Positions 1-51,148 of a stretch of DNA of 51,148 bases are shown one piece after another. The notes beneath the pieces were generated by a model, which was given only the letters and a program-made list of their open reading frames with translations, made no database searches and had not been told where the DNA came from. Every line of letters begins with the position of its first letter. The first letter of the stretch is position 1. Source of the DNA: an uncultured Ectothiorhodospiraceae bacterium. GTDB taxonomy: Bacteria; Pseudomonadota; Gammaproteobacteria; Nitrococcales; Nitrococcaceae. Location: assembly GCA_913056315.1 (NCBI GenBank), contig CAJXMZ010000003.1, forward strand, positions 1-51,148. The letters are read 5' to 3'. The position numbers and the translations under genes were made by a program.

Positions 1-2
1 GC

Positions 3-641
3 ACGCTGCTAACCCAATTAATGGCTAAGGCCATGAACCGCTCCATTGCGAATGTGTTGTTCGCTGGCTTTGGTACGCAAACCCAAGCCGCCAGTGATGG
101 CCCAGAAGGCGAGATGAAGGACGTGTCGGCAGAAGATGCCGGTATCATGATGGCCTATGCCGAGCGCGTCATTATCGTGCCTGGTTACGGCATGGCCGTC
201 GCCCAAGCCCAGCACAAAATCTGGGAGCTGGTCGAACTGCTGCAAGACCGCAATGTCGAGGTTAAATTCGCCATTCACCCTGTGGCCGGTCGTATGCCAG
301 GCCATATGAATGTCTTGCTCGCCGAAGCCGGCGTGCCCTATGACATGATTCATGACATGGAAGACATTAACGAAGAATTTGCCATGACCGACGTTGCCGT
401 TGTCATTGGGGCCAACGATGTGGTCAACCCGGCTGCACGTGACGATGAGTCCAGCCCCATTTATGGCATGCCGATTCTTAATGTCGATGAAGCCGAGAAC
501 GTGTTGGTTATTAAACGCGGTGGCGGTGCTGGCTTCTCGGGTGTCGAGAACGCGCTGTTCTTTAGTGAAAACACCCGCATGGTCTTTGGTGATGGACAGA
601 AAGTGGCCAACGGCATGGTTCAAGCCGTTAAGAGCCTTTGA
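3..641 (+). CDS. pntB: NAD(P) transhydrogenase subunit beta, C-terminal part
   Basis: This is the 3' end of pntB; the open frame runs off the left edge, and the ATG at 21 is internal. PntB forms the proton-translocating membrane part and the NADP(H)-binding domain III of the transhydrogenase, which uses the proton gradient to reduce NADP+ with NADH. The visible part starts at the end of the last membrane segment (TLLTQLMAKAMNRS) and holds all of domain III. Its NADP-binding stretch PGYGMAVAQAQHKIWEL, the IHPVAGRMPGHMNVLLAEA loop and the conserved VIGANDVVNPAA and RGGGAGFSGVEN segments are all intact. The pntA genes should lie just upstream, outside the window. A small conserved-looking gene follows after 17 bp and is probably cotranscribed. 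The family call is secure. Confidence 0.97.
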   Translation, partial: TLLTQLMAKAMNRSIANVLFAGFGTQTQAASDGPEGEMKDVSAEDAGIMMAYAERVIIVPGYGMAVAQAQHKIWELVELLQDRNVEVKFAIHPVAGRMPGHMNVLLAEAGVPYDMIHDMEDINEEFAMTDVAVVIGANDVVNPAARDDESSPIYGMPILNVDEAENVLVIKRGGGAGFSGVENALFFSENTRMVFGDGQKVANGMVQAVKSL

Positions 642-658
642 GCACGCTAGGAGCAAAC

Positions 659-1075
659 ATGAGCGACTCACAAACCGATCAAACCCTCGAGCAGCTGACC
701 GTCGACGCCGATGGACTGTACCAAGAGGAGAACTTTACCGACCGGCGGGTGGGCAGCATTCAGCGGCTTAGCCCAGTCACCCGTGAAGGCAAGCCCGATG
801 ACAGCCGCCCCGTGCTGTATGTCGGAAGCACGCAGGTTATGACGCCGGTGGGCGCGCTTCCGCTGAACTTTGAGCTCGATGCCGCCAGCCTAGATGAGGC
901 CATCGCGGCATTCCCGGCAGCAGCGAGCGCATCGCTCGAGCAAACCATGGAGCAACTCCAAGAAATGCAACGCGAGCAAGCCTCGCGCATTATGACCCCC
1001 GATCAAATGGGTGGCGGGGGTATGCCCGGTGGTGGTCCCGGTGGCGCGCCAGGGGGCGGTATTCAGCTACGCTAA
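659..1075 (+). CDS. Conserved hypothetical protein with Gly/Met/Pro-rich tail, downstream of pntB
   Basis: The gene encodes 138 residues with no membrane segment or signal peptide, so it is probably cytoplasmic. The ATG at 659 is preceded by a good ribosome binding site (taggagc, 648-654); an in-frame TTG at 638 that overlaps pntB lacks one. The N-terminal part (SIQRLSPVTREGKPD, then RPVLYVGSTQVMTPVGALPL) looks like a compact beta-rich fold. It is followed by an Ala/Glu/Gln-rich helix (about residues 78-115) and a disordered GGGGMPGGGPGGAPGGG tail. From memory, similar small cytoplasmic proteins of unknown function occur in other gammaproteobacteria. The 17-bp spacing from pntB suggests cotranscription, which does not establish a role in transhydrogenase function. 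It converges with the next gene and overlaps it by 9 bp. Confidence 0.8.
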   Translation: MSDSQTDQTLEQLTVDADGLYQEENFTDRRVGSIQRLSPVTREGKPDDSRPVLYVGSTQVMTPVGALPLNFELDAASLDEAIAAFPAAASASLEQTMEQLQEMQREQASRIMTPDQMGGGGMPGGGPGGAPGGGIQLR

Positions 1076-1648
1076 ACGCCCCGGTGTATGCGCTTGGCCA
1101 AACGCCTCGAGCAGTTGCGCGTAAGCTTGGCTTTGCGCAGCAGCCAAGGCGTTAATGCTGTCAAAATAGCGGCTTGCATTGAGCCCACTGTCCGCCAAGG
1201 CGTTGGCGACGTTGGCGGTGGGTTCAGCCTCGTCTAACGCGGTGTGAATAACCCGACAATAGTCGATAACCACTAGGACTTGCTGCTGACGCTCAGCCTC
1301 AATCTCATTGCCTAGCACCTGTGAGCGCAGCGCTTGAGCGCCCGCGTCAATCTCCACCGGCGCGGCGGCCTTTAATTGGTTTCGAACACCCCGCAGCGGC
1401 TCGATAACGGCGGTCTGCCACGCATTAGCGCGCGTCAAAACATCCGCCATTTCAGCCATCAACAATGCCCGATGGCCAAATAGCGGCAGCCCCATTAGCG
1501 CAAGCAGTACACTCACGCGCACACGGTAATCGCTTTGCAAAGCAAGGCAGGCGGCTTTAATTCCAGGTTGACTATAAACCGCTAGGCTTACCTGCCAAAT
1601 TGCTTTTGCCAGCGGCTGTTGCTCAATTGTTGGGGTTGAATGACGCAT
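1067..1648 (-). CDS. TIGR02444 / DUF2390 family protein
   Basis: This 193-residue soluble protein begins its conserved part with AIWQVSLAVYSQPGIKAACL followed by LQSDYRVRVSVLLALMGLPL. That matches the pattern of the TIGR02444 (DUF2390) family, whose members start with W-x-F/V-S-L-x-V-Y and a leucine-rich helix. The rest is mainly helical, with no recognisable catalytic motif, signal peptide or membrane segment. The biochemical function of the family is not known to me. The gene is divergent from priA, with 71 bp between the two starts, so the two may share a control region. Its end overlaps the preceding convergent gene by 9 bp. Confidence 0.85.
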   Translation of the reverse strand: MRHSTPTIEQQPLAKAIWQVSLAVYSQPGIKAACLALQSDYRVRVSVLLALMGLPLFGHRALLMAEMADVLTRANAWQTAVIEPLRGVRNQLKAAAPVEIDAGAQALRSQVLGNEIEAERQQQVLVVIDYCRVIHTALDEAEPTANVANALADSGLNASRYFDSINALAAAQSQAYAQLLEAFGQAHTPGRLA

Positions 1649-1719
1649 AGCCTTTAGTCTACCAGCCGTTTAGCCAGTCGCACTTGCGCGCCGAGGGCGG
1701 TGAGCGAACAATTACCGCT

Positions 1720-3909
1720 ATGACGCAAACCATCCAAGTCGCGGTGCCCGGCCCGTTCGCCGAGCCGCTCGATTATCTCGCGCCCACGAATGAACCCCTG
1801 CCACAGCCCGGCATGCGCGTCCAAGTGCCGTTAGGCCGGCGTCAACTCGTCGGTATGGTCGTCGAGACTCAAGCGCAAACCCACATTGAATCGCATCGGC
1901 TTAAGTCGATTATTACCACTTTAGATAGCGAGCCCCTCATTGACGCGGACTTGCTTGCGCTGATCATTTGGTCGGCGCATTACTATCACCACCCCATTGG
2001 CGAGGCGCTCATCAGTGCGCTACCGGCCCGACTACGCCAAGGGCATGCCGCCACACCCAGCGCTGAGACCCTATGGCAACTCAGCGCGCACGCTCAAGCC
2101 AGCGATCTTGATGCCTTACGTCGCCGGGCCCCGCGCCAAGCCATGCTGCTTGAGCATTTAATGCAGTCACAAACGCTAACTGCCGCACAGCTGGCGGGGC
2201 TCGGTGGCGATGCACGCGCAGCGCTGCAAAAACTGGTTGCTAAAGGCTTTGCCACCACGCAACAACAACACCACTACGGCTTAATGGCCGGGCGTGCCAG
2301 CGAACCGGCCTTTGCGCTCAATGACGCCCAACACACCAGCGCCGCGGCGATTCAACCCGGTCACGGTCACGCGATATTACTGATTGATGGGGTGACGGGC
2401 AGTGGCAAGACCGAAGTCTATTTAGACGCCATCACCCGGGCGATTCAACAAGGCTTACAAACGCTGGTCATCGTGCCCGAGATCGGTCTGACGCCGCAGC
2501 TTTTATCGCGCTTTCAACGCCGATTGGCAGCACAAATTGCGGTATTGCATTCTGGGCTGTCTGATAGCGAGCGACTCAATGCCTGGTTAGCCGCGCGAGC
2601 GGGCAAGGCCGATGTGTTGATTGGTACGCGCTCGGCAATTTTTGTACCGCTCGCCCGGCCTGGGTTAATTATCGTTGATGAAGAGCACGATGCCTCACTC
2701 AAACAACAAGATGGCTTTCGGTATTCGGCTCGCGATCTTGCCATCTTGCGCGCTCACCGACTTGAGGTCCCGATTGCGCTGGGTTCGGCCACGCCCTCGT
2801 TGGAAACCCTGGCTAACGCGCGCAGCCAGCGTTACCAACACCACCAGCTAAGCGAGCGTGCTGGGCAAGCCCAAGCGCCGTTAATGCGCCTACTCGATAT
2901 GCGCGGACAGCCAACGCATGACGGCTTAAGCGCCCCCCTAATCGAGCGGGTGCAAAGCCATCTCGATGCCGACGGCCAAGTGTTGTTGTTTTTAAACCGA
3001 CGCGGCTTTTCGCCCACGCTAATCTGTCATGAATGCGGCTGGCTGGCCGAATGCCAACGTTGTGATGCGCGCATGACCTATCATCGCGGCAAACGTCGAC
3101 TGCACTGCCATCATTGCGATCGCGAGCAGCCCATCCCCCGCGACTGCCCTAGCTGCGGCAGCGTTGATTTACGCCCCTTAGGCTTGGGTACCGAGCGCAT
3201 TGAGCAAGCCCTGCAAAGTCGCTTTGCAGATACGCCGCTGGTGCGTATTGATCGCGATAGCACCCGTCAGCGGGGGAGTTTTGAGCGCCAAATGCAAGCC
3301 GCTCAGCGCGGCGAGGCAAAGCTGCTGCTGGGTACGCAAATGCTTGCCAAAGGTCACCATTTGCCCACGGTAACCTTGGTTGGCGTTATTGATGCGGATC
3401 AGGGCCTATTCGGCGCGGACTTTCGCGCGCCAGAGCGCCTTGCGCAACTCATTATTCAAGTGGCAGGCCGCGCCGGACGGGCAGAACGCCCGGGCGAAGT
3501 CGCGATCCAAACCCATCACCCTGAACACCCACTGCTACAAATGCTTATTCATGGCGGCTATCCAGCCTTTGCCCAGGCCGCGCTGGCCGAGCGTGAGGCC
3601 GCGGGTCTGCCGCCAGCACGCGCTATGGCGCTGATTCGTGCCGAGGCCACTGATGCCGCCGCGCCGCGGCGCTTTTTACAAGCGGCCCAAGCACTGGCGC
3701 CAGAAACACCCGCAGTCGAGCGCCTCGGGCCTTACCCCGCGCCCATGGAGCGCCGGGCTGGGCGCTACCGTGCGCAAATTATGCTGCAATCAGATCAGCG
3801 CGCTGCGCTACAAACATTGCTCAAACAATGGCTGCCGCGAATTCACAGCCTGCGTGAATCTCGCCGCGTACGCTGGTCCGTTGACGTTGACCCCACCGAA
3901 ACTTTGTAA
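1720..3909 (+). CDS. priA: Primosomal protein N', replication restart helicase PriA
   Basis: PriA recognises stalled or D-loop replication forks, unwinds DNA 3' to 5' and starts reloading of the replicative helicase. The protein has 729 residues from the ATG at 1720, the usual family length; an in-frame TTG at 1684 would add 12 residues with no homology. The order is an N-terminal 3'-end-binding domain (IQVAVPGPFAEPLDYL), a winged-helix region, and the helicase core. The core has Walker A GVTGSGKTEVY near residue 223 and Walker B DEEH near 319. A zinc-binding insert with four CxxC pairs (CHEC, CQRC, CHHC, CPSC, about residues 436-480) follows, then helicase motifs V-VI (GTQMLAKGHHLP, QVAGRAGRAERPG). 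All motifs are intact. A 115-bp gap separates it from argS, with no clear terminator. Confidence 0.98.
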   Translation: MTQTIQVAVPGPFAEPLDYLAPTNEPLPQPGMRVQVPLGRRQLVGMVVETQAQTHIESHRLKSIITTLDSEPLIDADLLALIIWSAHYYHHPIGEALISALPARLRQGHAATPSAETLWQLSAHAQASDLDALRRRAPRQAMLLEHLMQSQTLTAAQLAGLGGDARAALQKLVAKGFATTQQQHHYGLMAGRASEPAFALNDAQHTSAAAIQPGHGHAILLIDGVTGSGKTEVYLDAITRAIQQGLQTLVIVPEIGLTPQLLSRFQRRLAAQIAVLHSGLSDSERLNAWLAARAGKADVLIGTRSAIFVPLARPGLIIVDEEHDASLKQQDGFRYSARDLAILRAHRLEVPIALGSATPSLETLANARSQRYQHHQLSERAGQAQAPLMRLLDMRGQPTHDGLSAPLIERVQSHLDADGQVLLFLNRRGFSPTLICHECGWLAECQRCDARMTYHRGKRRLHCHHCDREQPIPRDCPSCGSVDLRPLGLGTERIEQALQSRFADTPLVRIDRDSTRQRGSFERQMQAAQRGEAKLLLGTQMLAKGHHLPTVTLVGVIDADQGLFGADFRAPERLAQLIIQVAGRAGRAERPGEVAIQTHHPEHPLLQMLIHGGYPAFAQAALAEREAAGLPPARAMALIRAEATDAAAPRRFLQAAQALAPETPAVERLGPYPAPMERRAGRYRAQIMLQSDQRAALQTLLKQWLPRIHSLRESRRVRWSVDVDPTETL

Positions 3910-4024
3910 CCGGCCTGCGGGTCATGGAACAGGCTTTAGTAAAGAAAGCGATTCGAGCGCTTGAATGCCAGTGGTGAGACCGGATAATGAGTGATCGTTT
4001 TTTAACCGGGAAACCTGCCGTTTC

Positions 4025-5785
4025 ATGAAAGATCAACTGGTCGCGCTGCTGCATCAAGCGCTGCAGTCTTGGGCTCAAACCGAGTCCATCACCCTGCCCG
4101 AATCACTCGAGGTGCAAATCGAGCGCGGCCGCGGGAGTGAACACGGCGACTATGCAAGTAACGTTGCCATGCGCTTAGCCAAGCCCGCGCAACGCTCACC
4201 GCGTGATTTGGCCACGCAACTGTGCGCGCATTTACCTGCGCATCCACAAGTCGAGCGCGTTGAGGTGGCAGGCCCGGGGTTTATTAACTTTTTTATTACC
4301 CAAGATGCCGCCAATGCCGTGGTCGCCGAGATCCATCAACACGGCGAGCACTATGGCCGCAGTCAGGCCGGCGCAGGTGAGCGAGTCATGCTGGAATTTG
4401 TCTCGGCTAATCCAACCGGGCCGTTGCACGTCGGCCATGGTCGAGGGGCTGCGTTTGGCGCGGCGCTGGGCAACGTATTAGCAGCGGCTGGATACGACGT
4501 ACACCGCGAGTATTACGTCAATGATGCCGGTCGGCAGATGCACATTTTAACGCTGAGCGTCCTGGTGCGTTACCTCGAACACCGCGGCGAACCCATGCCC
4601 TTCCCGGTTAATGGCTATCGAGGGGATTATATTCACCACATCGCCCGTGATTTAGAAGCCGAGCATGGCGATCGCTACCGTTTGAGTGCAGCAGACCTGT
4701 GCCAAGATCTGCCCGCGGATGAAAACGCCGGAGGCGATAAAGAGCGCTACATTGATGCCCTTATCCAACGCGCTCGCCACCTGCTTGGTGAAAGCGCCTA
4801 TCAAACAATCTTGTCCGCTGCGGTTAATGCGATTACAACTGATATCGCCGAGGATTTGGCCGCCTTTGGCGTGCACTACGAGCGCTGGTTTAGTGAACGG
4901 GCCCTAGTCGATACCGGCGCAGTCGAACAAGCGGTTGAGCGATTGCTTAGTGCCGGGGCTATCTACGAAGACAATGGCGCGTTGTGGTTTCGCTCGAGTG
5001 ACTATGGCGATGATAAAGACCGGGTGGTCAGGCGTGCCGACGGGCAGATGACCTATTTTGCCTCGGATATTGCCTATCATTTAGACAAGTTTGAGCGCGG
5101 TTTTCAGCGTATTATCGATGTGTTTGGCGCTGATCATCACGGCTACATGGCACGGGTGCGAGCAAGCCTTGAGGCGTTTGGTTATGACATCAGCCGGCTT
5201 GAGTTTCGGCTGGTGCAATTTGCCATCCTCTACCGCGGTCATGAGCGCCTTCCAATGTCGACTCGCTCAGGCGAGTTTGTCACTTTGCGCGAATTGCGCG
5301 AGGAAGTCGGCAACGACGCAGCGCGGTTTTTTTATGTCATGCGGCGTCCGGAACAGCATCTCGACTTTGACCTCGAGCTGGCCAAATCACGCTCAAATGA
5401 CAACCCGGTGTACTACATTCAATATGCGCATGCCCGGGTGTGTAGCGTTCTTGCGCAAATGGCCGAACGCGGCATTCGCCACGACAACAACAACGGCTTG
5501 AAGCACATCAGCCAGTTAGACGCTGATCACGAGCAAAGTCTGCTCGCCCAACTCGGTCGGTATCCTGAAGTCATTCAAGCCGCCGCCGTGGGTCATGAAC
5601 CCCATCAACTCGCGCAGTACTTGCGCGAGTTGGCCGGCGCCTTTCATACCTACTACAACGCGCATACGTTTTTGGTCGATGAAGCGGCGCTGCGCGATGC
5701 ACGCTTGTCGCTTATCATTGCCACCCGTCAAGTGATTGCCAACGGCCTTGGTATCCTTGGGGTTTCAGCGCCGGAGAGTATGTAG
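4025..5785 (+). CDS. argS: Arginyl-tRNA synthetase
   Basis: This 586-residue class I synthetase charges tRNA-Arg with arginine and is essential for translation. The N-terminal Add-1 domain recognises the tRNA D-loop. The HIGH signature appears as HVGHG near residue 133, in the context NPTGPLHVGHGRGAAFG. The KMSKS loop is the degenerate form LPMSTRSGEFVTL near residue 410, which is common in ArgRS and is not a defect. The C-terminal anticodon-binding DALR domain includes YIQYAHARVCSVL and ends at LGILGVSAPESM. The start ATG at 4025 matches the usual N-terminus. A SPOR-domain gene follows after 2 bp, a pairing often seen in gammaproteobacteria and indicating one transcript. Its cognate tRNA-Arg(CCG) is encoded at 13.8 kb. 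Confidence 0.98.
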   Translation: MKDQLVALLHQALQSWAQTESITLPESLEVQIERGRGSEHGDYASNVAMRLAKPAQRSPRDLATQLCAHLPAHPQVERVEVAGPGFINFFITQDAANAVVAEIHQHGEHYGRSQAGAGERVMLEFVSANPTGPLHVGHGRGAAFGAALGNVLAAAGYDVHREYYVNDAGRQMHILTLSVLVRYLEHRGEPMPFPVNGYRGDYIHHIARDLEAEHGDRYRLSAADLCQDLPADENAGGDKERYIDALIQRARHLLGESAYQTILSAAVNAITTDIAEDLAAFGVHYERWFSERALVDTGAVEQAVERLLSAGAIYEDNGALWFRSSDYGDDKDRVVRRADGQMTYFASDIAYHLDKFERGFQRIIDVFGADHHGYMARVRASLEAFGYDISRLEFRLVQFAILYRGHERLPMSTRSGEFVTLRELREEVGNDAARFFYVMRRPEQHLDFDLELAKSRSNDNPVYYIQYAHARVCSVLAQMAERGIRHDNNNGLKHISQLDADHEQSLLAQLGRYPEVIQAAAVGHEPHQLAQYLRELAGAFHTYYNAHTFLVDEAALRDARLSLIIATRQVIANGLGILGVSAPESM

Positions 5786-5787
5786 GC

Positions 5788-6390
5788 ATGGCTGATAAAA
5801 GCCGCACCCAAAAACGCAGCAGTGCTAAGAGCAGCAACGCGCAAGCCAGCCGCCAAGGCACCCAAAGCGCGGGCCCGAAACCCTATATCTGGGGCATAAC
5901 CGGGCTCGCTGCTGGCTTAATCGTCGCGTTTTTAGTTCATCTCGAGCATACCCGCCCCGATGCGCCAGCTACGCGTGATACCAACAACGCAGCGACAAGT
6001 GCTGACGCCGAGGCACCACGCTTTGAATTCTATCGCCTGTTGACCGAACAAGAAGTGGAAGTGGCAAGCCAAGCCGAAACAGCTGGGAACGCAGCAACGC
6101 CAAATGCCGTTGAAAACCCCGGTGCGTTGCCTAGCACGCAATCGCAAGACGGCGCGGGCTACCTACTTCAAGCCGGCTCATTTCGCAGCGGCAGTGACGC
6201 TGAATCACTCAAAGCCAGTCTCGCACTACTGGGCATTAACGCTAGCATTCAACAAGTCGAGCTACCCGGTGGCGAGACTTGGCATCGCGTACGTATCGGC
6301 CCGTTTGGCAGCCTGCAAGGGGTCAATGGCGTGCGAGCGCGTATGGCCGCCGAGCAAATCGACTCGATTTTATTGCGCGCGGGGGGCTAA
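5788..6390 (+). CDS. SPOR-domain membrane protein (FtsN-like)
   Basis: The protein has 200 residues. A basic N-terminal cytoplasmic tail of about 32 residues leads into a single membrane helix (YIWGITGLAAGLIVAFLVHL, about 33-52). A low-complexity Ala/Thr/Glu linker follows, then a C-terminal SPOR domain (about 124-198: YLLQAGSFRSGSDAESLKA ... HRVRIGPFGSL). SPOR domains bind denuded glycan strands in septal peptidoglycan, so the protein is probably a bitopic inner-membrane protein that localises to the division site in the manner of FtsN. It follows argS after 2 bp. Whether it is the essential FtsN or an accessory SPOR protein cannot be decided here. Its stop codon overlaps the stop of the convergent dehydrogenase gene within a shared ctaa. 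Confidence 0.9.
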   Translation: MADKSRTQKRSSAKSSNAQASRQGTQSAGPKPYIWGITGLAAGLIVAFLVHLEHTRPDAPATRDTNNAATSADAEAPRFEFYRLLTEQEVEVASQAETAGNAATPNAVENPGALPSTQSQDGAGYLLQAGSFRSGSDAESLKASLALLGINASIQQVELPGGETWHRVRIGPFGSLQGVNGVRARMAAEQIDSILLRAGG

Positions 6391-7271
6391 AGGCTTTTAC
6401 GATTACCGGTGGTGAAAAGCTCGCGCTTTAAGCGATACAACGCCGACATATCATCATCGCCGTGCCCTTGCGCCATTAACCGCTCATAGTGCTTAACGGT
6501 CATTTCAACCAAGGGTAAATTGACATCCATTGACTGCAGCAGCGTGCGACATAGCTGTAAGTCTTTGTGATGTAGCGCCATTCGAAACCCGGGCGCAAAA
6601 TCTTGCGCTAATACGCGAGCACCGCGGCGCTCAAGCAACCGACTGCCCATGGCTCCATGCGTTAAGACTGGTAGCAAAGCCTCGGTATCGAGCCCGCTGG
6701 CATCAGCAAACGCCAGCGCTTCGGTCATCGCTTGCACCATGCCCGCGGCCAACACTTGATTAACGGCTTTGGCACGCTGCCCCGCGCCAACTTCACCGAA
6801 ATGCGTCACTGTATCCGCAAAGGCCTCAAGGGCTGGGCGCACCGCCTCGAGCGCTGCAGCATCACCGCCTGCCATCACCTGCAAAGTGCCCGCTTGCGCG
6901 CCTTCCGCACCTCCGGTCACCGGCGCATCAATAAACCGCACATTGCGCTTAGCTAACGCCGCGGCAATCGCTTCAACCGTCGCCACCCCAACGGTTGAGG
7001 TGTCAATCACCACTTGGCCTTCACGCAGCGCGGGCGTGAGCTCGGCAATCACTGCCTGCAAATCCTCGTCCGCGCTCACACACGTCATCACTACATCGGT
7101 TGTCGCCGACAAAGCGGACAGATCATCCGCTAACTCAACGCCCAGTTCGTTGGCCAACGCCTCACCGCGATGGCGAGTACGATTCCAGACCGCGCCCAGC
7201 AGGCCTGCCTTAGCCAAATGCATGGCCATGGCTGAACCCATTACACCTAAGCCAATCATGCCAACTTTCAT
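6387..7271 (-). CDS. Beta-hydroxyacid dehydrogenase (3-hydroxyisobutyrate dehydrogenase / tartronate semialdehyde reductase family)
   Basis: This 294-residue NAD(P)-dependent dehydrogenase belongs to the HIBADH/GarR family. The N-terminal Rossmann motif GLGVMGSAMAMHLAKAG is at residue 8. The substrate-binding signature FIDAPVTGGAEGAQAGTL follows, with the catalytic lysine in GAGQRAKAVNQVLAAG. Family members oxidise 3-hydroxyisobutyrate or reduce tartronate semialdehyde, succinic semialdehyde or glyoxylate. The motif NRT after strand 2 hints at NADP preference by analogy with glyoxylate reductases, but that is inference. A ribosome binding site (aaaggataggt) precedes the ATG at 7271. The gene stands alone, without valine-degradation or glycerate-pathway neighbours, so the exact substrate cannot be assigned. 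Confidence 0.88.
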   Translation of the reverse strand: MKVGMIGLGVMGSAMAMHLAKAGLLGAVWNRTRHRGEALANELGVELADDLSALSATTDVVMTCVSADEDLQAVIAELTPALREGQVVIDTSTVGVATVEAIAAALAKRNVRFIDAPVTGGAEGAQAGTLQVMAGGDAAALEAVRPALEAFADTVTHFGEVGAGQRAKAVNQVLAAGMVQAMTEALAFADASGLDTEALLPVLTHGAMGSRLLERRGARVLAQDFAPGFRMALHHKDLQLCRTLLQSMDVNLPLVEMTVKHYERLMAQGHGDDDMSALYRLKRELFTTGNRKSL

Positions 7272-7338
7272 TACCTATCCTTTTTATCGAGCGCTAAGAG
7301 ATCAAACAACAAAGTCTACCGTAGCCCTTACACAGGCC

Positions 7339-7368
7339 AAAAAAAACGGGCGCCCGAAAGCGCCCGTT
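7339..7368 (-). terminator. Rho-independent terminator of glnK-amtB
   Basis: Read on the minus strand, a perfect 9-bp stem (AACGGGCGC / GCGCCCGTT) with a six-base loop is followed directly by a run of eight T. It lies 26 bp beyond the amtB stop codon and faces the right way to end the glnK-amtB transcript before the dehydrogenase gene. Confidence 0.93.
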
Positions 7369-7393
7369 ATCAGCTCAGTTTAATCGGGTCGCA

Positions 7394-8641
7394 TTACTGC
7401 CCCCGAGTAAACTCCGGATAGGCTTCGACACCACACTCAGCGATGTCCAACCCAGCCATTTCGTCTTCTTCACTCACCCGGATACCCATAATGGCTTTCA
7501 GCACCATCCAAAGGATGTAGCTCACACCGAAGGTCCAGACAAAGATGGTTAGCAGACCAATGATCTGCGGGCCAAAGCTTGCGCCGTCTGACCACAGTGG
7601 CACCGCTAAGACACCCCAAATACCGGCCGTTCCGTGCGCAGAAATGGCGCCAACCGGATCATCGAGCTTGAGCTTATCAAGACCGACGATCGAGAAGACC
7701 ACAATCACACCGCCAACGGCACCAATCAAGCTGGCAACCAGCAAGCTAGGAACGTTTGGACCCGCGGTAATGGCAACCAAACCGGCAATACCGCCGTTGA
7801 GGGCCATGGTGAGATCGGCTTTACCAAACATCAGGCGAGCGGTAATCAGTGCCGCTACCACACCACCAGCCGCTGCTAGGTTGGTGTTGGCAAACACAAG
7901 CGCCACAGCGTTGGCGGATCCAACGTCCGAGAGCTTGAGCTCTGAGCCGCCGTTAAAGCCAAACCAACCAAGCCACAAGATGAAAACACCCAGTGTTGCT
8001 AGCGGCATATTCGCGCCCGGAATTGGCTTAACTTCGCCATTCGGGCCGTACTTGCCTTTCCGTGGACCCAGCACGATCACCGCAGCCAGCGCGGCAGCCG
8101 CACCACACATGTGGACGATGCCTGAGCCGGCATAATCGGAATAACCCATCTCAGACAAGAATCCGCCACCCCAGCTCCAGAAACCCTGAACGGGGTAGAT
8201 CACACCGGTGAGTACAACGGTGAAAAGCAAGAACGTCCAAAGCTTCATTCGTTCTGCCACCGCGCCGGAAATAATCGACATGGCTGTGGCAACAAAGACC
8301 ACCTGGAAGAAGAAATCAGAAATGTTCGAGTAGTAAGCATCGCTACCCGCGGCAATCGTAGCCGCCGCGTTATCGCTTGCCCCGACAATCCCACCAAAAG
8401 ACGGGATCAGTGAGCTCAAGCCACCGCCATACATAATGTTGTAGCCCATGAGCATGTACATAATGCAGGCAATCGCATACAGCGAAATATTTTTGGTCAA
8501 AATCTCAGTGGTGTTTTTTGAACGCACCAACCCCGATTCCAGCATGGTAAAGCCGGCGGCCATCCACATAACCAGCGCGCCGGATATAAGGAAGTAAAAG
8601 GTATCAAGCGCGTAAGCAAGTTCGTTAAATTCTGCTGACAT
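7394..8641 (-). CDS. amtB: Ammonium transporter
   Basis: This 415-residue Amt-family channel has about 11 membrane helices and conducts ammonium/ammonia across the inner membrane. The pore twin histidines can be placed in GSGIVHMCGAAAALAA and GAISAHGTAGIWGVL. The signature ALVMWMAAGFTMLESGLVRSKN opens the protein. There is no cleavable signal peptide, unlike E. coli AmtB, so this is the shorter N-terminal form. The start ATG at 8641 has an AGGAG site 8 bp upstream. It sits 22 bp downstream of glnK and ends before a strong terminator. GlnK normally plugs the trimer when nitrogen is plentiful. The sigma-54 promoter upstream of glnK should make the pair nitrogen regulated. Confidence 0.98.
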   Translation of the reverse strand: MSAEFNELAYALDTFYFLISGALVMWMAAGFTMLESGLVRSKNTTEILTKNISLYAIACIMYMLMGYNIMYGGGLSSLIPSFGGIVGASDNAAATIAAGSDAYYSNISDFFFQVVFVATAMSIISGAVAERMKLWTFLLFTVVLTGVIYPVQGFWSWGGGFLSEMGYSDYAGSGIVHMCGAAAALAAVIVLGPRKGKYGPNGEVKPIPGANMPLATLGVFILWLGWFGFNGGSELKLSDVGSANAVALVFANTNLAAAGGVVAALITARLMFGKADLTMALNGGIAGLVAITAGPNVPSLLVASLIGAVGGVIVVFSIVGLDKLKLDDPVGAISAHGTAGIWGVLAVPLWSDGASFGPQIIGLLTIFVWTFGVSYILWMVLKAIMGIRVSEEDEMAGLDIAECGVEAYPEFTRGQ

Positions 8642-8663
8642 TGTTCAGACTCCTAGTGGTTCC

Positions 8664-9092
<429 letters not shown>

Positions 9093-9145
9093 TTATCTCA
9101 AGGCATTGTTTAGTCCTCAAACGCATCGCGGGTTGGCGCTTGGCC

Positions 9146-9162
9146 TGCGCTAAATCAGCGCA
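9146..9162. promoter_or_regulatory. NtrC-like enhancer site 2 (distal half-site variant)
   Basis: The sequence TGCGCTAAATCAGCGCA is a 6-5-6 inverted repeat with the geometry of an NtrC site (TGCACY-N5-RGTGCA); one base in each arm differs from the consensus. It lies about 75 bp upstream of the sigma-54 promoter, and its centre is 51 bp from that of the next site. Confidence 0.65.
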
Positions 9163-9196
9163 ATGCACCCCAAATGGGCGCATGCCATTCGTCGAT

Positions 9197-9213
9197 TGCA
9201 CTAAAAAAGTGCA
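9197..9213. promoter_or_regulatory. NtrC-like enhancer site 1
   Basis: The sequence TGCACTAAAAAAGTGCA is a perfect 6-5-6 inverted repeat that fits the NtrC consensus closely. It lies about 125 bp upstream of the sigma-54 -12/-24 element, a normal enhancer distance, and about 65 bp from the divergent ubiK start. Confidence 0.8.
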
Positions 9214-9276
9214 AAACACGGTTGGGATTTCCCTAGACGGCGCCGTAAACTGACAAAAAACACGGAGGACTGGCCA

Positions 9277-9558
9277 ATGCTCGATCCCAAACAACTCGAT
9301 GAAATGGCGAAGCGCTTTTCAGAAAGCCTGCCCAGCGGGCTGCGCGACATGCAGCAAGAAGTAGAAAAAAACGCGCGCATTGCCCTGCAAGGGGCCTTTA
9401 ACCGCATGGAATTGGTCACTCGCGAAGAATTTGACGCGCAAGCCAAAGTACTCGCGCGCACCCGCGAGCGCCTTGAGGCCTTGGAAGCGCGGGTAACTGA
9501 ACTGGAAAACAGCGGCAAAACCAGCAACAAAAAAGCCGACAGTCCCGCTAAAAAATAG
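9277..9558 (+). CDS. ubiK: Ubiquinone biosynthesis accessory factor (BMFP domain)
   Basis: This 93-residue protein of the YqiC/UbiK family begins MLDPKQLDEMAKRFSESLP. It continues as a long amphipathic helix and coiled coil (residues about 20-75, ending LEARVTELE), with a Lys-rich tail. In E. coli UbiK associates with UbiJ and promotes aerobic ubiquinone synthesis; related BMFP proteins form trimers and interact with membranes. A GGAGG site lies 9 bp before the ATG. A possible -35/-10 pair (TTGGGA, 18 bp, TAAACT) sits upstream at about 9222-9251. The gene is divergent from glnK and is followed 45 bp later by comM, an arrangement often seen in gammaproteobacteria. Confidence 0.92.
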   Translation: MLDPKQLDEMAKRFSESLPSGLRDMQQEVEKNARIALQGAFNRMELVTREEFDAQAKVLARTRERLEALEARVTELENSGKTSNKKADSPAKK

Positions 9559-9603
9559 GCTTAACAATGGCTTCCCGGCGACTGCACAAGGAGGTGCATT
9601 GCC

Positions 9604-11097
9604 ATGTCTCTCTCGGTGGTTCATACCCGCAGCGCCTACGGCGTCGATGCGCCCAAAGTTGATGTTGAAGTGCACCTGGGCGGCGGCCTGCCGTCATTAT
9701 CAATTGTCGGACTGCCCAATACGGCCGTTCGCGAAGCGCGCGATCGGGTGCGTGGTGCGCTAACCACCAGTGGCTTTGAATTTCCGCGACGCCGTATCAC
9801 CGTCAATCTCGCACCGGCTGATCTGCCTAAAAACGGGGGACGCTTTGATTTAGCGATCGCTCTGGGCATCTTGGTGGCCTCGAAGCAACTCGATAGCCAA
9901 GCGCTAAAAGGGGGTGTCTTTAGTGCCGAACTTGCCTTATCAGGGCATTTACGTCCGGTCTCCGGCACCCTGCCAGTCGCCCTACAGTGCGCTCGCGAGA
10001 ATGAGTGGATGATACTGTCCAATGCCAATGCCCAAGAGGCATCGCTGGCGGCTGGCGTGATTTACGGCGCTAACCACCTGCTCGATGTATGCGCGCATTT
10101 ACGGGGGATCCATCCGCTTACACCCACCCAGCCCAACGCGCCAGCGCCCTTACCGAGCGCACCTGATTTAGCGGATGTCCATGGCCAGCACTTGCCGCGT
10201 CGCGCTTTGGAAATTGCCGCCGCCGGCGGCCATAGTCTGCTGCTCTACGGCCCACCCGGCAGCGGCAAAAGTCTACTCGCCGCGCGACTACCAAGCATTT
10301 TGCCCAGCCTCACCACCAACCAAGCCATGGAATCAGCCGCCATCCAATCGCTCGCGCACGGCGCGTTTGATCCCATGCATTGGCGCCGTCGCGGGTTTCG
10401 CAACCCCCATCACAGCAGCTCATCCAAAGCGTTAACCGGCGGTGGTGTGCCGCCTAAGCCAGGCGAAATTTCATTGGCCCACCACGGTGTGTTGTTTTTA
10501 GATGAGTTGCCAGAATTTGCACGCCAAGCCCTTGATGCACTGCGAGAGCCGCTTGAAACCGGCGAAATACGGCTGTCTCGGGCTGCTTGGCAACTGTGTT
10601 TTCCGGCTCAATTTCAGCTGATCGCTGCCATGAACCCCTGCCCCTGCGGCTATCACGGCGACAGGCAGCACACGTGTCGCTGCACACCCAATCAAATTCA
10701 GCACTATCAAAGCCGAATCAGCGGACCGCTGCTCGATCGAATCGATATGCAAATCAACGTGCCGCGCCTAACTCCTGTTGAGCTAGAGGGCATGGAGCCT
10801 GGCGAGTCCAGCGCCCAAGTTGCCGAGCGGGTTGAGGCGGTACGTCAGCGGCAACTCCAACGCGATGGACAACCGGCCGCCAACTTATCATCCGCACAGT
10901 TACAACAACGCTGTCGACTGGATTCAGGTGGTCAGGCGATGATGCGCGAAGCAGGCGAGCGGCTGGGGCTATCGGCACGCAGCTGGCAGCGATCGCTTAG
11001 GGTGGCGCGAACCATTGCCGATTTAGCCCATTATCGCGAGATTAATCAACAGCATATCGCTGAGGCGCTGGGCTATCGCGATCGCCTGCGCGACTAA
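9604..11097 (+). CDS. comM: YifB/ComM family Mg-chelatase-like AAA+ ATPase
   Basis: The protein has 497 residues, the normal length of the family. An N-terminal Lon-protease-like domain (VEVHLGGGLPSLSIVGLPN ... FDLAIALGIL) precedes the AAA+ core. The core shows Walker A YGPPGSGKSLLAARLPSI and Walker B GVLFLDELPEF. A Cys-rich insert (CPCGYHGD and HTCRC) and sensor region SGPLLDRIDMQINVP follow, and then a C-terminal helical domain. In naturally competent bacteria ComM is a hexameric helicase that promotes branch migration during integration of transformed DNA; elsewhere its role is less clear. Its presence does not prove competence. An AGGAGG-like site precedes the ATG at 9604. Confidence 0.95.
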   Translation: MSLSVVHTRSAYGVDAPKVDVEVHLGGGLPSLSIVGLPNTAVREARDRVRGALTTSGFEFPRRRITVNLAPADLPKNGGRFDLAIALGILVASKQLDSQALKGGVFSAELALSGHLRPVSGTLPVALQCARENEWMILSNANAQEASLAAGVIYGANHLLDVCAHLRGIHPLTPTQPNAPAPLPSAPDLADVHGQHLPRRALEIAAAGGHSLLLYGPPGSGKSLLAARLPSILPSLTTNQAMESAAIQSLAHGAFDPMHWRRRGFRNPHHSSSSKALTGGGVPPKPGEISLAHHGVLFLDELPEFARQALDALREPLETGEIRLSRAAWQLCFPAQFQLIAAMNPCPCGYHGDRQHTCRCTPNQIQHYQSRISGPLLDRIDMQINVPRLTPVELEGMEPGESSAQVAERVEAVRQRQLQRDGQPAANLSSAQLQQRCRLDSGGQAMMREAGERLGLSARSWQRSLRVARTIADLAHYREINQQHIAEALGYRDRLRD

Positions 11098-11150
11098 TGC
11101 GCTCAACCCGCCTACCCGACAGATAGGGCACTAGCAGGTACACTACGCGC

Positions 11151-13133
11151 ATGAACGGACTCGATAGTGTACTGATTTTATTGGCTGCCTCCGTGGTAGT
11201 GGTGGCGGTATTTCGGCGCTTATCCCTGCCACCCATCATTGGCTATTTGGTGGTGGGAATGGCGATCGGGCCATCGGCATTGGGGTTATTAGAGAACACC
11301 CACAGCACGCAGCTGTTGGCTGAATTTGGCGTGGTGTTTTTGCTCTTTACCATTGGCCTTGAGTTTTCCTTTCCGCAATTAAATGCAATGCGTTGGGCGG
11401 TCATGGTGCTTGGCGCGAGCCAAGTGATGGTTTGTTTATTGGCTTTCGGTGGCGTGGTCTGGTGGCTAACCGGCTCGCCTGAGATTGCGCTGGTACTCGG
11501 AGGTGCCCTAGCGCTGTCATCAACGGCCATCGTGACCAAACAGCTCACTGAGCAACTGGAAATTCATACCCGCCATGGTCGCCGAGCGGTAGGCGTGCTG
11601 TTATTTCAGGACTTGGCGGTTGTGCCACTCCTCATCGCTATACCCATTCTTGCCGGCAATGCATCCCAGTCACTCGGCACCGAACTTGGGCTTGCGCTCA
11701 TTAAAGGCATTGTCGTTTTTAGCGTGATGGTGTGGATTGGGCGCAAAGCGTTGCGGCCCATTTTTCATGAGGTGGCCTCCGCTCGATCGAATGAGCTTTT
11801 CACGCTCACAGTTTTGCTTATCGCCATCGCGGCGGCTTGGGCGACTCATTTAGCCGGGCTGTCGCTGGCTTTGGGAGCGTTTCTGGCGGGCATTATGTTG
11901 GGTGAGACTGAGTATCGGCATCAAATTGAAGCCGATATCCGGCCGTTTCGCGATGTTTTGCTGGGGCTATTTTTCATCACCGTGGGCATGGTGATCGAGC
12001 TGCCCGTTCTGCTGGTCAATTTGCATTGGGTCGCGCTAATCGCGGTGGGCATGATGAGCTTTAAAGCCGCGGTGGTGTATTTAATCGCCCGCCGTGCTGA
12101 CAACCCCCAAGATGCCAGTCGCTCGGCCATGATCTTAGCCAATGGCGGTGAGTTTGGCTTTGCGCTCATTGCACTGGCCATTGGCGCTGACTTAATGAAC
12201 CGCGAAACGAGCCAATTGGTGCTGCCGGCGATTGTATTGAGCATGATCGCTGCGCCCATCATTATCCGGCATAACGAGGCGCTTAGCGCTAAATGGGCGG
12301 GCGCCAATCCAACCGCCGCGCGTTCGGACAACGCCACCGGGGATGTCACCCGCGTCGCCGAGCCACTGAATAACCACGTCATTCTTTGCGGTTACGGCCG
12401 CACCGGACAAAATGTTGGGCGTTTTCTCAACGAAGAAGGGCTTGCCTACGTGGCGCTGGATCTTGACCCCACACGGGTGCAGGAAGCACGCAGTGCCGGT
12501 GAGCCGGTGACCTTTGGTGATTGTGAGCGTCGCGAGGTGCTAGCGGCAGCTGGACTAGCGCGCGCGCGAATGGTGGTGCTGAGCTTTGACGATCCAGCGG
12601 CCACCATTAAGGTACTTGAACACACTCGGGCTGAACGCCCGGACATCCCTGTCTTAGCACGAACCCGCGATGATCGTTGGATTGAGCGGTTTCAAGAAGC
12701 CGGGGCCACAGCGGTTATTCCAGAAGTACTCGAAGCAAGCCTAATGCTGGCCTCCCACGTCCTCGCGCTGCTCGAGGTACCCATGGCGCGAGTGTTTCGT
12801 TATGTCCGCAATGTCCGGGGTGATCGTTATCGGCTGTTGCGAGAGTACTTCCACGGTGCAGAGCGGGTGGATATGGAAAACGCCGGGCGGTTTCGCGAAC
12901 AACTCCACGCAGTGACATTAACGGACAACGCCCGAGGGATTAACCAGCGCATCGCTGATCTCAACCTGAATGATAGTGGCGTGGTAGTAACTGCAGTTCG
13001 TCGCGGCGGCATTCGCGGTCCGCAGCCTGAACCCAATACCCTGTTACGCGATGGGGATGTGTTGGTGCTCTATGGCTCGCCCGAGGCGCTGGAGCACGCC
13101 GAGCATTTGTTGCTCGGCGGGGGCGAGCGCTAA
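11151..13133 (+). CDS. Kef-type (CPA2) cation/proton antiporter with TrkA-N and TrkA-C domains
   Basis: This 660-residue inner-membrane protein has an N-terminal antiporter domain of about 12-13 helices (residues about 5-385), including VFLLFTIGLEFSFPQL, ALSSTAIVTKQL and LLFQDLAVVPLL. A cytoplasmic TrkA-N (RCK) nucleotide-binding domain begins at HVILCGYGRTGQNVGRFL near residue 409. The end is a TrkA-C-like domain (VVVTAVRRGG ... LLRDGDVLVLYG). The layout matches E. coli YbaL and KefB/KefC, which exchange K+ for H+. The lack of an adjacent KefF/KefG-type gene and the presence of a TrkA-C domain favour a YbaL-like protein. The substrate ion is inferred. Confidence 0.93.
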   Translation: MNGLDSVLILLAASVVVVAVFRRLSLPPIIGYLVVGMAIGPSALGLLENTHSTQLLAEFGVVFLLFTIGLEFSFPQLNAMRWAVMVLGASQVMVCLLAFGGVVWWLTGSPEIALVLGGALALSSTAIVTKQLTEQLEIHTRHGRRAVGVLLFQDLAVVPLLIAIPILAGNASQSLGTELGLALIKGIVVFSVMVWIGRKALRPIFHEVASARSNELFTLTVLLIAIAAAWATHLAGLSLALGAFLAGIMLGETEYRHQIEADIRPFRDVLLGLFFITVGMVIELPVLLVNLHWVALIAVGMMSFKAAVVYLIARRADNPQDASRSAMILANGGEFGFALIALAIGADLMNRETSQLVLPAIVLSMIAAPIIIRHNEALSAKWAGANPTAARSDNATGDVTRVAEPLNNHVILCGYGRTGQNVGRFLNEEGLAYVALDLDPTRVQEARSAGEPVTFGDCERREVLAAAGLARARMVVLSFDDPAATIKVLEHTRAERPDIPVLARTRDDRWIERFQEAGATAVIPEVLEASLMLASHVLALLEVPMARVFRYVRNVRGDRYRLLREYFHGAERVDMENAGRFREQLHAVTLTDNARGINQRIADLNLNDSGVVVTAVRRGGIRGPQPEPNTLLRDGDVLVLYGSPEALEHAEHLLLGGGER

Positions 13134-13148
13134 GCGCTGTTGCAGCGA

Positions 13149-13658
13149 TTAGGACTCGGGGATTTCCACGCCCGACTCGGCCTCGACCATCCATTCGATG
13201 GCGGCTTCAATCTCTTCTTCGCTAGCCGCAGCCCCTTGAGCTGGCATGTTGCCGTAGCCATTGACGACGTGATTAATCAGCGTCTCCCACCCCTTATCCG
13301 CGCGTTCGCGCCATCCGCTGGCATCACCTACAGCTGGGGCGTTAAGAAAGTTACCCTGATGACAGGCAATACACACCGCTTGCGTGACTTGCTCGCCGCT
13401 GCGCACTTCCATGACGCCACCCGCATCCGCTGGGGCTTCGGCTGAAGCCAGCGCGGGCGCGGGGTCGCCGGTTAAGCGCACGGCGTACTCAGGCGCAAGA
13501 TTCTGCATCGCACGCTCTTCGGCAAGCGCCAGCCGGTCAGGATCCTCGCCCCCAAAAATACTGTTGGCGACAACGATTAGCACAACCGTTAAAACAACTA
13601 GGCCGGCAATCACCCCAGCAAATTTGCGCAAAAACACACTATCTTGTTCACCGCTCAC
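13149..13658 (-). CDS. Membrane-anchored c-type cytochrome (cytochrome c5-like)
   Basis: The protein has 169 residues from a GTG at 13658. That start is chosen because GAGGA lies 7 bp before it and an upstream ATG at 13715 would add poorly conserved residues. An N-terminal membrane helix (about 13-35, FAGVIAGLVVLTVVLIVVAN) anchors a periplasmic domain. The linker is Ala/Pro-rich. One haem site is present, CIACH at residues 96-100, with a likely axial Met138 in NGYGNMPAQG. This fits the class I cytochrome c5 family, which passes electrons in respiratory chains. The gene stands alone, convergent with the antiporter gene with a 15-bp gap. Confidence 0.9.
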   Translation of the reverse strand: MSGEQDSVFLRKFAGVIAGLVVLTVVLIVVANSIFGGEDPDRLALAEERAMQNLAPEYAVRLTGDPAPALASAEAPADAGGVMEVRSGEQVTQAVCIACHQGNFLNAPAVGDASGWRERADKGWETLINHVVNGYGNMPAQGAAASEEEIEAAIEWMVEAESGVEIPES

Positions 13659-13754
13659 AACGCTTTCCTCAGCAAAGTTAGACGCATTGCCTAGAGTATA
13701 GCCGGATTGCGGCAATCGAGAAAACGAAGACTATGCCGATTTCACGCTTGGCGT

Positions 13755-13760
13755 TACAAT
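13755..13760 (+). promoter_or_regulatory. Possible -10 box of the tRNA-Arg promoter
   Basis: The hexamer TACAAT, ten bases before the mature tRNA 5' end, fits a sigma-70 -10 element. No convincing -35 element is visible at 16-18 bp upstream, so this is tentative. Confidence 0.4.
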
Positions 13761-13770
13761 CGCCGCTGAT

Positions 13771-13847
<77 letters not shown>

Positions 13848-13903
13848 CTCTCACACGCAGGGCCAATCACGATGGCCTATGCACTAGCCTGAGGACTGGC
13901 GCT

Positions 13904-14926
13904 GTGAAAGCCTATTTTGATGCTCGTCAAGATCTGCACCACCCGCGGACTTACTTTACTCGCGGTCAAATGCGCGCACCGCAAGAGATTCCCGAACGCA
14001 CTCAGCATATCCGTGATGGCCTAACTGCCTCGGGCGTGCAAGTAGCGGGTATTGACGACCATGGCATCGCGCCCATCCAGCAAGTCCATGATTTAGGTTA
14101 CCTGCGCTTTCTCGAAAGCTGTCATCGCCGCTGGAAGGCCATGCCAGAGGACTGGGGTGATGAAGTGTTATCCAACATCTTTGTTCGCTCACCAAACGCA
14201 TTACGTGGAATTCTTGCTGAGGCCGCGCGCTACCTAGCCGACGGCAGCTGCCCGGTCGGTGCGCACACATGGGAAGCAGCGTATTGGTCGGCACAGGGCG
14301 CGGTGAACGCCGCCGACGATGTGCTGGCCGGTGATGCAATGAGCTTTGCCCTGTGCCGCCCCCCAGGCCATCATGCCCGCGTTGATGCCGCGGGCGGCTT
14401 TTGCTATCTCAACAACGCCGCCATAGCCGCCGAGCGTTTGCAGCAAAAATTTCCGCGTGTTGTGGTACTCGATACCGACGTCCATCACGGCCAGGGCATC
14501 CAAGAGATCTTCTACGAGCGCGACGACGTTTTGTACATTTCAATTCACGGCGACCCAACCAACTTCTACCCGGTCGTTACCGGCTTTGAGGACGAGCGCG
14601 GGCGCGGGGCAGGCTATGGCTACAACATCAACATGCCGCTCGCGCATGGGGCCGATGCCAAGGCGTTTTTTGCGCAACTCGACGAAGCACTAGCGGCTAT
14701 TCGGTTGTTCGCGCCCGATGCGCTGGTGTTCTCCAATGGCTTTGATATTTACCACGAAGACCCACAGGCCAAAATCGGTGTTGGGGCCGAGGACTTAACC
14801 ACACTGGGTGCGCGGATTGCCGGTCTTAACCTGCCCACGGTGGTGATTCAAGAGGGTGGCTATCACTACGCAAGCCTCGCCAGTAACACCGAGCGCTTAA
14901 TCGCCGGTCTGGCGCAGGGTGAGTGA
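13904..14926 (+). CDS. Histone deacetylase family amidohydrolase (acetylpolyamine amidohydrolase-like)
   Basis: This 340-residue zinc amidohydrolase starts at a GTG with TGAGGA upstream. Active-site residues can be read directly. His156/His157 lie in RPPGHHA, the zinc ligands Asp192 and His194 in LDTDVHHGQG, the third ligand Asp281 in FSNGFDIYHEDP, and the transition-state Tyr320 in QEGGYH. These numbers lie within 3 to 4 of those I recall for Mycoplana acetylpolyamine amidohydrolase (Asp195, His197, Asp284, Tyr323), as does the total length. The DPTNFYP loop also resembles that group. The likely reaction is removal of acetyl groups from acetylpolyamines or similar small amines. The stop overlaps the start of an MFS gene by 8 bp, so the two are translationally linked and the transporter may handle the substrate or product. 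Confidence 0.9.
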   Translation: MKAYFDARQDLHHPRTYFTRGQMRAPQEIPERTQHIRDGLTASGVQVAGIDDHGIAPIQQVHDLGYLRFLESCHRRWKAMPEDWGDEVLSNIFVRSPNALRGILAEAARYLADGSCPVGAHTWEAAYWSAQGAVNAADDVLAGDAMSFALCRPPGHHARVDAAGGFCYLNNAAIAAERLQQKFPRVVVLDTDVHHGQGIQEIFYERDDVLYISIHGDPTNFYPVVTGFEDERGRGAGYGYNINMPLAHGADAKAFFAQLDEALAAIRLFAPDALVFSNGFDIYHEDPQAKIGVGAEDLTTLGARIAGLNLPTVVIQEGGYHYASLASNTERLIAGLAQGE

Positions 14927-16148
14927 AACCGCGACTGAGCACGCCGACGCCGGGCAAACCCCAGCGGTCTTAACCGCCACCACCGGTGCGCTGACATTTG
15001 CCGCGGCCACGGCACTTTTCCCGTCCGCCATTGCCCCTGAAATCGCCGACGCACTGGGCGTCTCACCCGCACTGGTAGGTATCCAAGTGAGTTTGCTCTA
15101 TGCCGGCGCCATGGTCAGTTCGCTTATTGGCGGCGGCATTACCCGGCGCATCGGTGCGTGCCGAACAACGCAATGGGCGGTGGGGCTATTTGGGCTGGGC
15201 GGCGTTGTCGCCACCCTGCCCAGCCTTGTCATGTTTATCCTCGCCTCGCTGCTCATTGGCTTAGGCTATGGACTGACTAACCCCGCGGCTTCGCATTTGT
15301 TAGTGCGCTTTAGTAATCCGGCCCGACGGGGTTTGGTTTTTGGTTTAAAGCAAACTGGTGTGCCGCTTGGTGGAGTCGTCGCCGGCGCACTGGCGCCGAC
15401 GCTTGCCGTGCAATTTGGCTGGCAAAGCGCGCTGGCGTTGCTTGCGCTGCCGGCCTTAGCCGGCGTTTTGTTATTACAGCGTATGCGTTACCAATGGGAT
15501 GACGACCGCTCGGACGATGCGCCCTGGCTCGCCTCGCCGATGACTGATATTCGCCTAGTTTGGGCTCATCATCCCCTACGCTGGACAGCATTGGCCTCGT
15601 TTTGTTTTTCAACCACACAGCTGTGTTTAACGGTGTTTACGGTCACCATGTTGGTTGAGGACTTAGCCATTAGCCTGGTCACCGCCGGCTTTATGATGGC
15701 GGCGGTACAAATCTGCGGGGTCGCGGGTCGAATTTTTTGGGGTTGGTTTGCCGACCGGCTGGGTCAAGGGCTACTCACCCTGGCGGTAACCCAAAGCTTT
15801 ACAGCGTTGCTCGCGTTGAGCGTTAGCTTTATGCAACCGAGTTGGTCGATTGGCACGATTACCCTATTACTTTGCCTGTTTGGTTTTGGCGCGCTCGGTT
15901 GGAATGGGGTTTATCTTGCGCAAATTGCGCATTTGGCGCCGGCCGGTCAAATCGCCCGCGCCTCGGGCGGGGCATTATTTATTACATTCGCTGGGGTGTT
16001 ATTTGGGCCAGCCGCATTTAGCGCGCTGCATCTGGTTACACCAACCTACGTGAGCACTTTCGCGGCCGTCGCCGCGATGAGCGGGCTTGGCGTTGGGTTG
16101 GTCATAATGGGCCGTGCTCATGCCCTTCATGCCGCGCTAGCGAAATAA
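14919..16148 (+). CDS. MFS transporter (CynX/NimT-like)
   Basis: This 409-residue protein has about 12 membrane helices. It starts at a GTG inside the end of the deacetylase gene (8-bp overlap). The loop 2-3 region has IGGGITRRIGACRTTQ, a relaxed form of the MFS motif A. Segments such as GLGYGLTNPAASHLLVRFSNPARRGLVFGLKQTGVPLGG resemble the cyanate/nitroimidazole transporter branch (CynX/YeaN/NimT). The substrate is unknown. Cotranscription with an acetylpolyamine-amidohydrolase-like enzyme suggests an acetylated amine or polyamine derivative, which is only inference. The 3' end overlaps a convergent 33-codon ORF by 22 bp. Confidence 0.9.
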   Translation: MSETATEHADAGQTPAVLTATTGALTFAAATALFPSAIAPEIADALGVSPALVGIQVSLLYAGAMVSSLIGGGITRRIGACRTTQWAVGLFGLGGVVATLPSLVMFILASLLIGLGYGLTNPAASHLLVRFSNPARRGLVFGLKQTGVPLGGVVAGALAPTLAVQFGWQSALALLALPALAGVLLLQRMRYQWDDDRSDDAPWLASPMTDIRLVWAHHPLRWTALASFCFSTTQLCLTVFTVTMLVEDLAISLVTAGFMMAAVQICGVAGRIFWGWFADRLGQGLLTLAVTQSFTALLALSVSFMQPSWSIGTITLLLCLFGFGALGWNGVYLAQIAHLAPAGQIARASGGALFITFAGVLFGPAAFSALHLVTPTYVSTFAAVAAMSGLGVGLVIMGRAHALHAALAK

Positions 16149-16228
16149 TCCAAAACCACCAGCACGATGATGCTGGTTAAGGTGATAACGAGGGCAATGC
16201 GTGAATACCGTGGGCGCTTGCCGGCCAT
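16127..16228 (-). CDS. Small membrane protein coupled to YeeE (33 residues)
   Basis: A 33-codon frame starts with ATG at 16228, sharing the TAATG stop/start junction with the preceding YeeE gene on the same strand, and ends with TGA at 16127. The peptide has a basic N-terminus (MAGKRPRYSR) and one strong membrane helix (IALVITLTSIIVLVVLDYF), which is the architecture of a bitopic small membrane protein with a cytoplasmic N-terminus. No separate Shine-Dalgarno sequence is evident, so translation would depend on termination of YeeE. The last 22 bp overlap the end of the convergent MFS gene. Function is unknown; position suggests an accessory subunit of the transporter. It could be chance, but a random frame rarely combines coupling, a basic head and a clean hydrophobic helix. 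Confidence 0.6.
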   Translation of the reverse strand: MAGKRPRYSRIALVITLTSIIVLVVLDYFASAA

Positions 16229-17439
16229 TAGTTACTCATACCAAAGCGCGGTCTTAAGGCCACGCCAACCACTGAACCAATAAAGCCAAATCCAAACCAA
16301 ACCCAACCGTGCAGACTGCCCGAGGCGATACCGCTGAAAAAGGCACCGATATTGCAACCAAACGCCAACCGCGCGCCGTAGCCCATGCATAGACCCCCAA
16401 TAACGGCCGCGCTCACTTGCTTTGCCCCTAATTGGTTTTGACTACCCGCGTTAAACCGCCCCGCCAACCCCGCGGCCAACATTGCCCCGAGCAATAGCCC
16501 GAGCGCCATCACCGAAGTGATATTTAACAACACGCTTTGCTCAAGTTGGGCAGCAAAATACGGCGTATTCCAATAAGCGAATTGGCTCATATCAACGCCT
16601 ATTGCAGCCAACGCTTTGGCGCCCCACAACGCAAAAGCAAAGGTAATGCCCCAGGGTGATCCCGCGATTATCAGGGTCAGCAAGCTCAACACGCTCAAGG
16701 CAATCACGCCCCAAAGGATCGGCCAATCGCCCGTGATCAGTCGATTGAGCTTTAACGACTGCCCGGTTCTTAACAACGGTTCAACTCGCCCATAACGCTC
16801 TCGCTCAACCGCCACCAAGGCATACGCAAGCCCGGCCAACAAGGCGACTTGCAGCATGACTGCGCCCAGCGGGTCTAGGCTGGCCGCGAGATTAATCGCG
16901 CCAAGGCTGGGGCTATTCAACCACCATGGCAAATGAATCGTGCCAATGACTGAGCCAACGATAAACGCCACCAAGGTAATCACCATCTTGCGGTTGCCGG
17001 CGCCCACGGTAAACAACGTCCCTGAGCCACAACCACCGCCCAGCTGCATGCCAAGGCCAAACAAAAAGCTGCCCAGCACCACAAACCCACCCACCGGTGC
17101 AATGGCACCGCGGGCATCAGTCGTTGCAATGAGGGGAATAAATAGGAGTGAGCAAACCGCAAGCAATAATAACTGGGCGCGTAATCCACGGCTGCGGCGG
17201 CTAACAATGGCGTTACGCCAGCCGGCAGTAAACCCAAAAGCGGCATGGTAGAGCGCGACCCCAAGGCCACCCCCAATCGCAAACAACGTAAGCAATCGCG
17301 CTGATCCCACCCAGGCAATCATGCTGCCCAGCGCGAGCGTCGCAGCCGCTACACACAACAAGACAAAACGATCGACACCCGGCTTTGGGGTGTCGATCGT
17401 GGTCTTATCAGCCGCAATGGCCTCAGCAATGGTGCTCAT
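16228..17439 (-). CDS. YeeE/YedE family transporter (TsuA-like, probable thiosulfate/sulfur uptake)
   Basis: This 403-residue membrane protein carries the pseudo-symmetric DUF395 repeats. The Gly/Cys motif LGGGCGSGTLFTVGAGN lies in the first half, and GYGARLAFGCNIGAFFSGIA lies near the C-terminus. In the thiosulfate transporter TsuA of the same family, conserved cysteines line a path that relays thiosulfate, and both cysteine-bearing motifs are present here. About 10 membrane helices follow a polar N-terminal tail of about 25 residues. It lies 16 bp downstream of an exported rhodanese gene and shares its stop with a tiny membrane ORF. The three form a plausible sulfur-acquisition unit. The exact substrate is inferred from family and context. 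Confidence 0.9.
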   Translation of the reverse strand: MSTIAEAIAADKTTIDTPKPGVDRFVLLCVAAATLALGSMIAWVGSARLLTLFAIGGGLGVALYHAAFGFTAGWRNAIVSRRSRGLRAQLLLLAVCSLLFIPLIATTDARGAIAPVGGFVVLGSFLFGLGMQLGGGCGSGTLFTVGAGNRKMVITLVAFIVGSVIGTIHLPWWLNSPSLGAINLAASLDPLGAVMLQVALLAGLAYALVAVERERYGRVEPLLRTGQSLKLNRLITGDWPILWGVIALSVLSLLTLIIAGSPWGITFAFALWGAKALAAIGVDMSQFAYWNTPYFAAQLEQSVLLNITSVMALGLLLGAMLAAGLAGRFNAGSQNQLGAKQVSAAVIGGLCMGYGARLAFGCNIGAFFSGIASGSLHGWVWFGFGFIGSVVGVALRPRFGMSN

Positions 17440-17455
17440 TGAATGGCGTTCATTT

Positions 17456-18418
17456 CTAGTTGCCGAGCAGCTCGCTCAAAGCCCGCTGGGCGATCGCCAG
17501 TGGCCGATTCGTATCCTGCGTCCACTCGGTCATCGACCCATCGTAGAGCGAGACATTATCGAGCTCAGCCACTTCCGAGAGCGCAAACCATGCGGTCGCA
17601 GCCCAGTGCCCGGTGTTGCAAAAGGAAATAATCGGCTGACCGGTCTCAATACCCGCAACACTGACCAGTTCTTCGACTTCGCTACGGTCGATAAACAACG
17701 CCGTGCCTTGGTTAACCAATAAACGCTCCTCGAGGCTAGCTGCACCGGGAATCGTGCCGGCGTTAAGGGCCGCGGGATGCTTTGTTTTGCCGCTATATTG
17801 ATCGGCCGGACGTGCGTCGACCAGCTGCTCGCCGGCATCGAGCGCGGCTTCGACGGCTTGAGTATCCGCTAATAGCGCTGGCCGTGGCTGCGCGGTGAAG
17901 GTCGTCGCGACCGGCGCGCTTGGGCCAGTTGCCTGCGCCCCACCGGCATCAAGCCAAGCCTGATAACCGCCATTGAGGATAGCGACTGAATCGTGACCCA
18001 AATATTTAAAAGTCCAATACACGCGAGCGGCACTACCAAAGTCGGTCGAGCCAACCCCAGCCGGCACAACCACGACCGTGTCGTCGTTAGTAATACCCAA
18101 CGACCCAATCAGTGCTTCTAAATCACTGACCGGCGGTACTTTACCGGGCACACCATCAGCGGCCACACGCCAGCCGGCGCCGGTGTAGCTTGCGTAAACC
18201 GCATGGGGGATATGACCGTTGGCAAAGCCCTGCGCGTTGGTCCCATCAATACCAGAGCGCACATCAACGATAACCAGTTCGTCATCATTGAGATGGGTTT
18301 GGAGCCACTGACTGTCGACTAGCGGTGTAACGGACGGCCCCGCTTGAGCCTGGCCTAGGCTAACCAAACCAATGAGGGCCGCGGTTAGCATAATGAAACG
18401 AATAGGGGATAGCGCCAT
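17456..18418 (-). CDS. Exported sulfurtransferase with two rhodanese domains
   Basis: This 320-residue protein has a signal peptide (hydrophobic FIMLTAALIGLVSLGQAQA, cleavage likely after AQA near residue 26), so it acts in the periplasm. Two rhodanese domains follow. The N-terminal one (about 30-160) lacks a catalytic cysteine; the corresponding loop reads VVPAGVGSTDFGSA. The C-terminal one (about 180-305) has Cys267 in ISFCNTGHWAATAW, the active-site loop of thiosulfate/3-mercaptopyruvate-type sulfurtransferases. It would move sulfane sulfur from thiosulfate to an acceptor. Lying 16 bp upstream of a YeeE transporter gene, it may process or hand over sulfur during uptake. The role is inferred from the pairing. 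Confidence 0.93.
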   Translation of the reverse strand: MALSPIRFIMLTAALIGLVSLGQAQAGPSVTPLVDSQWLQTHLNDDELVIVDVRSGIDGTNAQGFANGHIPHAVYASYTGAGWRVAADGVPGKVPPVSDLEALIGSLGITNDDTVVVVPAGVGSTDFGSAARVYWTFKYLGHDSVAILNGGYQAWLDAGGAQATGPSAPVATTFTAQPRPALLADTQAVEAALDAGEQLVDARPADQYSGKTKHPAALNAGTIPGAASLEERLLVNQGTALFIDRSEVEELVSVAGIETGQPIISFCNTGHWAATAWFALSEVAELDNVSLYDGSMTEWTQDTNRPLAIAQRALSELLGN

Positions 18419-18526
18419 GGGTTTGCTCCCGTCAATAGCCTGAAATGTAGCTAAAGCTTATCGCAGCACTTAGCGTTTAAAAGGACTGATTTGCTCTATC
18501 GTCAGTACATTTAGTTATAAAAGACT

Positions 18527-18669
18527 TATGCCTGATCGGCACAAGTGGTCGTCCTTTATGGCTCTTCCGGCTATTGCTCCGGCGCAGTAATCTAAAGTTA
18601 CTTGTTTAGGGAAACCCCTAACTCACCGACTCTCCTCCTCTTGGCCGACATCACTGTCGGCTTTTTTTT
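18527..18669 (+). ncRNA. Candidate small RNA ending in an orphan terminator
   Basis: The 259-bp gap between the divergent rhodanese and convergent rdgC genes has no ORF of note but ends in a strong terminator in the plus direction, with no plus-strand gene before it. A weak promoter-like pair (TTGCTC at 18491, TATAAA at 18516, spacing 19) could start a transcript near 18527. The predicted RNA of about 140 nt has a small hairpin (AGTAA ... TTACT, about 18586-18602). A single-stranded pyrimidine stretch, actctcctcctcttgg, containing the anti-Shine-Dalgarno-like CCUCCU, lies just before the terminator. This layout is typical of trans-acting sRNAs, but the 5' end and expression are guesses. Confidence 0.4.
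18644..18669 (+). terminator. Rho-independent terminator without an upstream plus-strand gene
   Basis: A 7-bp stem GCCGACA/TGTCGGC with a TCAC loop is followed by eight T on the plus strand. The nearest plus-strand CDS ends at 16148, and the genes on both sides are on the minus strand. It therefore most likely ends a short RNA made in this gap. Confidence 0.85.
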
Positions 18670-18677
18670 GCCCTGCG

Positions 18678-19568
18678 TTAATCAAACCAGGTTAAAAGTC
18701 GAGGCAAAAATCGCCCGATTTCGCCGCTCATCATCACGAAATCGGCGTCAAAGCGCTCTGCCTGTGACTCAGCCTCTCGATCATCGGCATCGGTCTCAAC
18801 TTGATCGGTCGGTTTAATGCGCTTAATGGACAAATCTGAATCAATAACGGCGTTTATGCGGCCATCCCATGTGAGCGCTAAGCGACGCACCCGCTTGCCC
18901 GCCTTGATATGCCCACGAATTTCGCCGCTACGCAGGTCTTGACGCTTACAGCGTACCTCTGCGCCTTCACTGCGCGGGTCTTCAAAGACCGCTTCTTCGC
19001 CAGGCTCAACGTCACTGGGAAAGCGATCATGCGCAAGCCAATCGGTCATCACCTGATGCGGGGCGCTATCCGTTTGCAATGGGCGGATCGGCAACGTCCC
19101 CAGCATCGCGCGCAAATCATCGGTGAGTATTTCAGCCTCACGCCATGTCGCCGCATCCACCACTAACCACCGGCCTTCCATATCAATGTAGGCATAGCAG
19201 CGCTTGCTCCGGGTAAACGCCCGGGGTAGTAAGTCGAGTGTGACTTCTTCTTTGAGACGGGCCTTTTCACGTCGCCCCAACGGTCGGCCCATTGATTGTT
19301 CGCGCTCGTCGATGCGGTTATCAACATTTTCTCGCACCACGGCCGGGGGCAAAACGCGGCTTTGCGTTTGCAAGCAAACCATGCGCTTGCTGCCCACCAC
19401 GTGGACAAGCTGCTCGCTCGTGGGCAGCGGCGGCACCCAACCGCGGGATTCGGGGTCATGACCACCAATCGGCTGGAAAGCCCCCGGTTGCAGCGCGGTC
19501 TCAAGCTGTTCGGCATCCAGTTTAAAGGCATCGGCGAGTTGAAAAACGCAGAGATTGCGAAACCACAT
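18678..19568 (-). CDS. rdgC: Recombination-associated protein RdgC
   Basis: This 296-residue protein starts MWFRNLCVFQLAD and ends with the family signature FDADFVMMSGEIGRFLPRLL. RdgC forms a ring-shaped dimer that binds duplex DNA without sequence specificity and limits RecA access. Length and both ends match the family. The segment VVRENVDNRIDEREQSMGRPLGRREKARLKEEVTLDLLPRAF, split here only for description at residues about 77-118, includes the basic hinge region. It lies 9 bp after purK on the same strand, the last gene in a tightly packed phaC-purE-purK-rdgC series. Confidence 0.95.
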   Translation of the reverse strand: MWFRNLCVFQLADAFKLDAEQLETALQPGAFQPIGGHDPESRGWVPPLPTSEQLVHVVGSKRMVCLQTQSRVLPPAVVRENVDNRIDEREQSMGRPLGRREKARLKEEVTLDLLPRAFTRSKRCYAYIDMEGRWLVVDAATWREAEILTDDLRAMLGTLPIRPLQTDSAPHQVMTDWLAHDRFPSDVEPGEEAVFEDPRSEGAEVRCKRQDLRSGEIRGHIKAGKRVRRLALTWDGRINAVIDSDLSIKRIKPTDQVETDADDREAESQAERFDADFVMMSGEIGRFLPRLLTWFD

Positions 19569-19577
19569 GAGTCAATT

Positions 19578-20717
19578 TTATCCGTTTGAAAGTGCGGAGC
19601 GAGCAGCCAAGGCGCGCCGTGCGGCGTCTTCACGGTCTTGGCCAAACGCGGTGATATGCCCCATCTTACGTCCATTGCGGGGCTCGGCTTTGCCGTAGAG
19701 GTGAAGGTTAACCTGCGGATCATCGAGCGCCGCCGGCCAATTTGGGGTGTGTTCCTGCCAGTGCTCGCCCAACAAATTGACCATCGCGACAGGCGCTTGG
19801 CGCTGCGTGGCGCCTAACGGCAGCCCACAAACGGCGCGCAGTTGCTGGTCAAACTGACTACTCGGGCAGGCTTCAATCGTTAAGTGGCCTGAGTTATGCG
19901 GCCGCGGCGCGAGTTCATTAACCATCAGCTCGCCCTGTTGGGTGAGGAAAAACTCAATACACAAAACGCCGACTACGTCTAAATGCGCCATAACGGCCTG
20001 AGCAATGCTTCGCGCTAATGCGATCTGCGCGGGTTCTAGGGGCATATCGGCAATGGAGACGTCCAAAATATGCTGTGCATGACGGTTTTCAATCACGCCA
20101 AAGTCACTCATCTGACCATCCAGACCGCGCGCGGCAACCACCGAGAGTTCAGCAGCAAAGTCGACAAACCCCTCCAATACCGCCGGCCCCCCTCCGATTG
20201 ATGCCCAGGCTTGGGCAAGATCGGTATCGGCCTCGATGCGGGTTTGGCCTTTGCCGTCATAACCAAACCCCGCCGTTTTGAGCACCGCGGGCGTACCGAT
20301 AGCAGCCACAGCGGCGGCAAGCTCATCGGCTTGGTGCACCGCTCGGTAAGGGGCGGTCGGAATACCAGCATCACTGAGTGCTTGTTTTTCACGCAAGCGA
20401 TTTTGTGTGGTGTGCAACACCCGACCACCAGGGCGCACAGGCGCATATTGCGCTGCACACTCGGTCGCGGCAAAGGCCACATTTTCAAACTCAAAAGTCA
20501 CCACATCAACCGCGCGGGCGAAGGCCTCAATCGCGCTTAAATCGTCATAATCGGCAATGACTTCATGGTCAGCAATTTGGCCCGTTGGCGTATCCGCCCC
20601 CGGGGATAAGGTATGAACGCGATATCCCATACGCCGGGCGGATTGGGCGAGCATACGACCGAGCTGACCGCTGCCTAGAATCCCGATGGTCGCGCCCGGC
20701 AGAATCGGTGCGCTCAA
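19578..20717 (-). CDS. purK: N5-carboxyaminoimidazole ribonucleotide synthase
   Basis: This 379-residue ATP-grasp enzyme of purine synthesis converts AIR, bicarbonate and ATP to N5-CAIR. The N-terminal nucleotide-like fold begins [21 protein letters not shown]. The ATP-grasp core includes [16 protein letters not shown], where PurK enzymes keep the YDGKGQ loop, and [25 protein letters not shown], with the Mg-binding Glu and Asn residues. Its start overlaps the stop of purE by 4 bp, so the two are translationally coupled and the product can pass to PurE. Confidence 0.97.
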
Positions 20718-21208
20718 GGCAGCTCATCCTCCACCACGCGCTGAGCTTGGGCATCACGAAATGCGGCCAGCGCCTGGGCCAGCTCAGAATCGTCGACTGC
20801 GAGCATGGCAATGGCAAATAATGCAGCGTTGCGCGCGCCCGCCTCGCCGATGGCAAAGGTGGCAACAGGCACACCCGCGGGCATTTGCGCGATCGAAAGC
20901 AATGAGTCCAATCCCTTTAAAGCCCGGCTTTGCACTGGCACACCGAGCACCGGCAAGGGGGTTTGCGCAGCAACCATGCCAGGTAAATGGGCTGCCCCAC
21001 CGGCCCCGGCGATAATAATCTTTAGCCCGCGCTCACCAGCCTGCGCCGCGTATTCATTCATTCGTGCGGGGGTGCGGTGGGCTGAGACAATGCGGCATTC
21101 GTGCGCCACGCCAAAGTCTTTTAGCAGCGTATCGGCGTGGGCCATGGTCTCCCAGTCAGAGCGACTCCCCATGATAATGCCCACTTTGGGCGCATCATCA
21201 ACCATCAT
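20714..21208 (-). CDS. purE: N5-carboxyaminoimidazole ribonucleotide mutase, class I
   Basis: PurE moves the carboxyl group of N5-CAIR to C4, giving CAIR. The protein has about 164 residues and shows [14 protein letters not shown] and the active-site loop [14 protein letters not shown], followed by [20 protein letters not shown] lies 4 bp before an ATG at 21208 and 7 bp before the adjacent ATG at 21205; either may be used. This start lies inside the last codons of phaC (11-bp overlap), with the ribosome binding site in phaC coding sequence. It also overlaps purK by 4 bp. The frame upstream of 21208 belongs to the phaC region and is unlikely to be translated as PurE. Confidence 0.96.
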
Positions 21209-22997
21209 GTTTCTCCTTAACGTAATGCCCTGGGGCATCCTCGATGGCTTTTAGCTTACCGCCGCCTGGCTTACGCGCGGGCACCTCGCCCCCGCGCTTA
21301 GGGGCCAACCACTCAATCCAGTCCAGCCACCACGAGCCCTCATGCTGCTTGGCGCCATCAAACCACGCCTGCGGATCAGCTGGGTTGTTGGCATTAAGCC
21401 AATAGCCATACTTTTGCTTTTCGGGCGGATTAATCACCCCAGCAATATGGCCAGAGCCACCTAAGACAAACCGGGTATCGCCGTTGAATAGCTGAGTGCC
21501 CTGATAGCAGGCATGCCAAGGCGCAATGTGATCTTCTTTGGCGGAGACGAAATAGGCCGGCACTTCAACGTTACGCAAATCAATCGACACCCCATCCAAC
21601 GTGATGCCGCCGGGCTCGCGCAAATGGTTTTCTAAATACATATTGCGCAAATAATAGGCATGCATACGCGCGGGCATGTTGGTTGAGTCTTGGTTCCAAT
21701 ACAGCAAATCGAACGGGAACGGATCCTCGCCCTTGAGATAATTGTTCACAAAGAACGACCAAATCAGATCATTCGAGCGCAGGCTCGACATGGTGGTCGC
21801 CATTTGGCTGCCAGCCAGGTAGCCCTTTTCGTTCATCTGCTTTTCAAGCGCGGCGAGTTGCTCTTCATCGATAAAGATTTCGAGCTCACCGGGGCTTTCA
21901 AAATCGAGCAACGTAGTGAGGAACGTCGCGCTGTTCACCCCCGTTTCGCCACGATCAGCCATCCAGGCCAGCGTTGAGGCAAGCAGAGTGCCGCCCAAGC
22001 AATACCCAACCATGTTGACATCACGCTCGCCGGTGGCCTGCTCGACTGCGTCTAACGCAGCGAGCGGGCCTTCTTTCATGTAGTCCTCAAATTGCTTTTC
22101 GGCAAGCTGCGCATCGGGGTTGCACCAGCTAATCACAAATACCGTAAAGCCCTGATCGACCAGCCACTTCACCAACGAATTTTTGGGACGCAAATCGAGG
22201 ATGTAATACTTATTAATCCACGGGGGCACGAACAACAGTGGCCGTCGCGCCACCTCCTCAGTGCTTGGGCTGTATTGAATCAGCTGCATGAGCGAGTTTT
22301 GATAAATCACCTTGCCGGGAGTCACCGCCAAGTCTTTTCCCACCTCGAAGGCATCGGGATGGGTTTGCCGAATTTTGAGTGAGCCATTGCCGCGCTCTAA
22401 GTCCTCGAGCAACTTATTTAGCCCATCAAGCAGATTCTGTCCGCGCGTCTCAACCGTCTTTTCTAAGACTTCCGGGTTGGTCGCTAAAAAGTTGGTCGGT
22501 GATGTCGCGCTAATAAACTGCCGCGTGTAAAAGTCAATCTTGCGCCGCGCCTTCTCATCAAGCCCATCCACGTTATCCACCGTGTGGTGCAGATAATCGG
22601 CGGTGAGTAGATACGACTGTTTTATAAAGTCAAAAAACGGGTTGTCTTCCCAGCCCTCATGCGCAAAGCGCTTGTCGCCTTTTTGCGGCGAGCGCACGGG
22701 CTCGCTCTCCACCCCCATCGCACGCAGGGTTTGGTTTTGCATAAGGGTCATATAATCTTGCCAAAACGCCATTTGCGCTTGCACCAGCTGGACCGGATCG
22801 GCCATTAACCGGCCATAGAGGTCTTGAAAGAGCTTGCTCATATGCAAAGCATCATCCATCGACACCTGCTTGCCTGACTCTTGCCGGGCTAGAAAGTCCT
22901 TGACCAGCTGCTGGCTGCGCCCGGCGATCTCAGAAAGCGAGCGCGTCAACTCATGCGGATCAATATTCGGGATTTCGTTATGCTGTTGACTGGTCAT
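21198..22997 (-). CDS. phaC: Class I poly(3-hydroxyalkanoate) synthase
   Basis: This 599-residue enzyme polymerises (R)-3-hydroxyacyl-CoA, mainly short-chain C3-C5 monomers for class I, into storage granules. The lipase-like box is GYCLGG with the nucleophilic Cys near residue 330. The catalytic Asp lies in [16 protein letters not shown], and the His in [14 protein letters not shown]. The class I N-terminal helix region ([20 protein letters not shown]) and [19 protein letters not shown] are typical. Length matches class I rather than the shorter class III PhaC. No phaA, phaB or phasin gene is nearby, so monomer supply is encoded elsewhere. It instead leads into purE-purK through an 11-bp overlap. 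Confidence 0.97.
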
Positions 22998-23136
22998 GTT
23001 TGGCGACGCCTCCGCGCACTATTGGTGAACTAAGATCATACGGCACTGCGACAAACCCTCACAAACTCCTGCGCTACCGCCGGTCGTTGACAGCCAGGTA
23101 CCGCCAAGCAAAACCGCACTAGCGCTGGCTAAGCGC

Positions 23137-23850
23137 TTGGGGGCTGGAGTGCTAACACAACCCCCTAGCGACCAACTCTACCTGCAACCTGGCCCTTCGG
23201 CGATTCAACTGTGTCAGCCAACGCGCCCTGTCACCTGTATTAAGGTCGATTTCGTCACCGGCCGCCAAGCCCATCGCCGGCGCCAGCTTGGCCATCGACG
23301 CGAGGCCATCGCTAAGGCTTGCGGCCTGGGTCAGGCTGACAACCTACACATCGTTGATGCGACCGCGGGCTTAGGCCGCGATGCCTATGTGCTCGCTGCC
23401 TTGGGCGCGCAGGTCACACTGATTGAGCGCTCGCCGGTGCTCTGCGCAATGCTCGAAGACGGGCTAAAACAGGCCGCTGCCGCCGGCCTTGAACCGGCAC
23501 GCGAGCGCATGCGCTTAATCGAGGCCGATGCCAATGTATGGCTGGATGACCCGCGTAATCAATCAAGCATTGATGTCGTTTATCTAGACCCGATGTATAG
23601 CGGCGCTCGACGTGCCGCCGCCGGCAAAGAACTCGCACTGCTAAGCGCGCTGCTGGGCTCAGGCAACGAAACAGAACAACTGTTAGAAAAGGCCCTGGTC
23701 GCGGCGCGCAAACGCGTTGTGGTTAAGCGCCAACGTCGTGCGCCTGCTCTCGCCGGACGCCCGCCCGATCATCAGCTCACGGGCAAAAGCACGCGCTTTG
23801 ATATCTATCAAATTAATCCGGCAAGGACGGTCGATAGCGCGGAATACTAA
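23137..23850 (+). CDS. rsmJ: 16S rRNA (guanine(1516)-N(2))-methyltransferase; start uncertain
   Basis: The SAM-binding motif VDATAGLGRDAYVLAALG and the N2-guanine methyltransferase motif VVYLDPMY, with the KRVVVKRQRRAPALAG and STRFDIYQINP ends, identify RsmJ, which methylates G1516 of 16S rRNA. The annotated start is the first canonical codon, a TTG at 23137. Homology to E. coli RsmJ appears to begin earlier: the in-frame codons from about 23110 read TALALAKRLGAG, resembling SVLAARWGLEH. No ATG, GTG or TTG lies between the in-frame stop at 23026 and 23137, so an unusual start (CTG 23125, or ATC/ATA near 23035) or a shortened N-terminus must be considered. The 3' end overlaps the next convergent gene by 38 bp. 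Confidence 0.9.
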   Translation: MGAGVLTQPPSDQLYLQPGPSAIQLCQPTRPVTCIKVDFVTGRQAHRRRQLGHRREAIAKACGLGQADNLHIVDATAGLGRDAYVLAALGAQVTLIERSPVLCAMLEDGLKQAAAAGLEPARERMRLIEADANVWLDDPRNQSSIDVVYLDPMYSGARRAAAGKELALLSALLGSGNETEQLLEKALVAARKRVVVKRQRRAPALAGRPPDHQLTGKSTRFDIYQINPARTVDSAEY

Positions 23851-24712
23851 CCGATGCCTCGAGAGCAAGCATGCATGACCATGGGTCACTTGCTCGCGCT
23901 GGGCGCTCTAAATCCTCACCGCTCAATAAGCGCAAACGCAAATCGCTAAAGCCTCGCCGTGCCAGCGCATTGACCGCATTGGCGTGCTCGCTGCCGCCCA
24001 CGTCACTGGCCATTAACCCCAGCAAGGTGCCGCTTGCCCGGCGGCCAGGCTCAAACTCCGCCAAACGCAAACTGCGCAACCGCTCCGAGAACTGGGCCTG
24101 CATCACCGGCCACACCCCTTCGAGTCGTTGACGATGCGCGCCGTTTAAACGCGGCGCCTCTGGCATGGCCGCGCGCAACGCCTGATCGATTAGCAACTCT
24201 GGCGCTGGGCCTTGTTGCAGAACCTCAGCGGGGGAGTGCTCGCCGAGGCTGGGTTGTGGGCTATTCCACCAGCGCTTAACCGCTCGGTCACCCCCGCGGT
24301 GCGCCGTTAGCAAACGCTCAATAAAATGCCGATCGCAATCAACTTGGTAGCGCCCGGCGACTTGACGCCGCCAACCCGCCCGAGCGCACTGCTCACAAGA
24401 CACTGCCGCGACATCGCGGGCGCGATTAACCACCGAGAGAACTCGCTCGCGCACGCCATCAAAGTGAATATCGAGCACACCACCGGTGCTTTGCAGCCGG
24501 CGCCAACGAAAACCGCCGCGTTCGGCCTCCGGCACGCGCGCTTCAACCTCTTCAAACAGACGCTGCAACAAAGCATGCCAGCCAGGCGAGACATTGATTT
24601 GCACCGGTTCATCGTGCTCACTCACCCCCCGATTGCGAAATTGCCAGGGGTGGCGCAGCTGAATAGCCGCTAAAAAAGCGCGATGTTGGCGTTCGTGATC
24701 GGCGGCAACCAT
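23813..24712 (-). CDS. Hypothetical protein with a Cys3His putative zinc site and an antitoxin-like segment
   Basis: I do not recognise this 299-residue protein as a named family. Residues about 40-130 (GWHALLQRLFEEVEARVP ... CEQC ... VDCDRH) recall small phage and bacterial proteins that pair a GW-xx-LL start with a zinc ribbon. Cys106, Cys109, Cys126 and His129 would form a C-x2-C-x16-C-x2-H site. Residues about 147-175 (KRWWNSPQPSLGEHSPAEVL) resemble the MbcA/ParS/Xre-type antitoxin C-terminal domain (DUF2384), in which a W-x-x-P-N/Q-P-x-L-G-G-x-S/T-P pattern recurs. Both similarities come from memory of patterns and are weak. No signal peptide or membrane helix is seen. The gene is convergent with rsmJ and overlaps it by 38 bp. 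Confidence 0.7.
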   Translation of the reverse strand: MVAADHERQHRAFLAAIQLRHPWQFRNRGVSEHDEPVQINVSPGWHALLQRLFEEVEARVPEAERGGFRWRRLQSTGGVLDIHFDGVRERVLSVVNRARDVAAVSCEQCARAGWRRQVAGRYQVDCDRHFIERLLTAHRGGDRAVKRWWNSPQPSLGEHSPAEVLQQGPAPELLIDQALRAAMPEAPRLNGAHRQRLEGVWPVMQAQFSERLRSLRLAEFEPGRRASGTLLGLMASDVGGSEHANAVNALARRGFSDLRLRLLSGEDLERPARASDPWSCMLALEASVSIPRYRPSLPD

Positions 24713-24755
24713 AACGCTATTTTGACCCGATTCGCGCGGCTAGGTCACCCCAAAC

Positions 24756-24794
24756 AAAAAAAAGCCTGACGCCAACGCATTGGCATCAGGCTTT
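24756..24794 (-). terminator. Rho-independent terminator of the RRM protein gene
   Basis: The minus strand has a 15-bp stem (AAAGCCTGATGCCAA / TTGGCGTCAGGCTTT, with one G-U pair) and a four-base TGCG loop, followed by a run of T interrupted by one G. It lies about 20 bp beyond the RRM gene stop. Confidence 0.93.
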
Positions 24795-24813
24795 GAACGA
24801 CTCTAGTTAGTCG

Positions 24814-25095
24814 TTACCAGGAGCGGCGCGGGCCACCCCCACCACCAGCAGGCTTACGATCTTGCGCTTCATTGATGCGCAAGGTGCGGCCGCCTAGCTC
24901 GGTCCCGTTGAGGGCCTCGATAGCGGCATCCGCTTCAGCGGGATCCATGCGTACAAAGCCAAAGCCGCGAGGACGACCGGTTTCCCGATCTGAAATCATA
25001 CGGACTTCTTTGACTTCGCCATGCTCGCCAAACAGGTCGCGGATTTCATCTTCGGTGGCGGAAAAGGGCAGATTGCCCACGTAAATCGATTTCAT
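24814..25095 (-). CDS. RNA-binding protein with one RRM domain
   Basis: This 93-residue protein is essentially a single RRM fold. RNP2 is SIYVGNLPF near residue 3, and RNP1 is RGFGFVRM near residue 42. A short Gly/Arg tail (GGGGGPRRSW) follows. Such glycine-tailed RRM proteins bind single-stranded RNA and are known in cyanobacteria and many proteobacteria, often being cold-inducible. The start is placed at the ATG at 25095; a GTG directly before it is possible. No strong Shine-Dalgarno sequence is visible. A strong terminator follows. The 170-bp stretch upstream, before the TTL-like gene, holds no gene; it has a short GC hairpin near 25184-25200 without a T run. Confidence 0.93.
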   Translation of the reverse strand: MKSIYVGNLPFSATEDEIRDLFGEHGEVKEVRMISDRETGRPRGFGFVRMDPAEADAAIEALNGTELGGRTLRINEAQDRKPAGGGGGPRRSW

Positions 25096-25268
25096 CACTT
25101 AGTCTCATCAAGCTCTGCCGACGTGATAGCGTGCGGCAGGTCAAACATAGCAGAGAGCAAAAATCACTCTCCGTCGGACGGCCCGAACGTCGGGCTGCCA
25201 GGATCATCAAACCCGTCAGGGATCGCAAATCTTGGCTTGACAATACGGCAGCATGGCGTTCCATGCAA

Positions 25269-26732
25269 TCACAATCTCGAATTGACCTCGGTTTGCCGAA
25301 GTAATCCGCTTTGCGCCCACTGACCCAACACCGCCCAAACCTCCTGCCGCGCTTGCCCAAGGCTTGGCGCAGAATCACTCGCTACCGTCTCAACCAACGC
25401 CGCAGCAATAGAATCAGCCGCCATTCCTGAGGCGGCTTGAAGCCATATCCAAGAGGCCGTTGCGTTCGGGGCGAAGACTTCGCCGGTGACTGTGTGCACC
25501 AACTTAAGGCCGTCTTGTTGATAGCGCTCTTCCACTTGCCAGGGGGCATAGACCGGCGACCAATCGTGCCCCAGTGCGGATTGTGCGGCTATCTGATCAA
25601 TAAGACTGGGCGCTGCGAGCATCGACCAATACGCAGGCGAATCAGCTGCTGGAAACAGTCGCTTAAATTGATGCGTGGCGTTACTTGGTTCATTAACGAT
25701 GCCGACACGCACCAGCAAATCATCGACAAGCGCTTTTTTCATCACATGCTCAGCACGACCGCCCGTCGCCACGTCAGCGCAAATCTCTAGCGATGGACTT
25801 AAGTTACATTCCAGCAACCACGGCTTGAGATTGGCATCGATTAGGCAGTCCAATCCGAGCAACTCATAGACTTGGTTTGGCGCAATGCCCGCCTGGGCAC
25901 AGCGTTCACGCATACCGCTGGCCGCGGCCATCACGGTTTGCACAATCACCGCATCGATCGACGCCATTAAACGCTCAGGATCGTGTCCCGCTTGACGCAA
26001 GCGCTCGGCATAAGCGCTCAGCGATAGAAACGTTACTCCCCCATCGGGGTTACGAGCGTTGACATCGGGATTGGTCAGATAGGCATAGACATTGTCACGT
26101 TCAGCAGGATCCCAAGGCGCTGAGGCCAACTTCACCGAGCCCTCGTTAAAGCGCTCTATGCACAACGGCTCAAGCGATGAAATCAGCACATATAAGCGCA
26201 AGACATACTTATAGCCATCAAGCGTATGCGGCTGATCTAAATAACGCTGCACAACCCAGCCCGAGTGTTGGGGCACTTCAGCGACCGAGTCCGTTAAGTA
26301 AATACCCTCACCGCGTGCGGCATTAGCAGGCTTAACAATCCAAGCGCTGTCGGGCGAGGTGTTCGCGGCGGCCTGCAACGCGGCAAAATCCTCGGGCATA
26401 TTAAAAGTGGCCGGCAAAAAGCTTGGCCATTGCGCTTGAGGATCATGTCCAGGCAGGTTCTGCCAGCGCCTTAGCGCTGTCTGCAACGTTTGATGCAACG
26501 CACTTTTAACCGTGATTTGGTTGTTGCCGGGAATGTGATTAATGGTTTGGCCCGGCGCCAACCGCTGGTAAACAGCCGGGGCAGGCATGGGTGTAATCCA
26601 AGCCGCATCCCAGTGAGTAGAGTCACCTGCCAGCCAGCCCCGCGCACTTAGCGCTTCAACAAAAAACCGCGCCTGCTCGGGGTCGTCATCGTCCCCAAGC
26701 CAGTAGCGCAGCGGCTGATCGGCGTTACTCAC
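25269..26732 (-). CDS. Tubulin-tyrosine-ligase-like ATP-grasp protein fused to a C-terminal PqqD-like domain
   Basis: The protein has 487 residues from a GTG at 26732 that has AAGGAG 10 bp upstream. Residues about 60-320 carry the TTL/TTLL pattern. TINHIPGNNQITVK is followed by the ATP-binding WIVKPANAARGEGIYL (131-146) and VVQRYLDQPHTLDGYKYVLR (160-179). RLYVLISSLEPL comes next, then the metal-binding LLGLDCLIDANLKPWLLECN (291-310) with LSPSL. TTL enzymes use ATP to ligate an amino acid to a protein carboxyl group. Residues about 405-485 (HTVTGEVFAPNATASWIWLQ, ending WAQSGLLRQ) fit the PqqD/RRE fold, which binds leader peptides in peptide-modification systems. The fusion suggests a peptide- or protein-modifying ligase with built-in substrate recognition. 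Substrate unknown; a divergent DoxX and PEA-repeat protein pair starts on the other side of the promoter. Confidence 0.88.
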   Translation of the reverse strand: MSNADQPLRYWLGDDDDPEQARFFVEALSARGWLAGDSTHWDAAWITPMPAPAVYQRLAPGQTINHIPGNNQITVKSALHQTLQTALRRWQNLPGHDPQAQWPSFLPATFNMPEDFAALQAAANTSPDSAWIVKPANAARGEGIYLTDSVAEVPQHSGWVVQRYLDQPHTLDGYKYVLRLYVLISSLEPLCIERFNEGSVKLASAPWDPAERDNVYAYLTNPDVNARNPDGGVTFLSLSAYAERLRQAGHDPERLMASIDAVIVQTVMAAASGMRERCAQAGIAPNQVYELLGLDCLIDANLKPWLLECNLSPSLEICADVATGGRAEHVMKKALVDDLLVRVGIVNEPSNATHQFKRLFPAADSPAYWSMLAAPSLIDQIAAQSALGHDWSPVYAPWQVEERYQQDGLKLVHTVTGEVFAPNATASWIWLQAASGMAADSIAAALVETVASDSAPSLGQARQEVWAVLGQWAQSGLLRQTEVNSRL

Positions 26733-26768
26733 CTAAAATTCTCCTTCATCATCGGTATGATGGTGATA

Positions 26769-26774
26769 ATTATA
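26769..26774 (-). promoter_or_regulatory. Possible -10 box of the TTL-like gene
   Basis: The minus strand reads TATAAT, a perfect sigma-70 -10 hexamer, 36 bp before the GTG start of the TTL-like gene. The -35 position is weak. The same AT-rich patch could serve the divergent DoxX gene. Confidence 0.45.
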
Positions 26775-26789
26775 GCCACGGTGCCTTTT

Positions 26790-27209
26790 ATGCCTGCCCC
26801 ACTCCATAGCAATGATGCTTTGTTAAATGCCCAAGCACGGCATGGACATTGGTTGCTGCGCACGCCCCTTGCCGCGGTGATGCTCTATCATGGCGTGGAA
26901 AAATGGTTGGTTATTGGCGTTGAGACCTTCGCGCAAACCATGGGACTACCCATTGCACTCGCCGTGCTGGTCGCGGTGATCGAGGTGCTGGCCGGTATCG
27001 CCCTACTGGCGGGTGCGTTTGCCGGCGGCTGGATCACGCGCAGCGGCGCTGCACTGACCTGCCCGGTATTGTTGGGGGCGGTTTTTTATGTGCACTGGGG
27101 ACAATGGCACTTTCTACCCAGCGCAAGCCATCCCATGGGCGGGCTAGAGTTTCAGATCACGTTGCTCGGCATTGCCATTTACCTGCTCATTCGGGGTAAC
27201 GAGGTTTAA
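26790..27209 (+). CDS. DoxX family membrane protein
   Basis: The protein has about 139 residues if it starts at the ATG at 26790, which I prefer because the longer frame from 26757 would run through the -10 region. Four hydrophobic helices are visible, with the DoxX-type first helix WLLRTPLAAVMLYHGVEKWL, then ALAVLVAVIEVLAGIALLAG, a third helix, and the conserved GGLEFQITLLGIAIYLLIRG end. DoxX proteins are small inner-membrane proteins of varied use, some linked to quinone or sulfur oxidation and others to metal-responsive peptide operons. Function here is unknown. It is divergent from the TTL-like gene and is followed after 10 bp by a PEA-repeat protein. Confidence 0.85.
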   Translation: MPAPLHSNDALLNAQARHGHWLLRTPLAAVMLYHGVEKWLVIGVETFAQTMGLPIALAVLVAVIEVLAGIALLAGAFAGGWITRSGAALTCPVLLGAVFYVHWGQWHFLPSASHPMGGLEFQITLLGIAIYLLIRGNEV

Positions 27210-27219
27210 CGCCACGCTT

Positions 27220-27513
27220 ATGTCCAATCAAGATAAAAAACGTCAACAACTGCTGGCTCGCCTATCGCGAGGGCTGGTGTATACAACGCCCCTGCTGGTG
27301 GCGGTAACCGGCGCGGCCGGTATGCATGCGATGATTTCTGATTTCCGCGAGGCGCCCGCACAAAGCCCTGAGGCCAGCGCCGAGGCCATGCCAGAGGCCA
27401 CGCCAGAAGCAACTCCGGAAGCAACGCCCGAGGCCACACCACAGGCAACCCCAGAAGCCACCCCAGAGGCAATGCCCGAGGCCATGCCCGAGGCCTCCGG
27501 CTCAAACAATTAA
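27220..27513 (+). CDS. Small membrane protein with a Pro-Glu-Ala tetrapeptide-repeat tail
   Basis: This 97-residue protein starts at the ATG at 27220, 10 bp after DoxX. A basic N-terminus (MSNQDKKRQQLLARLSRG) precedes one membrane helix (LVYTTPLLVAVTGAAGMHAM). The second half is a tandem series of four-residue units of the type x-P-E-A, where x is S, T or M, about eleven copies ending EASGSNN. The tail is acidic, Pro-rich and likely extended outside the membrane. No homologue is known to me. Operon position ties it to DoxX and, through the shared promoter region, to the TTL-like ligase. Glutamate-rich tails are the type of substrate TTL-family enzymes modify in eukaryotes, an analogy only. 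Confidence 0.7.
   Translation: MSNQDKKRQQLLARLSRGLVYTTPLLVAVTGAAGMHAMISDFREAPAQSPEASAEAMPEATPEATPEATPEATPQATPEATPEAMPEAMPEASGSNN
27361..27500 (+). repeat. Degenerate 12-bp tandem repeat coding for (S/T/M)PEA
   Basis: About eleven 12-bp units with variable third positions (for example gaggccacgcca and gaagcaactccg) encode the repeated tetrapeptide. Synonymous variation between units shows the repeat is old or selected at the protein level rather than a fresh slippage product. Confidence 0.85.
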
Positions 27514-27522
27514 TTGGCTTGG

Positions 27523-28086
<564 letters not shown>

Positions 28087-28644
28087 CTATGGCGAGGCTT
28101 GCGCTAGCGCAAACCAAACGGCCCCCGCGCGCTTTTGCCGATAAATCTGCCATCCCGCAGGCAAAGCCTCAGCGGCCTGCGCATGAGCAGATTCCAAATA
28201 CAACAGCGTGCCTGCATGCAACCAACCCGGTGTTGCTAGGGCAGCAAGCGTGGGCACAAGCAAATCGCGATCGAAGGGGGGGTCAAGAAAAATTAGATCA
28301 AACGGCTGCGGCACGCGCTGCAAATAGCGTTTGGCATCATCACAAATTAGTGTTGCCCGGTCATCGGCCTCCAACACAGTCAGGCGCTCAGCTAATGCTT
28401 TGGCCAAGCGTTTGGAGCGCTCCACAAACACCGCCTGCGCAGCACCGCGCGACAGCGCTTCCAGGCCCAATGCACCGGTACCAGCAAATAGATCCAACAC
28501 CCGCGCCCCAGGCACATGAGCTTGCAACCAATTGAACAGGGTCTCGCGATTGCGATCTGCAGTCGGGCGTAGCCCCGGCCCTTGCCCCACACTCAGCCGG
28601 CGCCCACCCCATGCACCGCCAATAATGCGCAATTGTCCGGCCAT
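28087..28644 (-). CDS. rsmD: 16S rRNA (guanine(966)-N(2))-methyltransferase
   Basis: This 185-residue SAM-dependent enzyme methylates G966 of 16S rRNA. It begins with the family pattern LRIIGGAWGGRRLSV and LRPTADRNRETLFNWL. The SAM motif VLDLFAGTGALGLEALSRGA follows, then EVFVERSKR-like VFVERSKRLAKAL and the catalytic DPPF in DLIFLDPPFDRDLL. Length and motif order are standard. It starts 4 bp after the end of the second M16 gene, so it belongs to the same transcript, and is followed by coaD. Confidence 0.97.
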   Translation of the reverse strand: MAGQLRIIGGAWGGRRLSVGQGPGLRPTADRNRETLFNWLQAHVPGARVLDLFAGTGALGLEALSRGAAQAVFVERSKRLAKALAERLTVLEADDRATLICDDAKRYLQRVPQPFDLIFLDPPFDRDLLVPTLAALATPGWLHAGTLLYLESAHAQAAEALPAGWQIYRQKRAGAVWFALAQASP

Positions 28645-28648
28645 GGGT

Positions 28649-29980
28649 TTAGTCGACTGCGTTAATCGTGGCCTCTGGGCCGACTAACACGGTGATCATT
28701 TGCGCAGGATTAAGTTGGGCGTTTAACGCGCCAGTAACCTGACTTGCCTGCATCGCTTCAATGCGTGCAATAAACTGCGCCAGGTAATCGTGCGGTAAGT
28801 TGTGAAAACCAATACTTGAGACATAGCCAAGCAAGTCACGGTTGCTGTCGAGCTGCAACGGGAAACTCCCGGTGATATTTCGGCGCGATGCCTCAAGCCG
28901 CTCGGCATTCGGGCCCTCATCCCGCAATTCAACAAAGCTGCCCCGCATAACATCCAATGCTTCGGCAAGCGCCTCGTTGCGTACCTGCGTACTCATTTGA
29001 AAGCGTCCGCGGCGGGCACCGGTGGTGATCCGCGAGCCACTGCTGTAGGACAGCCCACGCTCTTCACGCATGCGCTCAGCCAAAATCGATGTCAGCCCAC
29101 TTCCACCGAGCATGTGGTTGGCCATGTACAGCGGATAATAGGTTTCATCACCCCGGCGCACGCTGGGCTGACCAATTAAGACGTGCGTTTGCTCAGCCTG
29201 AAACGGCACCCGAATCGTTTGGGCCGAGGTCGGCAAGCGCACCTCAGGTAACTCAGGCAAGGCTTTACCGGTCGGCAGTTTGCTGCTGAGTTGCTCGGCA
29301 ATCGCTTTGGCACGCGATGCTTCAAGATCACCAACAATCGCGATCGTGGCATTACTCGCGGTGTAGTGGCGTTGATGAAAGGCAACAACCGCCTCGCGCT
29401 CGAGCTGCAGGACGCTGTCTAGTGTACCGCTAGGCGGGCTCGCATAGGGGTGATCCCCATAAATACCTTGCGCAAAGGCCCGCTCGGCCAAATCACTCGG
29501 TGAGGACTGCGCTTGCTCAAGGCCTAGGCGCATTTGCTGGCGGACACGCTCAACCGCATCGGTTGGAAAACGGGCATCGGCCAAGGCATCAGCCAAATTG
29601 GTAATCACCGGATCGAGTCGGGCCGCTTCACTTAAGGCTCGTAGGCTCACCTCGGCGGTATCCCGGCCGCTATTGGTTGAAACCCGAGCGCCGTAGCGCT
29701 CGAATTGACGAGCAATTTCGCCGGCATCAAGCGCGCTGGTGCCGTCGAGCAGCAGGTGATTAGTTAACCGGGCAAGCCCGGCAGAATCGCCATCGCGAGC
29801 GCTGCCTGCATCAAAAGCCATCTGCACATCAACGATTGGCAATTCGTGGCGCGCCACAAATAACACCTTCGCCCCGTTATTGGTTTGCCACTGTTGTATA
29901 TCGGCTTCCATTGCGCCCCCCGCGCTCGCACTCACACTGGCCCACGCCATTATTCCGGCAGCCATTATGCCTGTTCTCAT
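28649..29980 (-). CDS. M16 peptidase-family protein, catalytically degenerate
   Basis: This 443-residue protein has a signal peptide (MRTGIMAAGIMAWASVSASA) and an M16/insulinase fold. At the place of the zinc motif HxxEH (residues 71-75) it reads RLTNH, so the first histidine and the glutamate are both lost and it cannot be an active protease on its own. The C-terminal M16 substrate-binding half (HVLIGQPSVRRGD ... LGGSGLTSILAERMREERGLSYS) is well kept. It overlaps the upstream active M16 gene by 4 bp. In this family an active and an inactive subunit often form a heterodimer in the periplasm, which is the likely arrangement here. Confidence 0.93.
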   Translation of the reverse strand: MRTGIMAAGIMAWASVSASAGGAMEADIQQWQTNNGAKVLFVARHELPIVDVQMAFDAGSARDGDSAGLARLTNHLLLDGTSALDAGEIARQFERYGARVSTNSGRDTAEVSLRALSEAARLDPVITNLADALADARFPTDAVERVRQQMRLGLEQAQSSPSDLAERAFAQGIYGDHPYASPPSGTLDSVLQLEREAVVAFHQRHYTASNATIAIVGDLEASRAKAIAEQLSSKLPTGKALPELPEVRLPTSAQTIRVPFQAEQTHVLIGQPSVRRGDETYYPLYMANHMLGGSGLTSILAERMREERGLSYSSGSRITTGARRGRFQMSTQVRNEALAEALDVMRGSFVELRDEGPNAERLEASRRNITGSFPLQLDSNRDLLGYVSSIGFHNLPHDYLAQFIARIEAMQASQVTGALNAQLNPAQMITVLVGPEATINAVD

Positions 29981-31320
29981 GCCCCATCCCCCGATTGCTC
30001 AGGCAGCATCACACCCACGGTCAGTTGCTCGGCACGCAAGTAACGCTGAGCGGCTGCCTGAAGGTCTTCGGCTGTGAGCGCACGAATGTTTTGCTCAAAA
30101 GCATCAAGGGTCTCCCAGCCTGCGCCGGTGCTCTCGAGCATGCCGATTTGCATGGCTTGATAGAACACCGAGTCAAGCTCAAACAAATGATCGGCAAGCA
30201 GCTGGCTGCGCGCGCGCTCAAGCGCCTCATCGCTAATCAATTCGTCCTGCAAACGCTGAATTTGCGCGCGCAATGCCGATTCAACCGCGCCGACATCTCC
30301 ATCGCTGGGCACCGCAAACAAAGAAAACTCGCTATCAAGCCGTGTCATTGGGTTGTACCCGGCACCCGCTGCGGCGGCCACCTCACTGCCACGCACCATT
30401 TCTTCAGCCAGCCGGGCGCCTTCGCCGCCGTCTAAGACACTAGCCAGCATGAGTAGCGCATAAGGGTCAGAGGCGGCCTGTGCCGTTGCAAGCGAGGGGA
30501 CGCTATAGCCCATGCGCAGCTGCGCGACCTGTGTTTGCGCATCACGATAGGTCAAGCGCCGCTCACCCGGCGGGCTGAGGCTTTCGGCGTCGTAGACTGC
30601 CGGCACATCGCGACTGGGGATATCGCCAAACCACTGCTGCGCCAGCGCATGCACAGCCTGCGGATCCACATCACCAGCAACCACAAGGGTGGCATTGGCT
30701 GGGGTGTACCACTGTTGATACCAGCCTTCCAGATCCGCCACATCAAACTGCCGAATATCGTCCGCCCAGCCAATAATTGGATGCGCATAACCGGTCGCGG
30801 GATGAGCGATCGCCGCATAGCGCTCACCAAAACGCCCTTCTGGGCGATCGTCGGTGCGTAAGCGGCGCTCTTCGAGCACTACTTGGCGCTCAGTGGCCAG
30901 CGCGTCTTCGTTAATTTGCAAATTGGCCATCCGATCGGCCTCAAGCTCGAGGGCGATCGGCAGTCGATCGGCGGCCATCACTTCAAAGTAGGCGCTAAAA
31001 TCGCGGCCGGTAAAGGCGTTTTCACGGCCACCTTCACGCGAAATAATTTCAGAAAAACGCCCTTCTGGATAAGCCTCGGTGCCCTTGAACATCATGTGCT
31101 CAAACAAATGCGACAGCCCCGTTTGACCCCGGCCTTCGTAGCTCGAGCCAACGCGGTACCAAACCTGCGAGACCACCACTGGGGCCCGGTGGTCTGGGCG
31201 CACCAGCACTTGCATGCCGTTATCTAAGGTAAATTCGCTTACGCCGCTTTGCGACTGAGCAAAGCCTGGTGTGGCGATCAAAGCCGGGATAAGCGCAAAT
31301 AAAGCATTTCGCGCGGTCAT
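29977..31320 (-). CDS. Periplasmic M16 zinc metallopeptidase
   Basis: The protein has 447 residues from the ATG at 31320, chosen because GAGGA lies 8 bp upstream; a TTG at 31344 has no such site. A signal peptide (ALFALIPALIATPGFAQ) is followed by the intact HxxEH zinc motif, HLFEH at residues 71-75 in GLSHLFEHMMFKGT. The distal Glu is expected in the segment NAFTGRDFSAYFEVM/LELEADRMANL. Family members cleave peptides in an enclosed chamber; the physiological substrate is unknown. It is the first gene of an M16-M16-rsmD-coaD series and is divergent from ftsY, with 86 bp between the starts. Confidence 0.95.
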   Translation of the reverse strand: MTARNALFALIPALIATPGFAQSQSGVSEFTLDNGMQVLVRPDHRAPVVVSQVWYRVGSSYEGRGQTGLSHLFEHMMFKGTEAYPEGRFSEIISREGGRENAFTGRDFSAYFEVMAADRLPIALELEADRMANLQINEDALATERQVVLEERRLRTDDRPEGRFGERYAAIAHPATGYAHPIIGWADDIRQFDVADLEGWYQQWYTPANATLVVAGDVDPQAVHALAQQWFGDIPSRDVPAVYDAESLSPPGERRLTYRDAQTQVAQLRMGYSVPSLATAQAASDPYALLMLASVLDGGEGARLAEEMVRGSEVAAAAGAGYNPMTRLDSEFSLFAVPSDGDVGAVESALRAQIQRLQDELISDEALERARSQLLADHLFELDSVFYQAMQIGMLESTGAGWETLDAFEQNIRALTAEDLQAAAQRYLRAEQLTVGVMLPEQSGDGA

Positions 31321-31406
31321 AAAAAGGGTCCTCAAATAGCGCAAACGCCGAGATTGGCGGTGTTAGACTAATGCTACTTTGTTCGGTCTAAAGGCACGAG
31401 AGTTCC

Positions 31407-32411
31407 ATGCTGCCGTTTCGTCGCAAACGCTCAGAATCAACACCAACGCCGGCGCAGACGGCGCCAGAACCGCCGTCTAATAACGGTTTACTCAGCCGCT
31501 TACGGGCCGGTCTCAAGCGCACTGGCAGTGGCATTGGCCAGCTGTTTTTGGGCCGCAAACAAATCGATGCCGAGCTGCTCGAGGATCTTGAAACGCTGCT
31601 TTTGACAGCGGATGTGGGCGTCGAAGCCACAACCCGCATCATCGACGATCTAACGGCACGGTTAAAGCGCAATGAACTCACCGATACCGATGCGCTGCGC
31701 GACGCCCTACGCGAAGACATGCTCGCTATCTTAACGCCCGTGGCTCAACCACTTGATACAAGCGCAGCCGCTAAACCGTTTGTCATATTAACGGTGGGGA
31801 TTAATGGCGCTGGCAAAACCACCACAATTGGCAAATTAGCGGATCAGTTTCGCCACCAAGGCCAGCAGGTATTGCTCGCCGCGGGGGATACCTTTCGCGC
31901 CGCCGCCGTTGAGCAACTGCGCAGCTGGGGCGAGCGCACCCAAACGCCCGTGGTTAGTCAGCCAACTGGCTCAGACAGTGCCTCGGTGGTGTACGACGCG
32001 CATCAAGCCGCGATTGCCCGCGGCAATGACATTTTAATTGCCGATACCGCCGGGCGGTTGCACACCCAAGGCAATCTCATGGAAGAGCTCAAAAAAGTGC
32101 GCCGGGTATTGGGCAAACAAGACGAAGCCGCGCCACATGAAGTGTTGCTAGTACTAGATGCCGGCACCGGACAAAACGCACTAGCGCAGGTCGAGCAATT
32201 TCAGCAGGCCGTGCAGGTCACGGGGATTGCACTGACCAAACTCGATGGCACCGCCAAAGGGGGAGTGATTTTTGCGATTGCTCAGCGCTTTGGCATTCCA
32301 GTGCGCTTTATCGGCGTTGGTGAAAGCGTGAATGATCTACGCGCTTTTGACCCGGAAGCCTTTGTTGATGCGTTGCTCGAGCAAACCGAGCCTGAACAGG
32401 CGTCGCAATGA
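31407..32411 (+). CDS. ftsY: Signal recognition particle receptor FtsY
   Basis: This 334-residue protein is the SRP receptor GTPase that docks ribosome-SRP complexes at the membrane. A short polar N-terminal region of about 30 residues is much smaller than the acidic A domain of E. coli FtsY. The N domain helices follow, and then the G domain. G1 is GINGAGKTTTIGKLA near residue 132, G3 is DTAGRLHTQGNLMEEL, and G4 is TKLDGTAKGG. All motifs are intact. It overlaps ftsE by 4 bp and begins the conserved ftsY-ftsE-ftsX-rpoH series. Confidence 0.98.
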   Translation: MLPFRRKRSESTPTPAQTAPEPPSNNGLLSRLRAGLKRTGSGIGQLFLGRKQIDAELLEDLETLLLTADVGVEATTRIIDDLTARLKRNELTDTDALRDALREDMLAILTPVAQPLDTSAAAKPFVILTVGINGAGKTTTIGKLADQFRHQGQQVLLAAGDTFRAAAVEQLRSWGERTQTPVVSQPTGSDSASVVYDAHQAAIARGNDILIADTAGRLHTQGNLMEELKKVRRVLGKQDEAAPHEVLLVLDAGTGQNALAQVEQFQQAVQVTGIALTKLDGTAKGGVIFAIAQRFGIPVRFIGVGESVNDLRAFDPEAFVDALLEQTEPEQASQ

Positions 32412-33058
32412 TTCGTTTTGACAGCGTGAGTAAGCGCTACCCCGGCGGCAATGAAGCGCTACGCGGCCTGGATTTGCATATTGAGCGCGGTGAAATGGTG
32501 TTCATCACCGGCGCCAGTGGGGCCGGCAAAAGCACCTTTTTGCGCATGATCCCCTTACTCGAGCGGCCGAGTCAGGGCAGCGTGATGATCGATGGGGTTA
32601 ACTTGTTGCGTTTGCGCCGCTCGCGGGTACCGTTTTTGCGCCGGCGCGTGGGCATGATTTTTCAAGACCACCGGCTGCTTCATGATCGCAGCGTATTCGA
32701 TAACGTGGCGCTGCCGCTGGTTATTGCCGGGCGCAGTCACGCTGATGTCGGCCGACGGGTGCGTGCAGCACTCGATAAAGTCGGCCTATTGCACAAAGAA
32801 AAAGCCTCGCCAGTGACCTTATCAGGCGGCGAACAACAGCGCGTGGGAATTGCACGGGCGGTTGTCACTCGACCGCCGGTTATTTTGGCTGACGAGCCCA
32901 CCGGTAACCTCGACCCCGCCTTATCCGAAGAAATCATGGCGTTGTTTGAGCAGTTTAATCAGGTGGGGGTGACCACGGTGATTGCCAGCCATGATCATGC
33001 GCTCATTGAGCGCCTAGGGCATCGACGCATTCACCTACAAGATGGCCGCGTGGCATGA
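32408..33058 (+). CDS. ftsE: Cell division ATP-binding protein FtsE
   Basis: This 216-residue ABC ATPase partners FtsX at the divisome and drives periplasmic activation of septal peptidoglycan hydrolases. Walker A is [14 protein letters not shown] near residue 36, the signature motif is [14 protein letters not shown], and Walker B is [15 protein letters not shown]-loop MIFQDHRLL is present. Length is typical. It overlaps ftsY and ftsX by 4 bp each, so synthesis of the three is coupled. Confidence 0.98.
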
Positions 33059-33984
33059 AACTGCCAGCCAGTATTCAGGCGTGGTTTGAGCAGCATGCGC
33101 GCGCAGCACTCAATACCCTTGGCGGGCTGCGCTTGCGGCTTGCCAGCAGCTTAATGACCACCGCTGTGATTGGCATAGCGCTTGCGCTACCAGCGGGGTT
33201 TTTGCTGCTCGTGGATAACCTCGAGGCCGCCACCGCCAATCGCGAGGGCAGCCCACAAGCCTCAGCTTTTTTGCAAGCCACGCTAAACGTTGATCAACAA
33301 CGCGATATTGCCGCGCAAATTAAGGCGCTCGAGGGGATAACCGATGTTGAGCACATTACACCTGAGGCAGCATTGGCTGAATTCCAGCGTGCCTCGGGCA
33401 TGCAAGAGACACTGGCCCTACTCGAGCGCAACCCACTGCCACCGGTGGTGGTCGCCCAACTACGCAGTGGCCTAAGCGGCGCGGATGCCGATGCGCTAAT
33501 CAGCGCACTCAGCGCGATTGGAGCAGTGGATGAGGTGCGCGTTGATCGCGTTTGGTTAGAGCGTTTGGATGCACTAATGCAGCTGGCCAATCGGGGCAGC
33601 GGCCTGATCGCCCTCTTACTTGGCCTAACCGTGGTGTTAGTTGTGGGCAATACTATTCGCCTCGATATTGAAAACCGTCGCAGCGAAATTGAAATCACCA
33701 AGCTCATTGGTGGAACAGATGCGTTTGTGCGCCGGCCCTTTCTGTATACCGGCATGTGGTATGGGTTGCTGGGCGGAAGCTTGGCAGCCATTTTGCTCAT
33801 GCTCAGCGTGCTTTTACTCACCGGGCCTTCTAGCCACTTAGCTAGCCTTTATGGCAGCGCGTTTCAACCAATGGGGCCGGGCTTGTCAGGAACCCTCACG
33901 CTACTGGGTAGCGGCGTGGCGCTCGGGCTATTGGGCGCGGGGGTGGCGGTCGGGCGACACTTGGCCGCCATCGAGCCGCGCTAG
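33055..33984 (+). CDS. ftsX: Cell division protein FtsX
   Basis: This 309-residue membrane partner of FtsE has a basic N-terminal cytoplasmic part and a first membrane helix (MTTAVIGIALALPAGFLLLV). A periplasmic domain of about 110 residues contains the FtsX-typical ITPEAALAEFQRASG and NPLPPVVVAQL. Three more helices follow, with the cytoplasmic coupling segment RLDIENRRSEIEITKLIGGTDAFVRRPFL that contacts FtsE. It controls amidase activators such as EnvC in related bacteria. It overlaps ftsE by 4 bp and precedes rpoH by 72 bp. Confidence 0.97.
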   Translation: MKLPASIQAWFEQHARAALNTLGGLRLRLASSLMTTAVIGIALALPAGFLLLVDNLEAATANREGSPQASAFLQATLNVDQQRDIAAQIKALEGITDVEHITPEAALAEFQRASGMQETLALLERNPLPPVVVAQLRSGLSGADADALISALSAIGAVDEVRVDRVWLERLDALMQLANRGSGLIALLLGLTVVLVVGNTIRLDIENRRSEIEITKLIGGTDAFVRRPFLYTGMWYGLLGGSLAAILLMLSVLLLTGPSSHLASLYGSAFQPMGPGLSGTLTLLGSGVALGLLGAGVAVGRHLAAIEPR

Positions 33985-34001
33985 GAACTCTTATAGCGCC
34001 T

Positions 34002-34028
34002 TTGCACTCTAAAATTTCGTGGTAAAAT
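34002..34028 (+). promoter_or_regulatory. Possible sigma-70-type promoter of rpoH
   Basis: TTGCAC and TAAAAT are separated by 15 bp, upstream of a strong ribosome binding site and the rpoH ATG. The spacing is short, so confidence is modest. Confidence 0.35.
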
Positions 34029-34056
34029 CAGCCAGATGACAGCCTAGGAGGTGTTC

Positions 34057-34947
34057 ATGGAAGCCACCACATCATTGGTCAGTGCCGATTACAATCGCTT
34101 ACCGCTCAAAGCCGGTAGCGAGGAGCACTATATTCGGGCGGTTAATGCCATTCCAGCGCTTGGCGCTGACGAAGAGCACAGCCTGGCAGTGCGGTATCGC
34201 GACAACCAAGATTTGGAGGCGGCGCGCTGGTTAGTGTTATCCAATTTGCGGTTTGTGGTGCACGTCGCGCGCGGCTATACCGGGTATGGCCTGCCACTGG
34301 CTGATTTAATTCAAGAAGGCAATATCGGGATGATGAAAGCGGTCAAACGCTTTGATCCAGATGTTGGCGTGCGCTTGGTGTCTTTTGCTGTTCACTGGAT
34401 TCGGGCCGAAATTCACGAATTTATTTTGCGCAACTGGCGCATCGTTAAGGTGGCAACCACCAAAGCGCAGCGGAAACTATTTTTTAACCTGCGCAGCGCC
34501 AAAAAGCGCTTAGGCTGGCTTAACCACGAAGAAGTTGAAGCGGTTGCCGCCGATTTGGGCGTTAAACCCGAGACCGTGCTCGAAATGGAATCGCGCTTAT
34601 CTGGACAAGACGTAGGCTTCGACCCTGCGCCTGAGTCGGATAATGATGACGACAGCACCGCCTACTCACCGGCCGCGTATTTGCAAGCTGACAAGGCTGA
34701 CCCCGCTCAGGCCATTGAAAGCGAAGACTACGAAGATTGGCGCGACGACTCACTGCATGCGGCACTGAACGGCCTTGATCAGCGCAGTCGCGATATTTTA
34801 ACGCGGCGTTGGTTAAAAGAGCCTAAGGCCACACTGCATACTCTGGCCGACGAATACGGAGTGTCAGCCGAGCGCATTCGCCAACTCGAAAAAAGCGCGC
34901 TTAAGCGCTTGCGCGAAGGGTTGCACGCCGACGTTCTCGAGGCCTAA
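34057..34947 (+). CDS. rpoH: RNA polymerase sigma-32 (heat shock) factor
   Basis: This 296-residue sigma factor directs transcription of heat-shock genes. The ATG at 34057 follows AGGAGG by 5 bp. Region 2 has [39 protein letters not shown], described here across residues about 52-90, and the recognition helix [15 protein letters not shown]. The RpoH box is present as [18 protein letters not shown], which separates it from RpoD and RpoS. Region 4 ends with [20 protein letters not shown]. It follows ftsX by 72 bp, the classical gammaproteobacterial location. Long AT-rich thermosensor folds in the leader cannot be judged by eye. Confidence 0.97.
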
Positions 34948-34966
34948 GCGGCACGCAGCCAACGCC

Positions 34967-35641
34967 TTATAAGAGGCCGCGTTCAGCAAAGCTCACCGGG
35001 CGGCCTTCACCCACCACAAAGTGGTCAACCACCCGAATATCGACCACGCCCAGCGCTTGGGCCAAACGCTCGGTCATTTGCTCATCAGCTTGACTGGGTT
35101 CGGCCACGCCAGATGGATGGTTATGCGCAAAAATAACCGCTGCGGCATTAAAATCGAGCGCACGCCTGACAACCTCACGCGGATAGACGCTCGTGGCGTT
35201 AATGGTGCCGCGGAAAAGCTCCTCAAAACCGATCACCTGATGACGGTTATCCAAAAATAAACACACAAAAACCTCATGCGGTAAGTGCCGTAATCGCGCG
35301 GTTAAATACCGGCGGGTGTCCTCGGGACCCGCTAACGCGTCTCCGGGCTCAAGGCAGGCTTGCAAATGCCGTCGTGCCATTTCTAATACCGCTTGTAGCT
35401 GCGCATATTTGGCTGGGCCCAGACCATGATGCCCCGAAAATGCCGGCAAAGGCGCTTCAAGCAAAGGCCGTAGGCCGCCAAATCCTGCGAGTAAATCGCG
35501 CGCTAAATCCACCGCGGTTCGCCCTTGCACCCCGGTGCGCAAAAATAGCGCCAGCAGCTCGGCATCCGATAAACCCGCAGGCCCTTTTGCCAGCAACTTC
35601 TCGCGCGGGCGTTCGGCCGCCGGCCAGTCATTAATCCCCAT
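34967..35641 (-). CDS. radC: RadC/JAMM-domain family protein
   Basis: This 224-residue protein has an N-terminal helix-hairpin-helix-like region ([33 protein letters not shown]). A C-terminal JAMM/MPN domain has the metal motif [14 protein letters not shown] and the upstream glutamate in [11 protein letters not shown]. The family was named for an E. coli radiation phenotype later attributed to recG, and its real role is still unclear; DNA-processing or Zn-peptidase activity is suspected. It is divergent from coaBC with 82 bp between the starts, the usual arrangement. The ATG at 35641 matches the family start MGINDWP. Confidence 0.95.
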
Positions 35642-35723
35642 GAGCAACGTCCTTGTTTGTTTTCATGCCAGGCGCAACAGTGTAAGTTCCGATCTTCAAC
35701 ACAACCTGTGAACCGGTTCCGCT

Positions 35724-36920
35724 ATGACACTTTCTGGTGAGCGAATTATCTTGGGCGTAAGCGGCGGCATTGCCGCTTACAAAGCACCTGACTTGGTGCG
35801 ACGGCTGCGCGAGCGCGGTGCCCAAGTGCGTGTCGTGCTAACCCGTGGGGCCGAAGCGTTCATCACACCACTGACCTTTCAAGCGGTATCACACCAGTCG
35901 GTTCACTCCGAGCTCCTTGACCCCGAAGCGGAAGCCGGCATGGGCCATTTAGAGCTAGCCCGCTGGGCTGATCGCATCGTTATTGCGCCCGCTAGCGCCG
36001 ACCTCATGGCGCGACTGGCCGCCGGCATGGCTGATGACCTGCTCACCACATTGTGTTTGGCCACTCAAGCGCCGCTGGTTGTGTGTCCCGCGATGAATCA
36101 TATTATGTGGCAAGCCCCCGCCACGCAGGCCAATACCGCGCGACTTATCGAGCGCTCAGTGACTTTGCTGGGTCCTGAAGTAGGCGAGTTGGCTGAAGGC
36201 GAATCGGGACCCGGGCGTTTAATGGAGCCCACCGCCATCGTTGCCGCACTCGAGGCCATGCCCCCCGCCGGCACCCATTCAGCTCTGCGCGACCAACGGG
36301 TGATTGTCACCGCGGGCCCCACCCACGAGGCCATTGACCCGGTACGCTTTATCGCCAACCGCAGCAGCGGACGCATGGGCTTTGCCGTTGCCAGCGCAGC
36401 AGCCAAAGCGGGCGCTCAAGTGACTTTAATCGCGGGCCCCAGCCAACTCACCACACCGCAGGGCGTTGAGCGAATTGACGTGGAAAGCGCCAACGACATG
36501 CATGCTGCAGTCATGGAGCGCATTAGCGAGTGTGATGTGTTTATTGCCGCAGCCGCGGTTGCCGACTATCGAATCGAGTCGCCCAGTACGCAAAAAATGA
36601 AAAAATCATCGCAGCCCGCCGCGCTCTCGTTGGTACCTAATCCAGATATCGTTAAAGCCGTGGCCGATCTAAGCAATGGCCCCTACACCGTTGGTTTTGC
36701 TGCTGAGACCCAAGCCGTTATCGAACAAGCCCAGCAAAAACGCATTGATAAAAAGCTCGATATGATCGCCGCCAACATGGTGGGCATCAATCAAGGCTTT
36801 GATGTGGCTGATAATTGTTTAACCGTACTTTGGGCGGATCAGCAACGCACTCTGGGCCCTGCACCGAAAACCCACGTTGCTGAGGGGTTAATTGAGCTCA
36901 TTGGAGAGCAACTAGCATGA
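35724..36920 (+). CDS. coaBC: Bifunctional phosphopantothenoylcysteine decarboxylase / phosphopantothenate-cysteine ligase
   Basis: This 398-residue fusion performs two steps of coenzyme A synthesis. The N-terminal CoaC flavoprotein has [38 protein letters not shown] and the PAMNHIMW motif with its Cys just before. The C-terminal CoaB half has [20 protein letters not shown], then [16 protein letters not shown], the CTP-binding region and KMKKSS. Length and order are standard. It overlaps dut by 4 bp. Confidence 0.97.
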
Positions 36921-37372
36921 ATAATGTTGAACTGCGTGTCCTCGACCCGCGTTTGGGCGAGGAATGGCCTATGCCAGACTACGCCACGGCCGGCGCCGCT
37001 GGCATCGATTTGCGCGCTTGCCTGCAAACACCCACCACCTTAGCGCCCGGTGACACCCAACTCATCGCCTCAGGCATTGCCGTGCATATTGCCGACAACG
37101 CCTATGCCGCGGTGGTGCTGCCGCGCTCGGGATTGGGCCACAAACACGGGATCGTGCTGGGTAATTTAGTCGGGCTGATTGACTCCGATTACCAGGGTGA
37201 GATTTTTATTTCGTGTTGGAATCGCAGCACGGAGACTTTTACCATCGAGCCCGGTGAGCGCATTGCACAGCTGGTGTTCATGCCGGTTGCCCGACCCAGC
37301 TTTAATCGGGTCGATGCCTTTGAAGATAGCGAACGCGGTAGTGGTGGCTTTGGCCATACCGGGCGTCATTAA
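36917..37372 (+). CDS. dut: Deoxyuridine 5'-triphosphate nucleotidohydrolase
   Basis: This 151-residue trimeric dUTPase hydrolyses dUTP to dUMP and pyrophosphate, preventing uracil incorporation and feeding thymidylate synthesis. Motif 1 is [10 protein letters not shown], motif 2 [12 protein letters not shown], motif 3 [14 protein letters not shown], motif 4 [13 protein letters not shown] and motif 5 [12 protein letters not shown]. All five are intact. Its start lies in the end of coaBC (ATGA overlap), the typical coaBC-dut pair, and the mutase gene follows after 18 bp. Confidence 0.98.
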
Positions 37373-37390
37373 TCCAATCTAAGAGAGCTT

Positions 37391-38770
37391 ATGCAAGCCA
37401 TCGACCCCGCCATTCTTCGCGCTTATGATATTCGTGGGCTCGTTGATCAAGATCTCACTGAGGACACCGTACGTGCGCTGGGCCAAGCCATTGGCAGCAC
37501 CGCTATTGATGCCGGCCAGCACAGCCTGGTGGTGGGGTATGACGGCCGCGATTCCAGCCCGCGCTTAGCTAACGCGTTGCAAGCGGGGCTGCAAGCCTGC
37601 GGCTGTGACGTCATCGATATTGGCCAAGTGCCAACGCCAGTGATGTACTTCGCGACCCACCATTTAGGCACGCAAGCCGGCGTGGCGATTACCGGCAGCC
37701 ACAACCCGGCTGCCTACAATGGTCTAAAAACCATCATTAATGGCCGACCGCTGTGGGGTGAGGGGATTAGCGCACTTGGCAAGCGTATTGCCAATAACGA
37801 CTTGCGCCAAGGCGCTGGCACCTACCGCAGCGACGATGTGTTGGATGCCTATCAAGCACAGATTACCCAAGACATTCACCTCGCGCGGCCCCTGCGTGTC
37901 GTGGTCGACTGCGGTAATGGCGTGCCCGGTGCGTCCGCACCCGGCGTGCTAGAAGCACTAGGCGCCGAAGTCATTCCGCTGTTTTGTGAAGTCGATGGAC
38001 GCTTCCCCAACCACCACCCTGACCCGACCGTACCGGATAACTTAACTGATCTAATTGCAGCGGTAGCCAGCCACAACGCGGATATTGGTTTGGCGTTTGA
38101 TGGCGATGGCGATCGACTGGGCGTAGTCGATAACACCGGCCATATCATTTGGGCAGACCGGCAAATGATGCTCTATGCCCGCGCCATCCTGGCGCAACGC
38201 CCCGGCGAGCAAATCGTCTTTGACGTCAAATGCAGCGCTCGGCTGGCCGAGGTAATCGAGCAGGCCGGCGGCCAAGCCTGTATGTGGAAAACCGGGCATT
38301 CGCTGATTAAAGAAAAGCTCCGCGAGACCGGCGCGCCGCTGGCCGGCGAAATGAGCGGGCATTTGTTTTTTAACGACCGCTGGTATGGCTTTGATGATGC
38401 CACTTATGCTGCCGCACGCTTGCTTGAACTCATTAGCGCTGATTCACGCCCGGCTAGCGCGATATTTGCCGAGCTCCCCGAACCGGTGAGCACCCCAGAG
38501 ATTCGACTCGACCTAAACGAAGGCGAACCCGCCCAGTTAATGCGCGCGCTAATGCAGCAAGCCGACACCTTTGATGATGCCACCCTCACCACCATTGATG
38601 GCTTGCGCGTGGACTTTGCCAATGGCTGGGGCTTGGTGCGCGCTTCAAACACCCAGCCCTGTTTGGTGATGCGTTTTGAGGGCACTGACCAGGACCAACT
38701 ATCGGCCATCCAAGCGCGGTTTAATGCCCTGATTGCACAGGCCGCGGCCAGTCAAGGTATTCAGGTTTAA
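37391..38770 (+). CDS. algC: Phosphomannomutase/phosphoglucomutase (AlgC-type)
   Basis: This 459-residue alpha-D-phosphohexomutase interconverts mannose- or glucose-6-phosphate and their 1-phosphates for polysaccharide and LPS synthesis. The phosphoserine loop is GVAITGSHNPAAYNGLK. The metal loop is DGDGDRLGVVD, the sugar-binding loop GEMSGHLFF, and the phosphate-binding loop near the end is VRASNTQPCLVMRFEG. The order coaBC-dut-algC-argB is the one known from Pseudomonas, which supports the symbol. The Pseudomonas enzyme uses both sugars, and this one probably does too. Confidence 0.94.
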   Translation: MQAIDPAILRAYDIRGLVDQDLTEDTVRALGQAIGSTAIDAGQHSLVVGYDGRDSSPRLANALQAGLQACGCDVIDIGQVPTPVMYFATHHLGTQAGVAITGSHNPAAYNGLKTIINGRPLWGEGISALGKRIANNDLRQGAGTYRSDDVLDAYQAQITQDIHLARPLRVVVDCGNGVPGASAPGVLEALGAEVIPLFCEVDGRFPNHHPDPTVPDNLTDLIAAVASHNADIGLAFDGDGDRLGVVDNTGHIIWADRQMMLYARAILAQRPGEQIVFDVKCSARLAEVIEQAGGQACMWKTGHSLIKEKLRETGAPLAGEMSGHLFFNDRWYGFDDATYAAARLLELISADSRPASAIFAELPEPVSTPEIRLDLNEGEPAQLMRALMQQADTFDDATLTTIDGLRVDFANGWGLVRASNTQPCLVMRFEGTDQDQLSAIQARFNALIAQAAASQGIQV

Positions 38771-38822
38771 AAGCCAAGACTTGCGCCCATGCCCGCGCAA
38801 AGCCACTATTTAATCGAAGTAA

Positions 38823-40399
<1,577 letters not shown>

Positions 40400-40403
40400 C
40401 GCT

Positions 40404-43046
40404 CTACCCAGTGTTGCGCATGCCAGCGGCAATGCCATTAATACAAATCATGAGTGCTTCGCGTAGATCTTCTTCTTGGCCATGGCGAATGCGATCGAGT
40501 AGCTCAACCTGCAGCAGATTAAGCGGATCGACATAGGGGTTACGCACACCCACTGAGCGCTGCACGACGGGCGCATCGTCGAGCGGGTTTTCATGCCCAC
40601 TCACCGTTAATACCGATTCGCGGGTTTGTCCTAGCCGATCGCGCAAGCGCTCACCGAATGGTTGCAGCTCCTCAGGCACCAGGCGTGCATCATACCAAGC
40701 GGCCACCGCCGGATCGCTTTTGGCCAAAACCATCTCAAGCATATCGATAAAGGCCTGAAAAAATGGCCACGCCTGATACATGTGCTGGAGCTCGTCGGCA
40801 CGCCCATCCGCAATGGCCTTGGCCAGGGCATCACCAGCGCCAAGCCAGGCGGGTAGCAATAGACGGGTTTGCGTCCACGCAAAAATCCAAGGGATCGCGC
40901 GCAAACTCTCAACGCCAACTGTTGGCTTGCGTCGAGCAGGCCGGCTGCCAATAGCCAGATGGCTAATTTCATGCTCAGGCGTTGCGTGGCGAAAGTACTC
41001 GATAAAGTCAGGGGTCTCGCGCACCAGCTTGCGATAGACCGAGCATGAGGTTTGCGCGAGCGATTCCATACACTCACGCCAAGCGGGCTGAGGGGGGCTG
41101 GGTGGGTTAAGCGTCGCCTCGGCCACCGCGGTGGTGTAGAGCTCAAGATTGCGCTCGGCAATACCCGGTAGCCCAAACTTTGCCTGTATCACCTCGCCTT
41201 GCTCGGTCACGCGCAATCGCCCGGCGACCGAACCCGGCGGTTGCGAGAGAATCGCGGTATGCGTCGGACCACCGCCCCGACCAATCGACCCGCCGCGGCC
41301 GTGAAAGAGCGTCAAGCGAATATTTTTATCCCGCGCGGTTTCCACCAATTGCTCTTGGGTTTGATAGAGCGCCCACGCCGCAGCCATGTGGCTGGCGTCT
41401 TTGGCCGAATCCGAGTAACCGATCATGACCTCTTGCACGCCATCGATGTGCTCGCGATACCAATCGATCTCGAGCAGCTGCAATAAACAACCTTGGGCCC
41501 CCTGCAGGTCAGTAAGCGTTTCAAATAACGGCACGACTCGCAGCGATGATGTCACCCCGGCCTCTTTTTGCAGCAATTTAACCGCCAAAATATCCGAAGG
41601 TTTAGAGGCCATTGAAATGACATAGGCCCCTAGCGAATCAGCGCCCATTTCGGCGATGACCGCAAAGGTATCGAGCACTTCAGCAACACTTTCACTGGGC
41701 TCAAAGTCATGCGGTATTAATGGCCGCCGGCTGCTGAGCTCTTGAATTAAAAACGCTTGGCGCTGGGCTTCGCTCCAGTCGGCATAGTGACCCATGCCCA
41801 CCGCCTGAGTCAGCGCATCTAAGGCCTCAGTATGACGGGATGACTCTTGGCGGATATCGACCCGCATAAGCGTTAGGCCGAATACGGATAAGCGCCGCAG
41901 CAAGTCTTTTAGTCGCCCCTCGGCCACCACACTGGCGCCGCACTCGTGCAACGACTCATAGCAAAGCATCAGGGGTTTGCGCAGATCATCGGCGTGCCAA
42001 TAAATGGGCGTATCCGCTGGACGCCGGCCCGCCAGACGCGCATCGGCCCACTGCCGCGTGGCGATGAGCTGCTTGCGAACTGCCTTAAGCGCCGCGCGGT
42101 AGGGCTCCCACACATCACCCACCCAGTCGCGCAACGCGGCGTTGGCGTCGCGCATCGAAAGCTCTTCGATTAGCGCATTGAGCTCACCTTCATACAGCTC
42201 GGTGGCCTTCCAGCGATTGAGCAGGCAAACCTCGCGCGTCACCGTTGCCGTGACCCGCGGGTTGCCGTCGCGATCACCGCCCATCCATGAGCCAAAGTGA
42301 ATCGGGGCGGCCGTTAAATCCAAACCCTGTTGGGTATGACGTCTGAGCATGCGATCCAGCCGGCGCAAATACCGCGGCACGACATTCCACAGCGTTTGTT
42401 CGATGACCGCCAAACCCCAGCGTGCTTCATCCTGTGGCGCCGGACGGCGACGCCGAATCTCATCGGTTTCCCACGCGGCGGTAATTTCACGGCGCAGCGA
42501 CTGGTGGGTTTCTTCAATTTCTTCGGGGGTTGGATCAAGCCGATCGCCTTGATCAAGCAACTCGGCGATGCGGTTGTACTTTTGCAGCAGCGAGCGGCGC
42601 ATAACTTCGGTGGGATGCGCCGTTAGGACTAGCTCTATGTCCAAATTAGCGACACTTGCGTGTAATTGCGCCGGATCGCAGGTGGCGGCCATTTGATTAA
42701 AAAAGGCTTCGAGCGAACCGCGCAACGGACCGGTATCAGGATCACGAATCCACGCCCGACTGCGGCGCACGCGGTGGTGCTGTTCAGCAATGTTGGCCAA
42801 ATTAAGAAACTGCGAAAACGCGCGCACCACCGGTACGATCAGCTCGTCAGGCAGAGCACCGAGGCGTTGTTCAAGTGCGCGACCCGAGGCTTCATCGCCA
42901 GCCCGGGCCTCTTTGGCCAGGCCCCGAATCTCTTCAACGGTTTCATAAACGCGTTCACCGCCCTGGTCGTGCAAAGTGCTACCCAGCAACCCACCGAGCT
43001 GACGGATGTCTTCGCGCAGCGGTTGGTCACTGCGATTTTCACTCAT
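40404..43046 (-). CDS. ppc: Phosphoenolpyruvate carboxylase
   Basis: This 880-residue enzyme carboxylates PEP to oxaloacetate, replenishing the TCA cycle. The active-site His lies in LVLTAHPTEVMRRSLL, and the second region includes VMIGYSDSAKDASHMAAAWA, LTLFHGRGGSIGRGGGP and VTEQGEVIQAKFG. The C-terminal end ICINGIAAGMRNTG is standard and required for activity. The ATG at 43046 is preferred over a TTG six bases upstream; GGGGG-rich sequence lies 6 to 10 bp before it. pyrE follows after 4 bp. Confidence 0.98.
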   Translation of the reverse strand: MSENRSDQPLREDIRQLGGLLGSTLHDQGGERVYETVEEIRGLAKEARAGDEASGRALEQRLGALPDELIVPVVRAFSQFLNLANIAEQHHRVRRSRAWIRDPDTGPLRGSLEAFFNQMAATCDPAQLHASVANLDIELVLTAHPTEVMRRSLLQKYNRIAELLDQGDRLDPTPEEIEETHQSLRREITAAWETDEIRRRRPAPQDEARWGLAVIEQTLWNVVPRYLRRLDRMLRRHTQQGLDLTAAPIHFGSWMGGDRDGNPRVTATVTREVCLLNRWKATELYEGELNALIEELSMRDANAALRDWVGDVWEPYRAALKAVRKQLIATRQWADARLAGRRPADTPIYWHADDLRKPLMLCYESLHECGASVVAEGRLKDLLRRLSVFGLTLMRVDIRQESSRHTEALDALTQAVGMGHYADWSEAQRQAFLIQELSSRRPLIPHDFEPSESVAEVLDTFAVIAEMGADSLGAYVISMASKPSDILAVKLLQKEAGVTSSLRVVPLFETLTDLQGAQGCLLQLLEIDWYREHIDGVQEVMIGYSDSAKDASHMAAAWALYQTQEQLVETARDKNIRLTLFHGRGGSIGRGGGPTHTAILSQPPGSVAGRLRVTEQGEVIQAKFGLPGIAERNLELYTTAVAEATLNPPSPPQPAWRECMESLAQTSCSVYRKLVRETPDFIEYFRHATPEHEISHLAIGSRPARRKPTVGVESLRAIPWIFAWTQTRLLLPAWLGAGDALAKAIADGRADELQHMYQAWPFFQAFIDMLEMVLAKSDPAVAAWYDARLVPEELQPFGERLRDRLGQTRESVLTVSGHENPLDDAPVVQRSVGVRNPYVDPLNLLQVELLDRIRHGQEEDLREALMICINGIAAGMRNTG

Positions 43047-43152
43047 ACTCAAGCCCCCTTGATAAGCGGCATTCTCGCCAATGCACCCGCCCCATTCAAG
43101 GTAGGTGCGAGCAGCGCTTGCTGCGCTTGGGTAGTTGAACGACTATACGCGC

Positions 43153-45556
<2,404 letters not shown>

Positions 45557-45566
45557 AGACGTTTCT

Positions 45567-45845
45567 ATGCCTGACACCCACATTCAACCGGCTCATCTCG
45601 CACTCTACGAACATGACCTATGCGGCTTTTGCCAAAGCGTGCGTCGTGCTACCGATGGACTTGGTTTAGCGCTCGAGTCCCGTAATATTCTTAATGAACC
45701 TAACCGCCGCCAAGAACTCATCGAAGGGGGCGGCAAGGGCATGGTGCCTTGCCTGTATATTGAATATCCCGATGGCCGCAGCGAATGGCTGTATGAATCG
45801 CGCGATATTATTGACTACCTAAAGCAGATTGCTGCGGGCGAATAA
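45567..45845 (+). CDS. Glutaredoxin/GST N-terminal-domain protein
   Basis: This 92-residue single-domain thioredoxin-fold protein has CGFCQSV near residue 18, a glutaredoxin-like CxxC, in the position seen in GST-N/GrxB-type proteins. The cis-proline motif follows as GMVPCLYIEYPDG, and the end YESRDIIDYL is the glutathione-binding Glu-Ser-x-x-I pattern. It has no GST C-terminal domain. It follows trxB by 10 bp, which suggests joint expression and a role in thiol redox balance. The ATG at 45567 is chosen since the longer frame lies inside trxB. Confidence 0.88.
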   Translation: MPDTHIQPAHLALYEHDLCGFCQSVRRATDGLGLALESRNILNEPNRRQELIEGGGKGMVPCLYIEYPDGRSEWLYESRDIIDYLKQIAAGE

Positions 45846-46349
45846 TCACAGCAACAACTGCTTTAAATCTTTTATCAACAAAAACAAATGCAAGGGGTCG
45901 GTTGGACTGCGCTCAAAACCCCACGACTCGTACCAACCCCGTGCCGCATCCTCTTTAGCGTGCACAAGCAAGCTGCGAATCCCTGCAATATCAGACGCCT
46001 GAGCCGTTCTTAAAAGAGCATCTTTAAGTAGCGCCCGCCCAAGACCGAGTCGTTGGTGCGCTGTATGCACCGCCAACCTCGCCAAAATCATTACCGGCAC
46101 TGGATGACGAGCAAGACCTTTCAGCACTCGGTCTGGGGCCTCATCCGGATGAATACTGCCCACGGCTAGACTATAAAAACCAGCTACCTCGTCGCCACAA
46201 CAAGTTACATAAGTCTGTGCGCTATTACTTTTTTGATTGGCCAGCGCATACCGCTTAAGGAACTGATTAAGCGCTTCGTCACCACAATCAAAGTGATCGG
46301 TTAAGTCTAATGCTGCAAGCTTTCGAACCGGACTGAACTGATCACTCAA
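45846..46349 (-). CDS. GNAT acetyltransferase toxin (TacT-like)
   Basis: This 167-residue protein carries the GNAT fold with the acetyl-CoA loop HQRLGLGRALLKDAL (about 98-112). The conserved Tyr140 lies in ARGWYESWGFERSP, the same residue number as the catalytic tyrosine of Salmonella TacT as I recall it. Such toxins acetylate the amino group of aminoacyl-tRNAs and halt translation. It starts with TTG in a TTGA overlap with the upstream DUF1778 antitoxin gene, so its translation depends on the antitoxin. The gene ends 0 bp from the GST-N gene, convergent. Base composition looks more AT-rich than the neighbours, a hint of later arrival. Confidence 0.92.
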   Translation of the reverse strand: MSDQFSPVRKLAALDLTDHFDCGDEALNQFLKRYALANQKSNSAQTYVTCCGDEVAGFYSLAVGSIHPDEAPDRVLKGLARHPVPVMILARLAVHTAHQRLGLGRALLKDALLRTAQASDIAGIRSLLVHAKEDAARGWYESWGFERSPTDPLHLFLLIKDLKQLLL

Positions 46350-46624
46350 TCAAGCACTCCGGGTTCACTCAAGAGTCGCTTCAAGCGTGGTTTGGATTGC
46401 ACCGGACGATCTAGGGCCTCCTGAAATGCCACCCATTGCCTATCATTCAAGACAAACTGCCTGCGATCAGCCAGCGCCTGCTCGGCCGCTGTTACACCGG
46501 CATCGAGCAAAAATTCACTCACGGTTTTGTGATTTGCCCGCGCGGCGTTCTGCAGTAGCTCCTTAACAAGCTTACTTGCCCGAACGTCAATCCGTTCTGA
46601 CTTTGATAAAGGGTTTGTATTCAT
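46346..46624 (-). CDS. DUF1778 ribbon-helix-helix antitoxin (TacA-like)
   Basis: This 92-residue protein has an N-terminal RHH DNA-binding part (SERIDVRASKLVKELLQNAA ... TVSEFLLDAGVTAAEQAL) that matches the DUF1778 pattern. A C-terminal tail (FVLNDRQWVAFQEALDRP) is the segment that neutralises the partner acetyltransferase in this class. The ATG at 46624 is chosen over an upstream GTG/ATG frame because the promoter lies in between. It should repress its own promoter together with the toxin. The ATG follows the -10 hexamer by only 7 bases, so its mRNA may be leaderless. Confidence 0.92.
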   Translation of the reverse strand: MNTNPLSKSERIDVRASKLVKELLQNAARANHKTVSEFLLDAGVTAAEQALADRRQFVLNDRQWVAFQEALDRPVQSKPRLKRLLSEPGVLD

Positions 46625-46631
46625 GGCGTGC

Positions 46632-46661
46632 AGTATAGACGTACGTACGTTGTCAGGACAA
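46632..46661 (-). promoter_or_regulatory. Promoter and inverted-repeat operators of the toxin-antitoxin pair
   Basis: Read on the minus strand, TTGTCC and TATACT are 18 bp apart. Two palindromes overlap this region: GTTGTC-AG-GACAAC in plus-strand reading (46649-46662) covers the -35, and ACGTACGTACGT (46639-46650) fills the spacer. Both could be operator half-sites for the RHH antitoxin. Confidence 0.65.
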
Positions 46662-46679
46662 CTACCCTTTGTCTGACCA

Positions 46680-47459
46680 TTAACAATCCCAATCGTAATC
46701 AATCGTCAACGGGGCATGATCTGAAAACCGATCGGCGCGGTGAATACGCGCGTTTTTGGCGGTTGCAGCAATCCCAGGGGTGGCCACATGGTAGTCAATT
46801 CGCCAGCCGGTATTATTAGCCCACGCCTGCCCTCGGTATGACCACCACGTGTACTCATCCGGTTGGTCGTTAAGCACTCGAAACACATCAACATAGCCAG
46901 TATCGCCAAACAACCGATCGAGCCACTCGCGCTCATGCGGCAAAAAGCCTGAGTTTTTGCGGTTGGAACGCCAGTTTTTTAAATCGCGCTCGGTATGGGC
47001 GATATTCCAATCACCACAAATCAAATACTCCCGCCCATCGTTTGCCATGGCGGCAAGCTTATCGAGCAGCGGCTCAAGAAAGGCATCCTTAATGCTCTGC
47101 CGATGCTCACCCGAGCTACCCGAGGGCATATAAAACGAAATAACACTTAAGTTGCCAAACTGCGCTTCAAGCCATCGCCCCTCGCAGTCGATGGCATCAA
47201 TACCAATGCCACGCGAAATCTTATCGGGCTCGCGTAGGCTATAGAGGGCAACGCCGCTGTAGCCTTTCTTTTGCGCATCGGCAAACGCTGAGGTGTAGCC
47301 TTCGGGAAAGTAAGGCCCATCGTCGAGCTGCTCTCGCTGGGCCTTAGTTTCTTGAATGCACAGCACATCCGGGCGCTCATCGGCTAGCCAGTCAAAAAAA
47401 CCTTTCCGCTGGGCGGCTCGAATACCATTGAGATTGGCGGTCATAATTGAAATTGTCAT
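46680..47459 (-). CDS. xthA: Exodeoxyribonuclease III family AP endonuclease
   Basis: This 259-residue enzyme of the EEP superfamily cuts DNA 5' to abasic sites and removes 3' blocks in base-excision repair. The N-terminal TANLNGIRAAQRKGFFDWL is standard. The metal Glu is in LCIQETKAQ, and the active-site patterns are YMPSGSSGE, LICGDWNIAHTERDL, WWSYRGQAWANNTGWRIDY and the final FSDHAPLTIDYDW with the catalytic Asp-His. The ATG at 47459 fits the family start. The gene is divergent from the PduO-like gene with a 35-bp gap. The symbol is by closest known family; ExoA-type names are equally possible. Confidence 0.95.
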   Translation of the reverse strand: MTISIMTANLNGIRAAQRKGFFDWLADERPDVLCIQETKAQREQLDDGPYFPEGYTSAFADAQKKGYSGVALYSLREPDKISRGIGIDAIDCEGRWLEAQFGNLSVISFYMPSGSSGEHRQSIKDAFLEPLLDKLAAMANDGREYLICGDWNIAHTERDLKNWRSNRKNSGFLPHEREWLDRLFGDTGYVDVFRVLNDQPDEYTWWSYRGQAWANNTGWRIDYHVATPGIAATAKNARIHRADRFSDHAPLTIDYDWDC

Positions 47460-47494
47460 AGGCGCTAGGATAACCAAAACGCCAAGGAGTCAAA

Positions 47495-48037
47495 ATGCAG
47501 CGCAGCAAAGAAATGGATGAAGTGTGTTACCCATTCATCCACGAAGTCTCACCACTTTGTGATTTTGAAGTATTGACTGATGAGCTCTGCGGTAACATCG
47601 GCGCGGCACTTTCTATGACCTCGCCTGCTATGAGCGACATTCGCGCCGATCTTGACGCCCTCCAGCCATTAGCGTTTCACCTGAACGGCTCGATTCGCGG
47701 CCGCTTGGCCATTACTGAATCTGACCTAGACTGGGCCAAATCACGGCTGGACTATTACCGTGATGCGGGCGCAGATCAGCTCAATGGGTTTGTGTTGCCG
47801 CGCGGCGAGATGCCGGTGCCTTTCCTAAATTTAGCCCGATCCGGCGCTAAAAAGGCCATACGCCAAATGGTGCGGCTTGAAGAATCGGCAATCGAAGTGC
47901 CCGCGGTACTGCCACGGTTGTGCAACATTTTATGTAACTTATTGTTTGCCATGATCGTGGTGATTAATCAGCGCCACGGCTTACCTGAGACGTTATTTAC
48001 ATCCAAAAGCTACGGATCCAGCACCCGCAGTGACTGA
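47495..48037 (+). CDS. PduO-type cobalamin adenosyltransferase relative lacking the ATP loop
   Basis: This 180-residue, mostly helical protein has AAGGAG 5 bp before its ATG. Its second half follows the PduO adenosyltransferase pattern: DQLNGFVLPRGEMPVPFL, then NLARSGAKKAIRQMVRLEE and LPRLCNILCNLLFAMIVVIN, equivalent to the N-F-I-L-P-G-G, R-x-x-x-R-R-A-E-R and Y-L-N-R-L-S-D-L-L-F segments. The N-terminal TGDDGTT-type ATP loop is missing, replaced by a Cys/Asp-rich start (DEVCYPFIHEVSPLCDFEVL). The arginine-rich motif reads GAKKAIR, with Lys for two Arg and Ile for Glu. It probably binds corrinoid or has a changed reaction. The B12 uptake operon lies beside it, convergent with a 28-bp overlap. 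Confidence 0.75.
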   Translation: MQRSKEMDEVCYPFIHEVSPLCDFEVLTDELCGNIGAALSMTSPAMSDIRADLDALQPLAFHLNGSIRGRLAITESDLDWAKSRLDYYRDAGADQLNGFVLPRGEMPVPFLNLARSGAKKAIRQMVRLEESAIEVPAVLPRLCNILCNLLFAMIVVINQRHGLPETLFTSKSYGSSTRSD

Positions 48038-48771
48038 TAGACCGGACCGTGATCGGTTTGCGCAAAGAATGCTTCGATGTGAAAAATGCGAGCTAAATTC
48101 TCGGCAGTTAATACGCTTTGCGCCGAGCCGTCAGCGATAACGCCACCCTCGCCAAGCAGGATCAGGCGCGAGCAATGACGCGCGGCCAGTCCAAGATCAT
48201 GAATCGATAACAAAACCGAGCGACCTTCGCCAGCCAAGGACGTGAACGTCTCCATGGCGGTAATTTGGTGTGCTGGATCTAAGCCGGCGATCGGCTCGTC
48301 GGCCATAATTAGCGGTGTTGCTTGAGCGAGCGCTCGGGCAATCAACGCCCGAGTGCGCTCGCCGGCTGATAGCTGAGTGGCCGGGCGCTTTTCAAAACCC
48401 ACCAATCCCGCTTGGCGAATAGCCCGACCAACCTGCTCAATGTCATTGGCTGTTGGCGCAGCCCCAACGCCTCGATAGGGCATGCGGCCAAGCATAACCA
48501 ATGACGCCACCGCGATAGGCCAGGCAATGGTGTGCTCTTGGGGCATCCACGCTACCGCACGAGCACGCTCAGCGTCACTCAAGCGCGCCAGCGAACACAC
48601 GCCAGTGGCTTCAATTAACCCTAACGCAGCACGCATAAGGGTTGTCTTGCCCGCACCGTTGGGACCAATCAGTCCCACCACCTCGCCCGGCTCAATGCTC
48701 AGCGAAACATCGCGCAACACCGAACGCTCACCCAGCGATACGGCTACTGAGTCCAGTGCGAGCAAACTCAT
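48010..48771 (-). CDS. btuD: Cobalamin (or iron-siderophore) ABC transporter ATP-binding protein
   Basis: This 253-residue ATPase of a BtuCD/FecCDE-type importer has Walker A LIGPNGAGKTTLMRAALGL and signature LSAGERTRALIARAL. Walker B is IMADEPIAGLDP, and the switch His lies in LLSIHDLGLAARHC. It is the last of four overlapping genes (TonB receptor, binding protein, permease, ATPase). The symbol rests on the binding protein and the PduO-like neighbour; siderophore systems look alike at this level. It overlaps btuC by 4 bp. Confidence 0.85.
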   Translation of the reverse strand: MSLLALDSVAVSLGERSVLRDVSLSIEPGEVVGLIGPNGAGKTTLMRAALGLIEATGVCSLARLSDAERARAVAWMPQEHTIAWPIAVASLVMLGRMPYRGVGAAPTANDIEQVGRAIRQAGLVGFEKRPATQLSAGERTRALIARALAQATPLIMADEPIAGLDPAHQITAMETFTSLAGEGRSVLLSIHDLGLAARHCSRLILLGEGGVIADGSAQSVLTAENLARIFHIEAFFAQTDHGPVYQSLRVLDP

Positions 48772-49751
48772 GCCAACTCTCGCCGAGTTTGGTAGATCAG
48801 GTGCAAAAATAAAGGTGCGCCAATAAACGCCGTCAGCACACCCAGCTTTAGATCGGCTTCAGGCAATATAACCCGCACTAAAATATCGGCTAACAACACC
48901 ATCGCTGCCCCGCCAAGCGCACTCGCGCCTAGCAATCGGCCAGGCATGGCGCCGACTAAAGGCCGTAGTAAATGCGGCACCACTAAACCAACGAAACCGA
49001 TGGTACCGGCAACCGCAGTGCTCGCACCTACAACGAGCGCAGTACCAATAATCAATTGTCGACGCACGCGAGATAACCGCATGCCCAGTGCTTCGGCTGC
49101 ATCCTCGCCCAGCGTCATGGCATCCAGCGGGCGGCTTAAGGTGGCTAACAACACACCACCCAGCAAAACAAATGGCAAAGCTAGCCACACGTGCTCCATT
49201 GAGCGATCAGCTAGCGAACCCATCATCCAAAAGACAATTTCACTGGTCGCAAACGGATTGGGCGAGAGGTTAAGCACTAATGACACCATTGCGCTGGCCA
49301 AGGCTGAAATCGCGATACCCGCCAAAATCAGGCTTAACGAGCCACCACGCGAACCGGCCAGCAGGGTGATTAAAAACACACCAAGCAGCGCCCCGGCTAG
49401 AGCGGCCAACGGCAGCCCGAGTGGAAACGCCGATGCCAATCCCAGCTGAATCGCAAGCACTGCTCCCAGTGCGGCCGAACCTGAAATCCCCAACAAACCG
49501 GGCTCTGCCAACGGGTTTCGGAGGTACCCCTGCATGGCCGCGCCGGATAAGCCCAAGCTCGCGCCAACGATGACCGCAAGAATCGCCCGCGGTAGGCGAA
49601 TCTCCTGCATCACCAGCGATAGCGGAGTTTGTGTGTCAGTTAATAAAGCCTGAAAGCTTGCAATCGGCCCAATGGCTGCCGGCCCGACGACCAGCGATAG
49701 CGCAAATAACCCGCCCGTGAGCAGTATCAAGCTGGCGAGTAATCGCTTCAC
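48768..49751 (-). CDS. btuC: Cobalamin-type ABC transporter permease (FecCD family)
   Basis: This 327-residue permease with about 10 helices belongs to the BtuC/FecCD family. It shows AILAVIVGASLGLSGAAMQG, the conserved RNPLAEPGLLGISGSAALGA, and GTIGFVGLVVPHLLRPLVG, followed by LLADILVRVILPEADLKLGV. These are the characteristic segments of importers for vitamin B12 and iron-siderophores. It overlaps its neighbours by 4 bp on both sides. Choice of B12 over iron is from context. Confidence 0.88.
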   Translation of the reverse strand: MKRLLASLILLTGGLFALSLVVGPAAIGPIASFQALLTDTQTPLSLVMQEIRLPRAILAVIVGASLGLSGAAMQGYLRNPLAEPGLLGISGSAALGAVLAIQLGLASAFPLGLPLAALAGALLGVFLITLLAGSRGGSLSLILAGIAISALASAMVSLVLNLSPNPFATSEIVFWMMGSLADRSMEHVWLALPFVLLGGVLLATLSRPLDAMTLGEDAAEALGMRLSRVRRQLIIGTALVVGASTAVAGTIGFVGLVVPHLLRPLVGAMPGRLLGASALGGAAMVLLADILVRVILPEADLKLGVLTAFIGAPLFLHLIYQTRRELA

Positions 49752-50581
49752 TGAGCACCTATTAACTGACCGCGCAGGGTGCTGATGCGCTCAATCGCAG
49801 CTAATACCCGAGGCGTGCCACAAACCCATTCTCGGTTAATCAGCCCGCGATGCGTTCCCGAGCGCGCCGCTTGAGCCAAAACTGGATGTCGCATAATAGT
49901 CTCTGAGCGCGAATAGCCATCATGGCGACTGCCGGTAATCACGAGCTCAGGCGCTGCCATTACCAGCTGCTCAAGCGGCAAGTGGCCACCGGCATTGACG
50001 CCATAGTCGCTGGCCACATTGTCAAAACCGGCAGCCTTAACAATATCGCCAATGAGCGTGCCTTCGCCGCGGGTATATCCATTGGGAAAATAAAGCGCCG
50101 CCTCGGGTGGATCAAGCGGTGGACCAGAGAGCATGGCAAGCCGGCCGTCAAATGCGGCCACTAAGCGTTGCGCGCGCTCTGGTTGGCCAAGCACCTGGCC
50201 CATGCGCAAAAGATTGTTGCGCACATCAGCGAGCGAGGTTGCTGGCTCAAATACCGCCACGGGAACGCCCAACCGCCGCAGCATCGACACCGTGGTTGTC
50301 GCGCTAAAGCGCCCGGCAATTACCAAGTCAGGCTTGAGCAGATGAATTTCCTCGGCACGCCCATGATTAATCGGGAATGTTGCCGCCCTATCAGCCATTG
50401 CCGAACTGCGCGGGTCTCGCGCCAGCGCCGATACCGACGCCAGCTGACCCTCATCAGCAACCAACATCGCCAGCTGATCAGTGCACAGGTTCATGGAGAC
50501 GACGCGTTGGGGCATATCGCCCGGCGAGCTACCCAATGCCCAACCGGGCAACAAGGCGATACACAAAAACAAAAGTCGCAT
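49748..50581 (-). CDS. btuF: Periplasmic cobalamin-binding protein, BtuF-like
   Basis: This 277-residue protein has a signal peptide (MRLLFLCIALLPGWALG) and a type III periplasmic-binding fold. Two lobes are joined by a helix: VVSMNLCTDQLAMLVADEGQ and LKPDLVIAGRFSATTTV in the first, GFDNVASDYGVNAGGHLPLEQL and PELVITGSRHDGYS in the second. It delivers substrate to the BtuC-like permease. It shares a TAATG stop/start with the TonB-dependent receptor gene and overlaps the permease gene by 4 bp. B12 is inferred, chiefly from the gene neighbourhood. Confidence 0.87.
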   Translation of the reverse strand: MRLLFLCIALLPGWALGSSPGDMPQRVVSMNLCTDQLAMLVADEGQLASVSALARDPRSSAMADRAATFPINHGRAEEIHLLKPDLVIAGRFSATTTVSMLRRLGVPVAVFEPATSLADVRNNLLRMGQVLGQPERAQRLVAAFDGRLAMLSGPPLDPPEAALYFPNGYTRGEGTLIGDIVKAAGFDNVASDYGVNAGGHLPLEQLVMAAPELVITGSRHDGYSRSETIMRHPVLAQAARSGTHRGLINREWVCGTPRVLAAIERISTLRGQLIGAQ

Positions 50582-51148
50582 TAGAACGAAGCCCTTAACC
50601 CAATAAAGGCGGCTCGGCCGCGAGTGGCATAACCTAATACCTCGCGGTAGTTTTCGTCGAAAAGGTTGGTGATGCGAGCTGTGAGCTCAACACCGTCCAT
50701 GAGCTTTTGAGATGCCGACAGATTGGCAACAGCAAAGCTCGATAGTCTCTTTGTAGGGAAGTTATCTTTCCAATTCTCGTTGTCAAATAACCCTCTGACA
50801 TAGCGAACATTTCCAGCCAAAGTCGTCATATTATTGGGCAAGCGCCAAATACCCTGGATTCCCAATTCATTCCGAGGCCGTCGAATTTCAATATCACCTT
50901 CGGGGTTGGTTGCATCGATGTAGGTGTAGTTCACCATTAGGTCGAGGCGCTTCGACAGCATTATCTGCGCAGCCATCTCAAGTCCTTGACGGTCGCTTTC
51001 GCCCTTTATCTGCTCGGGCACAAAGCTTTCCGGGTCAGGGAATCCGATCTTATCTTCCAACGTCTCATGGAAGTACGTTATGTCGAGTGAGCCTTTGCCG
51101 GCGTTGAATGGGATTTCGACGCCAACGTCTTATCCGGTATTTTTTTCT
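50581..51148 (-). CDS. btuB: TonB-dependent outer-membrane receptor (BtuB-like), C-terminal part, with an in-frame stop near the edge
   Basis: The visible frame gives the last beta strands of a TonB-dependent barrel, for example QIMLSKRLDLMVNYTYID, RNELGIQGIWRLPNN and LFDENYREVLGYATRGRAAF, ending in the terminal Phe (GLRASF) needed for assembly. The part from 51129 downstream is open. Farther up, the frame continues as EKNTG then TAA at 51130-51132, where relatives have a tyrosine in the pattern PEKNTGYDVGVE. A one-base change at the edge of the window or a genuine nonsense mutation would explain it. The 5' part and any cobalamin riboswitch lie outside. BtuB is inferred from the BtuFCD-like genes it leads. 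Confidence 0.75.

Follow-up and report, generated by a model that had tools for sequence, protein, structure and literature searches.

A bacterial TTL-family enzyme with a PqqD-like domain and its leader-bearing, glutamate-rich partners: a candidate protein-modification system

A 51,148-nucleotide stretch of DNA from an uncultured Ectothiorhodospiraceae bacterium (hereafter the window) encodes an enzyme in which an ATP-grasp domain of the tubulin tyrosine ligase (TTL) family is followed by a PqqD-like domain. The linkage between homologues of this enzyme and a family of small partner proteins, which begin with a conserved leader and continue as glutamate-rich repeats, is strong. Based on sequence comparison, we consider it probable that enzyme and partner form a two-part, RiPP-like protein-modification system. 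In such a system the PqqD-like domain would grip the leader and the TTL domain would ligate amino acids, probably glutamate, onto glutamate side chains, after which the product would be exported. Features of the window locus, and the partner proteins that resemble cytochromes, are collected in Table 1.

Table 1. Features of the enzyme locus and cytochrome-like partner proteins. Positions are those of the window unless preceded by a locus label.
Feature	Position	Strand	Basis
TTL-PqqD enzyme, 487 aa, GTG start	25269..26732	(-)	ORF; Pfam TTL and PqqD; homologues
PqqD/RRE-like domain, aa 411-478	25299..25502	(-)	Pfam E 3.4e-6; family profile
TTL-family ATP-grasp domain, aa 61-319	25776..26552	(-)	Pfam TTL; conserved residues
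DoxX membrane protein, start re-assigned from 26757	26790..27209	(+)	Pfam DoxX E 1.6e-10
Proposed substrate, 97 aa, leader and Glu repeats (PEAT type)	27220..27513	(+)	Leader profile; homologues
Conserved leader, aa 1-41 of partner	27220..27342	(+)	Alignment of leaders
Glutamate-rich PEAx-repeat tail, GAA/GAG and GCN codons mixed	27364..27510	(+)	
Type C cytochrome-like protein, leader and Glu repeats before haem-binding domain	L011:6869-7642	(-)	
Type C, same architecture	L012:7010-7759	(-)	
Type C, same architecture	L041:12813-13511	(-)	
Type C, same architecture	L045:11578-12231	(-)	
Type C, same architecture	L058:10104-10784	(+)	
Type C, same architecture	L066:6095-6739	(-)	
Type C, same architecture	L067:2502-3200	(+)	

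The TTL domain and its nearest relatives

An earlier note, made from the window sequence, had described a TTL-family enzyme with functional-looking ATP-grasp motifs and a C-terminal PqqD-like domain, and our analysis bears out this description. Both Pfam domains score above their cut-offs within a single reading frame, and the fusion is not an assembly artefact, because proteins from other genomes have the same domain order at 38-53% identity. On the minus strand, AAGGAG lies 8 bases upstream of the GTG start of the enzyme gene; a sigma-70-like promoter was sought in 25000-27700 and none was found. The window's own genome has no second match to the enzyme at E 0.001. Considering a mobile origin, we also searched plasmid and phage collections for the enzyme, which gave no match.

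The TTL assignment is borne out by sequence and by a fold search. The Pfam model (PF03133) matches the window enzyme at E 6.8e-49, with 167.1 bits against a cut-off of 20.1, and a search of the Protein Data Bank with the window protein gave TTLL6 structures as its best relatives (E 2.8e-38). When a profile of 17 homologues was compared with solved structures, TTLL6 (3.5e-63), TTLL7 (1.4e-57) and TTLL11 (7.5e-32) ranked above 5vlq (8.7e-23) and the best TTL match (3.7e-18). A Foldseek search, run with the window model alone, which is of modest quality (mean pLDDT 59.4), agrees in placing TTLL6 first (E 7.3e-19).

Catalytic residues are conserved among the homologues compared. We checked 12 positions of the ATP-grasp domain in 24 proteins, a set that includes the window's and leaves out L049, a TTL protein without PqqD. 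Eleven positions are invariant in all 24, among them K134, G141, Q162, K175, R179, D295, D299, E308 and N310. The catalytic residues of ATP-grasp enzymes follow the pattern K, D and E-x-N; in the window enzyme these are K134, D295, E308 and N310, all invariant. The motifs quoted in the earlier note fall within blocks conserved among homologues, and the loss of ATP-binding residues that it had named as a refutation was not found.

The remaining position, R140, is R in 21 of the 24 proteins and K in three. It aligns opposite Q180 of TTLL6, with numbering carried over by a 50-residue offset between constructs. Q180 is cited as the determinant of TTLL6 elongase selectivity (PMC12366701), and judging from structure alignments and titles, the chain of an engineered TTLL6 mutant has R at this position. 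Taken together, these observations hint that the bacterial enzymes may carry out an initiating reaction on side chains.

The same system might instead use an amino acid other than glutamate, such as glycine, or might add to the C terminus, as TTL does with tyrosine. The TTL family does include glycylases, according to PMC12340829, and a tyrosine ligase, but glutamylases outrank TTL in both the sequence and the fold comparisons. Addition at the C terminus is further disfavoured because the last residues of the proposed substrates vary. We consider this reading fairly unlikely, and glutamate addition to side chains remains the reaction that we propose.

Distribution of the enzyme and its long and short forms

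TTL-PqqD proteins were found in 8 of the 23 genomes of the window's family, 17 of the 54 genomes of its order, 3 of 321 genomes in a sample of its class and 3 of 398 in a sample of its phylum, the latter two samples being even draws and not complete sets. The four samples overlap, with the window genome in each, and overlap also with a genome collection in which three contigs carry such proteins (Modicisalibacter tunisiensis, a Parvularculaceae MAG and an alphaproteobacterial MAG). The class sample contains five further genomes in which the TTL match ends before PqqD (G340, G273, G157 and G094 were called PqqD-free from the aligned region and ORF length alone), and the phylum sample adds four matches that are weak or partial. 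In these surveys an absence carries less weight than a presence, because the number of candidates scored per genome was limited: among the rows listed, up to 22 in the class leader survey, 4 in the class enzyme survey and 2 in the phylum enzyme survey. Genome G246 has a TTL protein without PqqD and no match to the partner leader. L049:8759-9862(+) encodes a TTL protein of 367 residues without PqqD, in a genome that gave no leader hit.

The 24 proteins fall into two forms. In 18, none of which belongs to the window's genus, a poorly conserved region of about 300 residues comes after PqqD, for a total length of 770-914 residues. The other six, including the window protein, lack this region and all come from the window's own genus, where they form two separate groups on the tree, so two changes are required.

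As a suggestion, this C-terminal region may be a degenerate HprK-like kinase. The hhalign comparison behind it is weak (probability 23.6, E 8.6e-4), and in it the Walker A stretch faces residues without a Walker A motif. The enzyme profile also matches a protein of genome G529 over its PqqD and C-terminal parts (positions 436-649), and this protein matches a model of HprK-related kinase A at E 1.2e-18 and 67.2 bits, below the cut-off of 200.

The additional region at L011:9474-10370(+) exemplifies the long form and is perhaps an HprK-like domain that has degenerated and lacks Walker A. In the distant genome G529, the protein encoded at L068:7592-8746(+), whose match to the profile spans PqqD and the C-terminal part, has a GxxGxGKTT motif; by its pattern, the gene that follows presumably encodes something like a nucleotidyltransferase.

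The PqqD-like domain

At the sequence level, the PqqD assignment made in the earlier note is upheld. The Pfam match in the window enzyme reaches 27.7 bits against a cut-off of 23.4. Six homologues were scanned, of which three score above this cut-off (L010, 28.5; L033, 26.4; L011, 26.3) and three below it (L012, 22.6; L039, 21.6; L044, 15.8). With its PqqD region, the family profile further matches two lasso-peptide proteins that bind leaders, TbiB1 (E 0.0042) and TfuB1 (E 0.012), represented by structures 5v1u and 6jx3.

The fold of PqqD and of RiPP recognition elements consists of a three-stranded sheet and three helices. Structure models, built from four-row alignments, are poor overall (43.8 mean pLDDT for the long homologue, lower than for the window protein). 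The window model places strands at residues 400-405, 408-413 and 419-421 and helices at 424-434, 439-449 and 458-474, with a block pLDDT of 50-79 over residues 401-470. Models of this quality give just a weak test of whether a PqqD fold is missing, a result that the earlier note had named as a refutation.

It is improbable, in our estimation, that the PqqD-like region serves as a structural linker or pairs with the C-terminal region, with the leader acting merely as a conserved export signal. This reading overlaps with the others considered here and would leave room for the proposed substrate and chemistry. It draws on the succession of PqqD and a possible HprK-like region in the long homologues, on the match of the G529 protein over both parts, on the half of the scanned homologues that fall below the Pfam cut-off and on the poor quality of the models. 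Against it, the short forms retain PqqD and drop the C-terminal region, and the profile extends to lasso-peptide proteins. Furthermore, the leader shows a specificity beyond that of an ordinary export signal, with 318 of the 321 class genomes hitless at E 0.001 and at most 22 candidates scored in each. A PqqD-like domain that engages the leader is the reading we carry forward.

Glutamate-rich partner proteins

Partner proteins were located by motif and glutamate content in all six frames. An initial clustering of the neighbourhoods by BLAST merged long ORFs that were partly spurious, and the motif and glutamate search replaced it. Members of the family open with some 40 conserved residues, the leader, whose pattern is roughly R-x-x-LL-x-x-LSRG-x-x-Y-x-x-PL, and continue as glutamate-rich repeats (EAEG, EGEG or PEAT). 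In two alignments of the leader, 6 columns are invariant across 13 sequences and 8 across 8 sequences. The window partner, whose start was re-assigned from a TTG ORF at 27172-27513, matches the leader profile at E 8.3e-25, its own sequence being part of that profile. Across leader and repeats, no Pfam or NCBIfam family scored above cut-off in the partners scanned. PHROGs matches to the window partner are confined to the repeat part (aa 35-92) and belong to families of unknown function.

Three types can be distinguished. Type A partners have EAEG or PEAx tails and type B partners have EGEG tails. In type C, represented by seven cases, the leader and glutamate repeats are followed by a SoxA/TsdA-like cytochrome c domain; five of the seven pass the Pfam cut-off for SoxA-TsdA, L058 exceeds only the cut-off for CCP_MauG, and L045 exceeds neither. 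Cytochrome c matures outside the cytoplasm. The partner proteins are probably exported, to judge from the hydrophobic leader and the fusions to cytochrome c.

Glutamate is the constant component of all kinds of tail. We tabulated 34 tails, with borders set by a crude script rule; the table does not include L055 or L057, nor the fusions to cytochrome in L041 and L045, nor a type-A copy of L044 that looks broken. Glutamate codons are a mixture of GAA and GAG in 33 of the 34 (the type B tail of L067 has GAA only), and this mixture of synonymous codons suggests that the repeats are kept at the protein level. The L044 copy (L044:7413-7790(+)) departs from the reading frame of its relatives after the leader and is possibly a broken gene.

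Graspetides combine an ATP-grasp ligase with a leader-bearing repetitive precursor whose core has carboxylate and nucleophile side chains. The system described here shares the ligase and the leader-bearing repetitive precursor, so its product could consist of intramolecular esters or amides that link glutamate carboxylates to Ser, Thr or Lys residues within the repeats. In the window tail, Thr stands alongside Glu in many PEAx units, an arrangement that would suit ester cross-links, and Ser occurs too; Lys is present in the L011 and L012 tails. However, within the script's borders two of the 34 tails (L045 type A and L043 type B) are devoid of K, S, T, Y, C and H, and thus lack a core of carboxylate plus nucleophile, and eight have only one such residue. 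With so few nucleophiles, internal cross-links are unlikely as the general product, though the window tail would allow them. In addition, the enzyme belongs to a different ATP-grasp family (TTL) and has a fused PqqD-like domain, and its closest solved relatives add external amino acids. A term search of the main text of a graspetide survey found neither "TTL" nor "tubulin" (PMC8939145). We regard a graspetide-like product as quite improbable and favour ligation of a free amino acid to the repeats.

Linkage of enzyme and partner

The earlier note had envisaged a small partner gene that accompanies the homologues, and had counted a neighbourhood that never repeats as evidence against its proposal. 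Such a gene exists, and it lies within 2 kb of the enzyme gene in 19 of the 24 loci. In the other five (G010, G015, G017, G018 and G040) the partner is elsewhere in the genome, and in G040 the enzyme gene is at a contig edge. The note's picture of a self-contained ligase is not quite accurate, since the enzyme probably acts on another protein, one that carries the leader. Linkage is seen in several families and in two alphaproteobacterial records. In G496 and G751, the new enzyme-bearing genomes of the phylum sample, which were searched afterwards, the partner adjoins the enzyme in both. These two and the five genomes with an unlinked partner are out-of-sample cases. As in RiPP systems, the product is short, the leader conserved, the core variable and the precursor gene co-encoded or co-occurring with the enzyme.

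Presence of the leader closely tracks presence of the enzyme. With hits counted at E 1e-5 or better, 19 of the order's 54 genomes contain the leader, comprising all 17 that are enzyme-positive and 2 of the 37 that are enzyme-negative (G011 and G019, whose completeness is 84% and 86%); weaker hits, in G046, G044, G021 and G004, were not counted as positive. The association has a Fisher p of 3.6e-12 and a within-genus permutation p of 1.3e-4. The leader profile was partly built from genomes that are counted here (8 of these 17 enzyme-positive genomes and, for the class, all three), and the nine enzyme-positive genomes of the order that are outside the profile all have the leader. In the class sample, at E 0.001 and with at most 22 candidates scored per genome, the leader occurs in 3 of 321 genomes, the same three that have TTL-PqqD; because all three were in the profile, the weight of this result rests on the 318 hitless genomes.

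It is highly improbable that the glutamate-repeat proteins share only genomic company or lineage with an enzyme whose true substrate is something else: the genomes are related by descent and G011 and G019 hold the partner without an enzyme match, but the association persists under permutation within genera, co-occurrence holds even where the genes are unlinked (G010, G015, G017 and G018), and linkage extends across several families and both alphaproteobacterial records.

A third gene, encoding a DoxX protein, is commonly part of the neighbourhood. In the window it lies 10 bases upstream of the partner gene, with both genes divergent from that of the enzyme, and the genome of the nearest homologue (G013) has the same arrangement. 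DoxX genes stand beside 18 of the 19 type-A partners, 17 recognized by motif and one (L032) by BLAST cluster, the exception being L066. The DoxX proteins scanned match the HvfX model below its cut-off.

Proposed mechanism and relation to known systems

We propose that the PqqD-like domain binds the conserved leader of the small substrate proteins, and that the TTL domain, with ATP, would then activate the side-chain carboxylates of glutamate residues in the repeats. A free amino acid, which is most likely glutamate, would be joined through its amino group to the activated residue, in the way that TTLL glutamylases modify tubulin tails and the Glu-Gly repeats of RPGR. Afterwards the leader may serve as an export signal, with both export and its place in this order being presumed, and a signal peptidase could act to remove it. 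The product would be an exported, strongly acidic glutamate tail, either free or attached to a cytochrome c domain, with DoxX as a putative membrane partner. Its physiological role could perhaps be that of a cation or metal buffer, or of a docking tail.

A more specific claim is that this is an undescribed bacterial polyglutamylation, in which a TTLL-type enzyme with a built-in leader-binding domain places side-chain glutamate branches on exported glutamate-repeat proteins, cytochromes c included, as a counterpart of the eukaryotic modification of tubulin tails and RPGR. We advance this version tentatively, judging its chances to be a little short of even. The likeness to TTLL polyglutamylases (TTLL6 and TTLL7, and TTLL5 acting on RPGR-ORF15) includes a homologous catalytic domain with conserved ATP-grasp residues and targets that are acidic, repetitive and glutamate-rich. 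In particular, the Glu-Gly repeats of RPGR, which TTLL5 modifies according to PMC13052805, resemble the EGEG tails of the partners. In contrast to the eukaryotic enzymes, the system is bacterial, a PqqD-like fusion replaces their microtubule-binding or cofactor-interaction regions, and the targets bear a leader and appear to be exported.

The bufferins and oxazolins, RiPPs made by MNIO enzymes, resemble the proposed system in several respects. As described in PMC12452194, they have signal-peptide precursors, adjoining DoxX genes, fusions of precursors to other domains and, in some oxazolin precursors, EG-rich repeats (EGKCG). Among the loci compared here there are likewise DoxX genes, leaders that probably direct export, EG-rich repeats and precursor fusions, and we considered membership in this group on account of DoxX and the EG repeats. 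The modifying enzyme of bufferins and oxazolins is MNIO, often with DUF2063, and the putative targets are Cys residues (same source). The window substrate is Cys-free, and membership was rejected because the window genome has no match to MNIO (PF05114); among the 23 genomes of the family, MNIO occurs only in G001 and G022, both without TTL-PqqD. Common ancestry of the two kinds of precursor is possible.

Other bacterial enzymes that add amino acids to proteins or peptides include RimK, which glutamylates ribosomal protein S6 (PMC4431377), SidJ and the PEARLs. These differ in enzyme family and target, and in the parts of the sources consulted none is described as a TTL plus PqqD. Within the open-licence literature nothing was found that joins tubulin tyrosine ligase, PqqD and ATP-grasp, and among the matches listed, at the level of titles and the openings of abstracts, no TTL-PqqD system is described.

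If the proposal is correct, this would be, to our knowledge, the first RiPP-like class based on TTL chemistry. It would show the role of one group of bacterial TTL enzymes, a matter relevant to how the eukaryotic tubulin code arose, and leader-directed glutamylation would offer a useful way to produce proteins with branched polyanionic tails. An amidoligase survey of 2009 by Iyer and others is said to discuss bacterial TTL proteins and may mention related ones. The proposed substrates are small and repetitive, and their genes lie beside that of the enzyme or elsewhere in its genome, so the prediction can be tested directly.

Rhodanese genes near the enzyme

A rhodanese gene is found near the enzyme gene in the window (17456-18418(-), about 7 kb away) and also in other genomes of the order, at L031, L039, L041, L042, L044 and L045. 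The combination of rhodanese, DoxX and SoxA/TsdA-like cytochromes could point to sulfur chemistry, or could be mere synteny.
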